From an uncultured Dehalococcoidia bacterium (GTDB taxonomy: Bacteria > Chloroflexota > Dehalococcoidia > Bin125): DNA of 64,000 nt. Below, in pieces: positions 1 to 64,000 of this stretch. How positions within the stretch are numbered: the stretch's first letter is position 1; the number at the start of each line of letters is the position of its first letter. Both the position numbers and the translations under genes were made by a program. The stretch is taken from contig CATQGW010000001.1 of assembly GCA_958295515.1 (NCBI GenBank), forward strand, positions 1,070,658-1,134,657, given 5' to 3'. Below the pieces are notes generated by a model. It saw only the letters and a list, made by a program, of their open reading frames with translations, searched no databases and was not told the DNA's origin.

Positions 1-1833
1 TCTGGTGGAGTGTTCCTCATCCTGCGTGACCTGGAAAGAGGGGCACATGCCGCCGTCGAACTTGCGGCACGCGCCCTGCCCGTTGCAAAGTTCGGCGGCG
101 CGGGCGAAGCCGCCTTCGGCGCTGAAATCCAGACCTTCGACGGGCGTGAGATTGATCGTGGCGGGCGAGAGTCGGAGGTTGTCGGCGAAGTCCGGGGTAT
201 CGATGATCTTGCCGGGATTGAACAGGCCGTCGGGGTCGAAGATGCGCTTGGTTTCGCGGAAGGCCTCGGTGATCTGCGCGCCGAACATCTTCTCGATGAA
301 CGCGCCGCGCACAATGCCGTCGCCGTGCTCGCCGCTGAGGCTGCCGCCGAACGCGATCACCAGCTCGGCGATCTCTTCCGCCAGCTGCTCAGTTTGGCGC
401 AGGCCGTCGGCGTCCTTGACGTTGACGATCGGGCGAATGTGGAGGCAGCCGGCGGCGGCGTGCCCGTAGTAACCGGCGCGCAGGCCGCGCGCGCGGATCG
501 CGGCGTCGAAGCGCGCGACGAACTCCGGCAGGCGCTCGGGCGGCACTGCGGTGTCCTCGACGAAGGCGACCGGCTTGGCGTCGCCGTGCATCGACATCAG
601 CAGCCCCAGCCCGGCCTGGCGCATCTGCCACATCCGCGACTGCGCGGCGGGATCGGTCTCGACGACGGTTGCGTAGCCCATCCCGCGCGATTCGAGCTCG
701 GCGGTGATCGCGTTCAGCTGCCCGCGCAGCTCGGCGTCGCTCTCGGCGAAGCACTCGATCAGCAGGATCGCGCCCGGCTCGCCGACCACGAAATCGGCCA
801 GCGGCGCGTAGCCGACGCTGCTGCGGCAGCGCTCCACAATCACCTCGTCGACCAGCTCGATCGCGGCGGGCGCGTGCGCGTTGGCGGCGACAGTCGCCTC
901 CGCGGCCTCAACGAGCGTGTGGAAATGCACGGCGGCGATCCCGCGCCGCCCGGGCAGCGGCGCGAGCTGCACCGTCGCGGCGGTCACCACCGCCAGCGTG
1001 CCCTCGGAGCCGACGACCAGCTCGGAGAGGTTGACCGCGTCCGGATCGAGCAGCGCGTCGAGGTTGTAGCCGGAGACGCGGCGGGGGATGTCGGGGAAGC
1101 GGCTGTCGATCTCCTCGCGCTCGCGCTCCGCCAGCTCGCGCAGCGCGCGGTAGAGCAGTCCTTCGCGGTCGCCGCGATCCAGCAGCGCCGCCAGGTCGCG
1201 CCCCTCGCGGCGGCGGAATTCCAGCTCCGCGCCGTCGGAGAGCAGCACATCGACCGACTCGACGACATCGACGGTTTTGCCGTACAGCCCGGAGTGAGTG
1301 CCGCAGGAGTTGTTGCCGATGCCGCCGCCGATCGTGGCGCGGTTGGCAGTGGAGGGGTCGATCGGGTAGTGCAGGCCGAACTCGCGGGCGGCGGCGTTGA
1401 GCTGGGCCAGCACGACGCCGGGCTGCACGCGCGCGAGTCGGCGATCCGGATCAATCGACTCGATGGCGTTCAGATGGCGGGTGAAATCGAGCACAACGGC
1501 GTGATTGACGCCCTGCCCGGCCAGGCTGGTGCCGCCGCCGCGCGGCAGCACCGGCGCGCCGTGCGCCCGCGCCACGGCGACGGCCGCCGCCGCGTCATCC
1601 GCGCTGCGCGGGAAGACCACCGCGACCGGCTCCATCTCGTAGAGCGAAGCATCGGTGGCGTAGAGCAGGCGCGAGGGGCGGTCGATCAGGATGTCCGCGT
1701 GCTCGCCCAATGCGTCGTTGAGATCGTCGGCCAGTCGGCGCAGCGCATCGCCGCCGCGCAACAGCTCGCGCGCGCGCTCCACGCTGGCGTGGCGCGAGCG
1801 GCCGCTTCCCTCAACGACGGTGCGGATCGTCAT
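1..1833 (-). CDS. FAD-linked oxidase with C-terminal 4Fe-4S region (GlcD/DLD-type), 3' end beyond window
   Basis: Minus frame from ATG at 1833 stays open to position 1; reads MTIRTVVEGSGRSRHASVERARELL...FPRSADDAAAAVAVARAHGAPVLPRGGGTSLAGQ...IGGGIGNNSCGTHS...CNGQGACRKFDGGMCPSFQVTQDEEHSTR. Absent from the ORF track because it is open at the edge. Confidence 0.85.
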   Translation of the reverse strand, partial: MTIRTVVEGSGRSRHASVERARELLRGGDALRRLADDLNDALGEHADILIDRPSRLLYATDASLYEMEPVAVVFPRSADDAAAAVAVARAHGAPVLPRGGGTSLAGQGVNHAVVLDFTRHLNAIESIDPDRRLARVQPGVVLAQLNAAAREFGLHYPIDPSTANRATIGGGIGNNSCGTHSGLYGKTVDVVESVDVLLSDGAELEFRRREGRDLAALLDRGDREGLLYRALRELAEREREEIDSRFPDIPRRVSGYNLDALLDPDAVNLSELVVGSEGTLAVVTAATVQLAPLPGRRGIAAVHFHTLVEAAEATVAANAHAPAAIELVDEVIVERCRSSVGYAPLADFVVGEPGAILLIECFAESDAELRGQLNAITAELESRGMGYATVVETDPAAQSRMWQMRQAGLGLLMSMHGDAKPVAFVEDTAVPPERLPEFVARFDAAIRARGLRAGYYGHAAAGCLHIRPIVNVKDADGLRQTEQLAEEIAELVIAFGGSLSGEHGDGIVRGAFIEKMFGAQITEAFRETKRIFDPDGLFNPGKIIDTPDFADNLRLSPATINLTPVEGLDFSAEGGFARAAELCNGQGACRKFDGGMCPSFQVTQDEEHSTR

Positions 1834-2453
1834 CTGCACAGGCTATCCCCGATCGCCGCGGCGATTTCGCGGGCGGCGGCGGGCGGATTGTCGGCGCTGA
1901 GAATTGCCGAGCGGACCGCGACGCCGTGCGCGCCGGCGGCGACGGCTTTGGCTGCGTTCGCAGCAGCAATCCCGCCGATGGCGTAGGCGGGGATCGGCGA
2001 CAGTTGGTCGGTCAGCGAGCGCAGATGCGTCAGGCCGTCCCCCACGTGGCCGGGCTTGGACGTCGTGGGGAAGATCGTGCCGACAATCGCGTAGTCGACG
2101 CCGGCGTCGATCGCCGTCTGCGCCTCGCTCCGGTCGTGTACGGAGCGCCCCAGCAGCGCGGGGCGACGGCTCGCCGACGCGGAGGCCGCGGGCAGGTGGA
2201 GGCCGAGCTCGAGCTCGCGCGCGATCTGCGGGCGATCGTTGACGACGATCAGCGCAGCTCCCGGCAAGGCGTCGCGGAGTTGGGCGGCGAGCGCGCGGAG
2301 CTCGGCGTCGGGCATCTCTTTCTCGCGCAGCTGGACGAGCAGCTCGCCGTCCAGCGCTTCGGCAACCGCGCGGACCATCTCCACCAGCGGGCGGCCACGC
2401 GCGGCGGCGCGGTCGCAGACCAGCAGCAGGCGGGGGAGCGAGCGCGCGGTCAT
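1830..2453 (-). CDS. Thiamine phosphate synthase / TenI-like protein
   Basis: LLVCDR...VQLREKEMP...IVVNDR...GLHLP...LLGRSVHD...YAIVGTIFPTTSKPG...AIGGI: ThiE/TenI barrel motifs. Confidence 0.85.
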   Translation of the reverse strand: MTARSLPRLLLVCDRAAARGRPLVEMVRAVAEALDGELLVQLREKEMPDAELRALAAQLRDALPGAALIVVNDRPQIARELELGLHLPAASASASRRPALLGRSVHDRSEAQTAIDAGVDYAIVGTIFPTTSKPGHVGDGLTHLRSLTDQLSPIPAYAIGGIAAANAAKAVAAGAHGVAVRSAILSADNPPAAAREIAAAIGDSLCR

Positions 2454-3226
2454 GGTTCGCGCCGATCAAAGCGCCAGGGGGTGAGCAGCCGCTCGGTCAG
2501 CACGACGGCGAGGAAGAGCGCGTAGGAGAGCGCGGTGACGACGAAGATGCCGCCGAAGACGAGGTCGGTGCGGAACGACTGGCGCTGCTGCTCCATGAAG
2601 ATGCCGAGCCCATCGACCGCGCCGGCGAGCTCGCCGAAGATCGCGCCGAGCACCGCGTAGATCGCGCCCACGCGCAGGCCGGTGAAGAGATCGGGCAGTG
2701 CGGCGGGAATCTTGACGTAGCGGTAGAGCTGCCAGCGCGACGCGCCGAAGGTGCGCATCAGGTCCGTCGCCGAACGCTCGGTGGCGGCAAGACCGGCAGC
2801 GAAACCGAGCACCACGGGGACGAAGGTGAAGAGTCCGATCACGATGATCTTGGGCACGATGCCGAAGCCGAACCAGACCACCATCAGCGGCGCGATCACC
2901 GGAATCGGCACCGTCTGGGAAGCGACGATCAGCGGGTAGACGGCGCGGCGCAGCGGCGTCGAGAGGTCAATCAGCAGCCCAAGCAGCAGCGCGCCGCAGA
3001 TGCTGATCGCGAAGCCGCCCGCAACCTCGCTCATCGTGACGCCGACGTGCCCCACGATGACATCGGCGGATTCGATGCTCTCGCGCACGATCCGAATCGG
3101 ACCCGGCAGCACCTGCGGGCGGATGTCCGAAATCCAGACGTAGGACTGCCAGCCGATCAGGACGACGAGGCAGAGCAGGATCGGCGCGGCGACGCCGCTG
3201 AGCAGGTCGGCGCGGCGCAGCTTCAC
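2450..3226 (-). CDS. ABC transporter permease (SsuC/TauC/ThiX type)
   Basis: Multiple TM segments and EAA-like loop; overlaps the ATPase gene. Confidence 0.88.
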   Translation of the reverse strand: MKLRRADLLSGVAAPILLCLVVLIGWQSYVWISDIRPQVLPGPIRIVRESIESADVIVGHVGVTMSEVAGGFAISICGALLLGLLIDLSTPLRRAVYPLIVASQTVPIPVIAPLMVVWFGFGIVPKIIVIGLFTFVPVVLGFAAGLAATERSATDLMRTFGASRWQLYRYVKIPAALPDLFTGLRVGAIYAVLGAIFGELAGAVDGLGIFMEQQRQSFRTDLVFGGIFVVTALSYALFLAVVLTERLLTPWRFDRREP

Positions 3227-3996
3227 GGGGCGAGCGCCGTCTGCTCGGTCTGGCGGCGCAGCTCGTCGATCAGCCGGTGGGCGTGCTCGGAGGTGGTGGC
3301 CGCTTCGGAGCGGGGGCGCGGCAGGTCAACATCGATCACACTGGTGATTCGCCCCGGCCGCGGCGACATCAGGTAGACGCGGTCGGCGAGCGTGACCGCT
3401 TCCTGCGGATCGTGCGTGACCAGCAGCGCGGAGCCGCGGGACTGCGCCCACATCTCGGCCAGCATCTCCGACAACCACGTTTGCAGCTGCGCGCGGGTGA
3501 TCGCATCGAGCGCGCCGAACGGCTCATCGAGCAGCAGGAATGGGCGGTCGAGCAGCACGGTGCGCAGAAAGGCGGCGCGCTGGCGCATCCCGCCGGAAAG
3601 TTCACGCGGGCGGCGGTCCTCAAACCCGGCCAGCCCGAACGTCTCAAACTGCGCAAGCGCCCGCTCCCGCGCCGCCGCGCGCGGCAGCCCCTGCACCTCC
3701 AGGCCGAGCGACACGTTGTCGAGCACGCTGCGCCAGGGAAAGAGCAGGTCTTCCTGCGGCATGTAGCCGAACCGCGCCAGCCGCTGCTCGGCATCGAGCG
3801 CTTGCCCGTCCACCAGGATCTCCCCGTCGTCGGGCGTATCGAGGCCGGCGATCAGGTTGAGCAGGGTGCTCTTACCGCAGCCGGAGGGACCGACCAGCGC
3901 AACGAATTCGCCGTCGCCGACAGCGAGGGAGACATCGTCGAGCGCATGGGTGTTGCCGCTGTCGTAGGTTTTGGCGACATCGCGGAGCGCGAGCAC
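3223..3996 (-). CDS. ABC transporter ATP-binding protein (SsuB/ThiZ type)
   Basis: Walker A GPSGCGKST, signature LSGGMRQR, Walker B FLLLDEPFGALD. Confidence 0.92.
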   Translation of the reverse strand: MLALRDVAKTYDSGNTHALDDVSLAVGDGEFVALVGPSGCGKSTLLNLIAGLDTPDDGEILVDGQALDAEQRLARFGYMPQEDLLFPWRSVLDNVSLGLEVQGLPRAAARERALAQFETFGLAGFEDRRPRELSGGMRQRAAFLRTVLLDRPFLLLDEPFGALDAITRAQLQTWLSEMLAEMWAQSRGSALLVTHDPQEAVTLADRVYLMSPRPGRITSVIDVDLPRPRSEAATTSEHAHRLIDELRRQTEQTALAP

Positions 3997-4095
3997 ACTA
4001 CGGTCCGTCTTCTCGTTGTGCTCGCAGACATGTAACGTCGCCGTGCCCGACGCCTGTACAATACCTCGCCGCGCTCAACATCACGTGTCGTCCTC

Positions 4096-5460
4096 TCACT
4101 TGTTATCTTGCCGGTGCTTCGGGTGAAATTGCAATCGCCTTCTTAGCTCCCACACGAGCTCCCCATCGCGGGACAAGAGCTGCCGATAGTCCATTGAGCT
4201 TGGGATGCATGAAGCGATCATGTAGATGTCGAGCATTGCCCCCAAGTTTTCGCAGATCATCGCCAGTTCGTCGTAATCGACGTCAGGCTTAGGTCGGCCG
4301 CGATCTCTGTCGTAGTGCACGAACCAGTTTCTGTAGCTGGTGACTATCTTTCCGAACTCAGCGGTATCCACCTCGCTCGCGCACTCAGCCGAGAAGTCTT
4401 CAACGAGCGACTGGATCAGTGATCGGAACGGAACATGTCCGTCTTGTTTTTTGCCGAGGGTGATCTCGACTGATCTGGCCAGCGCTAGGAAATGATCGGC
4501 GATCGTAAGCTTTCCGTATCGGGACCGCATCGCATTGTGGACAGCATTCTGATTGAACTCGCAGAAGGTGAGCCAAGCCGCTAACTGTTCATCAAAGACG
4601 GCAGCAACGTCGTCGTAAACGAACGGCATTTGAGGCGGTATGACGAGACGACCTGCCGGTTCTTCACTGTAGTATCGTCGAAACGGAACGCTAACCCGCG
4701 GTTCTCTTCCAGCTTCGTTAGTACTCTGCTCTTCTTCATCGTTCCAAGCGATGATTTCTTCAACTGCAACAGGCACACCCGTCGCCACGGCAAAGAATGC
4801 CTGAAGTGCGACTGTGAGCTCGTGAATGTCCTCCAAGCTCCAACGATTGCCTGTCGTTGACAGGGAGACGGAGCAAGTTTGCTCCAAGTCCAGTTTCGGT
4901 TCCCAAGGCGCCGGTGGTGCGAGACCTTTGACACCGAACCATACACGACCAGACAGCGTTGGCGTCAGTTGCAGAGAGATAGGCGCTGTTTGCTGGTACT
5001 CGATGGTCATCTTTAGAAGTCCATCGTAAGAGTAGTCGGGCGAAACGATGCCTGACCGCCCGAACCACTCGTGAGCCATCTCGATAGCGAACGCGACGTG
5101 ATCGAATCGGATAGGCTCGTCGTCATGGTAGAAGCGTCCGAACACGACTTGATCCGACCAGAAGCGACGACTGTCGGTGCCGGATCGCCTCCCTCGACGA
5201 GTGCGACCGCCAGAAATTACTCGAGCTCGATCGAGCGTGACGATCCTGTTGTCGCTGGTAACTCCTGTCAAGCGGAATGATGGGAGCTTACCAAGCGACG
5301 GATCAAGCAACGAACCTGATCGATCCGTAAAGGCCGAGAACACCTCCACTGTGGCTGCGCCGTGACCATCGAAGACCACGGTCCCCGGCAACCAGTTCTC
5401 AGCTTCGCGGTCACTCGCGAGCCAAAATTGACCTACGCTTTCGGTCTCAGCGTTTGGCAT
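4096..5460 (-). CDS. ApeA-like protein: ApeA N-terminal-type domain plus HEPN domain (putative anti-phage protein)
   Basis: N-terminus GQFWLASDREAENWLPGTVVFDGHGAATVEVFSAF resembles ApeA NTD; C-terminal SYRNWFVHYD matches a HEPN R-x4-H motif; lower GC than flanking thi genes. Confidence 0.65.
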   Translation of the reverse strand: MPNAETESVGQFWLASDREAENWLPGTVVFDGHGAATVEVFSAFTDRSGSLLDPSLGKLPSFRLTGVTSDNRIVTLDRARVISGGRTRRGRRSGTDSRRFWSDQVVFGRFYHDDEPIRFDHVAFAIEMAHEWFGRSGIVSPDYSYDGLLKMTIEYQQTAPISLQLTPTLSGRVWFGVKGLAPPAPWEPKLDLEQTCSVSLSTTGNRWSLEDIHELTVALQAFFAVATGVPVAVEEIIAWNDEEEQSTNEAGREPRVSVPFRRYYSEEPAGRLVIPPQMPFVYDDVAAVFDEQLAAWLTFCEFNQNAVHNAMRSRYGKLTIADHFLALARSVEITLGKKQDGHVPFRSLIQSLVEDFSAECASEVDTAEFGKIVTSYRNWFVHYDRDRGRPKPDVDYDELAMICENLGAMLDIYMIASCIPSSMDYRQLLSRDGELVWELRRRLQFHPKHRQDNK

Positions 5461-5550
5461 TAGCCGACCATTTCTCCGTCTGTGCTAGCCATCCTGGCGG
5501 TTCGCCAGGCGCTCTTAAGTGTACACGACAACATCCGACCGGGGGCATCG

Positions 5551-6567
5551 TCAGCGCTCGCGGGCGGCGGTGAGGACGGTGGTGTTGAAGTGCGCGGCGT
5601 AATCGGGCGGGGACGACAGCGGGTCGCCGTTTTCGTCGAGCAGCAGGCCGTTCGCGTAGAGCCAGCCGGGGTAGTCGCTCCACTGCTTGAGGGTTTGGCC
5701 GCCCCAGCGGCCGTCGGCGGCGAGGTAATACTCGTCCGCCAGCAGGCGGGCGGAGCGGAAGACGAGTTCGGAGTTGGAGAGCACATCCGGGCCGGCTGCG
5801 GCGAGCAGGATTTCGGCGGCTTCGTTGGGGTCGGCGGCGGCGAACTCATAGCCGCGCAGAGTGGCGCGCAGGAAGCGCTCCAGCACATCGCGTTTGGCCT
5901 CGATGGTCTCGTTCGAGGTGACCATCAACACTGCGGGGCGGTCGGGCACGCCGACTTCGCTGAGCCGCCAGGTGCGCACATCGAGGCCTTCGAGCTCCCA
6001 GTTGATGCCTTCCCAGGTAGCGAAGAATTCGACGGCCTGCACGCGCCCGACCGCGAGCGCCTCGTAGGCGCCGGTGTTGAGCACCACCCCCTCGATCTCG
6101 CCCTCGCCGCCGTCGGACTGGATGATCGTGCGCCACTGCGGTTGCTCGTAGGGGAGGCCCCAGCCGGCGTAGCGCTGGCCGTCGAGGTCGCGCAGACGCT
6201 GAATCGGGCCGTCTGCGAGCACCGCAATCTCGGTCGGACTGGTTTGCAGCACGGCGGCGATGCTGACCACATCGAGGCCGCCGGCGCGAGAGAAGGGCAC
6301 GGTGGTGGCGAATGAGAAGGCGACATCGGCGATGCCCTCGGAGACCGCAAGGTCGCCGCTGGTCCCGCTGAACGGCAGGATCGCGACCTCGATCCCCTCG
6401 TCTTCGTACCAGCCCTCGGCCTGCGCGATGTAGACGCCGGTGTGGTTGGTGTTGGGCGTCCAGTCCAGCTGGACGCGCACCACTTCCGCCGGATCGTCGC
6501 CGCCGCAAGCGGCAAGCAGCGCGGCGACGGCCGCGAGAGCGGCGAGGATGAGGGTGAGACGGTTCAT
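5551..6567 (-). CDS. ABC transporter substrate-binding lipoprotein, NMT1/ThiY-like (HMP precursor uptake)
   Basis: Lipobox LLAACGGD; VQLDWTPNTNHTGVYIAQAEGWYEDEGIEV is the ThiY/NMT1 signature. Confidence 0.88.
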   Translation of the reverse strand: MNRLTLILAALAAVAALLAACGGDDPAEVVRVQLDWTPNTNHTGVYIAQAEGWYEDEGIEVAILPFSGTSGDLAVSEGIADVAFSFATTVPFSRAGGLDVVSIAAVLQTSPTEIAVLADGPIQRLRDLDGQRYAGWGLPYEQPQWRTIIQSDGGEGEIEGVVLNTGAYEALAVGRVQAVEFFATWEGINWELEGLDVRTWRLSEVGVPDRPAVLMVTSNETIEAKRDVLERFLRATLRGYEFAAADPNEAAEILLAAAGPDVLSNSELVFRSARLLADEYYLAADGRWGGQTLKQWSDYPGWLYANGLLLDENGDPLSSPPDYAAHFNTTVLTAARER

Positions 6568-6601
6568 GGTTGGGGTTCTCCGTTCTGTGTTAGGGGTGTC
6601 G

Positions 6602-6706
6602 CTAGCTGGCCATCCTGCCGAGCTTGGCGTTGTGCCTGCGTAGTCCCGTCAACGTGAGCGTGTTCGACTTGATCCGATTGCAGGGTGGGCAGAGCAGGCA
6701 GCAGTT
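6602..6706 (-). pseudogene. Remnant of the C-terminal HNH segment of the MTase-HNH gene
   Basis: Minus frame reads NCCLLCPPCNRIKSNTLTLTGLRRHNAKLGRMAS*, matching NRCLLCPPCNRIKSNTLTLSGLQKENRKRGRMVSDD* of the 7629-8945 gene. Confidence 0.75.
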
Positions 6707-6757
6707 CGCCGGGCGGCGCGTTCGACTCGGTCATCGGACGGTCCTTTCAGGGGTGGA

Positions 6758-7636
6758 TCAGAACCAGCTCACGTTCACGTTCGTGAGCTCTTCGGCAACG
6801 GCGAGGCCGATGGTGGATGCAGAGAAGAGAAGCGCACCAGCGACCTTGCGCTGTACGCTCAGCACACGGTTTTTGGCATCGGCAATGGCTTGGGCATGCT
6901 CGAACGGGAGAGCATTGTCGGTTGTGAACTCACCTGTGAATGCCGCCACGTCTTCGCCTGGGTCGTACTGGGCGCTGCGGGCGGGCAGGTCCCATTTGTC
7001 GGTGAGCTTTCGACGCGCCAGCATTCTGCCACGCCTGAATTTAACCACGAGATAGCTGTCGCCATCGCGTTGTTCGCCGCCTAGCTTGCGGTTCTGGTAT
7101 GTCGCAGCCACAGGCGCGCCCCAGACAGAGTAGGTTGTAGAGACCAAATCTCCCCCTAGGGTCCACAGAGAGGAAGCTCCAGAGGCGACAGTCCGACCGG
7201 CGGAAATGGCAGAACGACATGCTTTCCGAAGGCCACGCTTTGTTCCGAGAGACCTGACCCTGCGGACCAGACGGCAGCATCGAGCCTCGCTTTGGGGCTC
7301 GAATTTCAATTCGCGGCAGATTATGTGTGCCTGCTGTCCGTCTGGCCATGTGACGGACATGGGTACGCGCAGAATGGAATCGTGGCTCCAGTCTGTGGGT
7401 GTGGCAGGCCTCCACCACTGATCCTCAAGGAACTTGAAGTCTTCCCGGTTGCCAAACTTGATCTCGGAGCCTGCGTGCATGCCATCTTCGATAACGCCCA
7501 GAACTTCCTGGGAGCCGTCGTAGCGCGTGGGTTGACCAACCCATGCGTTTATTCCACGGTGGTACGCTGCTGCGGGATCGATGACCTGTTGCGTGAATAG
7601 CGGGAACACCCTCAGTGTGCTTTTCTCGTCAGTCAT
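6758..7636 (-). CDS. Hypothetical protein (292 aa)
   Basis: Starts inside the end of the MTase-HNH gene (8-bp overlap); no family recognised. Confidence 0.6.
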   Translation of the reverse strand: MTDEKSTLRVFPLFTQQVIDPAAAYHRGINAWVGQPTRYDGSQEVLGVIEDGMHAGSEIKFGNREDFKFLEDQWWRPATPTDWSHDSILRVPMSVTWPDGQQAHIICRELKFEPQSEARCCRLVRRVRSLGTKRGLRKACRSAISAGRTVASGASSLWTLGGDLVSTTYSVWGAPVAATYQNRKLGGEQRDGDSYLVVKFRRGRMLARRKLTDKWDLPARSAQYDPGEDVAAFTGEFTTDNALPFEHAQAIADAKNRVLSVQRKVAGALLFSASTIGLAVAEELTNVNVSWF

Positions 7637-8945
7637 CGGACACCATCCTCCCTCGCTTGCGATTCTCTTTTTGGAGACCGGAAAGCGTCAGCGTGTTCGA
7701 CTTGATCCGATTGCAAGGCGGGCACAGCAGGCAGCGGTTCGAGTGATGGTTCACCCCACCGTCCGAGCGCGGCGTGATGTGGTCGATCTCCCAGATCAGC
7801 GGATCGTCGTACTTGCGGTTGCAACCGGCGCACTTGCCCTCCTGCCGTTCGAGCAGCAGCGCAACCATCTCGTCGCGCGGGAGCACGGGGCCGGGTTCGG
7901 GAGGACGCACGGCACCGCGCTTCTTTGTCTTGAGCGGGGGCGCAGCGATCACTCCGTCGTCGGTGCGTTTCGGCGGCGATTCGGCGTAGACAATTGCACC
8001 GCCGAAGAGATTCTGGCATTCGGCCTCAACGCGCGTGCGTACCACGTCGAGCGCCTCATCCCACAGGTCGATGCCGATCCACTGCCGGCCTGCCTGCTCG
8101 GCGGCGATCAGCGTTGTAGCGCAGCCGCAGAAGGGATCGAGCACTACGTCGCCGGGGTCGGAGCTGGCGTCGATGATGCGGCGGTAGAGGGAGATCGGCT
8201 TCTGGGTCGGATAGCCGACTCGTTCACTGGACACGCTGAGCGACGGAATATCGGTCCAGTAATCCTCGACAATCTTGCCTTTTGCGAGCTGTTCCTCGCG
8301 TCCGGTGGTGTAATCGCCCGCCTGCCGATTCGCGCGCGTCAGACTGCCGCTGCCGCCCATCGTGAACGACTCTCCCTTGTAGGGAACGCGCACGGCGTCG
8401 CGGTTGAATTTCGCATCGTCCGACCTGGCGTAGAACAGCAGCGTGTCGTGCTTGCGGGGGAACCATCGCTTCACGTTCCCTGGACCGGTGTACGCCCAGA
8501 TGATCTCGTTGCGAAAGTTGTGTTGCCCGAAGATCGCGTCCAACATCATCTTGAGATATGCGCCAGCCGTCTGATCGCAGTGCAGATACAGCGACCCCGT
8601 CGGCTTCAGCAGGCGGTGCATCTCCATCAGGCGCACGCCCATGTAGCAGAGGAACGCGCCCATATCTTCGCCCCATGTGTGGTTCGCCACGTCAATCACC
8701 TCTGACACGGCAGGCCAGTCCGTCTTGATCTGATCGATCCACTCGCCCTCGATGTCCTTTTCCCAGGACCAGCGGTCGTGGAACTTCGCGCCGGACGCGA
8801 GCGAGTCGGGCGTCGCGTGAAAGTCGCGGCCTTTGTTGAACGGCGGATCGGTGGCGACGAGGTCGATAGTCTCGCTGTTGATGCCGCGCAGGAAATCGAG
8901 GTTATCGCCGTGATAGAGCGTGCGGTTGCGGAAGTTGGGTGTCAC
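7629..8945 (-). CDS. Beta-class site-specific DNA methyltransferase fused to C-terminal HNH nuclease domain
   Basis: VATDPPFNKGRDF (motif IV) precedes DPFCGCATTLIAAEQAGRQWIGID (motif I/X); C-terminal CAGC...WEIDHITPRSDGGVNHHSNRCLLCPPCN is a Cys4-HNH. GTG start overlaps tenA stop. Confidence 0.9.
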   Translation of the reverse strand: MTPNFRNRTLYHGDNLDFLRGINSETIDLVATDPPFNKGRDFHATPDSLASGAKFHDRWSWEKDIEGEWIDQIKTDWPAVSEVIDVANHTWGEDMGAFLCYMGVRLMEMHRLLKPTGSLYLHCDQTAGAYLKMMLDAIFGQHNFRNEIIWAYTGPGNVKRWFPRKHDTLLFYARSDDAKFNRDAVRVPYKGESFTMGGSGSLTRANRQAGDYTTGREEQLAKGKIVEDYWTDIPSLSVSSERVGYPTQKPISLYRRIIDASSDPGDVVLDPFCGCATTLIAAEQAGRQWIGIDLWDEALDVVRTRVEAECQNLFGGAIVYAESPPKRTDDGVIAAPPLKTKKRGAVRPPEPGPVLPRDEMVALLLERQEGKCAGCNRKYDDPLIWEIDHITPRSDGGVNHHSNRCLLCPPCNRIKSNTLTLSGLQKENRKRGRMVSDD

Positions 8946-9610
8946 GAGGCGGCCTCCGATTGGCCGCCCTGCTCGCCTGACGCGCCGTGTACCCAGGCGC
9001 TGTCGAAGAAGCGGTATTCGAGCTGCATCGCGGTGCGGAAGCGCACGGCCTCGCGGCCGTTTTCGTCGCCGTGGCGATCGAGCATTTCTTCGACGATGTC
9101 GATTTTGGAGAGGTAGTCGCGGCCGGAGTACATGCTGATCCAGAAGCCGTAGCGGTCGTCGTGCGGGGCGTCGGCGAGGCGTTGTCCGAGCCAGCCGTAG
9201 AGGCGGGCGCAGGGCGCCATCGCCGCGAGGTGCTCGCCCAAGGTGCCGGTGGCGGCAGTGGCGAGCAGGAAGTCGGTGTACTCGCGGGCGGCGGGCAGCG
9301 GCTCGACGTCGTCGAGCGAGACGCCCAGCTCGGGCGCGGTCTGCTCGTGCAGCGTGCCCTCGCTGAGGATGCCCGCCAGCAGCCGCCCGAACTGGCGGCG
9401 CGTCGCCCAGTCGGGCGCGTGAACGACCCCGAAGGCGTAGGAGCGGGCGTAGGCGTCGAGGTAGAAGTGATCCTGCTGGGCGAAGAGCGCGTAGCGCTCT
9501 TCCGAGAGCGTGCCGTCGGCCAGCCCGCGCAAGAAGGGGTGCTCCAGGCAGGCCTCCGCCAGGTCCAGATTGTCCTGCCAGAGCCGCTGCGACAGTCGTG
9601 ATTCGGTCAT
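8942..9610 (-). CDS. tenA: TenA family aminopyrimidine aminohydrolase / thiaminase II
   Basis: HPFLRGLADGTLSEERYALFAQQDHFYLDAYAR...YGFWISMYSG: TenA motifs. Confidence 0.92.
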   Translation of the reverse strand: MTESRLSQRLWQDNLDLAEACLEHPFLRGLADGTLSEERYALFAQQDHFYLDAYARSYAFGVVHAPDWATRRQFGRLLAGILSEGTLHEQTAPELGVSLDDVEPLPAAREYTDFLLATAATGTLGEHLAAMAPCARLYGWLGQRLADAPHDDRYGFWISMYSGRDYLSKIDIVEEMLDRHGDENGREAVRFRTAMQLEYRFFDSAWVHGASGEQGGQSEAAS

Positions 9611-9642
9611 GGGTTTCTCCAGTCGTTGGGGGCTGTTCCGGG

Positions 9643-10503
<861 letters not shown>

Positions 10504-10725
10504 TTAGCCGCCTTGTTTCGCGCCGATGATGTCGAGCTGGTCGCCCGCGCCGACGCGGACCGCGTCCCACTCGCTGCGGGGCACGACCGCGAGGTTGACG
10601 GCGACCGCGATGCCCTGCTGCTCGGGGTCGTAGCCGATTTCGCAGAGCGCGTCGCGCAGCGGCGCAGGCGTCAAGCGCTGCGGCTCGCCGTTGACGGTGA
10701 CTTCGATGGCCGCGTTCTCGCTCAT
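10504..10725 (-). CDS. thiS: Sulfur carrier protein ThiS
   Basis: MSENAAIEVTVNGEPQRL...AVAVNLAVVPRSEWDAVRVGAGDQLDIIGAKQGG with C-terminal GG; starts inside the longer ORF 10504..11208. Confidence 0.92.
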   Translation of the reverse strand: MSENAAIEVTVNGEPQRLTPAPLRDALCEIGYDPEQQGIAVAVNLAVVPRSEWDAVRVGAGDQLDIIGAKQGG

Positions 10726-11852
10726 CCTGCTCCTGCCAATCTCGACGCCTGGAGTTGCGCGAGCAGCGGCGGCGTCTCGCCGCCCTCGATCGCTTCCGCC
10801 AGCCAGTAGGCGGTGGCGGGCGCGAGCAGGATGCCGTTGCGGTAGTGCCCGGTCGCGAGGAAGACTCCCGGCGCGCCGGCGGGGCCGATCACGGGCAGGT
10901 GGTCGCGGACTGCCGGGCGGAAGCCGACGCTGATCTCGTCGAGGTGCAGGTCGTAGATGCCGGGCAGCACCTCCCAGGCATCGCGCAGCAGGTCGAAGAC
11001 CGCGCCGGCGGTGGGTTGGGCGTCGAAGCCCTGCTCCTCCTCGCTCGCGCCGACGATCAGCTCGCCGTCGCTGCGCGGCACCAGGTAGACATCGGGGGTG
11101 CGCACGACGCGCTGGATGATCGGTTCGCCGCGCAGCCGCAGCAGTTGCCCTTTGACGGGGCGCAAGCCGAGCGGCGGCGCGGGCGTGTCGATGCCGTCTT
11201 CGCTCCATACGCCGGCCGCGATCACCGCGATGTCCGCCCGCAGCTCGCCCGACTCGCCGGGTGTGTCATACGCGATCCGCACGCCGCCGGCTTCAGGAAA
11301 TACGCCGCTCACGCGGGTGCGGCGGCGCAGATCGACGCCGCGGTGTTCGACCGCCAGCGCGAGCGCGGGGAGCAGGCGGCGCGGATCGATCTGGTGGTCG
11401 CCGTCAACGAGCAATCCGCCGACGGCGCGGGGGACGACGTAGGGTTCGAGCCGCCGCGCCTCTCGCGCGGTGACCATCCGCGAGGTCAGGCCGCGCTCGC
11501 GCTGGAGCGCGGCGAGGTGTTCGAGCTCGAGCTCATCGTCGCGGTGGCGCGCAACCCAGAGCGTGCCCTCGCTGCGGTAGCCGCAGCCGAGGCCGCTCAA
11601 TTCGGAGACGGCGGCGGTGAACTCCGGGTAGCGGCACAGGCTGTCGAGCTGAAAGTTGAGCAGCGAGGCGGCGTTGCCCTCGGACTCGGAGGTGGGCGCG
11701 AGCATCCCGGCGGCGACGGCGCTGGCCTCCGCGCCCGGCTCGCCGCGTTCGAGCAGCGTGACGCGGCGTCCGCGCCCGGCCAACTCGAAGGCGATCGACA
11801 GTCCAATTGCGCCGCCGCCGATCACCACCACCTCGGTGCGTTCGCCGGTCAT
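10722..11852 (-). CDS. thiO: Glycine oxidase ThiO
   Basis: N-terminal VVVIGGGAIGLSIAFELAGRG FAD motif; C-terminal ATGHYRNGILLAPATA typical of ThiO. Confidence 0.92.
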   Translation of the reverse strand: MTGERTEVVVIGGGAIGLSIAFELAGRGRRVTLLERGEPGAEASAVAAGMLAPTSESEGNAASLLNFQLDSLCRYPEFTAAVSELSGLGCGYRSEGTLWVARHRDDELELEHLAALQRERGLTSRMVTAREARRLEPYVVPRAVGGLLVDGDHQIDPRRLLPALALAVEHRGVDLRRRTRVSGVFPEAGGVRIAYDTPGESGELRADIAVIAAGVWSEDGIDTPAPPLGLRPVKGQLLRLRGEPIIQRVVRTPDVYLVPRSDGELIVGASEEEQGFDAQPTAGAVFDLLRDAWEVLPGIYDLHLDEISVGFRPAVRDHLPVIGPAGAPGVFLATGHYRNGILLAPATAYWLAEAIEGGETPPLLAQLQASRLAGAG

Positions 11853-12505
11853 GCGAGCGCCCGATCGATGGCCTCGCGGATGCGTGCGGTCGCCGCTTCG
11901 GGATCATCGGCGCAGACGACGGCGGAGAGCACCGCGACGCCGTATGCGCCGGTTTCGAACACGGAGGCGAGGTTGTCGGCGGTGATTGAGCCGATCGCGA
12001 TGATCGGGGTATCGACGGCCTCGACGATCTCGCGCAGGCGCTCCAGCCCGAGCATCGGCGCGGCGCGGTCGCCCTTGGAGGTGGTGCCGAAGACGGGGCC
12101 GACGCCGAGGTAGTCGACGGGCTGGGCGGCGACGCGGCGCGCTTCTTCGACGCTGTTGGCGGTGCCGCCGACCAGCGTGCCGCCGCCGAGCAGACGGCGG
12201 GCGACATCGGGCGGCAGGTCGTCGCGCCCCAGATGGAGCGCGCAGCCGAGCGCGGCGGCGACATCGGCGCGGTCATCGATCAGCAGCGTCGTCGGGGCGT
12301 CGCCGACGGCGGCGCGCATGGCTTCGGCGGTTTCGATCAATTCGCGCGTCGTGCGCGGGCGCTTCTCGCGGAATTGCACGACATCCGCGCCGCCCTGCGC
12401 CGCGAATCCCGCCAGTTGGGTGTGGGAGAAGCGCGATTGCAGCTGCTCGTCGGTGATCACGTGCAGGCGTCCGATCTTGGTCATAGCGGACCCCATCCGA
12501 ACCAC
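11849..12505 (-). CDS. thiE: Thiamine phosphate synthase
   Basis: VVQFREKRPRTT...LLIDDRADVAAALGCALHLGRDDL...YLGVGPVFGTTSK...AIGSI. Confidence 0.92.
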   Translation of the reverse strand: MVRMGSAMTKIGRLHVITDEQLQSRFSHTQLAGFAAQGGADVVQFREKRPRTTRELIETAEAMRAAVGDAPTTLLIDDRADVAAALGCALHLGRDDLPPDVARRLLGGGTLVGGTANSVEEARRVAAQPVDYLGVGPVFGTTSKGDRAAPMLGLERLREIVEAVDTPIIAIGSITADNLASVFETGAYGVAVLSAVVCADDPEAATARIREAIDRALA

Positions 12506-13305
12506 TCACGGTCCCAGAAGGGGCTGGTGGGGCCCACGCCGTGGCCGAGCGGACGCGCGTAGCGGACCGCCTCGGTCAGCCAGAGCTTGGCGCTTCCCAC
12601 CGCGCCGCTCAGGTCGTCCTTGTCGTAGTGGAAGTCGTGGTTGAGCCGCGCGGCGATCGCGGAGGCGTAGGTGCAGCCGGTGCCGTGCGTGTGCCTGGTC
12701 TCGATCCATTCGCCCTCGAAGAGCTCGACGCCGTCCTTGCCGACCAGCAGATCGGTGGCGGGCGCTTCTTCGAGGTGTCCGCCCTTGACCAGCACGGCCG
12801 CCGCGCCGCGCTCGCGGAGCGCCTGCGCGGCGCGGCGGGCGTCCTCAAGCGTGCGCACGGTGAGGCCGGTCAGCACTTCGGCTTCGTGAACGTTGGGGGT
12901 GAGCAGGTCGGCGAGCGGGAGCATCTGCTCGGCGAAGGTCTGGACTGCGGCTTCGGCCAGCAGCGGGAAGCCCGTCTTGGAGATCATCACCGGATCCACC
13001 ACGATCCAGCGCGGGCGGCGCGCGCGCAGTTCGTCGGCGACCGTGCGGATCATCTCCGAGTCGCCGAGCATCCCGGTCTTGACCACGCCCACATCGAGGT
13101 CGTCGAAGACGGAGGCGATCTGGGCGCGGACGATCTCGGTCGGGAGCTGGTAGGCGGACTGAACGCCGAGCGTGTTCTGGGCGGTGATTGCGGTGATCAC
13201 GGTCGCGGCGTGGCAGCCGTAGTGGGCGGCGGCAGCCTTGAGGTCGGCCTGGATGCCCGCGCCCGCGGAGGAGTCGGAGCCGGCGATGCTGCAAATCACG
13301 CGCAC
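12481..13305 (-). CDS. thiD: Hydroxymethylpyrimidine / HMP-P kinase
   Basis: SIAGSDSSAGAGIQADLKAAAAHYGCHAATVITAITAQNT...DPVMISKTG...HGTGCTYASAIAA. Confidence 0.95.
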   Translation of the reverse strand: MRVICSIAGSDSSAGAGIQADLKAAAAHYGCHAATVITAITAQNTLGVQSAYQLPTEIVRAQIASVFDDLDVGVVKTGMLGDSEMIRTVADELRARRPRWIVVDPVMISKTGFPLLAEAAVQTFAEQMLPLADLLTPNVHEAEVLTGLTVRTLEDARRAAQALRERGAAAVLVKGGHLEEAPATDLLVGKDGVELFEGEWIETRHTHGTGCTYASAIAARLNHDFHYDKDDLSGAVGSAKLWLTEAVRYARPLGHGVGPTSPFWDREWFGWGPL

Positions 13306-13357
13306 GGCGCACCTCGGGCAGGCCGGAGGCGGTGCGCTGGTACGGGGGGCGAGCCTG

Positions 13358-13440
13358 GTGCGCTCCCTGCGCCGGCATTACCCGGATCAGGTTCAGCGGG
13401 TGTGTTCTCAGGCCCGCCGTCGCGGACCACCCCGGCTGCT
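13358..13440 (-). promoter_or_regulatory. TPP riboswitch (THI element) upstream of thiD
   Basis: Reverse complement: GCCGGGGTGGTCCGCGACGGCGGGCCTGAGAACACACCCGCTGAACCTGATCCGGGTAATGCCGGCGCAGGGAGCG; conserved CTGAGA, CTGAACCTGATC and GTAATGCCGGCGCAGGGA blocks. Confidence 0.95.
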
Positions 13441-13496
13441 CAACGCGACGAGATTAGCACAAGCGGCTGGCTGGAGATCGGGCGGACCTCCGGGCG

Positions 13497-14768
13497 CTAG
13501 TCGTCGGAGACGAGGACGAGCGTGCCGGTCGTGGAGAGCGAGCCGCCGGTGCCGTTGACGACGCAGGAGCGCGCGCTGGTCTGCTTGCCCGGATCGCCGC
13601 TGAAGCCGCCGTCCTCGGCAGTGCCGGAGAGCTGGCGATAGGCCTCGACCAGCAGCTGCATGCCGTACATGCCGCTGTGGTTGAAGGAGAGGCCGCCGCC
13701 GTTGGTGTTGATCGGCAGGCGTCCACCGGGCGCGGCGTGGCGATCTTTCCAGAGCGCCGGCCCGCCGCCCGCAGGGGCGAGGCCGAGCATCTCGGCGGTG
13801 ATCCCGGCGGTGACCGTGAACGAGTCGTAGATCATCGCCAGTTCCATGTCCTCCGGGCCCATACCGGCCATCGTGTAGGCGGCGGCGGCGGAGCGCGCGG
13901 CGGAGGTGGCAGTGAAATCGCCCATCTCGAGCATGTTCCAGTGCGAGATGTTCTCGCCCGCGCCGGCGATCCAAACGGGCTTGGTTTTGGCGCTGGCGGC
14001 TCGCTCGGGGCCGGTGATCAGCACCGCGCCGCCGTGGTCGGTGACGAGGCAGACATCGAGCAGCTTGAGCGGCCAGGAGATGACGCGCGAGTTCATCACG
14101 GTGTCGACGGTGATCGGTCCGCCGAAGGGGTGGCCTTTCTTGCCGCCGCCGGGGTCGCCGTCGGGCAGGGCGGGGATATCGCCCTCGCCGGCCTTGCGGT
14201 ACATGACCGCGCGCGGGTTCAGCTGCGCCCACTCACGGGTAACCACGGCGATCTCGGCGAAGTCCTCCTGGGTAGTGCCGTAGCGGTGCATGTGGCGGTT
14301 CATGGCGTGCGAGTAGTTGGTCGGCGCGCCGCCCATGCCGTAGGCCAGGGTGTGCTGGTTGGCGGGGTCCCAGGGGTCCGCGCCGGCGCCGAAGCGCGGG
14401 CCCGCGCCGCGACCGCGCGTGTTGCGCGCGTTCCAGCCCATCTCGCCGTGGGAGACCAGCGCGACGTCGATGACGCCGGCGTGGATTGCGCAGAGCGCGT
14501 GGTGGACATGCATCTCGAAGGAGCAGCCGCCCACCGCGGTGGTGTCGATGTACTTGGGATGCAGGCCGAGGTACTCGGCGATCTGCGGCGACCAGCCGGC
14601 GCTGAAGATGCCGTCGATGTCGCGGATCGGGATACCCGTCATATCGCAGACGTTTTTGATCGCCTCCATGTGCAGTTGGAGCGACGATTTGGGCTCGGCG
14701 GGGTAGCCGATCTCGTTGGCTTCGGCGGCTCCGACAATCGCGGCGGCGCGGGATGCTTCACCGGGCAT
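13497..14768 (-). CDS. Thiolase-family protein (acetyl-CoA acetyltransferase / SCP-x type)
   Basis: MPGEASRAAAIVGAAEANEIGYP...VTAGITAEMLGLAPAGGGP...NTNGGGLSFNHSGMYGMQ. Confidence 0.85.
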   Translation of the reverse strand: MPGEASRAAAIVGAAEANEIGYPAEPKSSLQLHMEAIKNVCDMTGIPIRDIDGIFSAGWSPQIAEYLGLHPKYIDTTAVGGCSFEMHVHHALCAIHAGVIDVALVSHGEMGWNARNTRGRGAGPRFGAGADPWDPANQHTLAYGMGGAPTNYSHAMNRHMHRYGTTQEDFAEIAVVTREWAQLNPRAVMYRKAGEGDIPALPDGDPGGGKKGHPFGGPITVDTVMNSRVISWPLKLLDVCLVTDHGGAVLITGPERAASAKTKPVWIAGAGENISHWNMLEMGDFTATSAARSAAAAYTMAGMGPEDMELAMIYDSFTVTAGITAEMLGLAPAGGGPALWKDRHAAPGGRLPINTNGGGLSFNHSGMYGMQLLVEAYRQLSGTAEDGGFSGDPGKQTSARSCVVNGTGGSLSTTGTLVLVSDD

Positions 14769-14813
14769 GGGTTCGTCTCCTGTGTGTACTCAGGTCAGCG
14801 CAGGCGGGCGTCG

Positions 14814-15224
14814 TTAGCCGACGACGCGCCAGAAGGGGATGTGGACATCGTCGCTGGCGGGCTCGAACTCGACTTCGACGGGCGCGCCGATTCGGATGCT
14901 CTCGGGGTCGTCGGGATCGACGCCGCGCAGCACGGTCTGCATGCGGTCGCCCTCGGCGAGATCGATGTAGGCGGTCACGTAGGGCGGGTCCCACGGTCCC
15001 CACTTGCGGGTCTGCACCGCGAAGGTGTGGATCGTGCCTTTGCCCGAGGCGTCGAACCACTCGATAGCGGTCGAGTGGCAGAACGGGCAGATGGTTCGTG
15101 GGTACCAGTGGACGCGGTTGCAGTCGCTGCATCGGGGCAGCGCGAGGCGTCCATCTTTGGCCGCGTCCCAGAACGGCTGGGAGACGGGATCCGGCTCCGG
15201 AATCGGCTTGTCGTAGTCGGCCAC
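14814..15224 (-). CDS. Zn-ribbon OB-fold protein (DUF35 family), thiolase partner
   Basis: LPRCSDCNRVHWYPRTICPFCHS zinc ribbon then OB-fold; adjacent to thiolase. Confidence 0.85.
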   Translation of the reverse strand: MADYDKPIPEPDPVSQPFWDAAKDGRLALPRCSDCNRVHWYPRTICPFCHSTAIEWFDASGKGTIHTFAVQTRKWGPWDPPYVTAYIDLAEGDRMQTVLRGVDPDDPESIRIGAPVEVEFEPASDDVHIPFWRVVG

Positions 15225-15331
15225 ACCGCGCCCTCTCGTGAAACGAGCGCCGCTCCGCGCGACGCGGGGCGCAGTCTATATGCAGGCTCCGCTACGCGCT
15301 TGCGGGCGGGCCTGACGAGCCGGCGGGAGGG

Positions 15332-15568
15332 TTAGCGAATGCGGTGCGGGACGGCCTCGATCTGGAGCCGGCGGTCCGCGCCGAAGGGCGGGGCGGGGAA
15401 GAGCCAGCCCTGCACGATCACGCGGAGCGCGGTCCAGTCAATCGCCGGCAGCCGACGGCCGCGCGGCGGCGCGAGATCGCGGCGGTTGCGCCACTCGAGC
15501 TCAAGCTCCGCTTCGCGGTACTGCGCGGCGTAGCGCACCAGGTGGGGGTGGATAATCGGTTCGTGCAT
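15332..15568 (-). CDS. Small hypothetical protein
   Basis: Internal start MHEPIIHPHLVRYAAQYREAELELEWRNRRDLA in the 15332..15682 ORF. Confidence 0.4.
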   Translation of the reverse strand: MHEPIIHPHLVRYAAQYREAELELEWRNRRDLAPPRGRRLPAIDWTALRVIVQGWLFPAPPFGADRRLQIEAVPHRIR

Positions 15569-15732
15569 GGCGTCGTTCCTCTCTTGCTCGCTCTGTTCGC
15601 CTGCGATCCCAACGTATGCAGAATCTGCGTTAGGAATTGCATCGCGGGGCACAGGAGCAGCGCGGAACGTGCCCTGTTTCACGCAGAGTTAGCATCACAG
15701 CGCACACAAGGTCCCAGCGAAAGGGAGACGCC

Positions 15733-16809
15733 ATGCTGAAGCAGTTCAAGGTTCCCGACGAGATCGCCGTGCGCGTGCCGGGCGACGTGATGCGCGCTGC
15801 GGTGGAAGACACCTTCCGGCGGCTGGGCATGCCGGACGACGACGCCCAACGCTCGGCGGACACGCTGCTCTACGCGGATTTGCGGGGAATCGACTCGCAC
15901 GGCGTCTCGAACATGATGCGCTACTACGTGGCCGGCTTGCAGAGCGGCGACATCAATCCGACGCCGCAGTGGACACTGGAGCGCGACGCGCCGGCGGCGG
16001 CGACGATCGACTGCGACCGCGGGCTGGGGCTGACGGTCGGTCCGCAGGCGATGCAGCTGGCGATCGACAAGGCGAAGCAGACCGGCGTGGCGACGGTTGT
16101 GGCGAACAACGGGGCGCATTTCGGGGCGGCGGCGTATCACGCGCAGCTGGCGCTGGCGCACGACATGATCGGGCTCTCGATGACGGTCGGCGGGCTGCTG
16201 GTCGCGCCGACGCACGGCTCGCAGGCGATGGTGGGGCTGAATCCGCTCTCGATTGCCGCCCCGGCTGGGGAGGAAGCGCCGTTCATTTTCGACGCCTCGA
16301 TGTCCAGCGTGGCGGGCAACAAGGTGCGTCTGGCGCAGCGTCTGGGCGAGGACCTGCTGCCCGGCTGGGTCGCCGACGCGGAGGGCACGCCGATTATGGA
16401 AAGCCAGCCCGTGCCCGAGGAGTACCTCATCCTGCCGCTTGGCGGGACGCGCGAGATCGGCTCGCACAAGGGCTACAGCCTGGCCGCCTCGATCGACATT
16501 CTGGCCGGGATCATGGCCAACGCCGGTTCGGCGCTACAGCGCTTCAACGGCGTGGGGCACCACTTCACCGTGTTCAACATCTCGGCTTTCACCGATGTCG
16601 ACGAGTTCAAGAGCCACATGGACGCCTACCTCAAGGCGCTGCGGGAGACGCCGCCCGCGCCGGGCGAGGAGCGGGTGCTCTACGCCGGGCTGGAGGAGCA
16701 CGAGGCGGAGATCGAGCGCAGCGAGCGCGGGATTCCCTACCACCCCGAGGTGATCGAGTGGTTCCAGGCGACGCTGGGCGAGCTGGGGCTGCGCAATCAC
16801 TTCGCCTGA
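15733..16809 (+). CDS. Ldh family oxidoreductase (malate/L-lactate dehydrogenase type 2)
   Basis: DLRGIDSHGVSNMMRYYV...NGAHFGAAAYHAQLA...GLNPLSIAAPAGEEAPFIFDASMS. Confidence 0.9.
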   Translation: MLKQFKVPDEIAVRVPGDVMRAAVEDTFRRLGMPDDDAQRSADTLLYADLRGIDSHGVSNMMRYYVAGLQSGDINPTPQWTLERDAPAAATIDCDRGLGLTVGPQAMQLAIDKAKQTGVATVVANNGAHFGAAAYHAQLALAHDMIGLSMTVGGLLVAPTHGSQAMVGLNPLSIAAPAGEEAPFIFDASMSSVAGNKVRLAQRLGEDLLPGWVADAEGTPIMESQPVPEEYLILPLGGTREIGSHKGYSLAASIDILAGIMANAGSALQRFNGVGHHFTVFNISAFTDVDEFKSHMDAYLKALRETPPAPGEERVLYAGLEEHEAEIERSERGIPYHPEVIEWFQATLGELGLRNHFA

Positions 16810-17705
16810 GGCGGCGAAGGCGCAGACGGCGGCGGCGCAGGCGGCGATTGGGCGGCGTTCTGCGACGGTTCGTCGACCCAGAGACCTGCGGCCAGGCGGC
16901 GCTTCATCTCGTCCTGGATGATGCGGTAGGACCACCAGATGAGCAGGATGCGCAGCGGCGCGCCGATCGCCCGCGAGAGCCAGGGGTAGAGCGAGGGCTC
17001 CACCGCGTCGAGCAGCCAGACGCGGACGAAGCCCATGATCAGGTTTTCGACCGCGAAGGCGGCGGTGACCAGAATCAGCGTGCGATTATGCGCCGGTAAG
17101 GCGCGTCGGATGCGGGGAAATACCTCCCGAATGGCCATCCCCAGCAGCGGTTTGCGGATGAGCACGCTGACCGCGAAGATCGCGGCGACGACAAAGTCGC
17201 TGACCGGGTCGGAGGCGAGGAAGGCTTTGTCGCTTTCGAGGATCAGGCCGACGATCGAGCCGCCGGTGAAGATGACCAGGCTGAGCACCGCCAGCCAGAA
17301 GACCGCGCCGCGATCGGGCTGCACGCGGCGCTGGACGAAGAAGACGACGATCGCCGCACCCCAGGCAGCGCCGATCGCCGGGCGGGTGCCGGCCAGCTCG
17401 AGCACGATCACCCAGATGACGATGGGGAGAATGCTGAGCCCGACGCTGCGGTCGTACTCGGGGATTTTGCTGTGCCAGCGTTCGAGCCGCGTGTTCCAGG
17501 CTTCGAGGCGATCGTTGGTGCGCTCCAGACGTTCGAGGCGCAGCAGCCGCTTCTCCAGTTCGAGCAGTTGCTGGCGCTCGCGCTGGAGTTCGAGCGAACC
17601 TTCGCGCCCTTCTTGCAGACGCTCGATTTCACGCCGCCAGTCGCGCACCTCTTTGAGCTGGCGCTGGGTCCACTCGCGATCTTCGATCCGCGATCGCTCC
17701 GTCAC
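16797..17705 (-). CDS. Coiled-coil membrane protein (VC0807-like)
   Basis: N-terminal coiled coil then several TM segments; in-frame GTG at 17705 (VTERSRIEDREW) avoids overlap with the next gene. Confidence 0.6.
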   Translation of the reverse strand: MTERSRIEDREWTQRQLKEVRDWRREIERLQEGREGSLELQRERQQLLELEKRLLRLERLERTNDRLEAWNTRLERWHSKIPEYDRSVGLSILPIVIWVIVLELAGTRPAIGAAWGAAIVVFFVQRRVQPDRGAVFWLAVLSLVIFTGGSIVGLILESDKAFLASDPVSDFVVAAIFAVSVLIRKPLLGMAIREVFPRIRRALPAHNRTLILVTAAFAVENLIMGFVRVWLLDAVEPSLYPWLSRAIGAPLRILLIWWSYRIIQDEMKRRLAAGLWVDEPSQNAAQSPPAPPPSAPSPPQAK

Positions 17706-17710
17706 CGTTG

Positions 17711-18061
17711 TTAGTGCTTCCAGAGCGGGCTGGCGACGTTGATATCGACCTGGGCGGCGGACTCGGCGTCGCAGACGGCGCGGATCGTGACGGTCTGGGT
17801 GGCTTCCGCTTCGGGCGAAGAGCGGGGGTGCTGCTCGGGGTACCAGTTGACCTCGGCGATGCCCCACTCGTCGGAGTCGACGGTGCGCTGCGTGCCGCCG
17901 CTGCTGGCCAGCGTGCCGGGGCCCTCCTCGATGGTGAAGACCACGGGCGCGCCGGCCAGCGAGCCTTCGCGGCTGCTGATCGAGGCGGAGATCATCCGAT
18001 AGCCGACTTCGCCGCGGTCCGCCATCCGCACGCTGACCTCAATGGTGTCCTCGGGCATCAA
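17711..18061 (-). CDS. Hypothetical protein, possible Ig-like fold
   Basis: VVFTIEEGPGTLASSGGTQRTVDSDEWGIAEVNWYP resembles Big-type Ig domains. Confidence 0.5.
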   Translation of the reverse strand: MMPEDTIEVSVRMADRGEVGYRMISASISSREGSLAGAPVVFTIEEGPGTLASSGGTQRTVDSDEWGIAEVNWYPEQHPRSSPEAEATQTVTIRAVCDAESAAQVDINVASPLWKH

Positions 18062-18144
18062 CCGCCCCCTTCCATGCCTACGCAGGAGAGCGTATCAGCG
18101 CAGGCGCGGCTATCATCGCCGCAGCACACCGGGAGGTTGCCCCC

Positions 18145-19392
18145 ATGGTCCGACTCGACGATCTGCACCCCAACATGGCCGCGAATCTGCTCGCGCTGGA
18201 GCTGCCTCAGATTGAGCCGGCGGACTGGATTACGCCGCCGCCGCTGGCGGAGGCGACGGTGGCGCTGGTGACCACGGCCGGGCTGGCGCGGCGCGACGAC
18301 CGCCGCTTCACGCCCGGCGCGGTCGAGTACCGGCTGATCCCCGGCGACACGGACCCGGCGGACTTGCAGATGTCGCACTTCAGCGTGAACTTCGACCGCT
18401 CGGCGTTCCAGCAGGACTACAACGTGGCATTCCCGATTGATCGGCTGCGCGAGCTGGTTGAGGCCGGGGAGGTCGGCGCGGTTGCGCCGCACCATTACTC
18501 GTTCATGGGCGCGCTGCCCGACGCGACACGGCTGGAGCAGACCGGCGAAGAAGTCGGGCGACTGCTCAAGGAGGCGGGCGTCGACGCGGCGTTTCTGACA
18601 CCCGTTTGACCGTTCTGCACGCGCGCCGTGGGCGCGCTGTCGCACTACATCGAGCGGGCCGGGGTGGCCACGACGGGCGTCAGCCTGATCCGCGAGCACG
18701 TGGCGGGGATGACCGTCCCGCGTTCGCTCTGGGTGCCGTTCCCGCTCGGTCGCCCGATGGGGCCGGCCGATGACGCGGACTTCCAGCGCGATGTGCTGCG
18801 CTCCGGACTGGCACTGCTCAATTCGGCGACCGAGCCGACTGTCGCCGACTACGCGCACGACGCGCCGATGGGCGATCCGGCCGGCGAGTGGGCATGCGCC
18901 ATCGCGCTGCCCCAGCCGGAGCCGATCGACGACGCCGACGCGCTGGTGCAAGCGCTGCTTGACGAGGTGCGCGCGCTCGCACCCTGGTACGACGAGGGGC
19001 GGCGCAAGCGCGGCCGCAGCGCGGTCGGCGCGAGCGGCGTGGGCGCGGATCAGATCGAGCTGATGGCCGGCGAGCTGGTGCGTTTCGCCACCGGCACCGA
19101 GCAGGAGCCGAACGGCGAGGAGCCCAACTGGGCGCACGACCGGCCGGCGCGCTACAAGTACATCACCGACGATCTGCGCGCGTTCTACCACGAGGCGATG
19201 CTCGCGCAGCCCGGTTCGCAGCCGCGCGGCGACGCGGACCTGCACGGCTGGGTGTTCGGCCAGACGCAGCTCGGCGAGGTGATCCGGATGGCCGCCGATC
19301 GGGTGCAGGAGATGGGCGACCGACGGCTCGCGCCGCTGATCATCGGCCTCATCCCCGCCGGCTACCGCAGCCGCACGCTGCGCACCTGGTAG
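18145..19392 (+). CDS. Glycine/betaine/sarcosine/D-proline reductase selenoprotein B family; in-frame UGA (18607-18609) predicted Sec
   Basis: ORFs 18145..18609 and 18628..19392 share a frame and are separated only by TGA plus six sense codons: ...AAFLTPV-U-PFCTRAVGALSHYIERAGVATTGVSLIREHV... Confidence 0.78.
18610..18640 (+). promoter_or_regulatory. Putative bacterial SECIS hairpin
   Basis: GCGCGCC (18621-18627) - GUG loop (18628-18630) - GGCGCGC (18631-18637): perfect 7-bp stem, loop starting with G, 18 nt after the UGA. Confidence 0.6.
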
Positions 19393-19419
19393 CGCAACCG
19401 CCATCTGCGGCAGCTCTGC

Positions 19420-21024
19420 TTAAGCGCCGCGAGTGGGGCGCAGGGGGTCCCGTTCGTCCCAGCTGAGGGTGAACTCGACGCCCGCCGTTGCCAGATCGCC
19501 GCTCAAATCCTCGCCCGACGGCGTAACACCGTCTCCCAGCCAAAGCACGAAGGCGGAGAGGGCGGCAGCCAGCTCGAGCGGCGCGAAGGTGCAGTGGCCG
19601 GCGCGGCGAATGGCGCGGACGGCGAGGTTGCGGCCGTAGCCGGCGTCGTTCACAAGACGCTGGTAATCGCGATCCAGGTGGATCGGCGTGAAGAGGTCGC
19701 CCGTCGTTTTCAGGCAGAGCAGCGGAACCTCGAGGCGTCCACTCGGCACGCCCACGCCGGGATCGGCGCGTCGAGCCGCCGGCGATGCCACACGCGCGAC
19801 TTCCGTGTTGAGGCGCTCAAGATCCAGATCGACGCCCTCGGCGGCGTAGACGAACGCGGTCGTGTCCATCGGGATGGCGGCGGGCCCGAGCTCGATTTGC
19901 TCACCGGGAGCGAAGGGAGCGGCGGCGATCAGACTCGGCCAGACCAGCGCGCCGACCGCGAAGGAGGTGTCCCACTGCTCCGCAAAACCCTCGCGGAAAC
20001 CCCAACGCGGACCGCCGCTGAGCTGCTCGATCACGGCGGCGAACTGCTCGCCCGCCTCGCTCAGTTGTAGTTGTCCGGCGGCGTCGGTGTAGCCCAGCGG
20101 ACGCGCCCACTCGACCAGGCCGAGCGCGTCGCTGCGGGTTGGCGGCTCGCCAATGAACCAGAGCGCGAGCGTGTGCCAGGCGGCCAGATAGTCGGTCACC
20201 CAAACGTTGCCGAGCGCGCCGCAGAAGGCGATTGCGCCATCGATCTCGTCAGGGAATTCCTGCGCCATCAGTTGCGCGGTCGCGCCGCCCATCGAGCCGC
20301 CGATGCAGAATGTGCGGCGCGGCGCGCCGTAAAGCTCCGCGGCGCGATCCTTGACCAGCAGGAGATCGTCGACGCCAAGCCCCGGCACATAGCCGGGCGC
20401 GCGGTAGGTGCTGGTCGCCCAGGCCGTGCCGCCGGCCAGCAGCAGCTCGCGATCAGGCATTTCGAAGCTCAGCGTCTCGCTGGGACCGTCGCCCGCATCG
20501 TTCAAGCCGGTGAAGCCGTGCGCCCAGAGCACGAGGTCGCCGTTCCAGTCATCCGGCGCCTCGATGCGGTAGCCCGCGCCCTCGATCACTCCCCATTCGG
20601 CGCTCGCGCCCGGCAGCGGCGCGAACTCAGGGTCTTCGAGCGCGCAGTCCGTGCATTCCAGATCGGGCACAAGCCTCCGCCGCGCGGGCGGCTGCGCATC
20701 CGCGGCTGGTTGCTCCGGTGGTTGCGCAGGCGCACTCTGTTGTTGCGCGCTGGGCGGTTCGGGCGGCGTCTGCGCTGGCGGCGTCTGCTGGGCATCGGCG
20801 GGAGGTGCGGGCTGCGGATCGGGTGCAGCGGGTTGAAGTTCTGCTTGTGTTTGAGTCTGTGCGGGCGGTTCGGGCGGCGCGCTGCGCCGGCGCGGAACCG
20901 CCTGCGGCGGTTCCGTTTCGTCGGCGCAGCCGACCAACAACGCCGCCGCGCCGCCGACGGCGCAGCGGGCGAAGCGCTGCAACAGCGCGCGGCGGCTCAG
21001 CGTTCGATTGGACAAACCCACCAC
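19420..21024 (-). CDS. Secreted alpha/beta-hydrolase lipoprotein with Pro/Gln-rich linker
   Basis: Lipobox-like LLVGCADE; PAPPADAQQTPPAQTPPEPP linker; LVLWAHGFTG and GGSMGG nucleophile elbow. Confidence 0.75.
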   Translation of the reverse strand: MVGLSNRTLSRRALLQRFARCAVGGAAALLVGCADETEPPQAVPRRRSAPPEPPAQTQTQAELQPAAPDPQPAPPADAQQTPPAQTPPEPPSAQQQSAPAQPPEQPAADAQPPARRRLVPDLECTDCALEDPEFAPLPGASAEWGVIEGAGYRIEAPDDWNGDLVLWAHGFTGLNDAGDGPSETLSFEMPDRELLLAGGTAWATSTYRAPGYVPGLGVDDLLLVKDRAAELYGAPRRTFCIGGSMGGATAQLMAQEFPDEIDGAIAFCGALGNVWVTDYLAAWHTLALWFIGEPPTRSDALGLVEWARPLGYTDAAGQLQLSEAGEQFAAVIEQLSGGPRWGFREGFAEQWDTSFAVGALVWPSLIAAAPFAPGEQIELGPAAIPMDTTAFVYAAEGVDLDLERLNTEVARVASPAARRADPGVGVPSGRLEVPLLCLKTTGDLFTPIHLDRDYQRLVNDAGYGRNLAVRAIRRAGHCTFAPLELAAALSAFVLWLGDGVTPSGEDLSGDLATAGVEFTLSWDERDPLRPTRGA

Positions 21025-21137
21025 GCGAGCTTATCGGCGCGTCATTGCGGCTCAGTCAATGCGCAGCTATGTTCGGCTCATCGGCGCAATTTCCAGGACA
21101 CGCTGCGCGAGCGGCAGGGAACGGTTGGGCGCAGCCC

Positions 21138-22391
21138 ATGAACATCCACGAATATCAGGCCAAACAGCTTCTCCGCGCGCGCGGCGTGCCCGTGCCCCAG
21201 GGCGATGCGGTCACCACGCTGCGCGATGCCCGGCGGCTCGTCCGCGAGCTGGGCGGCGGGGTCGTGATCAAAGCGCAGGTCCACGCCGGCGGGCGCGGCA
21301 AGGGGCGCGTCGTCTCCACCGCCGGGCGCACCGCCGCGATGTACAAGCGTCTCGAGGCCGATCCCGAAAAGGTTGAGGGCGCAGTCGTCGGCAACCGCCG
21401 CGGCGGCGTGCGGCTGGCGGATGGGATGGAAGAGGCGCTCGAAGAATTCCGCGCCCTCTCCAACCATTTTCTGGTCACCCACCAGACCGGGCCGGGCGGC
21501 GCGAAAATCTCCTCGGTGCTGATTGAACAGCAGACGAATATCGCCTCGGAGTACTACGCGGCGGTGCTGATCGACGGCAGCATCGGCAAGCCGGTGGTGG
21601 TGGCATCGACCGAAGGCGGGCAATCGATCGAGGAAGTGGCGGCGGAGAACCCGCGCGCGATCATCCGCCAGCCGGTCGATCCGGAGGAGGGCTTTCCCGC
21701 CTTCCGCGGGCGGCAGCTGGCGAAGCGCCTGCGCCTGCCCTCCTCGGCGATCCGCCCGGCCGGGCAGCTCTTCGCCGGGCTGTACCAAACGTTCGTCGAG
21801 ACCGACGCGACGCTGGCCGAGATCAACCCGTTCGTGCTGACCGGCGACGGCGGGATCATCGCGGTCGACGCCAAGCTGAACATCGACGACAACGCTGACT
21901 TCCGCCAGCCGCTGGACGAGCTGCGCGATCTGTCGCAGGAAGAGAAGATGGAGATCGAGGCCGAGCGGGCCGGGATCGGCTCCTACATCAAGCTCGACGG
22001 CAACATCGGCTGCATGGTCAACGGCGCGGGGCTGGCGATGGCCACGATGGACTCGATCATGCTGCACGGCGGCGAGCCGGCGAACTTCCTCGATATCGGC
22101 ACCGTCAACCGCGTGGAGCGGGTCATCGCGGCGCTGCGGATCATTCAGAAGGATCCGGACGTCAAGGCGATCCTGATCAACATCTTCGGCGGCTTGGCGC
22201 GTGTCGACATCGTCGCTGAGGGTGTCGTCGAGGCGGTCAAGAAGCTGCGGATCAAACAGCCGATCGTGGTGCGGCTGAACGGCTCGAACGTCGAGGAGGG
22301 GCGTAGGATCCTGCTGGAATCGGGGATCAGCGTCGAATCCGCCGAAGAGTTGGGCGAGGCGTCGCGTCTCGCCGTGGCAGCCGCCCGTTAG
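21138..22391 (+). CDS. sucC: Succinyl-CoA synthetase beta subunit
   Basis: [22 protein letters not shown]...[14 protein letters not shown]...LEINPFVLT-like...[20 protein letters not shown]. Confidence 0.95.
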
Positions 22392-22429
22392 CGGGCCGGC
22401 GCAAAATCGAGAGAGCGGAGAGAGCGCAG

Positions 22430-23332
22430 ATGAGCATCCTTCTCAACCGCCGCACGCGGGTGATGATCCAGGGCCTCGGCACCGAGGGCCAGAATCAGAT
22501 CCGGCGCTCGCTGGCCTACAACACGAATGTGGTGGCGGGCGTACACCCCGGCTTCCGCGGCGGCAACAGCTTCGAGGGCTTTCCGGTCTTCCCTACCGTG
22601 CAGGACGCGGTGCGGCGCGCCAACGCCAACTGCTCGATCATCTACGTGCCGGCGCCCGGTGCGGCGGACGCGATCCTCGAAGCGGCGGACGCGCAGGTGC
22701 CGCTGGTGATCTGCATCACCGAGGGCGTGCCGATTCACGACATGGTGCGCGTGCGTCAGGCCCTGGCCAGCTCCAAGACGCGGCTGATTGGTCCCAACTG
22801 TCCTGGCGTCATTCACCCCGCCTCGCACTGCCGCGTGGGAATCATGCCCCCGGACATCTTCAAGGCCGGGCGGGTCGGCGTGGTCTCGCGCTCAGGCACA
22901 CTGGTCTACGAAGCGGTGGATCAGCTGACGCGGGCGGGGATCGGACAATCAACCTGCGTCGGCGTGGGCGGCGATCCGATCATCGGTACGCAGCAGGTCG
23001 AAGCGCTGCGGATGTTCAACAGCGATCCGGAGACCGACGCGGTGGTGCTGATCGGCGAGATCGGGGGGACAGCCGAGCAGGCCTCGGCGGCCTTCATCAA
23101 GCGCCGAATGAACAAGCCCGTAGTGGCGTTCGTCGCGGGCGCGACGGCGCCGCCGGGCCGGCGGATGGGTCACGCCGGCGCGATCATCGAGGGCAAGGAC
23201 GGCACTGCGGAGGCGAAGCTGGCCGCGCTGGAGGAAGCCGGCGCGGTGATCAGCCGCAGCCCCGCCGAGATCGGCAGCACGATGGCACGAGTGCTGCAAG
23301 AGCGCGGCCTCGACGCCGCGCTCGCGGACTAG
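22430..23332 (+). CDS. sucD: Succinyl-CoA synthetase alpha subunit
   Basis: [11 protein letters not shown]...GPNCPGVI...[19 protein letters not shown]...[13 protein letters not shown]. Confidence 0.95.
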
Positions 23333-23337
23333 CGGCA

Positions 23338-23568
23338 ATGTCTGAGCGGGATCCGGAAGATCCGCAAGACGAGCGCTCGATCGGCGACGCGCTGCAAGAG
23401 CGGCCCGGCGTGGCGGCAAGGGCGGGCGCGATCGCCCCGCTGATCGGCATCGCGCTGCTGCTGATTCTGGGGCTGACGGTCAATGTCTGGGTAGGCGTCG
23501 CCGTAGGTTTCGCAGCAACTCTGGTAGCGCTGCCGATCACCCTCTGGCTGCTGTCGCGCCGCCGTTGA
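23338..23568 (+). CDS. Small two-TM membrane protein
   Basis: Two hydrophobic segments, GAIAPLIGIALLLILGLTVNVWVGVAVGFAATLVALPITLWLL. Confidence 0.5.
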   Translation: MSERDPEDPQDERSIGDALQERPGVAARAGAIAPLIGIALLLILGLTVNVWVGVAVGFAATLVALPITLWLLSRRR

Positions 23569-23662
23569 GCGTCGCGCGGGGATGCTTCGGCTGCTGCTGT
23601 GATACCGGCTAGCGATCGCTGGACGACATCCGTCTCCCAGCGCAAATCACTCGGCGCACACA

Positions 23663-23959
23663 ATGCAGGTTGAATTTCGCACCACGGCTCTCAAACGTCG
23701 GGCGTTCAGCAGACGCCGCGCGGTTCGTGCCTGGGGACCGGAAGTCGGGCCAGCCTACGTTGAGAGCATCGCGTTCCTGATCTCGGTGACCGACCTTGGC
23801 GAGCTGCGACTCCATCGACGGCTGCGGCTGCACGCGCTGAAAGGTCGGTGGCGCGGCAGCTGGGCAATCAACCTCACGGCCGCCTGGCGATTGATCTTTG
23901 AGCAAGACGAGGCGGCCAACGCTATCGTGATCACAGAAGTGACGGACTACCATGGTTGA
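23663..23959 (+). CDS. HigB/RelE-type toxin
   Basis: LRLHALKGRWRGSWAINLTAAWRLIFEQDE...VTDYHG; overlaps the HTH gene downstream. Confidence 0.8.
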   Translation: MQVEFRTTALKRRAFSRRRAVRAWGPEVGPAYVESIAFLISVTDLGELRLHRRLRLHALKGRWRGSWAINLTAAWRLIFEQDEAANAIVITEVTDYHG

Positions 23960-24260
23960 ACTCGATATCGACTACACGCCCGATCATGCGCTCCATCCCG
24001 GGAAAGTGCTGCGGGAGGAGATCGAAGCCCGCGGGATTTCACCCACCGCGCTGGCGGCTGCGATGAACCAGCCGCGCGAGACGGTAGACGCGCTGCTGGC
24101 CGAGCGGCATCCGATCAACGACGATCTGGCCAAGGCGATCCAAGACGCACTCGGGCTCAACGCCCAGACATGGATCAACCTACAGGAACTGCACGACCAC
24201 ATCCTCGCGCTGATGGCGGCTGATCAACCAGCCGCGCAGATGCAGGCCGAAGCCGATTAG
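23952..24260 (+). CDS. HigA-type antitoxin (HTH)
   Basis: HPGKVLREEIEARGISPTALAAAMNQPRETVDALLAERHPINDDLAKAIQDALG. Confidence 0.85.
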   Translation: MVELDIDYTPDHALHPGKVLREEIEARGISPTALAAAMNQPRETVDALLAERHPINDDLAKAIQDALGLNAQTWINLQELHDHILALMAADQPAAQMQAEAD

Positions 24261-24440
24261 CCCACGCTCCGCCCGCCACGCCCGATGAAGAAGCACATCA
24301 TCCTCGCCGAAATTGTGGCCGCCATTCTGGTGGCGGCGATCTTCGCCGTGGTCTGCGGGCGGGCGCGTGCAGATTTGGACGCGCCGACATTCGAGACCCC
24401 ACCGGCAGAGACGGTCGCCGCGGCCGATGCGTAAACAGCC

Positions 24441-25349
24441 CTAGTCGTCGCCGCCGGTGTCGCACTCGTGCTGCGGATCCGCGTCGGGCGCGAGATTGCG
24501 CTCTTCCTTGCCGTCGACTCCGGACGGATTGGCGAGGAACGTGACAATCTCCTCCATCGCGATCGGGCCGACATCGCCGTCGTCGAGAATCTTGGTGCCG
24601 TGCAAATCGGTTTCCAGCACCACCAGGCGTGAGGGCGCGACGGAGCGCTCGAAGAAGCGGTCCGAGTAGAGGTAGGCGCACCAGTTGCGCGCGCCGACGA
24701 TGTAGAGCTTGGGCACGCTGATCTCTTGCACGCTGCGCAGGCCGTCGAGCCGCTCCGAGCGGTAGTCCTCGGGCGGCGCGTTGGGGAACACGTTGGGGCT
24801 GGAGATCGCGCCGACGGCGACGAACTCATCGCGGTAGGCCGCCACCTGCATCAGGCTCGTGCCGCCGAAGCTCGCGCCGAAGCCGTACAACTCCCGCGCG
24901 CCCTCCGCGAGCGCGTAGTCGATCGCCGCCTCCCATTCGCGGTAGATGTCCGGGCCGTCGTCGATCTTGCGGTCGCTGACCACGCAGCGCGAGGCGCCGT
25001 GGCAGCGGAAATCCCAGCGCATCACGCGGTAGCCCTCCGCCAGCAGACGCTCCGTCAGCCGATTCCAGGTTTGCCGATTGGTCGGGTACATGTGCCCGAG
25101 CAGCACCCAGCGATCGCCGTCGCCCTCAACTTCCGCGACAAACGGCTGGCCGTCGCTGGAGGCCAGCACGAAGGCGTCGCTCTGCGTGCCCAGACCGAGC
25201 GGCACCGCGACCGCCAGCGCAACCACGATCGCGCCCAGCGCGGCGGCGGGCCCCAGCAGACGATGCGCCAGTGCCGCGCGCAGCAGCGCCAGGCCGGGCG
25301 CCGCCAGGCTGTTCAGCCGTTCACGCGATTCCTGCATTCGGCGCAGCAT
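24441..25349 (-). CDS. Alpha/beta-hydrolase family protein
   Basis: VLLGHMYPTNRQTW...GFGASFGGTSLMQVA. Confidence 0.75.
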   Translation of the reverse strand: MLRRMQESRERLNSLAAPGLALLRAALAHRLLGPAAALGAIVVALAVAVPLGLGTQSDAFVLASSDGQPFVAEVEGDGDRWVLLGHMYPTNRQTWNRLTERLLAEGYRVMRWDFRCHGASRCVVSDRKIDDGPDIYREWEAAIDYALAEGARELYGFGASFGGTSLMQVAAYRDEFVAVGAISSPNVFPNAPPEDYRSERLDGLRSVQEISVPKLYIVGARNWCAYLYSDRFFERSVAPSRLVVLETDLHGTKILDDGDVGPIAMEEIVTFLANPSGVDGKEERNLAPDADPQHECDTGGDD

Positions 25350-25400
25350 TCGCGCAGGTTACCGCCTCTCTCGCCTGGCTTCGCTGCTACCCTCACTAGT

Positions 25401-25490
25401 GGAGGGTTCGCATAGTGGCCTAGTGCGCCCGCCTGCTAAGCGGGTTCCGGGGAGACTCGGTCGTGGGTTCGAATCCCACACCCTCCGCCA
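25401..25490 (+). tRNA. tRNA-Ser (anticodon GCU)
   Basis: GGAGGGT...CCCGCCTGCTAAGCGGG...long variable arm...GTGGGTTCGAATCCCACACCCTCCGCCA; acceptor stem closes, CCA encoded. Confidence 0.95.
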
Positions 25491-25521
25491 CCGACACCAC
25501 ACACTCCGCGAGGACGCGCCG

Positions 25522-26877
25522 ATGCCCCAGTTTCACATCTGGACCGTCGGCTGCCAGGTCAACACGGCCGACAGCGCAAAGCTGGCCGCGGGCCTCCAGC
25601 GGCTGGGCTTCGAGCAGACCGATCAGCCCCGCGACGCGCAGCTGGTCGTGCTCAACACCTGCGCCGTCCGCCAGCACGCGGAGGACAAGGCGACCGCCAA
25701 GCTGGGCACGCTCAAGCGCATGCGGCTCGAGCGCCCGGAAATGCGCGTCGCCGTCATGGGCTGCATGGTCGGCCCGCGCACCGCGCGGCGCGATGATCCG
25801 CTCTCGAAACGCTTCCCCTGGGTCGATGCCTGGGCGCAGCCGCAGCAGTTCGACGAGATCGTCAAGCTGCTCGACCTCCCCGATCTGCCTGAGTTGGCGC
25901 AGGCCGAGGACGACGGCGGCGAGTTCTGGCCGCAGGTCTTCCCGCACGAAACGCGCCCCACCGCCTACGTGCCGGTGATCGAAGGCTGCGACAAGTTCTG
26001 CACCTACTGCATCGTCCCGCTGCGGCGCGGGCGCGAGCGCAGCCGCCCGATCGCCGAGGTGCGGCGCGAGATCGAGGCGCACCTCGCCCGCGGCGTGCGC
26101 GAGGTCACGCTGCTCGGACAGACCGTCGAGGCCTATGGCAAGGACCAGCCGCCCGTCGATCCCCGCACCAACCACGCCGACCTCTTCGACCTGATGGCGG
26201 AAATTCACGATCTCGACGGCCTGCTGCGCATCCGCCAGCTGACCTCCTACCCGCCGGATATGACCGACCGCATTCTGGAGGGAATGGCGACGCTGCCCAA
26301 AGTCTGCGAGGCGTTCTCGCTGCCGGTGCAATCGGGCTCCGACGATGTGTTGACCAATATGCGGCGCGGCTACTCGGTGGCGCAGTTCCGCGACCGCGTC
26401 GAAAAGGTGCGCAGCCTCTGGCCGCAGGCGGGGATCAGCACCGACGTGATCGTCGGCTTCCCCGGCGAAAGCGACGCCGATTTCCAGGCGACCTACGACC
26501 TGCTCGCCGAGCTGCGCTTCGACAAGGTGCATGTCGCCGCCTACAGCCCGCGCGCCGGCACCTACGCCGAGCGCCGCCAGCCCGACGACCTGCCGCCCGA
26601 GCTGAAATCGGAGCGGCTGCACGCGATCGAGGAGCTGCAGCGCGAGGTCTCGAGCCAGATCAACGCCGGCTACCTGCTGCGCGATGTCGAAGTGATCGTG
26701 GAAGAGCTCAAACCCGCCGAGGACGCGGCCAACGAGCGTCTGACCGGCCGCACGCGGACGATGAAGCTCGTGCATTTCGACGCGCCGGCGGGCAGCCTGC
26801 GCGCCGGCGACGCGGCGACGGTGACCGTGACGCGCACCGGCGCATGGTCGCTGCAGGGCATCCCGGCGCGGACATGA
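25522..26877 (+). CDS. miaB: tRNA-2-methylthio-N6-dimethylallyladenosine synthase
   Basis: TVGCQVNTADS...NTCAVRQHAEDKA...EGCDKFCTYCIVPLRRG...C-terminal TRAM domain. Confidence 0.93.
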   Translation: MPQFHIWTVGCQVNTADSAKLAAGLQRLGFEQTDQPRDAQLVVLNTCAVRQHAEDKATAKLGTLKRMRLERPEMRVAVMGCMVGPRTARRDDPLSKRFPWVDAWAQPQQFDEIVKLLDLPDLPELAQAEDDGGEFWPQVFPHETRPTAYVPVIEGCDKFCTYCIVPLRRGRERSRPIAEVRREIEAHLARGVREVTLLGQTVEAYGKDQPPVDPRTNHADLFDLMAEIHDLDGLLRIRQLTSYPPDMTDRILEGMATLPKVCEAFSLPVQSGSDDVLTNMRRGYSVAQFRDRVEKVRSLWPQAGISTDVIVGFPGESDADFQATYDLLAELRFDKVHVAAYSPRAGTYAERRQPDDLPPELKSERLHAIEELQREVSSQINAGYLLRDVEVIVEELKPAEDAANERLTGRTRTMKLVHFDAPAGSLRAGDAATVTVTRTGAWSLQGIPART

Positions 26878-27542
26878 CCACCGCCGCGCAGCGCCCGGCA
26901 ACAGCGGCGCGCACGCGGCAGCCCGATGTCGCGGTGCTCGTGGTGATCTTCACCGTCGCCCACGACCGTCTGCAAGCGCTGCTCATCGAGCGCTCCGCGC
27001 CGCCCGAAGAAGGCCGCTGGGCGGTGCCCGGCGGCGCGCTGCAAGAGGATGAGTCGCTCGATCGCGCCGCCGTGCGCAAGCTCGCCGAAGAAGCCGGCGT
27101 GACCGACCTCTTCCTCGAACAGCTCTACACCTTCAGCGATCTCGACCACTCACCGCCCCAGGGCAGCGTCGCCGTCGCCTGGTTCGCCCTGGCCGATCAT
27201 CAGCGCGTGCGCCTCGCACAGCGCTCCGAATGGCAGCCCGGCTGGTTCGCGCTCGACGATCTACCCCCGCTGGCATTTCAAAACGAGCTGGTGATCGAGA
27301 CCGCCCGAGAGCGCCTGATCAACAAGCTGCAATACACCGACGCCGCCTACAGCCTGCTGCCCAAGCGCTTCACGATGCGCGAGCTGCAGCGCGTCTACGA
27401 AGCAATCCTGGGCCGCACGCTGGACAAGCGAAACTTCCGCCGCCGCATCAAAGCCTCCGATTTCATCGCCCCCACCGAAGAGTTCCGCGCCGACGGCCCC
27501 CACCGCCCCGCACGCCTCTACCGCTTCACCCACCGCACCTGA
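26874..27542 (+). CDS. nrtR: NrtR-type Nudix-domain transcriptional regulator of NAD metabolism
   Basis: Degenerate Nudix box GALQEDESLDRAAVRKLAEEAGV plus C-terminal FTMRELQRVYEAILGRTLDKRNFRRRI...RPARLYRF wHTH; ATGA overlap with miaB. Confidence 0.8.
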   Translation: MTTAAQRPATAARTRQPDVAVLVVIFTVAHDRLQALLIERSAPPEEGRWAVPGGALQEDESLDRAAVRKLAEEAGVTDLFLEQLYTFSDLDHSPPQGSVAVAWFALADHQRVRLAQRSEWQPGWFALDDLPPLAFQNELVIETARERLINKLQYTDAAYSLLPKRFTMRELQRVYEAILGRTLDKRNFRRRIKASDFIAPTEEFRADGPHRPARLYRFTHRT

Positions 27543-27578
27543 TTACCGTCTCTCCGCCATACCCGCGCCTCCCCTTTT

Positions 27579-27609
27579 CGTCATACCCGTAGCAAGCACG
27601 GGTATGACG
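27579..27609. repeat. REP-like perfect palindrome
   Basis: CGTCATACCCGT-AGCAAGC-ACGGGTATGACG (12-bp arms). Confidence 0.8.
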
Positions 27610-27803
27610 GGATCTTTAAGGGCGCGGGTAGGGCGAAAAGGCGCGCGGGGATGACGGAAAAAGGCCGCGGCAATCTCGCCGCCACCAGCAGCAGCCCTCC
27701 ACCAGACGTAAAATACGTAAAAAGATTCCCACCTTTGGGTAAATCCAATGAAGCGGCGCTGCTAAGGTAGGGTAGATCCATCGCACGGAAGGAATCAGCA
27801 TCT

Positions 27804-30800
27804 ATGTTCGTTGCCGCCCTCGTACGGCCCCGCGCCGCGCTGCTCGTTGCGCTGCTCGCGCTCGCAGCGCTCGCCGCCGCCGTTCTGACCACTCCCCCTC
27901 CCGCGAGCGCCGCGCCGCCTGACGACCTCGCGCTCACCCTCAGCCTGATCGAGGACTCCGACAACATCGTGCCGCCCGGCGGCACCCTGCAGGTGCGCGC
28001 CACGCTGACCCACACCCAGGATGAGACGGGGCGATCTAATGTGCCGGATGATCTGATCATCAACAGCGGCACGCTGCGGGTGACCGGCGACCAGGAGTGG
28101 GACGCCTCCGGGCGGAGCCTGCTGATGCTCAGGAGCGGCCAGGTCTTCGCCTCGCCCCTGTGGGGCTCGAGGACCGGCTTCAGCGTCGCTGTCATGGAGC
28201 GCTCCGCCGCCGAGGGCGGCGACGTCGCCGGCCTCGGCGCGTACCTGGACACCGTGGACGGACAGTACTTTGCCGGCTCCGTCAACCTCTTCGTCGACGG
28301 CAAGTTCGTCAACCGTCTGACCGGCACGCCCAACACCGGGAGCAGGTACTACCAAGGCAGCAGCCGCGGCAGCTTCGGCGAAGATTTGGACATCGGCGGC
28401 GACGCCACCACCGGCGGCCCCTGGATCGTGGCCGGCGCGCCGGACGAGGAATACACGCTGAACGGGGTCACCGCCAACTTCGGCGCCGTCTACATCTTCG
28501 ACGTAGACGGCAATCTGCGCTCCAAGATCACGATGGCCGAGGTGCCCGGCTGTAGCAACGGCACAAGCAGGGTGCGCCGCCTCGGCCACAGCGTGGCGAT
28601 CTCCGACGACGGCTCGACCATTGTCGTCGGCCAGGAGCCGTCGCACCAGCACCACTGCACCACCGAGGCCAGCAACTTTAAAGAATACCTGGCCACCGGG
28701 TTCGTCTTCACAGTCGGCAGCGACGGATGGGGGCCGGACGGCGTCGGCACCGTCACAATGCGCAACACCATCGACGACGCTGCGGCCGATCTGTACTACA
28801 GCGGGGATTCGGCGCATTACACCGGCACAGAGCCCGGCGCCTTCACGGTGGGCCTGAGCCCGGGGAACTTGTACAGCGTCGCCGCCAGCACCATCGCGGG
28901 GCAGCGCGGCAAGGCGTTCGGCGATGTCGACATCTCGGGCGACGGCAAGGTGATCGCGATCGGGGCGTTCGTCGCCCCCTCGGTGATGGGCCTGCAGCAT
29001 GTGGATGGCTGGTACTACAGCCACAACGGCGCCCGCGGCGGGGTGATGGTCTTCGACGAACCGGACGACGGCTGGTCCGGAATGACGGGCAACGTGGAGG
29101 AGACGGCATTTCTGACCGACCTGGGCGACCGTAAGAAGCTGCGCATCGGGCGCGAGCTGGCGATCAGCCGGGACGGCGCGGTGATCGCGGCGATCGCGGT
29201 CGGAGAATGGAGCGAAGCCGTCCACTCCGTCAGCGGCTGGCCGGGCTCGGTGATGGTTTGGCAAGAGCCCGGCAGCGGTTGGACGGACACGCAATCCAAG
29301 ACCGCGGACCTGACCAACCCGAGCGCCGTGAATGGGCGGCACTTCGGTCATCAGGTCGCCGTCAGCGACAGCGGCAGCCGGATCGCGGTGGCCGACCCCT
29401 ACAAGCCGGACAACGACTTCGCCGATGGCGAACTGCACATCTTCGATCGCTCCGGAACGACCTGGGTCAGCGATTCCACGCCGGACCGGGTGCTGACCTC
29501 GCCCGAATCGCGCAACCGGCTGTACTTCGGTCGGCCCGCGCTGGACGGCGAGAACACGCTGGTCGTCGGTCAGAAGGAATTGTCCGGCCACATCAGCGGG
29601 CACGGCAGGGGGTACGCCTTCGACCTCAGCGACCTCGCCGACCGGGGGACGCTGCTGGACGACTGCACCCACAGCACGCTCGACGGCACCACAACCTGGA
29701 CCTGCGACGTGGGCACCATCGGTGGCACCGAGATCGTGATCCCGGCGGGCACCCCCGAGGGCACCTTCACGATTTCGGCGAGCCTGAAGATCGACAACGG
29801 CGACGACCCCGACATCACCATCACCGACACCCTCGAAGTCACGATCGGCACGGTCAACGAGGCCGATCGCGCCGAGTTTGGCTTCGCCCGGGACCCGGGC
29901 AGCCTGACGGTCAGCGGCGATGAAGAGGACTACCCGTCCAACATTGCGGTGGGCGAGAACACGCGACTGCGGCTGCAGATCCTCAGCTCCGAGGGCACTG
30001 CCGCAGGCGCCAACTCGGTCAGCTCGCTGCTCTTCACCACCACCACCGGCACGCTCACCCTGCTCAGTCCGGCCGGCGCCGCTGTCGGCACCTGCGCGCT
30101 GACCTGCCAGGTCAACGTGACCAAACTGAACGCGGCCAACTCGGGCAACATCGTGGTCCAGCTGACCCATCCCGGCGCCACCAACAAGGCGAGCTCCACC
30201 ATGGTGCGTGCCCAGGTGCTGGCCAAGGGCGGCGGCTCGCTGCTCGAGATCGACCCCGTCACCGTCACCTTCTCCGGCGCCGCCACCAAGCTGACGATCA
30301 GCGAACCCGCCACCGGCGTGCTGAACGTGAACACCGCGGCGGGCGACACCGGCACCGATGACGCCAAGGACGCGCGAGAGACCCGCGACCGCCTGCGCCT
30401 CTCGGTCAGCCTGGCCGACGCCAACGGCAGCAATGTGAAGGACCTGCCGTCGGGCGCGACCACCACCCGGATCATGGACCCCGACGGCAAAGTCGTCTGG
30501 CGCACCGGTGACACCGGCAACTTCGCGGTCGACTGGCCGCTCCAGAAGGCCGGCGAGACCGCGGGCACCGAGGTCGACGACCTCGACGCCGCCGGCAACC
30601 GGCAGGTGCAGATCGACGTGAACGCGGCGCCCACGGCCCCGCTAAAGAACGGCGAGTACACGCTCGAGGTCAAAGCGGGTCAGCTCACCGACACCCAGAC
30701 CTTCACGGTCAGCGGCAGCCCCGAGACCATCGAGATCAGCGAACCGGACGGCGAGCTGACCATCGGCGGGCGCTTCACCCTGACCGCCACGCTGAGCGAC

Positions 30801-31271
30801 GCCGACGGCAGCGCGGTGCCCGACGGCACGCCGGTGACCTTCAAAGCCTCGGCGACCAGCGCCCTGCCGGTGCTGGTGAAGGTCGAGGAGACGGCCAAGA
30901 CCAAGGACGGCCAGGCCTCGGTCACCTACCAGGTGGTCGCCGCGGGACGCGACTCGGTCCGGGTCAGCTCCGGCACGGCCGGCAACGTGATCCTGATCAC
31001 CGCCGCCGCCGCCGCCGAGGAGCCGGCCGCCCCGGCCAACCCGGCCGACAGCCTGAACCCCAGAATGCCCGACGACTACAGCAGCTGGCTCGGCGAGGGC
31101 GCCACTACCGCCTCCGCGCTGCTCGACGGCCTGGGGGACGGCTTCAGCGCCATCCTGCTCTGGTACAACGGCGCCTGGCTGCGCTACGGCGTGGTTGACG
31201 GACGCCCCGTCCCCGGCCAGAGCAACTTCGAGGTGCGCCCCGGCGCCATCCTCTGGCTGACCAGCGGCTAA
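27804..31271 (+). CDS. Large secreted/cell-surface protein with FG-GAP-like and Ig-like repeats
   Basis: Signal peptide to ASAAPP; recurrent VAISDDGSTIVVGQ / VDISGDGKVIAIGA / VAVSDSGSRIAVAD; C-terminal ILLWYNGAWLRYGVVDGRPVPGQSNFEVRPGAILWLTSG. Confidence 0.75.
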   Translation: MFVAALVRPRAALLVALLALAALAAAVLTTPPPASAAPPDDLALTLSLIEDSDNIVPPGGTLQVRATLTHTQDETGRSNVPDDLIINSGTLRVTGDQEWDASGRSLLMLRSGQVFASPLWGSRTGFSVAVMERSAAEGGDVAGLGAYLDTVDGQYFAGSVNLFVDGKFVNRLTGTPNTGSRYYQGSSRGSFGEDLDIGGDATTGGPWIVAGAPDEEYTLNGVTANFGAVYIFDVDGNLRSKITMAEVPGCSNGTSRVRRLGHSVAISDDGSTIVVGQEPSHQHHCTTEASNFKEYLATGFVFTVGSDGWGPDGVGTVTMRNTIDDAAADLYYSGDSAHYTGTEPGAFTVGLSPGNLYSVAASTIAGQRGKAFGDVDISGDGKVIAIGAFVAPSVMGLQHVDGWYYSHNGARGGVMVFDEPDDGWSGMTGNVEETAFLTDLGDRKKLRIGRELAISRDGAVIAAIAVGEWSEAVHSVSGWPGSVMVWQEPGSGWTDTQSKTADLTNPSAVNGRHFGHQVAVSDSGSRIAVADPYKPDNDFADGELHIFDRSGTTWVSDSTPDRVLTSPESRNRLYFGRPALDGENTLVVGQKELSGHISGHGRGYAFDLSDLADRGTLLDDCTHSTLDGTTTWTCDVGTIGGTEIVIPAGTPEGTFTISASLKIDNGDDPDITITDTLEVTIGTVNEADRAEFGFARDPGSLTVSGDEEDYPSNIAVGENTRLRLQILSSEGTAAGANSVSSLLFTTTTGTLTLLSPAGAAVGTCALTCQVNVTKLNAANSGNIVVQLTHPGATNKASSTMVRAQVLAKGGGSLLEIDPVTVTFSGAATKLTISEPATGVLNVNTAAGDTGTDDAKDARETRDRLRLSVSLADANGSNVKDLPSGATTTRIMDPDGKVVWRTGDTGNFAVDWPLQKAGETAGTEVDDLDAAGNRQVQIDVNAAPTAPLKNGEYTLEVKAGQLTDTQTFTVSGSPETIEISEPDGELTIGGRFTLTATLSDADGSAVPDGTPVTFKASATSALPVLVKVEETAKTKDGQASVTYQVVAAGRDSVRVSSGTAGNVILITAAAAAEEPAAPANPADSLNPRMPDDYSSWLGEGATTASALLDGLGDGFSAILLWYNGAWLRYGVVDGRPVPGQSNFEVRPGAILWLTSG

Positions 31272-31379
31272 CCAGCCGGCGGCAACCAGCCGCCGAGCCC
31301 ACCGGCCCAAACCGCGGAGGGCGGGGCCCAACAGCCCCGCCCTCCGCGCGTTCCACCCCCAACAAACCCCGCCCTAAAG

Positions 31380-31605
31380 CTCCCGTCACACCCGTGAAGA
31401 AGCTCCGCCATACCCGTGCGAGTTTTCCGTCATACCCGTGCTTGCCACGGGTATCTCGCCGTGCCAGCACCGACGTTGGTAGTGCTCACAGCGAGATACC
31501 CGCGGCGGGGCGCGGGTATGACGGGGCTTTGGGGCACGGGTGTGACGGAGCTTTGGGGCGCGGGTATGACCGAGGTGAAGGGCGCGGGTATCTCGCCGTC
31601 AACAC
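31380..31605. repeat. Cluster of REP-like palindromes
   Basis: CCGTCATACCCGTGCTTGCCACGGGTATCTCGCCGTG and reverse-oriented CACAGCGAGATACCCGCGGCGGGGCGCGGGTATGACGG plus partial copies. Confidence 0.8.
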
Positions 31606-31672
31606 CACTACCCTGCATGTCCGCCGGCCCTTGACAGATCACCCTCTGCTTTGCGACACTTGCACTACTCCG

Positions 31673-31693
31673 TTAGTGTCAGAGTGACACTAA
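31673..31693. promoter_or_regulatory. Perfect inverted repeat, candidate NrtR operator upstream of nadA
   Basis: TTAGTGTCA-GAG-TGACACTAA, 38 bp before the nadA ATG; TTGACA lies upstream at 31631. Confidence 0.7.
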
Positions 31694-31731
31694 GCAGACT
31701 GGCTTCCTCGAAGCCTGAGAGCGCCTGCGCG

Positions 31732-32946
31732 ATGAGCACCACCCTTGTACCCACCTCCTATGTTCCCGAACGGCTGCCGCCGAACCTGCCCAACGAGGCC
31801 TGTGAGACGGACATCGCCACCATCCCGCTCGTCGCGGAGCCGCACCGCCCCGACTGGCAGCCGGAGATTCCCGACGCCTACCTTGACCTCGGCCCCGATG
31901 AGCTGCGCGAGCGGATCGCCGAGGCGCGGGCGCGGCTGGGCGAGCGGCTGGTGATTTTGGGACACCACTATCAGCGCGACGACATCATCGAGTTCGCCGA
32001 CTTTCGCGGCGACTCGTTCAAGCTGGCGCAGCAGGCGGCGAACCGCGGCGACGCCGATTTCATCATCTTCTGCGGCGTCCACTTCATGGCCGAGAGCGCC
32101 GACATCCTGACCACGCCGCAGCAGGCGGTGATTCTGCCCAACCTGGCCGCGGGCTGCTCGATGGCCGATATGGCGCAGCCCGACGATGTCTACGCCTCGT
32201 GGGACGAACTGACCGAAGTGGTCGACACTTCGCGCGTCGTGCCGATCACCTACATGAACTCGGCGGCCTCGCTGAAGGCGTTCGTGGGGCGCAACGGGGG
32301 CGCGGTCTGCACCTCGTCCAACGCCGACGCGGTGCTCGCGTGGGCCTTCGAGCGCGGCGACCAGGTGCTGTTCTTCCCCGACCAGCATCTGGGGCGCAAC
32401 ACGGCCAAGCGGCTGGGGATCGATCCGCGCAGCGAGACGGCGGTCTGGAACCCGAACAAGGCGCTGGGCGGGCTGCGCGCGGAGCGGGTCCGGGACAGCC
32501 GCGTGCTGCTCTGGCAGGGGCACTGCTCGGTGCATATCCGCTTCCGCACCGACCAGATCGAGCGCGCCCGCGAGCAGCACCCCGACTGCCGCGTGGTGGT
32601 GCATCCGGAGTGCCCCGAGCCGGTCGTGGACGCCGCCGACGCGGTCGGCTCGACCGAGTTCATCATCAACTACGTGCGCAACGGTCCGCCGGGCGTCTAC
32701 GCCGTGGGTACGGAGATCAACCTCGTCCACCGCCTGCACGAGGAGGTGGCGCACGAGGGCAAGACGGTCTTCTGCCTCGACCCGGTGATCTGCCCCTGCG
32801 CAACGATGTACCGCGTCCACCCGGCCTACCTGGCGTGGGTGACGGAGGAGCTGGCGGCGGGGCGGGTGGTGAACCGCATTTCGGTCGAGGACGAGACGCG
32901 CCGCTGGGCGCGGGTGGCGCTCGAGCGCATGCTCGAGATCGTCTAG
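31732..32946 (+). CDS. nadA: Quinolinate synthase
   Basis: VILGHHYQRDDIIEFADFRGDSFKLAQQAA...GVHFMAESADIL...LAAGCSMADM. Confidence 0.95.
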   Translation: MSTTLVPTSYVPERLPPNLPNEACETDIATIPLVAEPHRPDWQPEIPDAYLDLGPDELRERIAEARARLGERLVILGHHYQRDDIIEFADFRGDSFKLAQQAANRGDADFIIFCGVHFMAESADILTTPQQAVILPNLAAGCSMADMAQPDDVYASWDELTEVVDTSRVVPITYMNSAASLKAFVGRNGGAVCTSSNADAVLAWAFERGDQVLFFPDQHLGRNTAKRLGIDPRSETAVWNPNKALGGLRAERVRDSRVLLWQGHCSVHIRFRTDQIERAREQHPDCRVVVHPECPEPVVDAADAVGSTEFIINYVRNGPPGVYAVGTEINLVHRLHEEVAHEGKTVFCLDPVICPCATMYRVHPAYLAWVTEELAAGRVVNRISVEDETRRWARVALERMLEIV

Positions 32947-32969
32947 CAGAAGTTCATCGGACTGCTGCG

Positions 32970-34490
32970 ATGACCGAGCGGTTCGACTTTCTGATCATCG
33001 GCAGCGGCCTGGCAGGGTTGAACGCGGCGCTGCTGGCGCGAGAGTACGGCTCGGTCTGCCTGCTCAGCAAGGGCGCAATCAGCGAGACCAACACCAACCG
33101 CGCGCAGGGCGGCATCGCCGCGGCGATGGCGGCGAGCGACGATCCGCAGCGTCACGCCGAGGACACGATCCGCGCCGGCGACGGTCTCTGCGACGAACGC
33201 GCGGTGCAGGCGCTGACCGACGAGGGGCCGCAGGCGGTGCGGCGGTTAATGCAGCTGGGCGTGGAGTTTGACCGCGGCGCGGACGGCGCGCCGGCGCTGG
33301 CGCGGGAGGGGGCGCACTCCGAGCCGCGCGTGCTGCACGCCGGCGGCGATCGCACCGGGCTGCACATCCAGCGCGCGCTCGAACGCTGCGTGCGGAGCGG
33401 ACAGATCGACCTGCGCGAGCGCCACACGGCGGTCGAACTGATTGTGGAAGCGGGGCGCTGCGCAGGCGCGGTGGTTGCCGACGCGGACGGCGAACCGCAC
33501 ACGATTACCGCGACAGCGACGCTGCTGGCCACGGGCGGCGTGGGCGCGCTCTACGCGCAGACGACCAATCCGCCTACCGCGACCGCCGACGGTCTGGGGT
33601 TGGCGCTGCGCGCCGGCGCAGTCGCGCGCGATCTGGAGTTCGTGCAGTTCCACCCCACCGCGCTGGTCGGCGGGGACGGCTCCGCCTTCCTGGTCTCTGA
33701 GGCGCTTCGCGGCGAGGGCGCGCTGCTGCTCGATCGGAGCGGGCGGCGTTTCGCCGCCGAGGCGCATCCCGACGCCGAGCTCGCCCCGCGCAGCGTGGTC
33801 GCGCGGGCGATCAGCGAGGCGATGCAGCGCGACGACGCAGAGCATGTCTGGCTCGATATCTCGCACCGCCCCGCCGAGTTCCTGCGCGAGCGCTTCCCCG
33901 GCGTCTACGCGGGCTGTCTCGAACGTGGGCACGACCTCACGGCGGGGCCGATCCCCGTCGCGCCGGCGGCGCACTATCACATGGGCGGCATCTGGACCGA
34001 CCTCGATGGGCGCACCTCGATCGCAGGTCTGTTCGCGGCAGGGGAAGCGGCGACGATCGGGGCGCACGGCGCAAATCGGGTGGCCTCCAACTCGCTGCTC
34101 GAAGCGGCGGTCTTTTCCACCCGCGCCGTCCGCGCCGCCATTGCGGGAGTGGACGGCGAACCGCCCACACCCCCTGAGCCGGTGTCGCCGCTGCCGGTCG
34201 CCGGCGGCAACGCCGCCCCGTCCTGGGCCGAGTTGCGCAGCGCAATGTCCGCCGGCGCAGGCATCGCCCGCAGCGCCGACGGGCTGTCCGAAGCGCTGGA
34301 GCGGATGCGCGCGTGGCCCGCATCGCACAGCGGCGATGCATCGCTGGCTTCGGCCTCAACGGCGGCGCAGGCGATCGCGCACGCCGCGTCAATCCGTACC
34401 GAGACGCGCGGCGCGCACCTGCGCGTGGACCATCCCGGCACCGATCCGGCCTGGCGACGCCGCCTCGCCTGGCAAATCGTGCGCGAGTGA
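32970..34490 (+). CDS. nadB: L-aspartate oxidase
   Basis: FDFLIIGSGLAGLNAALLA...TNTNRAQGGIAA...EFVQFHPTAL...HYHMGGIWTD; internal start in 32199..34490. Confidence 0.93.
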   Translation: MTERFDFLIIGSGLAGLNAALLAREYGSVCLLSKGAISETNTNRAQGGIAAAMAASDDPQRHAEDTIRAGDGLCDERAVQALTDEGPQAVRRLMQLGVEFDRGADGAPALAREGAHSEPRVLHAGGDRTGLHIQRALERCVRSGQIDLRERHTAVELIVEAGRCAGAVVADADGEPHTITATATLLATGGVGALYAQTTNPPTATADGLGLALRAGAVARDLEFVQFHPTALVGGDGSAFLVSEALRGEGALLLDRSGRRFAAEAHPDAELAPRSVVARAISEAMQRDDAEHVWLDISHRPAEFLRERFPGVYAGCLERGHDLTAGPIPVAPAAHYHMGGIWTDLDGRTSIAGLFAAGEAATIGAHGANRVASNSLLEAAVFSTRAVRAAIAGVDGEPPTPPEPVSPLPVAGGNAAPSWAELRSAMSAGAGIARSADGLSEALERMRAWPASHSGDASLASASTAAQAIAHAASIRTETRGAHLRVDHPGTDPAWRRRLAWQIVRE

Positions 34491-34500
34491 GGGCGGCGCA

Positions 34501-35382
34501 ATGAGCGAGCGAACGGTTCCCCCGCTGGACGCGGCGCTGGTGCGCGAGCTGGTCGGGATGTCGCTGCGCGAGGACCGCGCGGACCTCGATCTGACGACCG
34601 ATTCGCTCGCGCCCTGGCTGGGCGCAGGCCGCGCCGTGATCACCGCCCGCGCCGAGGGCGTCGTCTGCGGCGTCAATTTCGCCGCCGCCGCCTTCCGCGC
34701 GCTCGATCCGAACGCCGACATCGAGATGCGGCGCAGCGACGGCGAGCCGGTCACCGCGGGCGACGCGATCGGCGAAGTGCGCGGCTCGCTGCGCCACCTG
34801 CTGCGCGCCGAGCGGGTGGCGCTCAACTGGCTACAGCGGCTCTCGGGCACGGCCACGCTCACCGCCGCCGCGGTCGCCGCCGCCCGGTCGGGCGGCGCAG
34901 CGCGCATCCTCGACACCCGCAAGACCACGCCCGGCCTGCGCGCCGCCGAGCGCTACGCGGTGCGCTGCGGCGGCGGCCTCAACCACCGCGACAGCCTTTC
35001 GGCGGGCATCCTGCTCAAGGACAACCATCTCGCCGGCGCTGCGGCCGCCGGCCTCTCGCTCGCCGACACGGTGCAGGCAGCGCTGGACGGCGTCGGCCCC
35101 GCCACGGCGGTCGAGGTCGAAGTGACCAATCTGGCCCAGGCGCGCGAGGCGCTGGACGCCGGCGCGCGCGCGCTGCTGCTCGACAACTTCGCCGTCGAGG
35201 AGCTGCCGCCCGCCGTCGCGCTGGCGCACGCGCGCGGAGCGCAGGTCGAGGCGAGCGGCGGCGTCACGGTCGAGCAGATCGGCGCAATCGCCGCAACCGG
35301 CGTCGATTACATCTCGCTCGGCGCGCTCACCCATTCCGCCCCCGCGCTCGACATCGCGCTCGATCTGCAACCCGCTCCCTAG
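34501..35382 (+). CDS. nadC: Nicotinate-nucleotide pyrophosphorylase (carboxylating)
   Basis: RVALNWLQRLSGTATLT...ILDTRKTTPGLRAAERYAVRCGGGLNHRDSLSAGILLKDNH; internal start in 33442..35382. Confidence 0.95.
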   Translation: MSERTVPPLDAALVRELVGMSLREDRADLDLTTDSLAPWLGAGRAVITARAEGVVCGVNFAAAAFRALDPNADIEMRRSDGEPVTAGDAIGEVRGSLRHLLRAERVALNWLQRLSGTATLTAAAVAAARSGGAARILDTRKTTPGLRAAERYAVRCGGGLNHRDSLSAGILLKDNHLAGAAAAGLSLADTVQAALDGVGPATAVEVEVTNLAQAREALDAGARALLLDNFAVEELPPAVALAHARGAQVEASGGVTVEQIGAIAATGVDYISLGALTHSAPALDIALDLQPAP

Positions 35383-35446
35383 CGCCCGCAGTTCAAGCCG
35401 CAGGCGTCCATCGATCGCGCTACCGTTCCCACCAGAGGAATCTGCC

Positions 35447-36004
35447 ATGACGACGGCCAAGACCGACCTCCTGACCGCCGACGACCTGCTGCGTCTCTAC
35501 AGCGAGGGGGTGCGCGGGGAACTGGTTCGAGGGGTGCTGCGGGAAACGATGCCATCAGGACAACGACACGGCGCGATCGTCGCAAAGCTGCTGATCACCC
35601 TCGGCATGTTCATCGAACCGCGGAGACTGGGCACGCTGGTCGCCTCCGACTCCGGCATCCTGCTCGAGCGCGACCCGGATACGGTGCGCGAACCCGACAT
35701 CGCGTTCACGTCAATCAGCCGCCTCCCGCCGGACGCCGTCCGCGACGGTTACGCCGAGGTGGTCCCTGATCTCGTCCTCGAGATCGTCCCGCCCAATGAC
35801 CGGCCGCGCGATATTGCCGCCAAAGCCGCGATGTGGCTCAGCCACGGCGTGCGCCTCGTCTGGGTCGTCCACCCCGCCGACCGCGCCATTGATATCCACC
35901 GGCCCGACGCGGCCATCGAAACGCTCCGCGAAGACGCGACCCTCAACAGCGGCGATGTGCTCCCCGGCTTCACCTGCCTGGTCAGCGCCGTCTTCGACAG
36001 CTAG
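35447..36004 (+). CDS. Uma2-like (DUF820) putative endonuclease
   Basis: GELVRGVLRETMPSGQRHG...REPDIAFTS...VVPDLVLEIVPPNDRPRDIAAKAAMWLSHGVRLVWVVHP. Confidence 0.88.
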   Translation: MTTAKTDLLTADDLLRLYSEGVRGELVRGVLRETMPSGQRHGAIVAKLLITLGMFIEPRRLGTLVASDSGILLERDPDTVREPDIAFTSISRLPPDAVRDGYAEVVPDLVLEIVPPNDRPRDIAAKAAMWLSHGVRLVWVVHPADRAIDIHRPDAAIETLREDATLNSGDVLPGFTCLVSAVFDS

Positions 36005-36012
36005 GACGCCCG

Positions 36013-36477
36013 TCAACTGCGGCGCGGGCGATCGAGCTCGTCGGAGTCGATCACAACGGTGAACGGACCGTCGTTGACCAGCTCGACCTGCATCATTGCG
36101 CCGAAGACGCCTTGAGCGACCGGCACTCCCGACTGCTCGAGCTGTTGGGCGAAGCGGGCGACCAGCGGCTCGGCGAGTTCGGGCCGGGCGGCGGCGGTGA
36201 AGCTGGGACGGCGGCCTTTACGGACATCCGAGATCAGCGTGAACTGGCTCACCACCAGCACCGCGCCGCCCACATCGGCGACGCTCTCGTTGAAGCGTCC
36301 CTCGCTGTCGGAGAAGATGCGCAGCCCGACGACTTTGGCGGCGACGCGATCGATCGTGGCGGCGTCATCGCCGTCGGCGACGCCGACCAGCGCCAGCAGG
36401 CCGGGCCCGATTTCCCCGACGGTCTCGCCGTCCACGCGCACCGCGGCGCGGCTGACGCGCTGGAGGACGACACGCAT
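36013..36477 (-). CDS. dtd: D-aminoacyl-tRNA deacylase
   Basis: [33 protein letters not shown]...[19 protein letters not shown]. Confidence 0.94.
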
Positions 36478-36492
36478 TGGACGGGCGGCGGC

Positions 36493-36801
36493 TCAGTCGG
36501 ACGCGGCGGCGCTGACCTTGTCCGAGGTGTCGGACCCGGCAGTGTCGCCATCCGCCTCGCCCCCACCGTCACCATCGCCGTCCCCGCCCTCCCGATCCTC
36601 GTCGGCGCGGGTCTTCCAGGAGGACTTGCGGTTGTCGGTCGAGTACCAGCCCTTGCCCTTGAACAGGATCGCGGGGGCGCTGGGGATGCGCTGCATCTGC
36701 TGGGGGCACTCGGGGCAGGGCTGTTTGGCGGGCGCTTCCCAGCCCTCCAGCTTCTCCACCGCGTGGCCGCACTCAAAGCATTCGTAGGCGTATCGGGGCA
36801 C
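36493..36801 (-). CDS. FmdB-family zinc ribbon protein
   Basis: MPRYAYECFECGHAVEKLEGWEAPAKQPCPECPQQMQRI...AILFKGKGWYSTD. Confidence 0.88.
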   Translation of the reverse strand: MPRYAYECFECGHAVEKLEGWEAPAKQPCPECPQQMQRIPSAPAILFKGKGWYSTDNRKSSWKTRADEDREGGDGDGDGGGEADGDTAGSDTSDKVSAAASD

Positions 36802-37076
36802 GAACGTTCCTCACGCTCGGAGCGCCGCAGCGCGGGGCGGCGTAGGCCCCAACGCTCCGACGCCGCACGGAATGGCCTCAAAGTTATCACGACGCTCACG
36901 CCCTCTGCGAGTGGCGCGACAGATCGCCTCGGATCGCGCCGCGCCGGAGGTCGCGCAGGCGCGACGGCGTGCGTATACTCGCGGACAATGCACCGCGTGC
37001 GAGCGGTTGCGTGTGCCCGCAACCGAATCGCCCACTGCGGGCGTTCGTTCAACCCGGATGACAGCTCAGGAGCACG

Positions 37077-37838
37077 ATGACGACACAACTCTCGATGCGC
37101 GACCTGCTCGAGGCCGGCGTCCATTTCGGCCACCAGACGGGACGCTGGAATCCCAAAATGGCGCCCTTCATCTACGGCGCGCGCAACGGCGTACACATTC
37201 TCGACCTGGCGCAGACTGTCGGGCGGCTGGGCGAGGCGACGGCCTTCGTGCGCGACACCGCCGCCGAGGGGCAGCAGGTGCTCTTCGTGGGTACCAAGCG
37301 GCAGGCGCAAGACGTGATCCGCAACGAGGCGGACCGCGCCGGGATGCCGCACGTGGTGACCCGCTGGCTGGGCGGCACGCTGACCAACTTCAACACCATT
37401 CGCAGCCGCGTCGACTACATGCTCGAGCTGGAGCAACGCGAAGAGCAGGGCCAGCTCGACATGCTGCCCAAGAAGGAAGCGCTGCGGCTGCGCGACAAGC
37501 TGACCCGCCTGCACCGCTACCTGCGCGGGCTGCGCGACATGACCCAGCTGCCGGGCGCGATCTTCATAGTTGATGTGCCGCGCGAGCACATCGCGGTGGC
37601 CGAGGCGCAGCGCCTCGGCATCCCGATCGTCGCCGTCTGCGACACCAACTGCGATCCCCGCCCGATCGACTATCCGATCCCCTCGAACGACGACGCGATT
37701 CGCGCGGTGCGGCTGCTGGCCGCGCAGATCGCGGACGCCGCCTCGGAGGGCACAATGCTGCGCCAGAGCGCGCAGCGCGACGCCCAGATGGAGGACGGCC
37801 AGCCGGCCGAGCCGGCCGCCGCTCCCGCAGGCGGCTGA
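37077..37838 (+). CDS. rpsB: 30S ribosomal protein S2
   Basis: LSMRDLLEAGVHFGHQTGRWNPKMAPFIYGARNGVHILDL. Confidence 0.97.
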   Translation: MTTQLSMRDLLEAGVHFGHQTGRWNPKMAPFIYGARNGVHILDLAQTVGRLGEATAFVRDTAAEGQQVLFVGTKRQAQDVIRNEADRAGMPHVVTRWLGGTLTNFNTIRSRVDYMLELEQREEQGQLDMLPKKEALRLRDKLTRLHRYLRGLRDMTQLPGAIFIVDVPREHIAVAEAQRLGIPIVAVCDTNCDPRPIDYPIPSNDDAIRAVRLLAAQIADAASEGTMLRQSAQRDAQMEDGQPAEPAAAPAGG

Positions 37839-37908
37839 GCCGAACATCGACACCCAACACCGCCGAGGCGCTGCACACGACGCGCCCGCCTGAAACGGAG
37901 CCTGCATC

Positions 37909-38400
37909 GTGGCCGTGAGCATCGACCAAATCAAAGCCCTGCGCGAAGAGACCGGCGCCGGCGTGATGGACTGCCGCAGCGCGCTGGAAGCGAGCGAGGG
38001 CAACCTCGACGCGGCGCGTGAAATCCTGCGCGAAAAGGGCATCGCCACCGCCGCCAAGCGCGCCGACCGCACCGCCGGCCAGGGGCTGATCGAGTCCTAC
38101 ATCCACGGCGGGCGAATCGGCGTGCTGGTGGACCTGCGCTGCGAAACGGACTTCGTGGCCCGCACCGAGCCGTTCAAGGAGCTGGCGCACGACATCGCCA
38201 TGCAGGTCGCCTCGATGCAGCCCGCTGCCGTCTCCGCCGACCAGCTTGAAGACGGCGACGAAGAGGCCGTCGCGCTGCTCGACCAACCCTTCATTCGCGA
38301 CGCCAGCCAGACCATCGCGGACCGGATCAACGACGTGATCGCCTCGGTCGGGGAGAAGATCGAGGTGGCGCGCTTCATCCGCTACCAAGTCGGCGAGTAG
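37909..38400 (+). CDS. tsf: Elongation factor Ts (short form)
   Basis: IKALREETGAGVMDCRSALEASEGNLDAAREILREKGIATAAKRADRTAGQGLIESYIH. Confidence 0.95.
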   Translation: MAVSIDQIKALREETGAGVMDCRSALEASEGNLDAAREILREKGIATAAKRADRTAGQGLIESYIHGGRIGVLVDLRCETDFVARTEPFKELAHDIAMQVASMQPAAVSADQLEDGDEEAVALLDQPFIRDASQTIADRINDVIASVGEKIEVARFIRYQVGE

Positions 38401-38410
38401 CAGCGCCGCG

Positions 38411-39148
38411 ATGAGCGAGCCGCCGCGCCGGGTGCTGCTCAAAGTCAGCGGCGAAGCCTTGCAGGGCGGCCTCAGCACCGGCTTGGACCCCGCAGCAGTA
38501 AGCCGCATTGCGCTGCAACTGGTCGAATCCGTGCGTGCCGGGGTCGAGATCGCGGTCGTCGTGGGGGGCGGCAACATCGTGCGCGGGCGCGTCGCCGCGG
38601 CCGCCGGCATGACCCGCATGACCGCCGACTACGCCGGCATGCTGGGCACGATCATCAACGGTCTGGCGCTCCAGGACGCGATCGAGGCGCAGGGTGTCCA
38701 GGTGCGCACGATGTCCGCGATCAACGTGCCGGCCGTGGCCGAGCCCTATATCCCGCGGCGCGCTCGCCGCCATCTCGAGAAGGGGCGGATCGTGCTGCTG
38801 GTAGCCGGCACCGGGCAGCCGTTCGTAACCACCGACACCGCCGCAGCGCAGTTCGGCGTTGCGGTCGGCGCGCGCCGGCTGCTGATGGGCAAGCGCGGCG
38901 CCGACGGCGTCTACACCGCCGACCCCGCCACCCATCCTGAGGCGCAGCGCTACGACTCGCTCAACTACCGCGACGCGATCCACCAGAACCTCGGCGTGCT
39001 GATGGACACTGCCGCGCTCTCGCTCTGTGAAGAAAATGACCTACCCATCCTGGTCTTCGATGTGGAAGCCCCCAACGCCATCGTGCAAGCCGTCCGCGAC
39101 GGCGTAGCCGGCACCCGCGTCTACGCCGGCGCCACCCAGCTTGCCTAG
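38411..39148 (+). CDS. pyrH: UMP kinase
   Basis: RVLLKVSGEALQGG...VVVGGGNIVRGR...DYAGMLGTIINGLALQDAIE. Confidence 0.95.
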   Translation: MSEPPRRVLLKVSGEALQGGLSTGLDPAAVSRIALQLVESVRAGVEIAVVVGGGNIVRGRVAAAAGMTRMTADYAGMLGTIINGLALQDAIEAQGVQVRTMSAINVPAVAEPYIPRRARRHLEKGRIVLLVAGTGQPFVTTDTAAAQFGVAVGARRLLMGKRGADGVYTADPATHPEAQRYDSLNYRDAIHQNLGVLMDTAALSLCEENDLPILVFDVEAPNAIVQAVRDGVAGTRVYAGATQLA

Positions 39149-39321
39149 GGCGCGTCCACGCATCGGGGAAGTTGGCGGATTGGACTGGGGTTGTGAACCG
39201 TTCTGGACTTCCCCCTCGGTCCCTCCGGGGGAGAGGGCCGGAGAGGGGCGCTCGAATGGTGCTCCGGCGGACCGTCGGAGCGCAGCAGGTCGAGAAATCG
39301 CCTGGATTCCTGCCTGCGCAG

Positions 39322-39363
39322 GAATGACGAAGGTGCGAACGCGAATGACGAAGGCGCGAACGC
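39322..39363. repeat. Two tandem 21-bp direct repeats next to a REP-like hairpin
   Basis: GAATGACGAAGGTGCGAACGC / GAATGACGAAGGCGCGAACGC. Confidence 0.8.
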
Positions 39364-39397
39364 GTCGTAGTCTTTCCAGCACCGACACGGAGCGGCC

Positions 39398-39757
39398 ATG
39401 ACGACTCGCGCCGACTACCACGTTGAGATCAGCCGCGTCTTTCTACAGAAGGCGCGCGCGTATCTCGCAGAAGGCGATCTGTTGCAGGCCTCCGAGAAGG
39501 GTTGGGGATCGGCGGCGCAGATCGTCAAGGCGGCGGCTGACGCGCGAGGCTGGAACCACAGCTCGCATGGCGCCTTGTTCAACGCCGTAAATCGGCTGGC
39601 GTCCGAAACCGACGACCCGCAGCTGCGCAGGCTGTTTCAGTCGGCCAACGCCCTGCACCAAAACTTCTATGAGGGCTGGATGCCCGAGGAATTCGTCGCC
39701 GACGGTCTCGATGCGATCGACGAGTTCGCCACGCGGTTGGGGCGGCTCATCAACTGA
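39398..39757 (+). CDS. PaREP1/HEPN-like family protein
   Basis: AEGDLLQASEKGWGSAAQIVKAAADARGWNHSSH...LHQNFYEGW; shares motifs with genes at 63178 and 63655. Confidence 0.7.
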   Translation: MTTRADYHVEISRVFLQKARAYLAEGDLLQASEKGWGSAAQIVKAAADARGWNHSSHGALFNAVNRLASETDDPQLRRLFQSANALHQNFYEGWMPEEFVADGLDAIDEFATRLGRLIN

Positions 39758-39888
39758 GCGCCGCCTGCGGTCCGCTGCCCCAACCCGCTGCGCGCGCAAG
39801 TGCGGCGCAGCCGTTGGCATCCGCGCGCACGCCGGCATCACTCAACTCGGCTGAGCGACGGGGCGACACTGCTATCTTGCTCACTGCC

Positions 39889-40461
39889 ATGGCTGACGAC
39901 GAACTGCTGGAACTGGCCTTTTCCGACGCCGACGACCGCATGCGCGGCGCGGTCAGCGCGCTGGAGCGCGATTTTCAGATGATCCGCACCGGGCGGGCGC
40001 ATCCGGGGCTGGTCGAGCACATCCGCGTCGACTACTACGGCACCAACATGGAGCTGATCCAGCTGGCCACGATCTCCGTGCCCGAGGCGCGGCTGATCGC
40101 GATCCAGCCCTGGGACAAGAACGCCTTTGACCCGATCACCAAGGCGCTGCAGCAGTCGGACCTGGGGATCAATCCGCAGAACGACGGGATCGTAATTCGG
40201 CTGGCGCTGCCGGAGCTGACCGAGCAGCGGCGGCGCGAGCTGGCGCGCGTGGTCTCGCAGAAGGCGGAGGGCGCGCGGGTGGCGGTGCGCAACATCCGCC
40301 GCCACGTCCACGACGACTTGCGCGGCATGCAGCGCGACGGCGACCTCTCGCAGGATGAGGAGCACCGCGCCGAGGCGCGGCTGGACAAACTCACAACGGA
40401 CTACATCGCTATCGTGGACCAGGCGGGCGACGCAAAGGAGCAAGAGCTCCTGGAGGTCTAG
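39889..40461 (+). CDS. frr: Ribosome recycling factor
   Basis: ALERDFQMIRTGRAHPGLVEHIRVDYYGTNMELIQLATISVPEARLIAIQPWDK; internal start. Confidence 0.96.
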   Translation: MADDELLELAFSDADDRMRGAVSALERDFQMIRTGRAHPGLVEHIRVDYYGTNMELIQLATISVPEARLIAIQPWDKNAFDPITKALQQSDLGINPQNDGIVIRLALPELTEQRRRELARVVSQKAEGARVAVRNIRRHVHDDLRGMQRDGDLSQDEEHRAEARLDKLTTDYIAIVDQAGDAKEQELLEV

Positions 40462-40463
40462 TT

Positions 40464-41264
40464 GTGACACGCTGGCCGACCGCACCCCGCACTGCCGAAC
40501 TGTCCGCCGCACCGCACCCACAGAACGGGAGCGCGCCCGCCGCCGCGCCCGCGCCGCTGCCCCGCCACGTGGCGGTGATCATGGACGGCAACGGACGCTG
40601 GGCGGCGCAGCGCGGACTGCGCCCCACCGACGGGCACCGGGCGGGCACCGAGAACATCCGCACCGCGATCGAGGCCTTTGCCGAGCGCGGCGTGCGCTAT
40701 CTCACGCTCTTCGCCTTTTCGACCGAGAACTGGCGACGCCCCCGGCCGGAGGTGCGGGGGCTGATGCGCATTCTCTCCAGCACGATTGATCGCGAGGTGC
40801 AGCCGCTGCACGAAGCGGGCGTGCAGCTGCGCTACATCGGGCGGCTCGACGCGCTCTCCGAGCACCTGCGCCGCAAGATCGACGACGCCGTGGCGCGCAC
40901 CAGCCAGAACACGCGAATGACCGTCTGCGTCGCCTTCAACTACGGAGGGCGGACCGAGCTGGTCGACGCCGTGCGGCGGATCGCCGAAGACGGGATCGCT
41001 CCTGAGCAGATCAACGAGGAGCTGATCAACCGCTACCTCTACACCGGCGACATACCGGATCCGGACCTGATCATCCGCACCGGCGGGGACCAGCGCGTCT
41101 CGAACTTCCTGATCTGGCAGGCGGCCTACGCCGAGTACGTGTTCTCGCCCACCTGGTGGCCCGATTTCGGGGCGGAGGATGTCGACGCCGCGCTGGAGGC
41201 CTACGCGCGGCGCTGCCGCAACTTCGGCGGGCGCAACGGCGCAGCCGCAGATAATGGCCGCTAG
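40464..41264 (+). CDS. uppS: Isoprenyl transferase (undecaprenyl diphosphate synthase)
   Basis: PRHVAVIMDGNGRWAAQRGLRPTDGHRAG...LFAFSTENWRRP. Confidence 0.95.
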   Translation: MTRWPTAPRTAELSAAPHPQNGSAPAAAPAPLPRHVAVIMDGNGRWAAQRGLRPTDGHRAGTENIRTAIEAFAERGVRYLTLFAFSTENWRRPRPEVRGLMRILSSTIDREVQPLHEAGVQLRYIGRLDALSEHLRRKIDDAVARTSQNTRMTVCVAFNYGGRTELVDAVRRIAEDGIAPEQINEELINRYLYTGDIPDPDLIIRTGGDQRVSNFLIWQAAYAEYVFSPTWWPDFGAEDVDAALEAYARRCRNFGGRNGAAADNGR

Positions 41265-42135
41265 CCCGCGGCGGCTGGCGGCGGCGCTGCGCCGCGGCCC
41301 GCTCTCCGGCCAGCTCGCCCTGCGCCTGCTCAGCGCCGCCGTCGGCATGCCGGTGATCGTCGTCGCAATCCTGGTCGGCGGTCCGCTCTTCGCGGCGCTG
41401 TTGGGAGTGGCGATGCTGGTCGCGCTGGGCGAGATCGCCGCAATCTGCGGCATTCCGCGCCGATCGCCCGCGTTCCTGCTCGCCGCCGCCGGCCTCGGCG
41501 CGGCGCTGGGCGTCGCGATCACCGAGGCCGCCCCGCTGCATCACGTCGTGCTGATCGCCGCCTTGGCGGTCTTCGCCGCCGCAACCCTGGAAGCCAGCCT
41601 GCGCGAGCAGACGCCGCGCGAAGATGCGCTCCAGCGCTATCTCGCGGGCGGCGTAGTGATGGCCGCCGCGCTGCTCTACCTGGCGCTGCCGGCCGCGGCC
41701 TTCGTGCTGATTCGCGGACCGCTGGGCGGGGGGGACGGCGCAGAGTGGATGCTGCTCGGCGTGCTGGCGGTGATGAGCACCGACGCCGCCGCCTACGCCG
41801 GCGGGCGCACGCTGGGGCGCCACCGCCTCTCGCCCGCGATCAGCCCCAACAAGACCGTCGAAGGCGCGATCTGCGGCTGGCTCGGCGGCGCCGGCGCGGT
41901 GCTCGCCCTGGACCAAATCTTCGGCCTCGAACCCGGCATCTGGCCATTAATCCTGCTCGCCCTCGTCCTGCCGCTCGCCGCGCAACTCGGCGACCTCGCC
42001 GAGTCGCTCTTCAAGCGCGCGCGCGGCGTGAAGGACTCCTCGAACCTGATCCCCGGCCACGGCGGCGTGCTCGATCGGCTCGACAGCCTCCTGTTCGGGC
42101 TGCCGACCATATACTTTTTTCTGGTCTGGACCTGA
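41254..42135 (+). CDS. cdsA: Phosphatidate cytidylyltransferase
   Basis: AAYAGGRTLGRHRLSPAISPNKTVEGAICG...KDSSNLIPGHGGVLDRLDSLLF. Confidence 0.94.
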   Translation: MAASPRRLAAALRRGPLSGQLALRLLSAAVGMPVIVVAILVGGPLFAALLGVAMLVALGEIAAICGIPRRSPAFLLAAAGLGAALGVAITEAAPLHHVVLIAALAVFAAATLEASLREQTPREDALQRYLAGGVVMAAALLYLALPAAAFVLIRGPLGGGDGAEWMLLGVLAVMSTDAAAYAGGRTLGRHRLSPAISPNKTVEGAICGWLGGAGAVLALDQIFGLEPGIWPLILLALVLPLAAQLGDLAESLFKRARGVKDSSNLIPGHGGVLDRLDSLLFGLPTIYFFLVWT

Positions 42136-42139
42136 CACG

Positions 42140-43312
42140 ATGACCGACTCCTCGACCAACCTGGTGTTGATCGGCTCGACCGGCAGCATCGGCACGCAGA
42201 CGCTCGATGTGGTGCGCTCGATGCCCGAGCGCTATCGCGTGCTCGGCCTCGCGGCCGGGCGCAACCTCGATGCGCTCGAAACGCAGGCGCGCGAGTTTCG
42301 CCCGCGCTACCTCTGGGCGGCGGCCAACGGCGGCAGCGCAGAGAATGCACGCCTGCGGACCATTGCAGACGAGATCGGCGCGAGCATCGCGTCGATGGAG
42401 GTGATGGCCGCTGATCCCGACGGCGATGTGCTCGTCGTGGGCACCGCCGGGCGCGCCGGCCTCGAACCCACCCTGACGGCGCTGCGGCGCGGCGCGGATG
42501 TGGCGCTGGCCAACAAGGAGGTGGTGGTGATGGCGGGCGCGCTGGTGCGCGCCGCAGCCGACGCCGGCGGCGGGCAGCTGCGCCCGATCGATTCCGAGCA
42601 CAGCGCCATCTGGCAGTGCCTCTGGGGCGAGGAGGAGCACGAAATCCGGCGGATCATTCTGACCGCCTCAGGCGGTGCGCTGCGCGACCTCCCGCCCGAA
42701 CAGCTGCCCGACGTGACGCCCGAACAGGCGCTCAAGCACCCCACCTGGAATATGGGCGCGAAGATCACGATCGACAGCGCCACGCTAATGAACAAGGGGA
42801 TGGAGACAATCGAAGCGCGCTGGCTATTCGATGTGCCCTACGAGCGGGTGGAAGTGATCCAGCACGCCGAGTCGATCGTGCATTCGCTGGTCGAGTTCGC
42901 CGACGGCTCGGTCAAGGCGCAGCTGGGCTACCCCGACATGCGGCTGCCGATCCAACTGGCGCTCTCCTGGCCGCTGCGGCTGCGCCCCACCACCGACCCG
43001 CTCGATCTGGCAGCCGTGGGCAGCCTCAACTTCTCAACGCCCGACCTGGATCGCTATCCCTGCCTGCGGCTGGCGATGCGCGCCGGGCTGGCCGGCGGCA
43101 CCTACCCTGCGGTAATGGCGGCGGCCGACGAGATCGCCGTCGAGGCCTTCCTCCGCCGCGCGATCCGCTTCGATCAGATTCCGGCGCTGGTCGAGTGCGC
43201 GCTCGACGCGCACGAGAGCGCGTCGGAGCCCTCGCTGGAGCAGATCGACGCCGCCGATCAGTGGGCGCGCCGCCTCACACACGAGCGCATTGAAGCGGGA
43301 TCATGGTCCTAA
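42140..43312 (+). CDS. dxr: 1-deoxy-D-xylulose-5-phosphate reductoisomerase
   Basis: VLIGSTGSIGTQTLDVV...LANKEVVVMAG...PIDSEHSAIWQ...MGAKITIDSATLMNKG. Confidence 0.96.
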   Translation: MTDSSTNLVLIGSTGSIGTQTLDVVRSMPERYRVLGLAAGRNLDALETQAREFRPRYLWAAANGGSAENARLRTIADEIGASIASMEVMAADPDGDVLVVGTAGRAGLEPTLTALRRGADVALANKEVVVMAGALVRAAADAGGGQLRPIDSEHSAIWQCLWGEEEHEIRRIILTASGGALRDLPPEQLPDVTPEQALKHPTWNMGAKITIDSATLMNKGMETIEARWLFDVPYERVEVIQHAESIVHSLVEFADGSVKAQLGYPDMRLPIQLALSWPLRLRPTTDPLDLAAVGSLNFSTPDLDRYPCLRLAMRAGLAGGTYPAVMAAADEIAVEAFLRRAIRFDQIPALVECALDAHESASEPSLEQIDAADQWARRLTHERIEAGSWS

Positions 43313-45012
43313 TCACCACCATCCTGCCGTTCATCGGCATCTTGCTGGCGCTGGTGATCCTGCACGAGCTGGGCCACTATTTCGCGGCCAAGCTGGCCGG
43401 CGTGCGGGTCGAAGAGTTCGGCATCGGCCTGCCGCCGCGAATTCGCGGCAAGCGCTTCGGCGAAACGCTGTATTCGATCAACTGGCTGCCCATCGGCGGC
43501 TTCGTGCGACTCACCGGCGAGGAAGCGAGTGGGCTGCTGATTGAGCACGTCAACCGCTCCAACCCGCAGCTCGACGACCTGCACCCCGGGGACCGGATCA
43601 CGCACATCAACGGCAAGCGCGTCCACAGCCCGCAGCAGTTCGCCGAGCGGATGACCGAGGCCCTGCACCAGCAGGATGTCGAGCTGCTGATCACGCGCAG
43701 CGGTTCCGACGGCGGCGAAAACCAGTGGCGCTACTCGCTCAAGCGACGCGACGACCTCGATCCCGTCGAACACCCACCGCCGGACCCCAACGCCTACCGC
43801 AGTCTCGACGACCCCAAGCGCGCCGAGACGAAGCAGAACCACGTGAGCGTCTTCGGAATCAGCGTGGGCATCGACCCCCGCTCGCTGGGCAGCCAGTCGC
43901 GCCTGACCCGCATCGGCATCCTCGCCGCCGGCGCCGGCGTCAACGCCGTGCTGCCGATCTTCCTCTTCGCCGTCGCCGCGATCATCCCCGACAACGTCTC
44001 CGCCGGTCCGGCGATGGTCACCTCGGTCGTGCAGGGCGCGCCCGCGCAGCGCGCCGGGATCGAGCCCGGCGATCGGATCATCGCCGTCAACGACGAGGAC
44101 ATCCTCAACGTTCAGGAGCTGCAACGCGGAATTCAGATGAATCTCGGCGAGGACATCCGCTTCCTCGTCGAGCGCGAAACGGTGATCGACTCGTTCACGG
44201 GCGAAACAAGCACCGAGCGCTTGGAGCTCGAGCTGCGCGCCCGCCTCGCGCCGCAGCCGCTGACTCATGTGGTGCAGCAAGGCGAGTCGGTCGAGCAGAT
44301 CGCCGAACGGCTGGGCGTGCCGGCGCTGCACGTGATCGGCGGCTGGGGCGCGGAGTTCGAAGAGCTCGAATCCGGCCGGCAACTCGAACTGCCCGGCGGC
44401 TTGACCTACGTCACCCAACCCGACGACACGATCCTCAGCATCGCCGCCGAGCAGGGCATCCGCATCGACGCGCTCTACGCCGCGCTGGGGCTGGATCCGC
44501 GCTATCCGCCGGCCGGCACGCGGATCGAAGTCCCGCAGGGCGCAACGGGGATCAGCGTCGCCAACGCGAGCACCCGCACCGTCTCGCAGGGCTACAGCGT
44601 CTGGGAAGCAATTCCGCGCGGCTGGGATCAGACCATCGCCACCTTCGTGCTGGTGCGCAACCGCATTCGCTCCTGGATCGCCGGCGGCGAAGCGATCGAC
44701 CTCTCCGGCCCCGTGGGAATCGCGCGGGTCACCGGCGAGGTGGTTGAGCAGGCCGGCTGGGTGCGGCTGATCGAGCTCGCCGCCCTGCTCAGCCTCAACC
44801 TCGCAATCATCAACATCCTGCCCTTGCCGATGCTCGACGGCGGACGCATCTTCTTCGTGCTGATCGAGATCGCGCGGCGCGGCAAGCGCATCTCACCCGA
44901 GCGCGAGGGGCTCGTGCATATCGCCGGCTTCGTCGCCCTGCTGATCTTCGTCGTGGTGATCTCCTACTTCGACATCGTCCGCGCAATCTCCGGCGAGTCG
45001 CTGCTGCGCTGA
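43303..45012 (+). CDS. rseP: Site-2 (RseP/RIP) metalloprotease with PDZ and LysM-like insert
   Basis: LVILHELGHYFAAKLAGVRVEEFGIG; PDZ; LysM-like stretch; C-terminal LALIN-type NILPLPMLDGGRI. Confidence 0.92.
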   Translation: MVLITTILPFIGILLALVILHELGHYFAAKLAGVRVEEFGIGLPPRIRGKRFGETLYSINWLPIGGFVRLTGEEASGLLIEHVNRSNPQLDDLHPGDRITHINGKRVHSPQQFAERMTEALHQQDVELLITRSGSDGGENQWRYSLKRRDDLDPVEHPPPDPNAYRSLDDPKRAETKQNHVSVFGISVGIDPRSLGSQSRLTRIGILAAGAGVNAVLPIFLFAVAAIIPDNVSAGPAMVTSVVQGAPAQRAGIEPGDRIIAVNDEDILNVQELQRGIQMNLGEDIRFLVERETVIDSFTGETSTERLELELRARLAPQPLTHVVQQGESVEQIAERLGVPALHVIGGWGAEFEELESGRQLELPGGLTYVTQPDDTILSIAAEQGIRIDALYAALGLDPRYPPAGTRIEVPQGATGISVANASTRTVSQGYSVWEAIPRGWDQTIATFVLVRNRIRSWIAGGEAIDLSGPVGIARVTGEVVEQAGWVRLIELAALLSLNLAIINILPLPMLDGGRIFFVLIEIARRGKRISPEREGLVHIAGFVALLIFVVVISYFDIVRAISGESLLR

Positions 45013-45109
45013 CGCGCCGCCTGCCGCCACACACAACACCGCGCGGACCGTGTAACCTGCGCCACATACACCCAGCCAATCGCGCAGGCCATCAGACAGC
45101 GGAGGAACC

Positions 45110-46303
45110 ATGGCTTTCACCACCTTTATCGACGCCGACACCCACATCACCGAACCGGCCGACCTCTGGACCAGCCGCGTCTCCAAGAAGTGGGGCGACC
45201 GCGTCCTGCACGTCAAGCAGGACAACAAGGGCGTCAACTCCTGGTTCGTGGGCGATGAGAAGGTCGCCGCCGCGCCCTCCGGCGTGTTCGCCGGCTGGAA
45301 GGGCAAGTTCCCCAACTCCCCGCCCACCTATGAGGACGCGCACCCCGCCTCCTTCGATGTCCACGAGCGGCTCAAGCTGATGGACGAGACCGGCGTCTAC
45401 GCCCAGGTGCTCTACCCCAACGTGGCCGGCTTCGCCTCCCAGCGCTTCCTCTCGCTCAAGGAGCCTGAGCTGATGCTCGAGTGCGTGCGCGCCTGGAACG
45501 ACTTCCAGATCGACTGGATTTCCGCCGCGCCCGAACGCTTCGTCGCCAACGCCTCCATCCCCTTCTGGGATGTTGAGGAGTCGGTCAAGGAAATTGAGCG
45601 AGTGGCGCAGCGCGGCATTCGCGGCATCCTCTTCACCGGCGATCCGCAGTCGCACGGCGAGCCGTTCCTCGGCGACAAGCACTGGGACCCGCTCTGGCAC
45701 GCGGCGACCGACACCGGCCTGCCGATCTCCTTCCACATCGGCTCCGGCGACTTCACCGACGGCTTCACCCCCGAGCGGCTCGCGGTGGACGGCCCCGAGG
45801 TGACCTACGCCCGCACCTCGACGGTGCTGTTCCTCTCGAACGGGCTGCAGATGACCGACCTGCTGCTCTCCGGCGTCCTGCCGCGCTTCCCCGAGCTGAA
45901 ATTCATCTCGGTCGAGAGCGGCATCGGCTGGGTGCCCTTCTGCCTCGAGTCCTGCGACTACCACTTCCTCGCCGCCGACATCCGCAGCGCCCGCCCCGAA
46001 TTCGAGATGATGCCCAGCGACTACTTCCGCCGCCAGGTCTACGCCTGCTACTGGTTCGAGAAGGTCGCCCCGCGCAAGCTGATCGAGGACATCGGCGAGG
46101 ACAACATCCTCTTCGAAACCGACTTCCCGCACCCCACCTGCCTCTACGGCAACGTGCAGGAGACCATTGAGTCCGGCCTCGAGGGCCAGTCGGAGACGAC
46201 GCGGCGCAAGATCCTCTGGGAAAACTCCGCGAAGCTCTACAAGATCGCCACGCCGGAGGTGATGCCGGCCGGTCTGGCCGCAGCAGGCGGGGGCGGCGCG
46301 TAG
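45110..46303 (+). CDS. Amidohydrolase-family (ACMSD-like) metal-dependent hydrolase
   Basis: FIDADTHITEP...IGSGDFTDGF...VESGIGWVPFCLE...ILFETDFPHPT. Confidence 0.88.
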   Translation: MAFTTFIDADTHITEPADLWTSRVSKKWGDRVLHVKQDNKGVNSWFVGDEKVAAAPSGVFAGWKGKFPNSPPTYEDAHPASFDVHERLKLMDETGVYAQVLYPNVAGFASQRFLSLKEPELMLECVRAWNDFQIDWISAAPERFVANASIPFWDVEESVKEIERVAQRGIRGILFTGDPQSHGEPFLGDKHWDPLWHAATDTGLPISFHIGSGDFTDGFTPERLAVDGPEVTYARTSTVLFLSNGLQMTDLLLSGVLPRFPELKFISVESGIGWVPFCLESCDYHFLAADIRSARPEFEMMPSDYFRRQVYACYWFEKVAPRKLIEDIGEDNILFETDFPHPTCLYGNVQETIESGLEGQSETTRRKILWENSAKLYKIATPEVMPAGLAAAGGGGA

Positions 46304-46384
46304 ACGCGAACCGCGGCCGCACACACCGGAATGGCCGCCTTCGGCGGCCATTCCGTCGTTAATCGAATGGAACTGAGGGCGCAA

Positions 46385-47146
46385 ATGGAGATCGCAGGCA
46401 AAGTCGCGGTAGTGACCGGCTCCTCTTCCGGCGTCGGCCAAGCCACGGCCGAGCTGCTCGCCGAGCTCGGCGCGGCGGTGATCGTCAACTACAACCGCGG
46501 CGTGGACGCCGCCAACGAGATCGTCGCCGGCATTACGTCGCGCGGCGGCCGCGCCGCCGCCGTGCAGGCCGACGTTCGCAGCGACGCGGATTGCCGACGA
46601 CTGATCCAGTCTGCGGTAGACGAGTTCGGCGCGCTCCAGATCCTGGTCAACAACGCGGGCATGACGCACTTCATCCCGCACGACGACCTGGAGGCGGTGA
46701 CCGACGAGGTGTGGGACGACATCATCGGCGCGAACCTGCGCGGCGTGTTCAACTGCAGCCGCGCAGCCGCCCCGCATATGCGCGCTGCCGGCGAGGGCGC
46801 GATTGTGAACGTGTCGTCGGTGGCGGGCGCAGGCGGCGGCGGCTCGAGCATTCCCTACGCCGCGAGCAAGGCCGGCGTGAACGTGATCACCAAGTCGCTG
46901 GCGCGCGTGCTGGGCCCCGAAATCCGCATCAACACCATCGCGCCCGGCTTCATCGAAGGCCGCTGGCTGCGCGGCGGCCTCGGCGAGGAGACCTACGAGG
47001 CCGGCCGCGAGCGTCTCACCGCAACCGCCCCTCTACGCGGCGTCGCCACCCCCGAAACCTGCGCCGACGCGATCATCGCCCTAATCGAGCGCAACGTCTT
47101 CGTCACCGGCCAAACGGTCACCGTAGACGGCGGCGCAACGCTGTAG
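46385..47146 (+). CDS. SDR-family oxidoreductase
   Basis: GKVAVVTGSSSGVGQATAELLAELG...NNAGMT...YAASKAGVNVITKSLA. Confidence 0.92.
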   Translation: MEIAGKVAVVTGSSSGVGQATAELLAELGAAVIVNYNRGVDAANEIVAGITSRGGRAAAVQADVRSDADCRRLIQSAVDEFGALQILVNNAGMTHFIPHDDLEAVTDEVWDDIIGANLRGVFNCSRAAAPHMRAAGEGAIVNVSSVAGAGGGGSSIPYAASKAGVNVITKSLARVLGPEIRINTIAPGFIEGRWLRGGLGEETYEAGRERLTATAPLRGVATPETCADAIIALIERNVFVTGQTVTVDGGATL

Positions 47147-47234
47147 GGGCGCTGCCTTCCCACCCCTTCCGGCAAATCCAACATCGCGCTAGCTTGTGCA
47201 TCACGTGCCTGTGTGCATCCGAAGCGAGGACGTC

Positions 47235-48692
47235 ATGGCCGGGGAAAGCCGCGAACGGTTCAGCCGCAAGGCGCTCCTCGCCTTCGCGTCGAACTATCGC
47301 TCGGTGTCGGAAGCCCTGATGGAACTCGTCGACAATCCGTTCGACTATCGTGGCAATCGTCATCTCGTGATCGACGTAGTGTTCGACCTTGACAATAATC
47401 TCATCATCGTTCGAGATCAACACGGCGAAGGGATGGACAAAAACGCTCTGGACGCTTGGCTCCATTGGGGCGACGGCCTCGATCATGACGTGGCAGACAT
47501 CGGGCAATTTAGGGTCGGAGGCAAACTCGCCGCACTATTCTTGGCCGATGGAATCCAGATTGTATGCCGACGCGCCGGAGATAACGCAATCTGGAACTTC
47601 ACCGACCCATCTTGGGGTCTCCGTGAAGATTTCCTCGAGACCACCATCTCGCGCATTTCCCGAGTTTCGCGCGATGCTTGGATCGGGCAACTGCCAGATG
47701 ACCGCGTGGGGTTTGTGCAAGTATCACTGACCGGACTCCGTGGCCGCAGGGCAGACATCACCACGCTCGAAAACCGACTCGCTGACACATACAAGACTTT
47801 GATCAACAGAGGAAAATGCACGATCCGCGTTGATGGTCAAACGGTCTTTCCGAACGACGTGCCTTGGACTGACGATGTGGCGACTAGAGAGATTCCACTG
47901 ACCGAAGTTGCAGACAAGGTGTTCGTTCAAGGCCAAGTGGGAGCTCTTGATCGTGCACGTCTGCAAAAGCGGATCGGCGTCCATACTGAGGCCGGGGTTC
48001 GAACGGAGTTCAACGGACGAAAGATCAGTATCGGCGAGGACTTCGGCATCAATTTGGCGGGACGTGGTTCAACACTGCGCCTGTACGGCGAAATCGACAT
48101 TACGGGCGGCGGCCTGTTGCCGAGCCAGAACAAGACGAGCTGGGATCATGACAGCCTTGGATGGAGCGCTGTCCACCGCTTGGTGCAGCCAATCGTGCAG
48201 GCAGTCGTGCGGGACCTCAATCGTGTCAGTCGCGAAGCCGCAAAAACCACAGCCGAACGCCGACGAACACAAGAGATCAACAGACGGCGATGGAAGTTGA
48301 ATTACGTAAAGAGACGGATTGCACACGCGCTCCAACTCCTACGCGACGACGACCGGGTGCGCGAGCCAGGCGAAGAGGATCACGTCGCATCGATCACTCG
48401 ATACGCGGATGACATGCCGCAGATCATCCTCCGCGGGGAGGGAATTGAGGAGCCCCGCTCAACATGGCAAGCACGTCGTGGCGGTGAACTCCAGATCATC
48501 GTCAACAGCGACTACCCGCTGTGCGTGGACATGAAGGCCAGCGATGGGTATCTGTTTGAAACAGTGCTCATGCACCTGATCGCGGATAGTAGTCACGAAA
48601 TTTCAGCACAGACCGCACATCAGCTGTTGGATGAACTGCACTGGCTTGACGCCGAGAACGGCCTGCCTGAGACATACAGCGGAAGTACCTAG
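47235..48692 (+). CDS. GHKL (HSP90/MORC-like) ATPase-domain protein
   Basis: ALMELVDNPFDYRG (N box), IIVRDQHGEGMDKNALDAWLHWG (G1-like), IGQFRVGGKLAALFLAD (G2-like); lower GC than neighbours. Confidence 0.7.
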   Translation: MAGESRERFSRKALLAFASNYRSVSEALMELVDNPFDYRGNRHLVIDVVFDLDNNLIIVRDQHGEGMDKNALDAWLHWGDGLDHDVADIGQFRVGGKLAALFLADGIQIVCRRAGDNAIWNFTDPSWGLREDFLETTISRISRVSRDAWIGQLPDDRVGFVQVSLTGLRGRRADITTLENRLADTYKTLINRGKCTIRVDGQTVFPNDVPWTDDVATREIPLTEVADKVFVQGQVGALDRARLQKRIGVHTEAGVRTEFNGRKISIGEDFGINLAGRGSTLRLYGEIDITGGGLLPSQNKTSWDHDSLGWSAVHRLVQPIVQAVVRDLNRVSREAAKTTAERRRTQEINRRRWKLNYVKRRIAHALQLLRDDDRVREPGEEDHVASITRYADDMPQIILRGEGIEEPRSTWQARRGGELQIIVNSDYPLCVDMKASDGYLFETVLMHLIADSSHEISAQTAHQLLDELHWLDAENGLPETYSGST

Positions 48693-48813
48693 CCGTCTAT
48701 CAGTTAGGTGGCGTTCGCCAGAAGCCTCGTCGTCCACTGTGCTACGCCGGACAACAAGACCGGTAAATCGCACGGCATGCTACGCATTGCCGGCTACGCC
48801 CTCAGCCGCACCA

Positions 48814-49602
48814 CTACTCCCCCCTGAACTCCGCAGGGCGGCGCTCGAAGAGCGCGCGGATCCCCTCTTTCGCATCCTGCGACGCCCTCGCCTGCTGCAC
48901 CAGATCGTCCACATCCTTGTGCTCGATCTGATCCCGGAAATCCATCTCCCGCACCAACAGCGCTTTCATCGCCTTGAGCGAGAGCGGCGCGTTGCGCGCC
49001 AGACGGTCGATCACCGCCTCCGCCGCCTCATCCAGCGACTCCGGCTCCGCCACCCGCGCAATCGCGCCGATCTCGTGCATCCGCCAGGCGGGGACGCGGT
49101 CGCCCAGCAGCAAAATCTCGCGGCTGGCCACCGGACCCGCCGTCTCCAACAGCTTCTTGGCCAGGAACCACGACGGCGCCAGCCCAATCTGCGCCAGCGA
49201 CATCCCGAACTTGGCCTCAACCGAGGCGACCACGAAATCGCAGTGCAGCGCCAGCTCGTTGCCCCCCGCGATCGCGTCGCCCTGCACCACCGCCACCACC
49301 GGCAACGGCCAGTGCTGGATCGCGTCGAGCATCTGCTCGATCGAGACCTCGCCGCCGGGCAGCCCCTCCTCCCGCTCGCGCAGGTCCAGGCCGGCGCAGA
49401 AGACGGGCCCCTCCGCGCGAATCACCGCGACCCGCTCCTCAGCGGCGGGCTCACCGGAGAACGCCGCATACAGGCGCTCCAGCATCTCGCTGTTCAGCGC
49501 ATTGCGCTTCTCCGGACGGTTGAGCGTCACGGTGCGCACCGCGCCGCTCACCTCCACACCGACGATCTCCGTGTTGCCGCTCATGCCTCCGCCTCCATCC
49601 AC
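48814..49602 (-). CDS. Enoyl-CoA hydratase/isomerase family
   Basis: VRTVTLNRPEKRNALNSEML...VVAVVQGDAIAGGNELALHCDFVVAS. Confidence 0.92.
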   Translation of the reverse strand: MDGGGGMSGNTEIVGVEVSGAVRTVTLNRPEKRNALNSEMLERLYAAFSGEPAAEERVAVIRAEGPVFCAGLDLREREEGLPGGEVSIEQMLDAIQHWPLPVVAVVQGDAIAGGNELALHCDFVVASVEAKFGMSLAQIGLAPSWFLAKKLLETAGPVASREILLLGDRVPAWRMHEIGAIARVAEPESLDEAAEAVIDRLARNAPLSLKAMKALLVREMDFRDQIEHKDVDDLVQQARASQDAKEGIRALFERRPAEFRGE

Positions 49603-49673
49603 CAGCGCAGCCTACGCTGCCATGTGCCCGAGCGAGTGTGGAACATGACCGACGCCCCTCGGCGGCGCCCGCA

Positions 49674-50045
49674 TCACTCGTCCGAGAGCATCCGCCCGCG
49701 CAGCGGCGCAAGCGAGTCGGCGAGATCGCGCAGCCACTTGCGCAAATCTTCCGCTTCCGGATCGTCCTCCGCGTCGTTGAGCGGCACGATCTCCTTGGGC
49801 AGCAACGCCTGAATTGCGGCCTGCTCCACTTCCTCGTTCAGTTCATTGATCGTCGCGTTGAGCCGAACCTGCGCAGCGATCACCGCGCCGAGCAGCAGGT
49901 TCAGCTCGGCGATCGCCTCGTCGGATAAACCGGCTTTGACCAGATACGCATGCATCGAGCGGCGGTACACATAGCTGAGCTCGTTGGACGCTCGAACATC
50001 GCTCAGCAGCATGCGCCGCTCTTTGGCGGTCAGAGACTTCCGCAT
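49674..50045 (-). CDS. Hypothetical alpha-helical protein
   Basis: Coherent ORF between catabolic genes; no recognised family. Confidence 0.5.
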   Translation of the reverse strand: MRKSLTAKERRMLLSDVRASNELSYVYRRSMHAYLVKAGLSDEAIAELNLLLGAVIAAQVRLNATINELNEEVEQAAIQALLPKEIVPLNDAEDDPEAEDLRKWLRDLADSLAPLRGRMLSDE

Positions 50046-50091
50046 GGGACCCCTCTCATGTGCCGAATTGTGCGAGCGCGCCGCAGCGCGC

Positions 50092-51390
50092 TCAGCCCGC
50101 GCGCGCCGCGTAGCTGATCGGCAGCCGCTTAATCCCGCCGATCAGCCCGGAGCCGAGCCGCTCGACCGGGCCGTTGAGCTGAATCTCATCCAGCCGTTCG
50201 AGCAAGTGGCCGTAGATCGAGCGCAGCTCCAGCCGCGCCAGGTTCGCGCCCAGGCAAAAATGCTCGCCGTAGCCGCCGAACGCGAGGTGCTCGTTGGGTT
50301 CGCGCCCGATCGCAAACCGCTCCGGCTCCTCGAACACATCCTCGTCGCGGTTGGCCGAGGGATACCACATCGCCAGCGACTCCCCCTCCCGGATCGTCGT
50401 CCCGCGAAGCTCCACGTCCCTGGTCGCGGTGCGCGCGAAGTGGATCACCGGCGAGGTCCAGCGCAGGATTTCCTCAATTGCGCCGTCCAGCAGCGCAGGA
50501 TCCTCGCGCAGCTGCGCGAACTCGTCGGGATGCTCGATCAGCGCCAGCAGCCCACCCGACGTCGCGTTCCGCGTCGTCTCGTTGCCCGCCAGAATCAGCA
50601 CGATCGCGTAGGACAGGACATCCATATCCGGCAACGGCTTGCCGTCCACCTCGGCCTGCACCAGCGTGGTCAGCACATCGTCGCCCGGCTCGGCGCGCTT
50701 CCGCGCCATCAGCTCCGTGAAATGCCCCATCAGCCCCAGCATGCCCGATTGCCAGGTCTGCCGCCGCGTCCGACCCTGCTGATATTCGGGATCCTCCGAA
50801 CCGAGAAACTCGTTGGTCCAGTGGAAGATGTCCGGCCACGCGCCGCGGTCCACACCGAGAATCTCGCAGATCGCGGCCATCGGCATCTTCGCCGCGACAT
50901 CGGCGACAAACTCCGCCTCGCGCCGCTTCGTCAGCGGATCCAGCACGTGCGCCGCCGCCTGCCCGATCGCGTCCTCCGCGATCTCGTCGATCCGCTCCTC
51001 GAGGATGCGCATCCCACGCGGCGAGAAGCGGCGGTTGGTCACCGCCCGATACTTGCCGTGCTTGGGCGGATCCATGTTGATCAGGTTGGGGATCGCCAGC
51101 GTCGGATCGGTCGCCGTGCCGCCCTCGCCGTCGCCCGAACCGCCCGTGCGGATCACCAGCCGCTTGCTGCTGATGAACGTCTCCGGGTCGCCCGACACCT
51201 GCTGGATGTCGTCGTACTTGGTGATGCACCAGAACGGCGTCACGCCGGGGCGCTCGTACCAGTAGACCGGCGCCTCGCGGCGCAGCAGCGCCCACTCCCG
51301 CCACGGATAGCCGCGTTCGGCGTACAACTCCGGGCTGACCAGATCGATCTCCTCCAGCCGGCTGGCGAGCGTGGTCATGGCCTCCTCCAC
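50092..51390 (-). CDS. Cytochrome P450
   Basis: LILAGNETTRNATSGG I-helix, EEILRW ExxR, FGGYGEHFCLGANLARLE heme loop. Confidence 0.95.
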   Translation of the reverse strand: MEEAMTTLASRLEEIDLVSPELYAERGYPWREWALLRREAPVYWYERPGVTPFWCITKYDDIQQVSGDPETFISSKRLVIRTGGSGDGEGGTATDPTLAIPNLINMDPPKHGKYRAVTNRRFSPRGMRILEERIDEIAEDAIGQAAAHVLDPLTKRREAEFVADVAAKMPMAAICEILGVDRGAWPDIFHWTNEFLGSEDPEYQQGRTRRQTWQSGMLGLMGHFTELMARKRAEPGDDVLTTLVQAEVDGKPLPDMDVLSYAIVLILAGNETTRNATSGGLLALIEHPDEFAQLREDPALLDGAIEEILRWTSPVIHFARTATRDVELRGTTIREGESLAMWYPSANRDEDVFEEPERFAIGREPNEHLAFGGYGEHFCLGANLARLELRSIYGHLLERLDEIQLNGPVERLGSGLIGGIKRLPISYAARAG

Positions 51391-51503
51391 CTCCTGCGTT
51401 CAGCGTCGCCGCGTCTTCAAGGCGACGGTAACACCCGCGCAGCGCGATCGGGGCAATCGCTAGGATGAGGTGCGCAGCGCAAGCCGATGAAGGAGCGGAT
51501 CCG

Positions 51504-53399
51504 ATGTCGCAAGAGAGCTCGATGCTTGGCGTCTACACGGGAACGACCGAGCCGCCGGCCGACGGCTACGCGCGCGAATCGCTCTATCTGACGATGGAGG
51601 ACGGCTGCCGAATCGCCGTGGACGCGCTGCACCCGACGCGCGGCGGTGCGCGGCTGACCGAGCCCGCGCCGACCGTGCTGCACGCCACGCCCTACCGCCG
51701 CGCGTTCGTGATCTCCGCCGAAGCCGGCGGCGCCGTCGCGCGCTACGTGGAGCAGCTGCGCGGCATGGAGCCCGGCGAGCTGGTCACCCAATACGAAGAG
51801 CGCCCCATCGCCCGCGAGCTGATCCAGCACGGCTACCACTTCGTCTCCGTCGACATTCGCGGCACCGGCGCGTCTTTCGGCGCGGAATACGGCGACTCCT
51901 GGCGGGCCGGGCGCGACATGGCGGCGGTGGTGGACTGGATCTGCGAACAGCCCTGGTCGTCGGGCAAGGTCGGAATGGTCGGCATCTCCTACGAGGGCAT
52001 GATGCAGTTCTTCACCGCCGCCTTCCGCCCCGAAGGGCTGAAATGCATCGCCCCGCAATATCCCGGCCTGCCGCAGTGCTACGTCGACGGCGGACTGGCG
52101 ATCCACAGCTTCGCCCGCGTCTGGGAGCGCCTGCACAAGAGCATGTCGGAGCGCGAGCCCTCCGCCCCGGTGGACGGGCCCGACGGACCGCAGCTGCGCG
52201 AAGCCGCAGAGTCGGAGCGCTCGCCCGACAGCTACCGCTGGGTCGAAACGTTCTCGACCATGGACCCGCGCGACGTGACGCGAATGTCCTCCTACGACGG
52301 TCTGCTGCGTCGGCGCAATCGCGCCGATCTGGGGCTGGGCGAGGTCGCCAGCGGCTGGGTCGACTCCTGCGACCGAATCAACGCCGCCGGCGTACCCGTC
52401 TACCTCGTCACCGGCTGGTGGGACCTCACCTTCCCCGGCTATCTGATCGACGCCTTCAACCGCCTCACCGTGCCCAAGAAGCTGATCGTCGGCCCCTGGA
52501 ACCACGGGCAGGGCGGCGACCCCGAGCTGCTGCGCTGGTTCGACTACTGGCTGAAGGGAATCGACAACGGCGTGACGACGGAAGCGCCCGTCCACTACGG
52601 CGTCAGCGAGCCGTCGGGCGCGACCGAGTGGAAATCCGCGCCCCGCCTGCCGCTGCCCGAGGCGCAGTACCGCGCCCACTGGCTGGCCGCCGACGGCGGG
52701 CTGACCAAAGCGCAGCCGCGCGACGAAACGACAGCTCCCTATGAGGTGAACCACGCGGTCAGCCTGGGCGCAATGGGGCGGCACAGCTACTACGTGGACG
52801 ATCTCTACATCAACACGGTCGATCTCAACGCGCGCGCCGAGCGCTGCCTCACATTCACCAGCGAACCGCTGGAGACGGACATCGAGATCGTCGGCTGGCC
52901 GGCGCTCGAGCTCGAAGTCGCAACCAATTCGGATCGCGGCGCGGTCGTAGCCACGCTCGAACAGATCGGCGCAGACGGAGCCGCCGCCTACCTCTCCGAA
53001 GGCTTCATCAACTTCGCGCACCGCCGCACCGCGGCGGACCCCGGCGGGCACGAGGGCCCGGTCTGGCACAGCTGGAGCAAGGGCGATCTCGCCTCAGTCA
53101 CAGCAGGCGAGCGGATGAACGTACAACTCGAGCTCTATCCCGTGGCCTGCTGCGTACGCGCCGGCGAACGCCTGCGCCTCACCCTGGCCGGCGCAGACGC
53201 CGACAACCTCGTCGTGCCCACCATCGGCGACGGCGCCGCGCTCAGCTTCACTCTCGGCGGCGAACGCGGCTCGCGCCTGCTCCTGCCAATCGTCAACAAC
53301 AACCTCGCCCCGACAGCCGCAACGGTCGAAGGAGCGTTCAACAACAGCAACGGCGACTTCGCCTTCCGCCGCCCAAACGACCCGCCCCTCCGCCGCTAG
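51504..53399 (+). CDS. CocE/NonD family (S15) hydrolase
   Basis: VSVDIRGTGASFG...GKVGMVGISYEGMMQF...GPWNHGQGGD. Confidence 0.9.
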   Translation: MSQESSMLGVYTGTTEPPADGYARESLYLTMEDGCRIAVDALHPTRGGARLTEPAPTVLHATPYRRAFVISAEAGGAVARYVEQLRGMEPGELVTQYEERPIARELIQHGYHFVSVDIRGTGASFGAEYGDSWRAGRDMAAVVDWICEQPWSSGKVGMVGISYEGMMQFFTAAFRPEGLKCIAPQYPGLPQCYVDGGLAIHSFARVWERLHKSMSEREPSAPVDGPDGPQLREAAESERSPDSYRWVETFSTMDPRDVTRMSSYDGLLRRRNRADLGLGEVASGWVDSCDRINAAGVPVYLVTGWWDLTFPGYLIDAFNRLTVPKKLIVGPWNHGQGGDPELLRWFDYWLKGIDNGVTTEAPVHYGVSEPSGATEWKSAPRLPLPEAQYRAHWLAADGGLTKAQPRDETTAPYEVNHAVSLGAMGRHSYYVDDLYINTVDLNARAERCLTFTSEPLETDIEIVGWPALELEVATNSDRGAVVATLEQIGADGAAAYLSEGFINFAHRRTAADPGGHEGPVWHSWSKGDLASVTAGERMNVQLELYPVACCVRAGERLRLTLAGADADNLVVPTIGDGAALSFTLGGERGSRLLLPIVNNNLAPTAATVEGAFNNSNGDFAFRRPNDPPLRR

Positions 53400-53426
53400 C
53401 AACCCACCGCCATTCCCACCCCACCC

Positions 53427-53665
53427 CGTCATACCCGCGCCCCGCCGCGGGTATCTCGCCGTGAGCACCACCAAAGCAACGCCCACCCGCCCGCGCCCCC
53501 ACTCCGTCATACCCGCGCTTGCCGCGGGTATCTCGCCGTGACGACCACCAAAGCAGCGGGCAGCCTCCCGTCCCTGATCCGGCATCACGGAGGTGGGCGC
53601 GGGCATTTGGCGAGGGCTGGTGCTGACCACAGCGAGATTGCCGCGGCGGAGCGCGGCAATGACGG
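53427..53665. repeat. Cluster of REP-like palindromes in both orientations
   Basis: Two copies of CCGTCATACCCGCG..CGCGGGTATCTCGCCGTG plus inverted CACAGCGAGATTGCCGCGGCGGAGCGCGGCAATGACGG. Confidence 0.85.
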
Positions 53666-53677
53666 AAAAGGGGAGAC

Positions 53678-54844
53678 TCAGCCGCTCCCCGCCCCCAGCA
53701 AATCGCGCGCCATGATGATCCGCTGCACCTCGCTCGGACCCTCCCCAATCCGCCGGATCCGCATCTCCCGATACCAGCGCTCCAGCGGCAGATCCTTGGT
53801 CACCCCGATCCCCCCGTGAATCTGAATCGCCCGATCCACCACGCGGCTCGCGCCCTCCGTCGAAGTCAGCTTCGCCATCGCCGCCTCGAAGCGGAACGGC
53901 TCGCCCTGCTCGGCCTTCTCCGCCGCCGCGAGGTACATGAAGCGGCTCGTGCGGATATCAATCTCGTTATCGACCACCATCCACTGGATCGCCTGACGCG
54001 AGGACAGCGGCGCGCCGAACGTCTCGCGTTGCTTGCTGTAGGCAATCGCCAGCTCCTGCGCAGCGACCGCAATCCCCACGCAGGCCGCCGAGTAGGGGAT
54101 GCGCTGGCGCGTCAGCGCCGCGTTCGCCAGCGAGAAGCCGCCGCCCTCCTCCCCGAGCAGATTGGCCGCCGGCACCCGCGCATCGTCGAACGACAACTCG
54201 GTGCCGTAGTTCGCCGAGCGCAGCGTGTGGACAACCCGCCGCACCTCAAAGCCCGGCGTGTCGGTGTCGACCAAGAACGCCGAAATCCCGCGCCGCCCCT
54301 TGGACGGATCCGTCCGCGCGAACACCAGCCCGAAATCGGCCCGATCCGCGCCCGAACTGAACAGCTTCGAGCCGTTCAGCACCCAGTCGTCGCCGTCCTT
54401 CACCGCCCGCGTCTGAATCGCGCGCGCCGGATCCGACCCGCCGCTGGGCTCGGTCAGCCCGAAAAACGCGCGCTTCTCGCCGCGCAGCATCGGGTACAGG
54501 TACCGCTCCTTCTGTTCGTCGTCGGCCGAGTACAGCTGCGCCAGCCCCGCCGAACCGAACGCGCCGTAGCAGGGCAGATACAGCCCCGCGCGGTGCTGCG
54601 ACATCTCCTCCGCCACCAGCCCGCGCGTCGTCAGCGGCAGCCCCGGGCCGCCGTACTCCTCCGGCACATCAATGTGGTACAGCCCCATCCCCTGCACGAT
54701 GCCCTTGAGCCGATCCAGCTCGCCCGGCGGCAGCTCCACCGCGTCGGGATCCAGATCGCGCTCCAGCGGGACCACCTCCTCGCGCACGAAGCGGCGCACC
54801 GCCTGAGTGATCATCCGCTGCTCTTCACTCATCAGAAATTCCAC
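53678..54844 (-). CDS. Acyl-CoA dehydrogenase
   Basis: FFGLTEPSGGSDPARAIQTRAV...RTSRFMYLAAAEK...QIHGGIGVTKDLPLERWYREMRIRRIGEGPSEVQR. Confidence 0.94.
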   Translation of the reverse strand: MEFLMSEEQRMITQAVRRFVREEVVPLERDLDPDAVELPPGELDRLKGIVQGMGLYHIDVPEEYGGPGLPLTTRGLVAEEMSQHRAGLYLPCYGAFGSAGLAQLYSADDEQKERYLYPMLRGEKRAFFGLTEPSGGSDPARAIQTRAVKDGDDWVLNGSKLFSSGADRADFGLVFARTDPSKGRRGISAFLVDTDTPGFEVRRVVHTLRSANYGTELSFDDARVPAANLLGEEGGGFSLANAALTRQRIPYSAACVGIAVAAQELAIAYSKQRETFGAPLSSRQAIQWMVVDNEIDIRTSRFMYLAAAEKAEQGEPFRFEAAMAKLTSTEGASRVVDRAIQIHGGIGVTKDLPLERWYREMRIRRIGEGPSEVQRIIMARDLLGAGSG

Positions 54845-54845
54845 G

Positions 54846-55259
54846 TCAGCCGCCCTCTCCGCGCCGCGCCTTGTCGTCGGAGCGCCGCAGACGCCCCAGC
54901 TGCGGCATATCGCGCCAATCGCCCGCCGCGTTGCCCGGCGGCCAATCCGACGCCGTATCGCGCTGATACTGCATCAGCATCTCCAACCGCTTCGTCGTGT
55001 ACTGCTGGTTCGCCTCCCAGCGAAAGCTGTGCCCGCGCTCGCGCAGCACCGCGTTCGCCTCGCCGCCGCCGAAATGCAGAGCCAGACGGCTGCGCAGCCC
55101 GAACGGCTCCCGCCCGCCTGCTTGCCCGATATACAGCAGCGCCCCCTCCGCGTCCGCGATCTCATACACCCCGACCACCGCCGGCACCGCCCGAATCGCC
55201 TCCGCAGAGGCGGAAATCCAAGGTTTGCGAATGCCCACAGCGCTCCTCCTCCCGCACAA
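54846..55259 (-). CDS. GIY-YIG-like domain protein
   Basis: GVYEIADAEGALLYIGQAGGREPFGLRSRLALHF resembles GIY-YIG core. Confidence 0.5.
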   Translation of the reverse strand: MCGRRSAVGIRKPWISASAEAIRAVPAVVGVYEIADAEGALLYIGQAGGREPFGLRSRLALHFGGGEANAVLRERGHSFRWEANQQYTTKRLEMLMQYQRDTASDWPPGNAAGDWRDMPQLGRLRRSDDKARRGEGG

Positions 55260-55340
55260 TGCTAGCGCGGGCGCGTCAGGGAACCGCGCCGCCCTCCCGT
55301 TCGTCTGGCTAGCATCGCCGATGGGTGGGGGAGGCTGCCA

Positions 55341-56762
55341 ATGCTGCGGGGTGTCGTCTGCGGAGCAATTGCGCTGCTTGCGCTGGCCTGCGGCCTGGCG
55401 GCGCCCGCCGACACGGGCGCATCGCCCCGATCAGCGCCGCCCCCGTTCGAGTGGTGGGCCAACGGCAAGCCGCCCACACCCCCGCTGTATCTGGTGCTGG
55501 AGAGCTCCCGCGAGCTCTGCACGGCGGGCACCCTGACCGAGCTCTCCTGGACAATCAGCGGCGGAACCGCTCCCTACACGCTGACCATCGAGGGCTCCGC
55601 AGTCGACATCGACGCCGACAACATCCGCATCAACTGCGGCGCGCTGCCGTATGACCCGCGCACGGGTGAGCTGGCCGCCAGCCGAACGAAGACCTTCCGC
55701 GGCTCGCTCCGCGACAGCCGCGGCGTGACCACCACCACGACGGCGGCGGTGACGCTGACCACGCCGCCCTACCTGGCCGCCGATGCGGCGCTGCGCTACG
55801 AAACCTACGACCTCACAGGCGCGGCGGCGGGCGCAGGCAGCTACGCCTTCCTCACCGACACGACCGGCGCGGCGAGCGTGGTTCCGACCTACGAAGGCCT
55901 GCGCGACGGCACGGCGAAGCTGCTGCTGATCCACACCTCCGACGCGGAAGAGACGCCGCAACGCTCGCTCTACGACGCTGTGGTGGCGGGCGACCTGTTC
56001 GAGTGGCACGAGTCCTACGATTGTTGGGTGCGCTATCGAGTAACCGAAGTCCGGCCCGATCCGCCGGGCGGCGCGGCGCGCAAACTGCTCGGCGTGGAGC
56101 GGTTAAGCTACGCCTATAGCGGTTGCAGCGGCGCGATCGCTACAGACGTCGCCGTCCTGCTCGCCTGGGGTCCGCTGCCCGATCTGGGCGGCCCGAGTCT
56201 CGCCGCGCCGCTGCGTCACGGGCCGTATCAGCTCGTCCCTACAAGCTGGCGCGGCATGGCGGAGGAGCCCAGAAGCTATCTCCCTTCAGCTTACTCCGCT
56301 ACCAATCCGACCTACACGAGCGACCTCGCTGCGGCGCAACGGCTTCCCTACTGGCGCGATCCCGATCTGCCGGCGGGCTGGACATTCGCATGGGCAACCG
56401 CCGGCGACGTGAGCGGTCCCACCTATGGCTACTGGGCGGTGTTCGCCTCAGAACGAGGCGGGTACGGCGTCACGATCGAGGGTTACTACGCGGACTACAG
56501 GGGCCACCCGGAGGAGTCGTCGTGGCTAAATGCTCGCGGTGCCCTCGAGACGCGGATCATTGCGGGGCGCCCAGCAACAGTTGCGTATAGCCCGCCAGGA
56601 CCGAGCCACGATGACCTGTCCGCGGTGACCGTCTGGATCTATGACTCGTCAACTGAGGCTGAGTACATGATCCTCGGAGAGGTCAAGAACCTGCGCGGAA
56701 GCAACGTCGACGCCGCCATCGCGATCGCACGCAGCCTCTTCGAAGGAGCAGATGCGCCATGA
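55341..56762 (+). CDS. Secreted protein with repeated EWWxxGKPxxPPLYL...SRELCTAGTLTE module (copy 1)
   Basis: Signal peptide; near-identical to the C-terminal half of 56759..59458. Confidence 0.7.
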   Translation: MLRGVVCGAIALLALACGLAAPADTGASPRSAPPPFEWWANGKPPTPPLYLVLESSRELCTAGTLTELSWTISGGTAPYTLTIEGSAVDIDADNIRINCGALPYDPRTGELAASRTKTFRGSLRDSRGVTTTTTAAVTLTTPPYLAADAALRYETYDLTGAAAGAGSYAFLTDTTGAASVVPTYEGLRDGTAKLLLIHTSDAEETPQRSLYDAVVAGDLFEWHESYDCWVRYRVTEVRPDPPGGAARKLLGVERLSYAYSGCSGAIATDVAVLLAWGPLPDLGGPSLAAPLRHGPYQLVPTSWRGMAEEPRSYLPSAYSATNPTYTSDLAAAQRLPYWRDPDLPAGWTFAWATAGDVSGPTYGYWAVFASERGGYGVTIEGYYADYRGHPEESSWLNARGALETRIIAGRPATVAYSPPGPSHDDLSAVTVWIYDSSTEAEYMILGEVKNLRGSNVDAAIAIARSLFEGADAP

Positions 56763-59458
56763 CGAAATCGCGCTCAGCTCCGGCCATCAGACTTGCGGCG
56801 CTGCTGCTGGCGCTGGCGGCGGGGCTGCTCTGGGCGGCGGGCGGAGCGTCGGCCAGAGGGCCGATCGAGTGGTGGGCAGATGGCAAACCAGCTACACCCC
56901 CGCTATACCTCAAGCTGACCAGCTCCCGCGAGCTCTGCACCGCCGGCACCCTGACCGAGGTCTCCTGGCGGATCAGCGGCGGCGCGCCGCCGTACTCGCT
57001 GAGTGTTGAGGGATCGGCTGTCGACATCAGCGCCGATAACCTGCGGATCAACTGTGGCGCGTTGACCCCCACGGAGGCCGCCGACGCGGAGGCAACACTC
57101 GCCGCCAAGACAATCACGGCCACCGTCACCGACGCCAGAGGCGTGCGGAGTGCGGCGTCGCTCGATGTGGCGCGGGCACGGGCGCTGCCTGCGCCGACGG
57201 GGCTCAGCTACAGCCCAGCGACGGGCTGGGCAAGGACCTTCTGGGACTGGGTCGACGGAGCGGGTTCGCAGTCGCCTGAGCGTCCCAGGTACCCCGACTA
57301 CCCAGATTCGCCGCCCGTGCGAGACCAATATCTCGTGCGCTATCGAGCAACCGGCGGTACCGAGTGGCGACATGCTGTGTGGGCCACAAACAGCGGCCCA
57401 AACGAATGGGAGACGGCGGGCCCGGGCATTCACGAGATGCAGGTCGCCGCGATCCGCCATTCGCTCGAGGCGGAGACACCGGCGGCGCTGCGCTGGAGCG
57501 AGACGTTGCGTTATGTGTACGCGACCGCTCCTGCGAACGCCACCGTCTCGACAACCGCGACCACGGTCACCGTATCGTGGGACGCGCAACCATACGCTGG
57601 CATCACTGTCGTCACGCTGCAAGGACCAAGCGGCTACCGGGACCGGCTGGTAGACGAGCCGAGCGAGCCGGGCCGCGATACTATCACGTTCTCCGATGTG
57701 CCACCCGAAACGTCTTACGAGGTCGTGATCGACAAGGGCTCGCCTGACGGGATTGTCAGCGGGCGGACCGAGCTCACCGCGCGGACCGGCGCGGCGCCGG
57801 CAGGCTGGGAGGCGAACCCCACCGGGCCGCAAAACGTGACGGTCGCCACCAACGGGAACGAGATCACCGTGACGTGGGTGGAGCCGTATGCCGGCGCCGC
57901 GAACAGGTACGACGTGGCGATCACCGAGGAGCGCACGGGCGCTCTGGTCGACATCACTTGGGTGGCAGACTCGACACGACAGTGGTCAACCCGGGGCATC
58001 TTCCGGCCGATCAGGCGCAGGGGGGCGTATCGGGTGCGCGTGACGCACGTTGATCTGATCACGGCGTCGGTCTACAAAACCGTGACCGTGCCGGCATCGA
58101 CGCCGAGCGGCGTCCAAGAGGCCCAATCCTCAGAACCGCCTAGCCCGGCGATCGAGTGGTGGGCGGACGGGAGGCCGGCATTCCCACCGCTGTATCTGGC
58201 GCTGGAGAGCTCGCGCGAGCTCTGCACGGCGGGCACCCTGACGGAGGTTTCGTGGAAGATCAGTGGCGGAACTGCTCCCTACACGCTGAGCGTAGAGGGA
58301 GAAACTGTGGATGTGGACGCGGACAACATCCACATCAACTGCGGCGCGCTGCCGCATGACCTGCGCACGGGCGAGCTGGCCGCCAGCCGGACGAAGACCT
58401 TCCGCGGCTCGCTCCGCGACAGCCGCGGCGTCACCACCACCGCGACAGCGCCGGTGACGCTGACCACGCCGCCCTACCTGGCCGCCGATACGGCGCTGCG
58501 CTACGAAACCTACGACCTCACAGGCGCGGCGGCGAGCGCAGGCAGCTACGCCTTCCTTACCAGCGCGGCGAGCGTGGTTACGACCTACGAAGGCCTGCGC
58601 GACGGCACAGCGAAGCAGTTGCTGGTCCACACCTCCGACGCGCAGGGAGTGTCGCGCGCCGCGCTCTACGCCGCAGTCGCGGCGGGCGACCTGTTCGAGT
58701 GGCGCGAGTCCTACGATTGCTGGGTGCGCTATCGAGTAACCGACATCCGGCCCGACCCGTCGGTCGCCGCGGCGCACAAACTGCTCGCCGTGGAGTGGAC
58801 GACCTACGCTTTCACGGGCTGCAGCGGCGCGATCGTTGCGGACGCCGCAGTCCTGATCGCCTGGGGTCCGCTGCCCGATCTGGGCGGCCCCAGTCTCGCC
58901 GCACCGCTGCGTCATGGGCCGTATCAGATCGTCCCTACAGGCTGGCGCGGCGTGACGGAGGAGCCCAGAAGCTATCTTCCTTCAGCTTACTCCGCTACCA
59001 ATCCGACCTACACGCGGGACCTCGCTGCGGCGCGACGGCTTCCCTACTGGCGCGATCCCGATCTGCCGGCGGGCTGGACATTCGCATGGGCAACCGCCGG
59101 CGACGTGAGCGGTCCCACCTATGGGTACTGGGCAACGTTCGCTACAGAGCGAGGCGGGCACGGCGTCACAATCTTCGGTTACTACGCGGACTATCGGGGC
59201 CACCCGGAAGAGTCGTCGTGGCGAAACGCTCGAGGCGTCTTCGAAACACGGACCATCGCGGGACGTCCAGCGAAGGTCATGTACAGCCCGCCAGGACCGA
59301 GCCACGACGACTGGTTCCCGGTGACCGTCTGGGTTTATGACTCGTCGACGGAGGCTGAATACATGATCCTCGGAAAAGTCAAGAGCCTGCGCGGCGATAA
59401 CGTCGACGCCGTCATCGCGATCGCGCGGAGTCTGTTTGAGGAGACAGATGCGCCATGA
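56759..59458 (+). CDS. Secreted protein with two copies of the module and Fn3-like domains
   Basis: ATGA overlap with upstream gene; modules at ~56865 and ~58150; TVSTTATTVTVSWDAQPYAGIT-type Fn3 strands between. Confidence 0.7.
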   Translation: MTKSRSAPAIRLAALLLALAAGLLWAAGGASARGPIEWWADGKPATPPLYLKLTSSRELCTAGTLTEVSWRISGGAPPYSLSVEGSAVDISADNLRINCGALTPTEAADAEATLAAKTITATVTDARGVRSAASLDVARARALPAPTGLSYSPATGWARTFWDWVDGAGSQSPERPRYPDYPDSPPVRDQYLVRYRATGGTEWRHAVWATNSGPNEWETAGPGIHEMQVAAIRHSLEAETPAALRWSETLRYVYATAPANATVSTTATTVTVSWDAQPYAGITVVTLQGPSGYRDRLVDEPSEPGRDTITFSDVPPETSYEVVIDKGSPDGIVSGRTELTARTGAAPAGWEANPTGPQNVTVATNGNEITVTWVEPYAGAANRYDVAITEERTGALVDITWVADSTRQWSTRGIFRPIRRRGAYRVRVTHVDLITASVYKTVTVPASTPSGVQEAQSSEPPSPAIEWWADGRPAFPPLYLALESSRELCTAGTLTEVSWKISGGTAPYTLSVEGETVDVDADNIHINCGALPHDLRTGELAASRTKTFRGSLRDSRGVTTTATAPVTLTTPPYLAADTALRYETYDLTGAAASAGSYAFLTSAASVVTTYEGLRDGTAKQLLVHTSDAQGVSRAALYAAVAAGDLFEWRESYDCWVRYRVTDIRPDPSVAAAHKLLAVEWTTYAFTGCSGAIVADAAVLIAWGPLPDLGGPSLAAPLRHGPYQIVPTGWRGVTEEPRSYLPSAYSATNPTYTRDLAAARRLPYWRDPDLPAGWTFAWATAGDVSGPTYGYWATFATERGGHGVTIFGYYADYRGHPEESSWRNARGVFETRTIAGRPAKVMYSPPGPSHDDWFPVTVWVYDSSTEAEYMILGKVKSLRGDNVDAVIAIARSLFEETDAP

Positions 59459-59580
59459 CGAAGTCGCGCTCAGCTCCGGCCATCAGACTCGCCCGCCACA
59501 CCCCCGCCGACGCCGAAGGCCTCCCCGCCCTGCTCGACGCGATCGCGGCCTCCGCCGCGGTTCCGGCTGCGACGGAGTAA
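59455..59580 (+). pseudogene. Truncated third copy: duplicated 5' end of 56759 gene fused to unrelated sequence
   Basis: ATGACGAAGTCGCGCTCAGCTCCGGCCATCAGACT matches 56759 start (MTKSRSAPAIRLA), then diverges and stops after 41 residues. Confidence 0.75.
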
Positions 59581-59608
59581 CGGCTGGATCGCCTGCGCGC
59601 ACATCCGC

Positions 59609-60898
59609 TCAGGTCAGCGTCTCCGCGATCACACCCGCCGCAAGCAACTCCTCAATCCGCTCTGGCGAGTAGCCCAGCAGCCCCGCCAGCACCTGGCGCG
59701 TGTCGCGCGCAAACAGTGGCGCGGCTGAGCGGGGCGGCGCGGGCGTGGCGGAGAGCCGATAGGCGGCCTGCGGCGCGGGCGACAGCCCCACCTGCGGATG
59801 CTCCAGACCGCCGACCGCCTGCCGCGCCGCGATCTGCGGGTCGCGCAGCAGCGTCCGCGCGCCCATCACCGCCGAGGCCGGCGCGCCCGCGCCTTGCAGC
59901 CGCTCCGCCAGCGCCGGCGCGTCGAACCCCGCCGTCCACGCCCCCAGCCGCGCGTCCAGCGCCTCGCGATGCTTCCAGCGCCGCAGCGCCGTGCGAAAGC
60001 GCCAATCGCCCGCCGCCTCCGCATCGCCCCAGACCGAGAGCAGCGCCTCCCAGTCCGCGTCGCCCCGGCAGGCAATCGCAATCCAGGCGTCCGGATCATC
60101 CGCCGACGGCCGCGCCGGATAGACCCCGTGCGGCGCCCAACAGCGATGCTCGTTGCCGATTCGCGTCGGCTCGCGCCCGCTCAGCTGCGCCGCCAGCAGC
60201 GCCTCGCCGATCAGCTGCAGCTCGCCCTCCAGCATCGCCAGCTCCACAGTCTGCCCGACGCCGTCGCGCTCCCGCGCCCGCAGCGCGGCCAGCGTCGCCG
60301 ACGCCGCGTGCAGCCCCGCGTTCTGATCGCAGTAGAAGTTGCCCGGCTTCAGCGGCGGCCCGTCCCGATAGCCGGTCAGCCACGACAGCCCGCTCATCGC
60401 GTCGATCCCCGGCCCGTAGGAAATCCGGTCGCGCCACGGACCCGACGACCCGAACGCCGGCATCCGCACATAGATCAGGCGCGGATTGCGGGCGTGCAGC
60501 GCCTCCCAGCCGAGTCCGAAATTGCCCATCACGCGCGGCGAGTAGTTCTCAATCACCACATCGCTGACATCGACGAGCTCGAGAAACAGCTCGCGCCCCG
60601 CCGGCACGGCCAGGTTGAGCGCGAGCGAGCGCTTGCTGTTGGCCAGCTCGTTCAGACGCGGCTCGCGGTTCCACGGCTCGTCGGGCGCGCCCTCCCGCGC
60701 CGGCAGCGCCGAGCTCGGGTGACGCGGGCGCGCCCAGGGCGTCTCGATCCGCAACACCTCCGCGCCCAACGCGCCCAGCAACAGCGTCGCCACCGGCCCG
60801 GCCACCGCCACCGTCAGGTCCAGCACCCGCAGCCCGGCCAGCGGGCGCTCGCCGTCGGGAATGCTCGGAAACGGCGTCAGCCGCCGCTCAGGTAACAC
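59609..60898 (-). CDS. CaiB/BaiF-family CoA-transferase
   Basis: PLAGLRVLDLTVAVAGPVATLLLGALGAEVLRIETP...NSKRSLALNL; likely GTG start 60898. Confidence 0.88.
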   Translation of the reverse strand: MLPERRLTPFPSIPDGERPLAGLRVLDLTVAVAGPVATLLLGALGAEVLRIETPWARPRHPSSALPAREGAPDEPWNREPRLNELANSKRSLALNLAVPAGRELFLELVDVSDVVIENYSPRVMGNFGLGWEALHARNPRLIYVRMPAFGSSGPWRDRISYGPGIDAMSGLSWLTGYRDGPPLKPGNFYCDQNAGLHAASATLAALRARERDGVGQTVELAMLEGELQLIGEALLAAQLSGREPTRIGNEHRCWAPHGVYPARPSADDPDAWIAIACRGDADWEALLSVWGDAEAAGDWRFRTALRRWKHREALDARLGAWTAGFDAPALAERLQGAGAPASAVMGARTLLRDPQIAARQAVGGLEHPQVGLSPAPQAAYRLSATPAPPRSAAPLFARDTRQVLAGLLGYSPERIEELLAAGVIAETLT

Positions 60899-62105
60899 CG
60901 GCCCGCCTCCAGCGAACGCGCTCGCGCGGCGCGCCCAACAGCGCCGCGTCGGCGTCCAGCCGCGGCGCTTCGCCATCCACCCACGGCGTCGCGCCGAAGC
61001 GCACCGCCGGCCCGGGCGCGAGCGCCGTTCCGCCGTCGGGCAGCGCCACAGCGCGGAAAAAATCGCGCGCCGCGTGGTGCCCGTCGGCGTCGGCCAACAC
61101 CTCCGAGGGACGCAGCACCTCGGTGAAGGGCAGGCGCAGCTCCTGCGCGCGGCGCACCACCTCGCGGCGCGGCAGACGCTCCAGCAGCGGAGCCATCAGC
61201 GCGTCCACCTCGTCGGCGCGGCCCATCAGCGAGGCCAGCATCTCCGGCTCCGCCAGCCGCGGTTCGTCGAACAGCACCGCCATCTGCTCCGGATAGCGGT
61301 TGTTGCAGTGCGCATGCACCCAACCGTCGGCGCAGGGCCGGATCGTGCTGGGGTACAACTGTCCCGGCCCAAAGCCGACCAGCCGCGGCCCGTTGCGCTT
61401 CGGCTCGTGGTCGTGGAACCAGGCGTTCTGATAGCCGCCGCCCAGCAGAAAGGCGACCGCCTCGCAGATCGCCACGTCAACATGCTGCCCCCGCGCACGT
61501 TCGGCGTCCCGCGCGTGCAGCGCCGTCAGCAGACCCAACACCGCGTGCAACCCCGCCTGCAGGTGCGCCTGCTCGCCCCAGGCCTTGACCGGCTCGCGCT
61601 CAGGATCGCCCGTGATCCGCAGGTACCCGCCCGCCGCGTAGGCGGTCAGTTCGGTCGCCCGCCAGTCGGCCTTGGGACCGCGCCAGCCGTAGGGCGTGAT
61701 GGTGCAGATTTGGAGGTCGGGGTGTGTCCCGTGCAGTGCGTCGGGTTCCAGTCCTCGCTTCGCGTAGTCGGCGCGGTCGATGTCGCTGATCAGCGCATCA
61801 GCCTCGGCAAGCAGCGCTCGGAACAGCCGCCGGCCGGCGGCTGTTCCGAGCTCGAGCCGCAGCGAGCGCTTACGTCGGTTGAGATGCAGGTGCGCCGCCG
61901 CATGCGGGCTGCGCCGCAGCGAAGAGCCGCCCGGCGGCTCCACGAGCACCACCTCCGCGCCCATCCCCCCAAGCAGCCGCCCCGCATAAGCAGCCGCCGG
62001 CGTCTCCGACAGCTCAACAATGCGGAGCCCATCAAGCGCTCCGTCCGAGCCCCGCCCACCCTGCAACGATTTCATCCCCGCAGGGTACCTGCGGGCACGG
62101 ATCAA
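60888..62105 (-). CDS. CaiB/BaiF-family CoA-transferase
   Basis: ALDGLRIVELSETPAAAYAGRLLGGMGAEVVLVEPPGG...NRRKRSLRLEL; start may be internal. Confidence 0.88.
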   Translation of the reverse strand: MIRARRYPAGMKSLQGGRGSDGALDGLRIVELSETPAAAYAGRLLGGMGAEVVLVEPPGGSSLRRSPHAAAHLHLNRRKRSLRLELGTAAGRRLFRALLAEADALISDIDRADYAKRGLEPDALHGTHPDLQICTITPYGWRGPKADWRATELTAYAAGGYLRITGDPEREPVKAWGEQAHLQAGLHAVLGLLTALHARDAERARGQHVDVAICEAVAFLLGGGYQNAWFHDHEPKRNGPRLVGFGPGQLYPSTIRPCADGWVHAHCNNRYPEQMAVLFDEPRLAEPEMLASLMGRADEVDALMAPLLERLPRREVVRRAQELRLPFTEVLRPSEVLADADGHHAARDFFRAVALPDGGTALAPGPAVRFGATPWVDGEAPRLDADAALLGAPRERVRWRRAGVT

Positions 62106-62141
62106 GCCCGCTGGACAAACTGTGGTCCACGCAGCCAGCTG

Positions 62142-63035
62142 CTAAGCGCGCTCGTAGGTGCCGTAGCCGACCGGTCCGACGCGGCGGAACTTGGATCGGT
62201 CGCCGTGCCACCTGATGTCTTGAGCAATCCACAAGCATGTCTCATCCGGTGCCTTACTAGAAACCTGAGGGCCAGGGTCGCCGATCCCCTCGTCGTAAAT
62301 CCGCTGGTCGATGGTCGCCATCTCCCTCGCGATTTCGCGGTAGTGAAGCGGTTTGCCTGACGCCCGCAGGACCTGCGCAGCCCTCTCCAGCAGGTTGTGG
62401 ATGAGGGGAGGAGCGGCCGAATCATCGCTGTCGCCGCCAAACCAATAGTCGGGGACCTCAACGACGTACGTCCCCCTCGCCACCCGCACGAGCCGAGGGT
62501 CGTCATAGAAACGCGCGAGTAGTGTGCTGGCCGGATCTTCGCCGCCGACCTTGAAACCCACACCCGCCAGCGCGGCGTAGATGTCGCGGTAATGCATCGG
62601 CTTGCCGCGGTCGACAAGCACCTCGATTACGGCGTTGGCGTCTGCGCGGGGTGCATCAGGCGCATCCAGATCTTCCGACCCGTCGGCCAGCAGCCGATTC
62701 AGCACGCCGATCTGAGAGGTCAGCTGGTCGCGCGCTGCTTGTTCTTCGGCCACCTGCTGCTCGGCGGCAGTGAGCACATCGTCCCACCGCTCCCGTTCCT
62801 GCTGGGCGGCCGCAACCAACTCAGCGCCGTGTCCCCACTCTTCGGGATCGTCAGAGAGCAACCGCTCCAACGCCTGCTGCCGTGTGATCGCGAGGTTGAG
62901 CGCCGTCCGCGCTTCAGTCAGTCGATGATCGGCATTCGCCCGCTCCCCTTCCAAGCGCTCGCGCTCGCGCTCGGCGACAGCCGTGAACTCGCTCGTCAGC
63001 CCAAGCTCGACATCGCCGTTCTTCAAGTTGGCCAT
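62142..63035 (-). CDS. Coiled-coil protein with HARE-HTH-type winged helix domains
   Basis: Long coiled coil; ANAVIEVLVDRGKPMHYRDIYAALAGVGFKVGGEDPASTLLARFYDDPRLVRVARGTYVV; second HTH VLRASGKPLHYREIAREM. Confidence 0.72.
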   Translation of the reverse strand: MANLKNGDVELGLTSEFTAVAERERERLEGERANADHRLTEARTALNLAITRQQALERLLSDDPEEWGHGAELVAAAQQERERWDDVLTAAEQQVAEEQAARDQLTSQIGVLNRLLADGSEDLDAPDAPRADANAVIEVLVDRGKPMHYRDIYAALAGVGFKVGGEDPASTLLARFYDDPRLVRVARGTYVVEVPDYWFGGDSDDSAAPPLIHNLLERAAQVLRASGKPLHYREIAREMATIDQRIYDEGIGDPGPQVSSKAPDETCLWIAQDIRWHGDRSKFRRVGPVGYGTYERA

Positions 63036-63177
63036 TTGCTCTCCACCCTTCCATAGGTCAATCATAGCAAAACGATATTCCTAAGTCAACTCGTCAAGCT
63101 GATAAGGCATTGAGAGCCATAGAGGAGCGCAGGGCTAAGCTGAGAAGCAGCGGCACAAGACGATGCCGAGACCACCT

Positions 63178-63600
63178 ATGACCACCACCGACCCAACCCT
63201 GGCCTACCCCGCTTACAGCCGCTGGATGCTGCAGATCGCCGCCAGAATGGTCGAGTGCGGCGACCGACGGCAGGCCTCGAAGCAGATCTGGGAAGCGGCG
63301 GCGCAGCGCGTCAGCGAGATCGCCGACGAGCGCGGATGGCCCAACGCCAGCCTGACGGATACTTACGCGATCAGCCACCACATCTCCGTTCACGCGGGCG
63401 AGCGGCAGATTTCGATCCTCTTTGCGCTCGCCAGCGACACCGGCCGAAACTTCTATGAGGACTGGTTCTCCCTCGACGAGGTCGAACACCGCCTTGATGC
63501 GGCGCGAACGCTCTTCGCCCTCCTGGACGAAGCCCACCGGACGCTGCCGCTCGACCTGCCAATGCCCAACGAGCCGTTCTACCGCGAGCGCCACCCATAG
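63178..63600 (+). CDS. PaREP1/HEPN-like family protein
   Basis: ECGDRRQASKQIWEAAAQRVSEIADERGWPNASL...NFYEDWFSLDEVEHRLD. Confidence 0.68.
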   Translation: MTTTDPTLAYPAYSRWMLQIAARMVECGDRRQASKQIWEAAAQRVSEIADERGWPNASLTDTYAISHHISVHAGERQISILFALASDTGRNFYEDWFSLDEVEHRLDAARTLFALLDEAHRTLPLDLPMPNEPFYRERHP

Positions 63601-63654
63601 GATCGCCGGCGCAATGGGGTTACCCTGACAGCAAGTCAAGCGCCGAGGCGACCT

Positions 63655-64000
63655 ATGACCACCACCCAACCAATCGAAAGCCACGCCGTCCACAGCCGCC
63701 GAATGCTCGAGCATGCCGCCGAGATGATCGAGCAGGGCGACCGCCTACAAGCCTCCGAGAAGATCTGGGGCGCAGCAGCGCACCGACTCAAGGAGATCGC
63801 CGCCGAGCGTGGATGGCCGAATCGCAGCCACGCCGACGGCTGGGCAATCATCGACTACATCGCCGACCAATCCGGCGATCAGCGGATCGGCGACCTCTTC
63901 GGGCTCGCCAGCGACACGCACCAGAACTTCTATGAAGACCGGTATTCGCTCCGCAGGTTGGCAAGGCGGCTCGAGCAAATCCGCACGCTGCTTCAGCTGC
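63655..64000 (+). CDS. PaREP1/HEPN-like family protein (partial at window end)
   Basis: MTTTQPIESHAVHSRRMLEHAAEMIEQGDRLQASEKIWGAAAHRLKEIAAERGWPNRSHADG...HQNFYEDRYSLRRL; open to the window end, missing from ORF track. Confidence 0.68.
   Translation, partial: MTTTQPIESHAVHSRRMLEHAAEMIEQGDRLQASEKIWGAAAHRLKEIAAERGWPNRSHADGWAIIDYIADQSGDQRIGDLFGLASDTHQNFYEDRYSLRRLARRLEQIRTLLQL

Follow-up and report, generated by a model that had tools for sequence, protein, structure and literature searches.

Several of the described relatives of the gene reported here are parts of enzymes built from more than one subunit. PrdB, a single-domain protein of about 240 amino acids with a UGTC motif, is the catalytic selenocysteine (Sec) subunit of D-proline reductase, and GrdB, GrdH and GrdF belong to the glycine, betaine and sarcosine reductases. 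Fluoroacetate reductase (NF053623) has two components, FarB and FarE, encoded in a farACEB operon with a transporter and a radical SAM protein; for FarB, a GrdB-like protein that works with FarE, a homologue of pyruvoyl-type subunits, an attack by Sec on the C-F bond of fluoroacetate has been proposed (PMC10838667). Stand-alone marine 'PrdB' selenoproteins, relatives of PF07355 with a UxxC motif, have been counted in the Sargasso Sea (42 sequences; PMC1088965) and in the Global Ocean Sampling (GOS) data (235 Sec forms and 110 Cys forms; PMC2398784), and the available parts of these reports treat them as one family, Cys members included.

The window (the whole 64,000-nucleotide stretch of an uncultured Dehalococcoidia genome that was analysed) contains a relative of these proteins that differs in architecture. 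Its best explanation as a whole, held with high confidence, is a stand-alone Sec enzyme related to PrdB, with a fused helical domain and a proposed C-X bond chemistry. Stand-alone selenoproteins of the short PrdB-like kind have been on record since 2005; what is new is the fused, Sec-only clade, of which no account was found in the available parts of the Sargasso Sea and GOS reports (PMC1088965, PMC2398784) or in the portion of the other literature that was covered. Some of the GOS fragments may belong to it.

One reading frame across an in-frame UGA

The gene (18145..19392, plus strand; 415 amino acids, a single internal UGA and a TAG stop) had been described in the initial annotation as a probable selenoprotein split in two by the ORF caller, with Sec in a U-x-x-C context, and this description is supported. 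The frame of the first ORF (18145..18609) passes the TGA at 18607-18609 and stays open to the TAG at 19390-19392, placing U at residue 155 of 415 in the context ...AAFLTPV-U-PFCTRAVGAL..., with Cys158 (18616..18618, plus strand; invariant in A2), the Cys of UxxC, as the proposed resolving residue. TGA occupies this position within UxxC in all 126 distinct long-form sequences (300-440 amino acids as matched) when all searches are pooled, and Cys in none of them, so that Sec is kept without exception among the sequences sampled in the fused clade. Because 126 of 126 sequences agree, a sequencing error hiding TGC or TGG, the alternative raised at the outset, is excluded. Each of the 20 genomes in the window's family contains homologues, with TGA in every one whose site was read, and these align across it.

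The 88 long-form copies that come from named records are distributed among Chloroflexota (46), Pseudomonadota (24), Actinomycetota (12) and Thermodesulfobacteriota (3), with three unplaced. The window protein alone matched nothing as a query against genome contigs; the alignment as query retrieved 235 relatives, 80 of them retained, and a plasmid search yielded short forms and true PrdBs only. Family members number up to five per genome, and a second long-form copy lies in the window's own genome at C1:55364-56596. Tandem duplicates of the long form are present in five other genomes (G015:C27, G006:C10, G001:C51, G010:C2 and G003:C10), each copy with its own UGA and hairpin. The apparent Cys codons of two sequences (TGC or TGT in L171 and L203) arose from reading the wrong position; both have TGA at the Sec site.

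The hairpin downstream of the UGA (arms 18621-18627 and 18631-18637, loop GUG 18628-18630, plus strand) was correctly noticed from the start as a perfect 7-bp stem, GCGCGCC-GTG-GGCGCGC at 18621-18637, whose loop G at 18628 lies 18 nt after the UGA. Judged from the window by itself, it argues only weakly for a bacterial SECIS element: its fold z-score is -1.2, and it was not taken as proof because GC-rich synonymous codons drawn with the window's codon usage give all seven pairs in 4.3% of draws (P=0.043). Across the family its covariation is far beyond chance and exceeds what synonymous codon choice produces. Across 42 distinct sequences of the family, the paired cells amount to 82%, compared with 33-54% when the arms are slid as a control, and cells changed on both sides number 46 against 16.0±3.2 after shuffling (0 of 500 shuffles), figures that are not to be read as probabilities, given the kinship of the sequences. 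Over 90 distinct sequences the stem has on average 5.83 of seven pairs; redrawing synonymous codons 400 times according to the codon usage of the family gives 4.57±0.10 and never more than 4.83. In 90 of 90 the loop starts with G. Perfect stems of differing sequence exist, such as GGGTACC-GTC-GGTACCC and TCAGTCC-GTG-GGACTGA.

That the UGA is a true stop, with the downstream half a separate protein or a decaying remnant, is exceedingly improbable. ORF callers do split the gene, a GTG start is available at 18628, and the assembly yielded no selD, a gene of Sec synthesis; against this stand the approximately 60% identity to the sister genus that is kept in both halves across the TGA, the invariance of TGA in the 126 sequences (never TAA, TAG or a sense codon), the covariation of the hairpin and the presence of selA, selB and selC. 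Sec and Cys also exchange at this site among short relatives: L105 (TGC) reads TAG-C-PLCHRTV where L107 reads TAG-U-PLCHRTV, and L207 and L208 likewise have Cys. The apparent mid-gene stop is therefore almost certainly read as Sec, so that the two predicted "genes" would be one enzyme; that the gene encodes a selenoprotein is, on this comparative evidence, very nearly beyond doubt. SelB and tRNA-Sec would decode UGA 18607-18609 as Sec155 under the direction of the downstream hairpin, yielding a single protein of 415 amino acids.

Selenium machinery of the host genome

The search for selA, selB, selC and selD suggested in the initial annotation succeeded for all but the last. The window's own genome (2.62 Mb in 6 contigs, about 94% complete) contains selA (516 bits), selB (349 bits) and the tRNA-Sec gene selC (71 bits, anticodon TCA). 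Of selD, on which Sec synthesis depends, this 94%-complete assembly showed no copy, the best candidates being weak matches of 24 and 19 bits, and it is present with an in-frame TGA in 18 of 19 genomes of the same family. More widely, all matches to selD above the cut-off among relatives (31 genomes, including L042-L045) are selenoproteins in their own right, each with a single in-frame TGA.

A gene for a FAD oxidoreductase comes after selD in a sister genome, and it likewise was not found in the window's assembly; the otherwise continuous collinearity between the two genomes (G000:C5 about 273177-273740 and L114 9511-11879) ends exactly at this pair, with no run of N. The joint absence of two neighbouring genes at the end of synteny could mean that this species has lost selD, so that the UGA now terminates translation here and encodes Sec elsewhere. 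This is highly improbable, since the assembly is only about 94% complete in its 6 contigs and since selA, selB, tRNA-Sec, two selenoprotein paralogues and an intact SECIS element remain, where decay would be expected after such a loss. An assembly gap is the likelier cause of the absence of selD, because the other three components and two selenoprotein genes have been retained.

A PrdB-like domain fused to a helical domain

The N-terminal part of the protein (residues 28-235; 18226..18849, plus strand) is a predicted alpha/beta domain of the PrdB/GrdB type that holds Sec155, as judged from PF07355, TIGR04483 and an AlphaFold2 model (pLDDT 88 for the whole protein). The match to PF07355 (GRDB) is significant (E 1.5e-10, 41.4 bits against a gathering threshold of 22) and covers the C-terminal part of the profile only. 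The TIGR04483 (PrdB) score is 116.8 bits (E 1e-33), below the cut-off of 300, whereas the true PrdBs used as controls score 407 (L206) and 310 bits (L205). Models for GrdB also fall short (TIGR01917, 46.7 against 602; TIGR01918, 55.4 against 65.45). Homology to PrdB extends over residues 32-229, with Sec at about residue 150 and U-x-x-C in both, but the window protein is 415 amino acids long, has UPFC in place of UGTC, carries an extra C-terminal domain and lacks a PrdA partner; homology to GrdB, GrdH and GrdF is distant (residues 33-225). The protein is neither GrdB nor PrdB. Its earlier assignment to the GrdB/PrdB family thus stands for the homologous Sec domain, and gives way, for the protein as a whole, to a separate clade.

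The C-terminal domain (residues 256-415; 18910..19389, plus strand) is modelled as helices throughout (pLDDT 90). Searched on its own, the second half of the gene has no Pfam match, and the domain has no significant match among Pfam or NCBIfam families, PDB sequences or PDB folds (E<=0.001; best 2.0). It contains invariant E, D and E residues and a DL..FY.EA motif. The whole-protein model matches no PDB entry at E<=0.001.

In a tree of the Sec domain alone, built by a quick method with SH-aLRT support and no bootstrap, a branch with SH-aLRT 98 separates all 50 long-form representatives from PrdB, the short Sec forms and the short Cys forms. The Cys forms annotated as 'Glycine/sarcosine/betaine reductase selenoprotein B family protein', for example in Haematobacter and Roseomonas, share the domain and are encoded by stand-alone genes, but they have CPxC, are about 300 amino acids long and fall outside the long-form clade on the tree. 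That proteins joining a PrdB-like Sec domain to an all-helical C-terminal domain make up a separate clade is thus very probable from sequence comparison.

The gene had also been regarded as stand-alone and unconnected with Stickland fermentation, which agrees with the absence of matches to pyruvoyl-type partner subunits. PF09338, the family of GrdE-type pyruvoyl subunits, has no member in the window's own genome, the search having detected it in 8 of 301 Chloroflexota as a positive control, and PrdA had no match in 20 genomes of the window's family in a search run without a positive control.

Gene neighbourhood and the proposed reaction

The selenoprotein gene is a single-gene unit. Its upstream neighbour (17711..18061, minus strand; 116 amino acids, no Pfam match) is divergent, conserved in position in the sister genus, and shares no operon with it. 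The unit is closed downstream by a convergent gene (19420..21024, minus strand) for an alpha/beta-hydrolase-like protein with sub-threshold Pfam matches. Operon logic is thereby ruled out as a guide to function, and nothing comparable to farACEB surrounds the gene. The block around it reflects general collinearity with the sister genus and its genomes, and the position of the C1:55364 paralogue, upstream of recQ, gives no hint of function. Elsewhere in the window, ORFs resembling thiG, thiS, thiO, thiE and thiD by eye form a thiamine synthesis cluster (9643-13444, minus strand) downstream of a TPP riboswitch (13348-13444; Rfam 58.9 bits), and two adjacent, closely similar, secreted-looking proteins (55341-59458, plus strand) with the repeated module EWWA.GKP..PPLYL..ESSRELCTAGTLTE are apparently a tandem duplication.

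The reaction, the substrate and the reductant are extrapolated from the mechanism of GrdB and PrdB. By this analogy, a small substrate with a polarised C-X bond would be attacked at that bond by Sec155, as in GrdB; Cys158 would then resolve the selenium intermediate with formation of a Se-S bond, and thioredoxin would be the reductant of that bond. The helical domain may contribute the rest of the substrate site. As no pyruvoyl subunit was found, a Schiff-base-bound amine is an unlikely leaving group; the attack on C-F proposed for FarB (PMC10838667) makes a halogen a possible leaving group. Reductive C-X cleavage of some kind is a tentative assignment that falls somewhat short of an even chance, and against it counts that the homologous enzymes on which it is modelled act as complexes of several subunits.

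The main rival is a thiol-dependent redox protein, similar to a peroxidase or a disulfide reductase, in which UxxC would act in the manner of a thioredoxin motif and no C-X bond would be cleaved. The hosts are marine lineages, many of them probably aerobic, which fits such a role, as does the lack of a GrdE-type partner in the genome; two surveys give UxxC as the motif most often seen in redox selenoproteins (PMC1088965, PMC2398784). The fold, however, is that of PrdB and GrdB, the match of the model to thioredoxin is not significant, and the conserved residues sit in the PrdB-like domain. A thiol-redox function is accordingly possible without being probable.

Genes similar to type-II haloacid dehalogenases directly adjoin the long form in three unrelated lineages: a Desulfobulbaceae clade (L187 4170-4898, L189 1563-2276, L197 3580-4254 and L198 4270-4974), betaproteobacteria (L195 6264-6956 and L202 3542-3844) and one Chloroflexota genome (L093 2763-3440). 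TIGR01428 was run on L187, L195 and L198, all of which exceed its cut-off, and the remainder were assigned by similarity to these. The neighbours might point, speculatively, to halogenated substrates, and with the FarB precedent they would suit a reductive dehalogenase or C-X reductase that acts on small haloacids without a pyruvoyl subunit, in one pathway with the type-II haloacid dehalogenases. This proposal is rather unlikely: the adjacency concerns about 7 of some 90 loci and neither the window nor its family, and FarB itself works with FarE. No neighbour is universal across the named long-form loci. Because the adjacency was noticed after many families had been viewed, so that its significance is uncorrected, it serves as a lead only.

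The long-form clade could be imagined as a self-contained Sec-dependent C-X (possibly C-halogen) reductase in which the helical domain replaces the pyruvoyl subunit, serving dehalogenation or detoxification in aerobic marine and sponge-associated bacteria, although a proposal of such detail is decidedly unlikely to be correct as a whole. As none of the clade members tested reaches the cut-off of any NCBIfam model, standard annotation likely cuts these proteins at the UGA, and the second half of the long-form genes goes without a Pfam match. Among the genomes sampled the clade spans four phyla (Chloroflexota, Actinomycetota, Pseudomonadota and Thermodesulfobacteriota), and this breadth, the multiple members per genome and the lack of any Cys variant found suggest that the reaction needs selenium. 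The C-terminal domain is a candidate for characterisation, and the clade offers a defined target for GrdB/PrdB-type Sec chemistry outside amino-acid fermentation; it would represent an overlooked branch of selenium-dependent reductases that carries an extra C-terminal domain.
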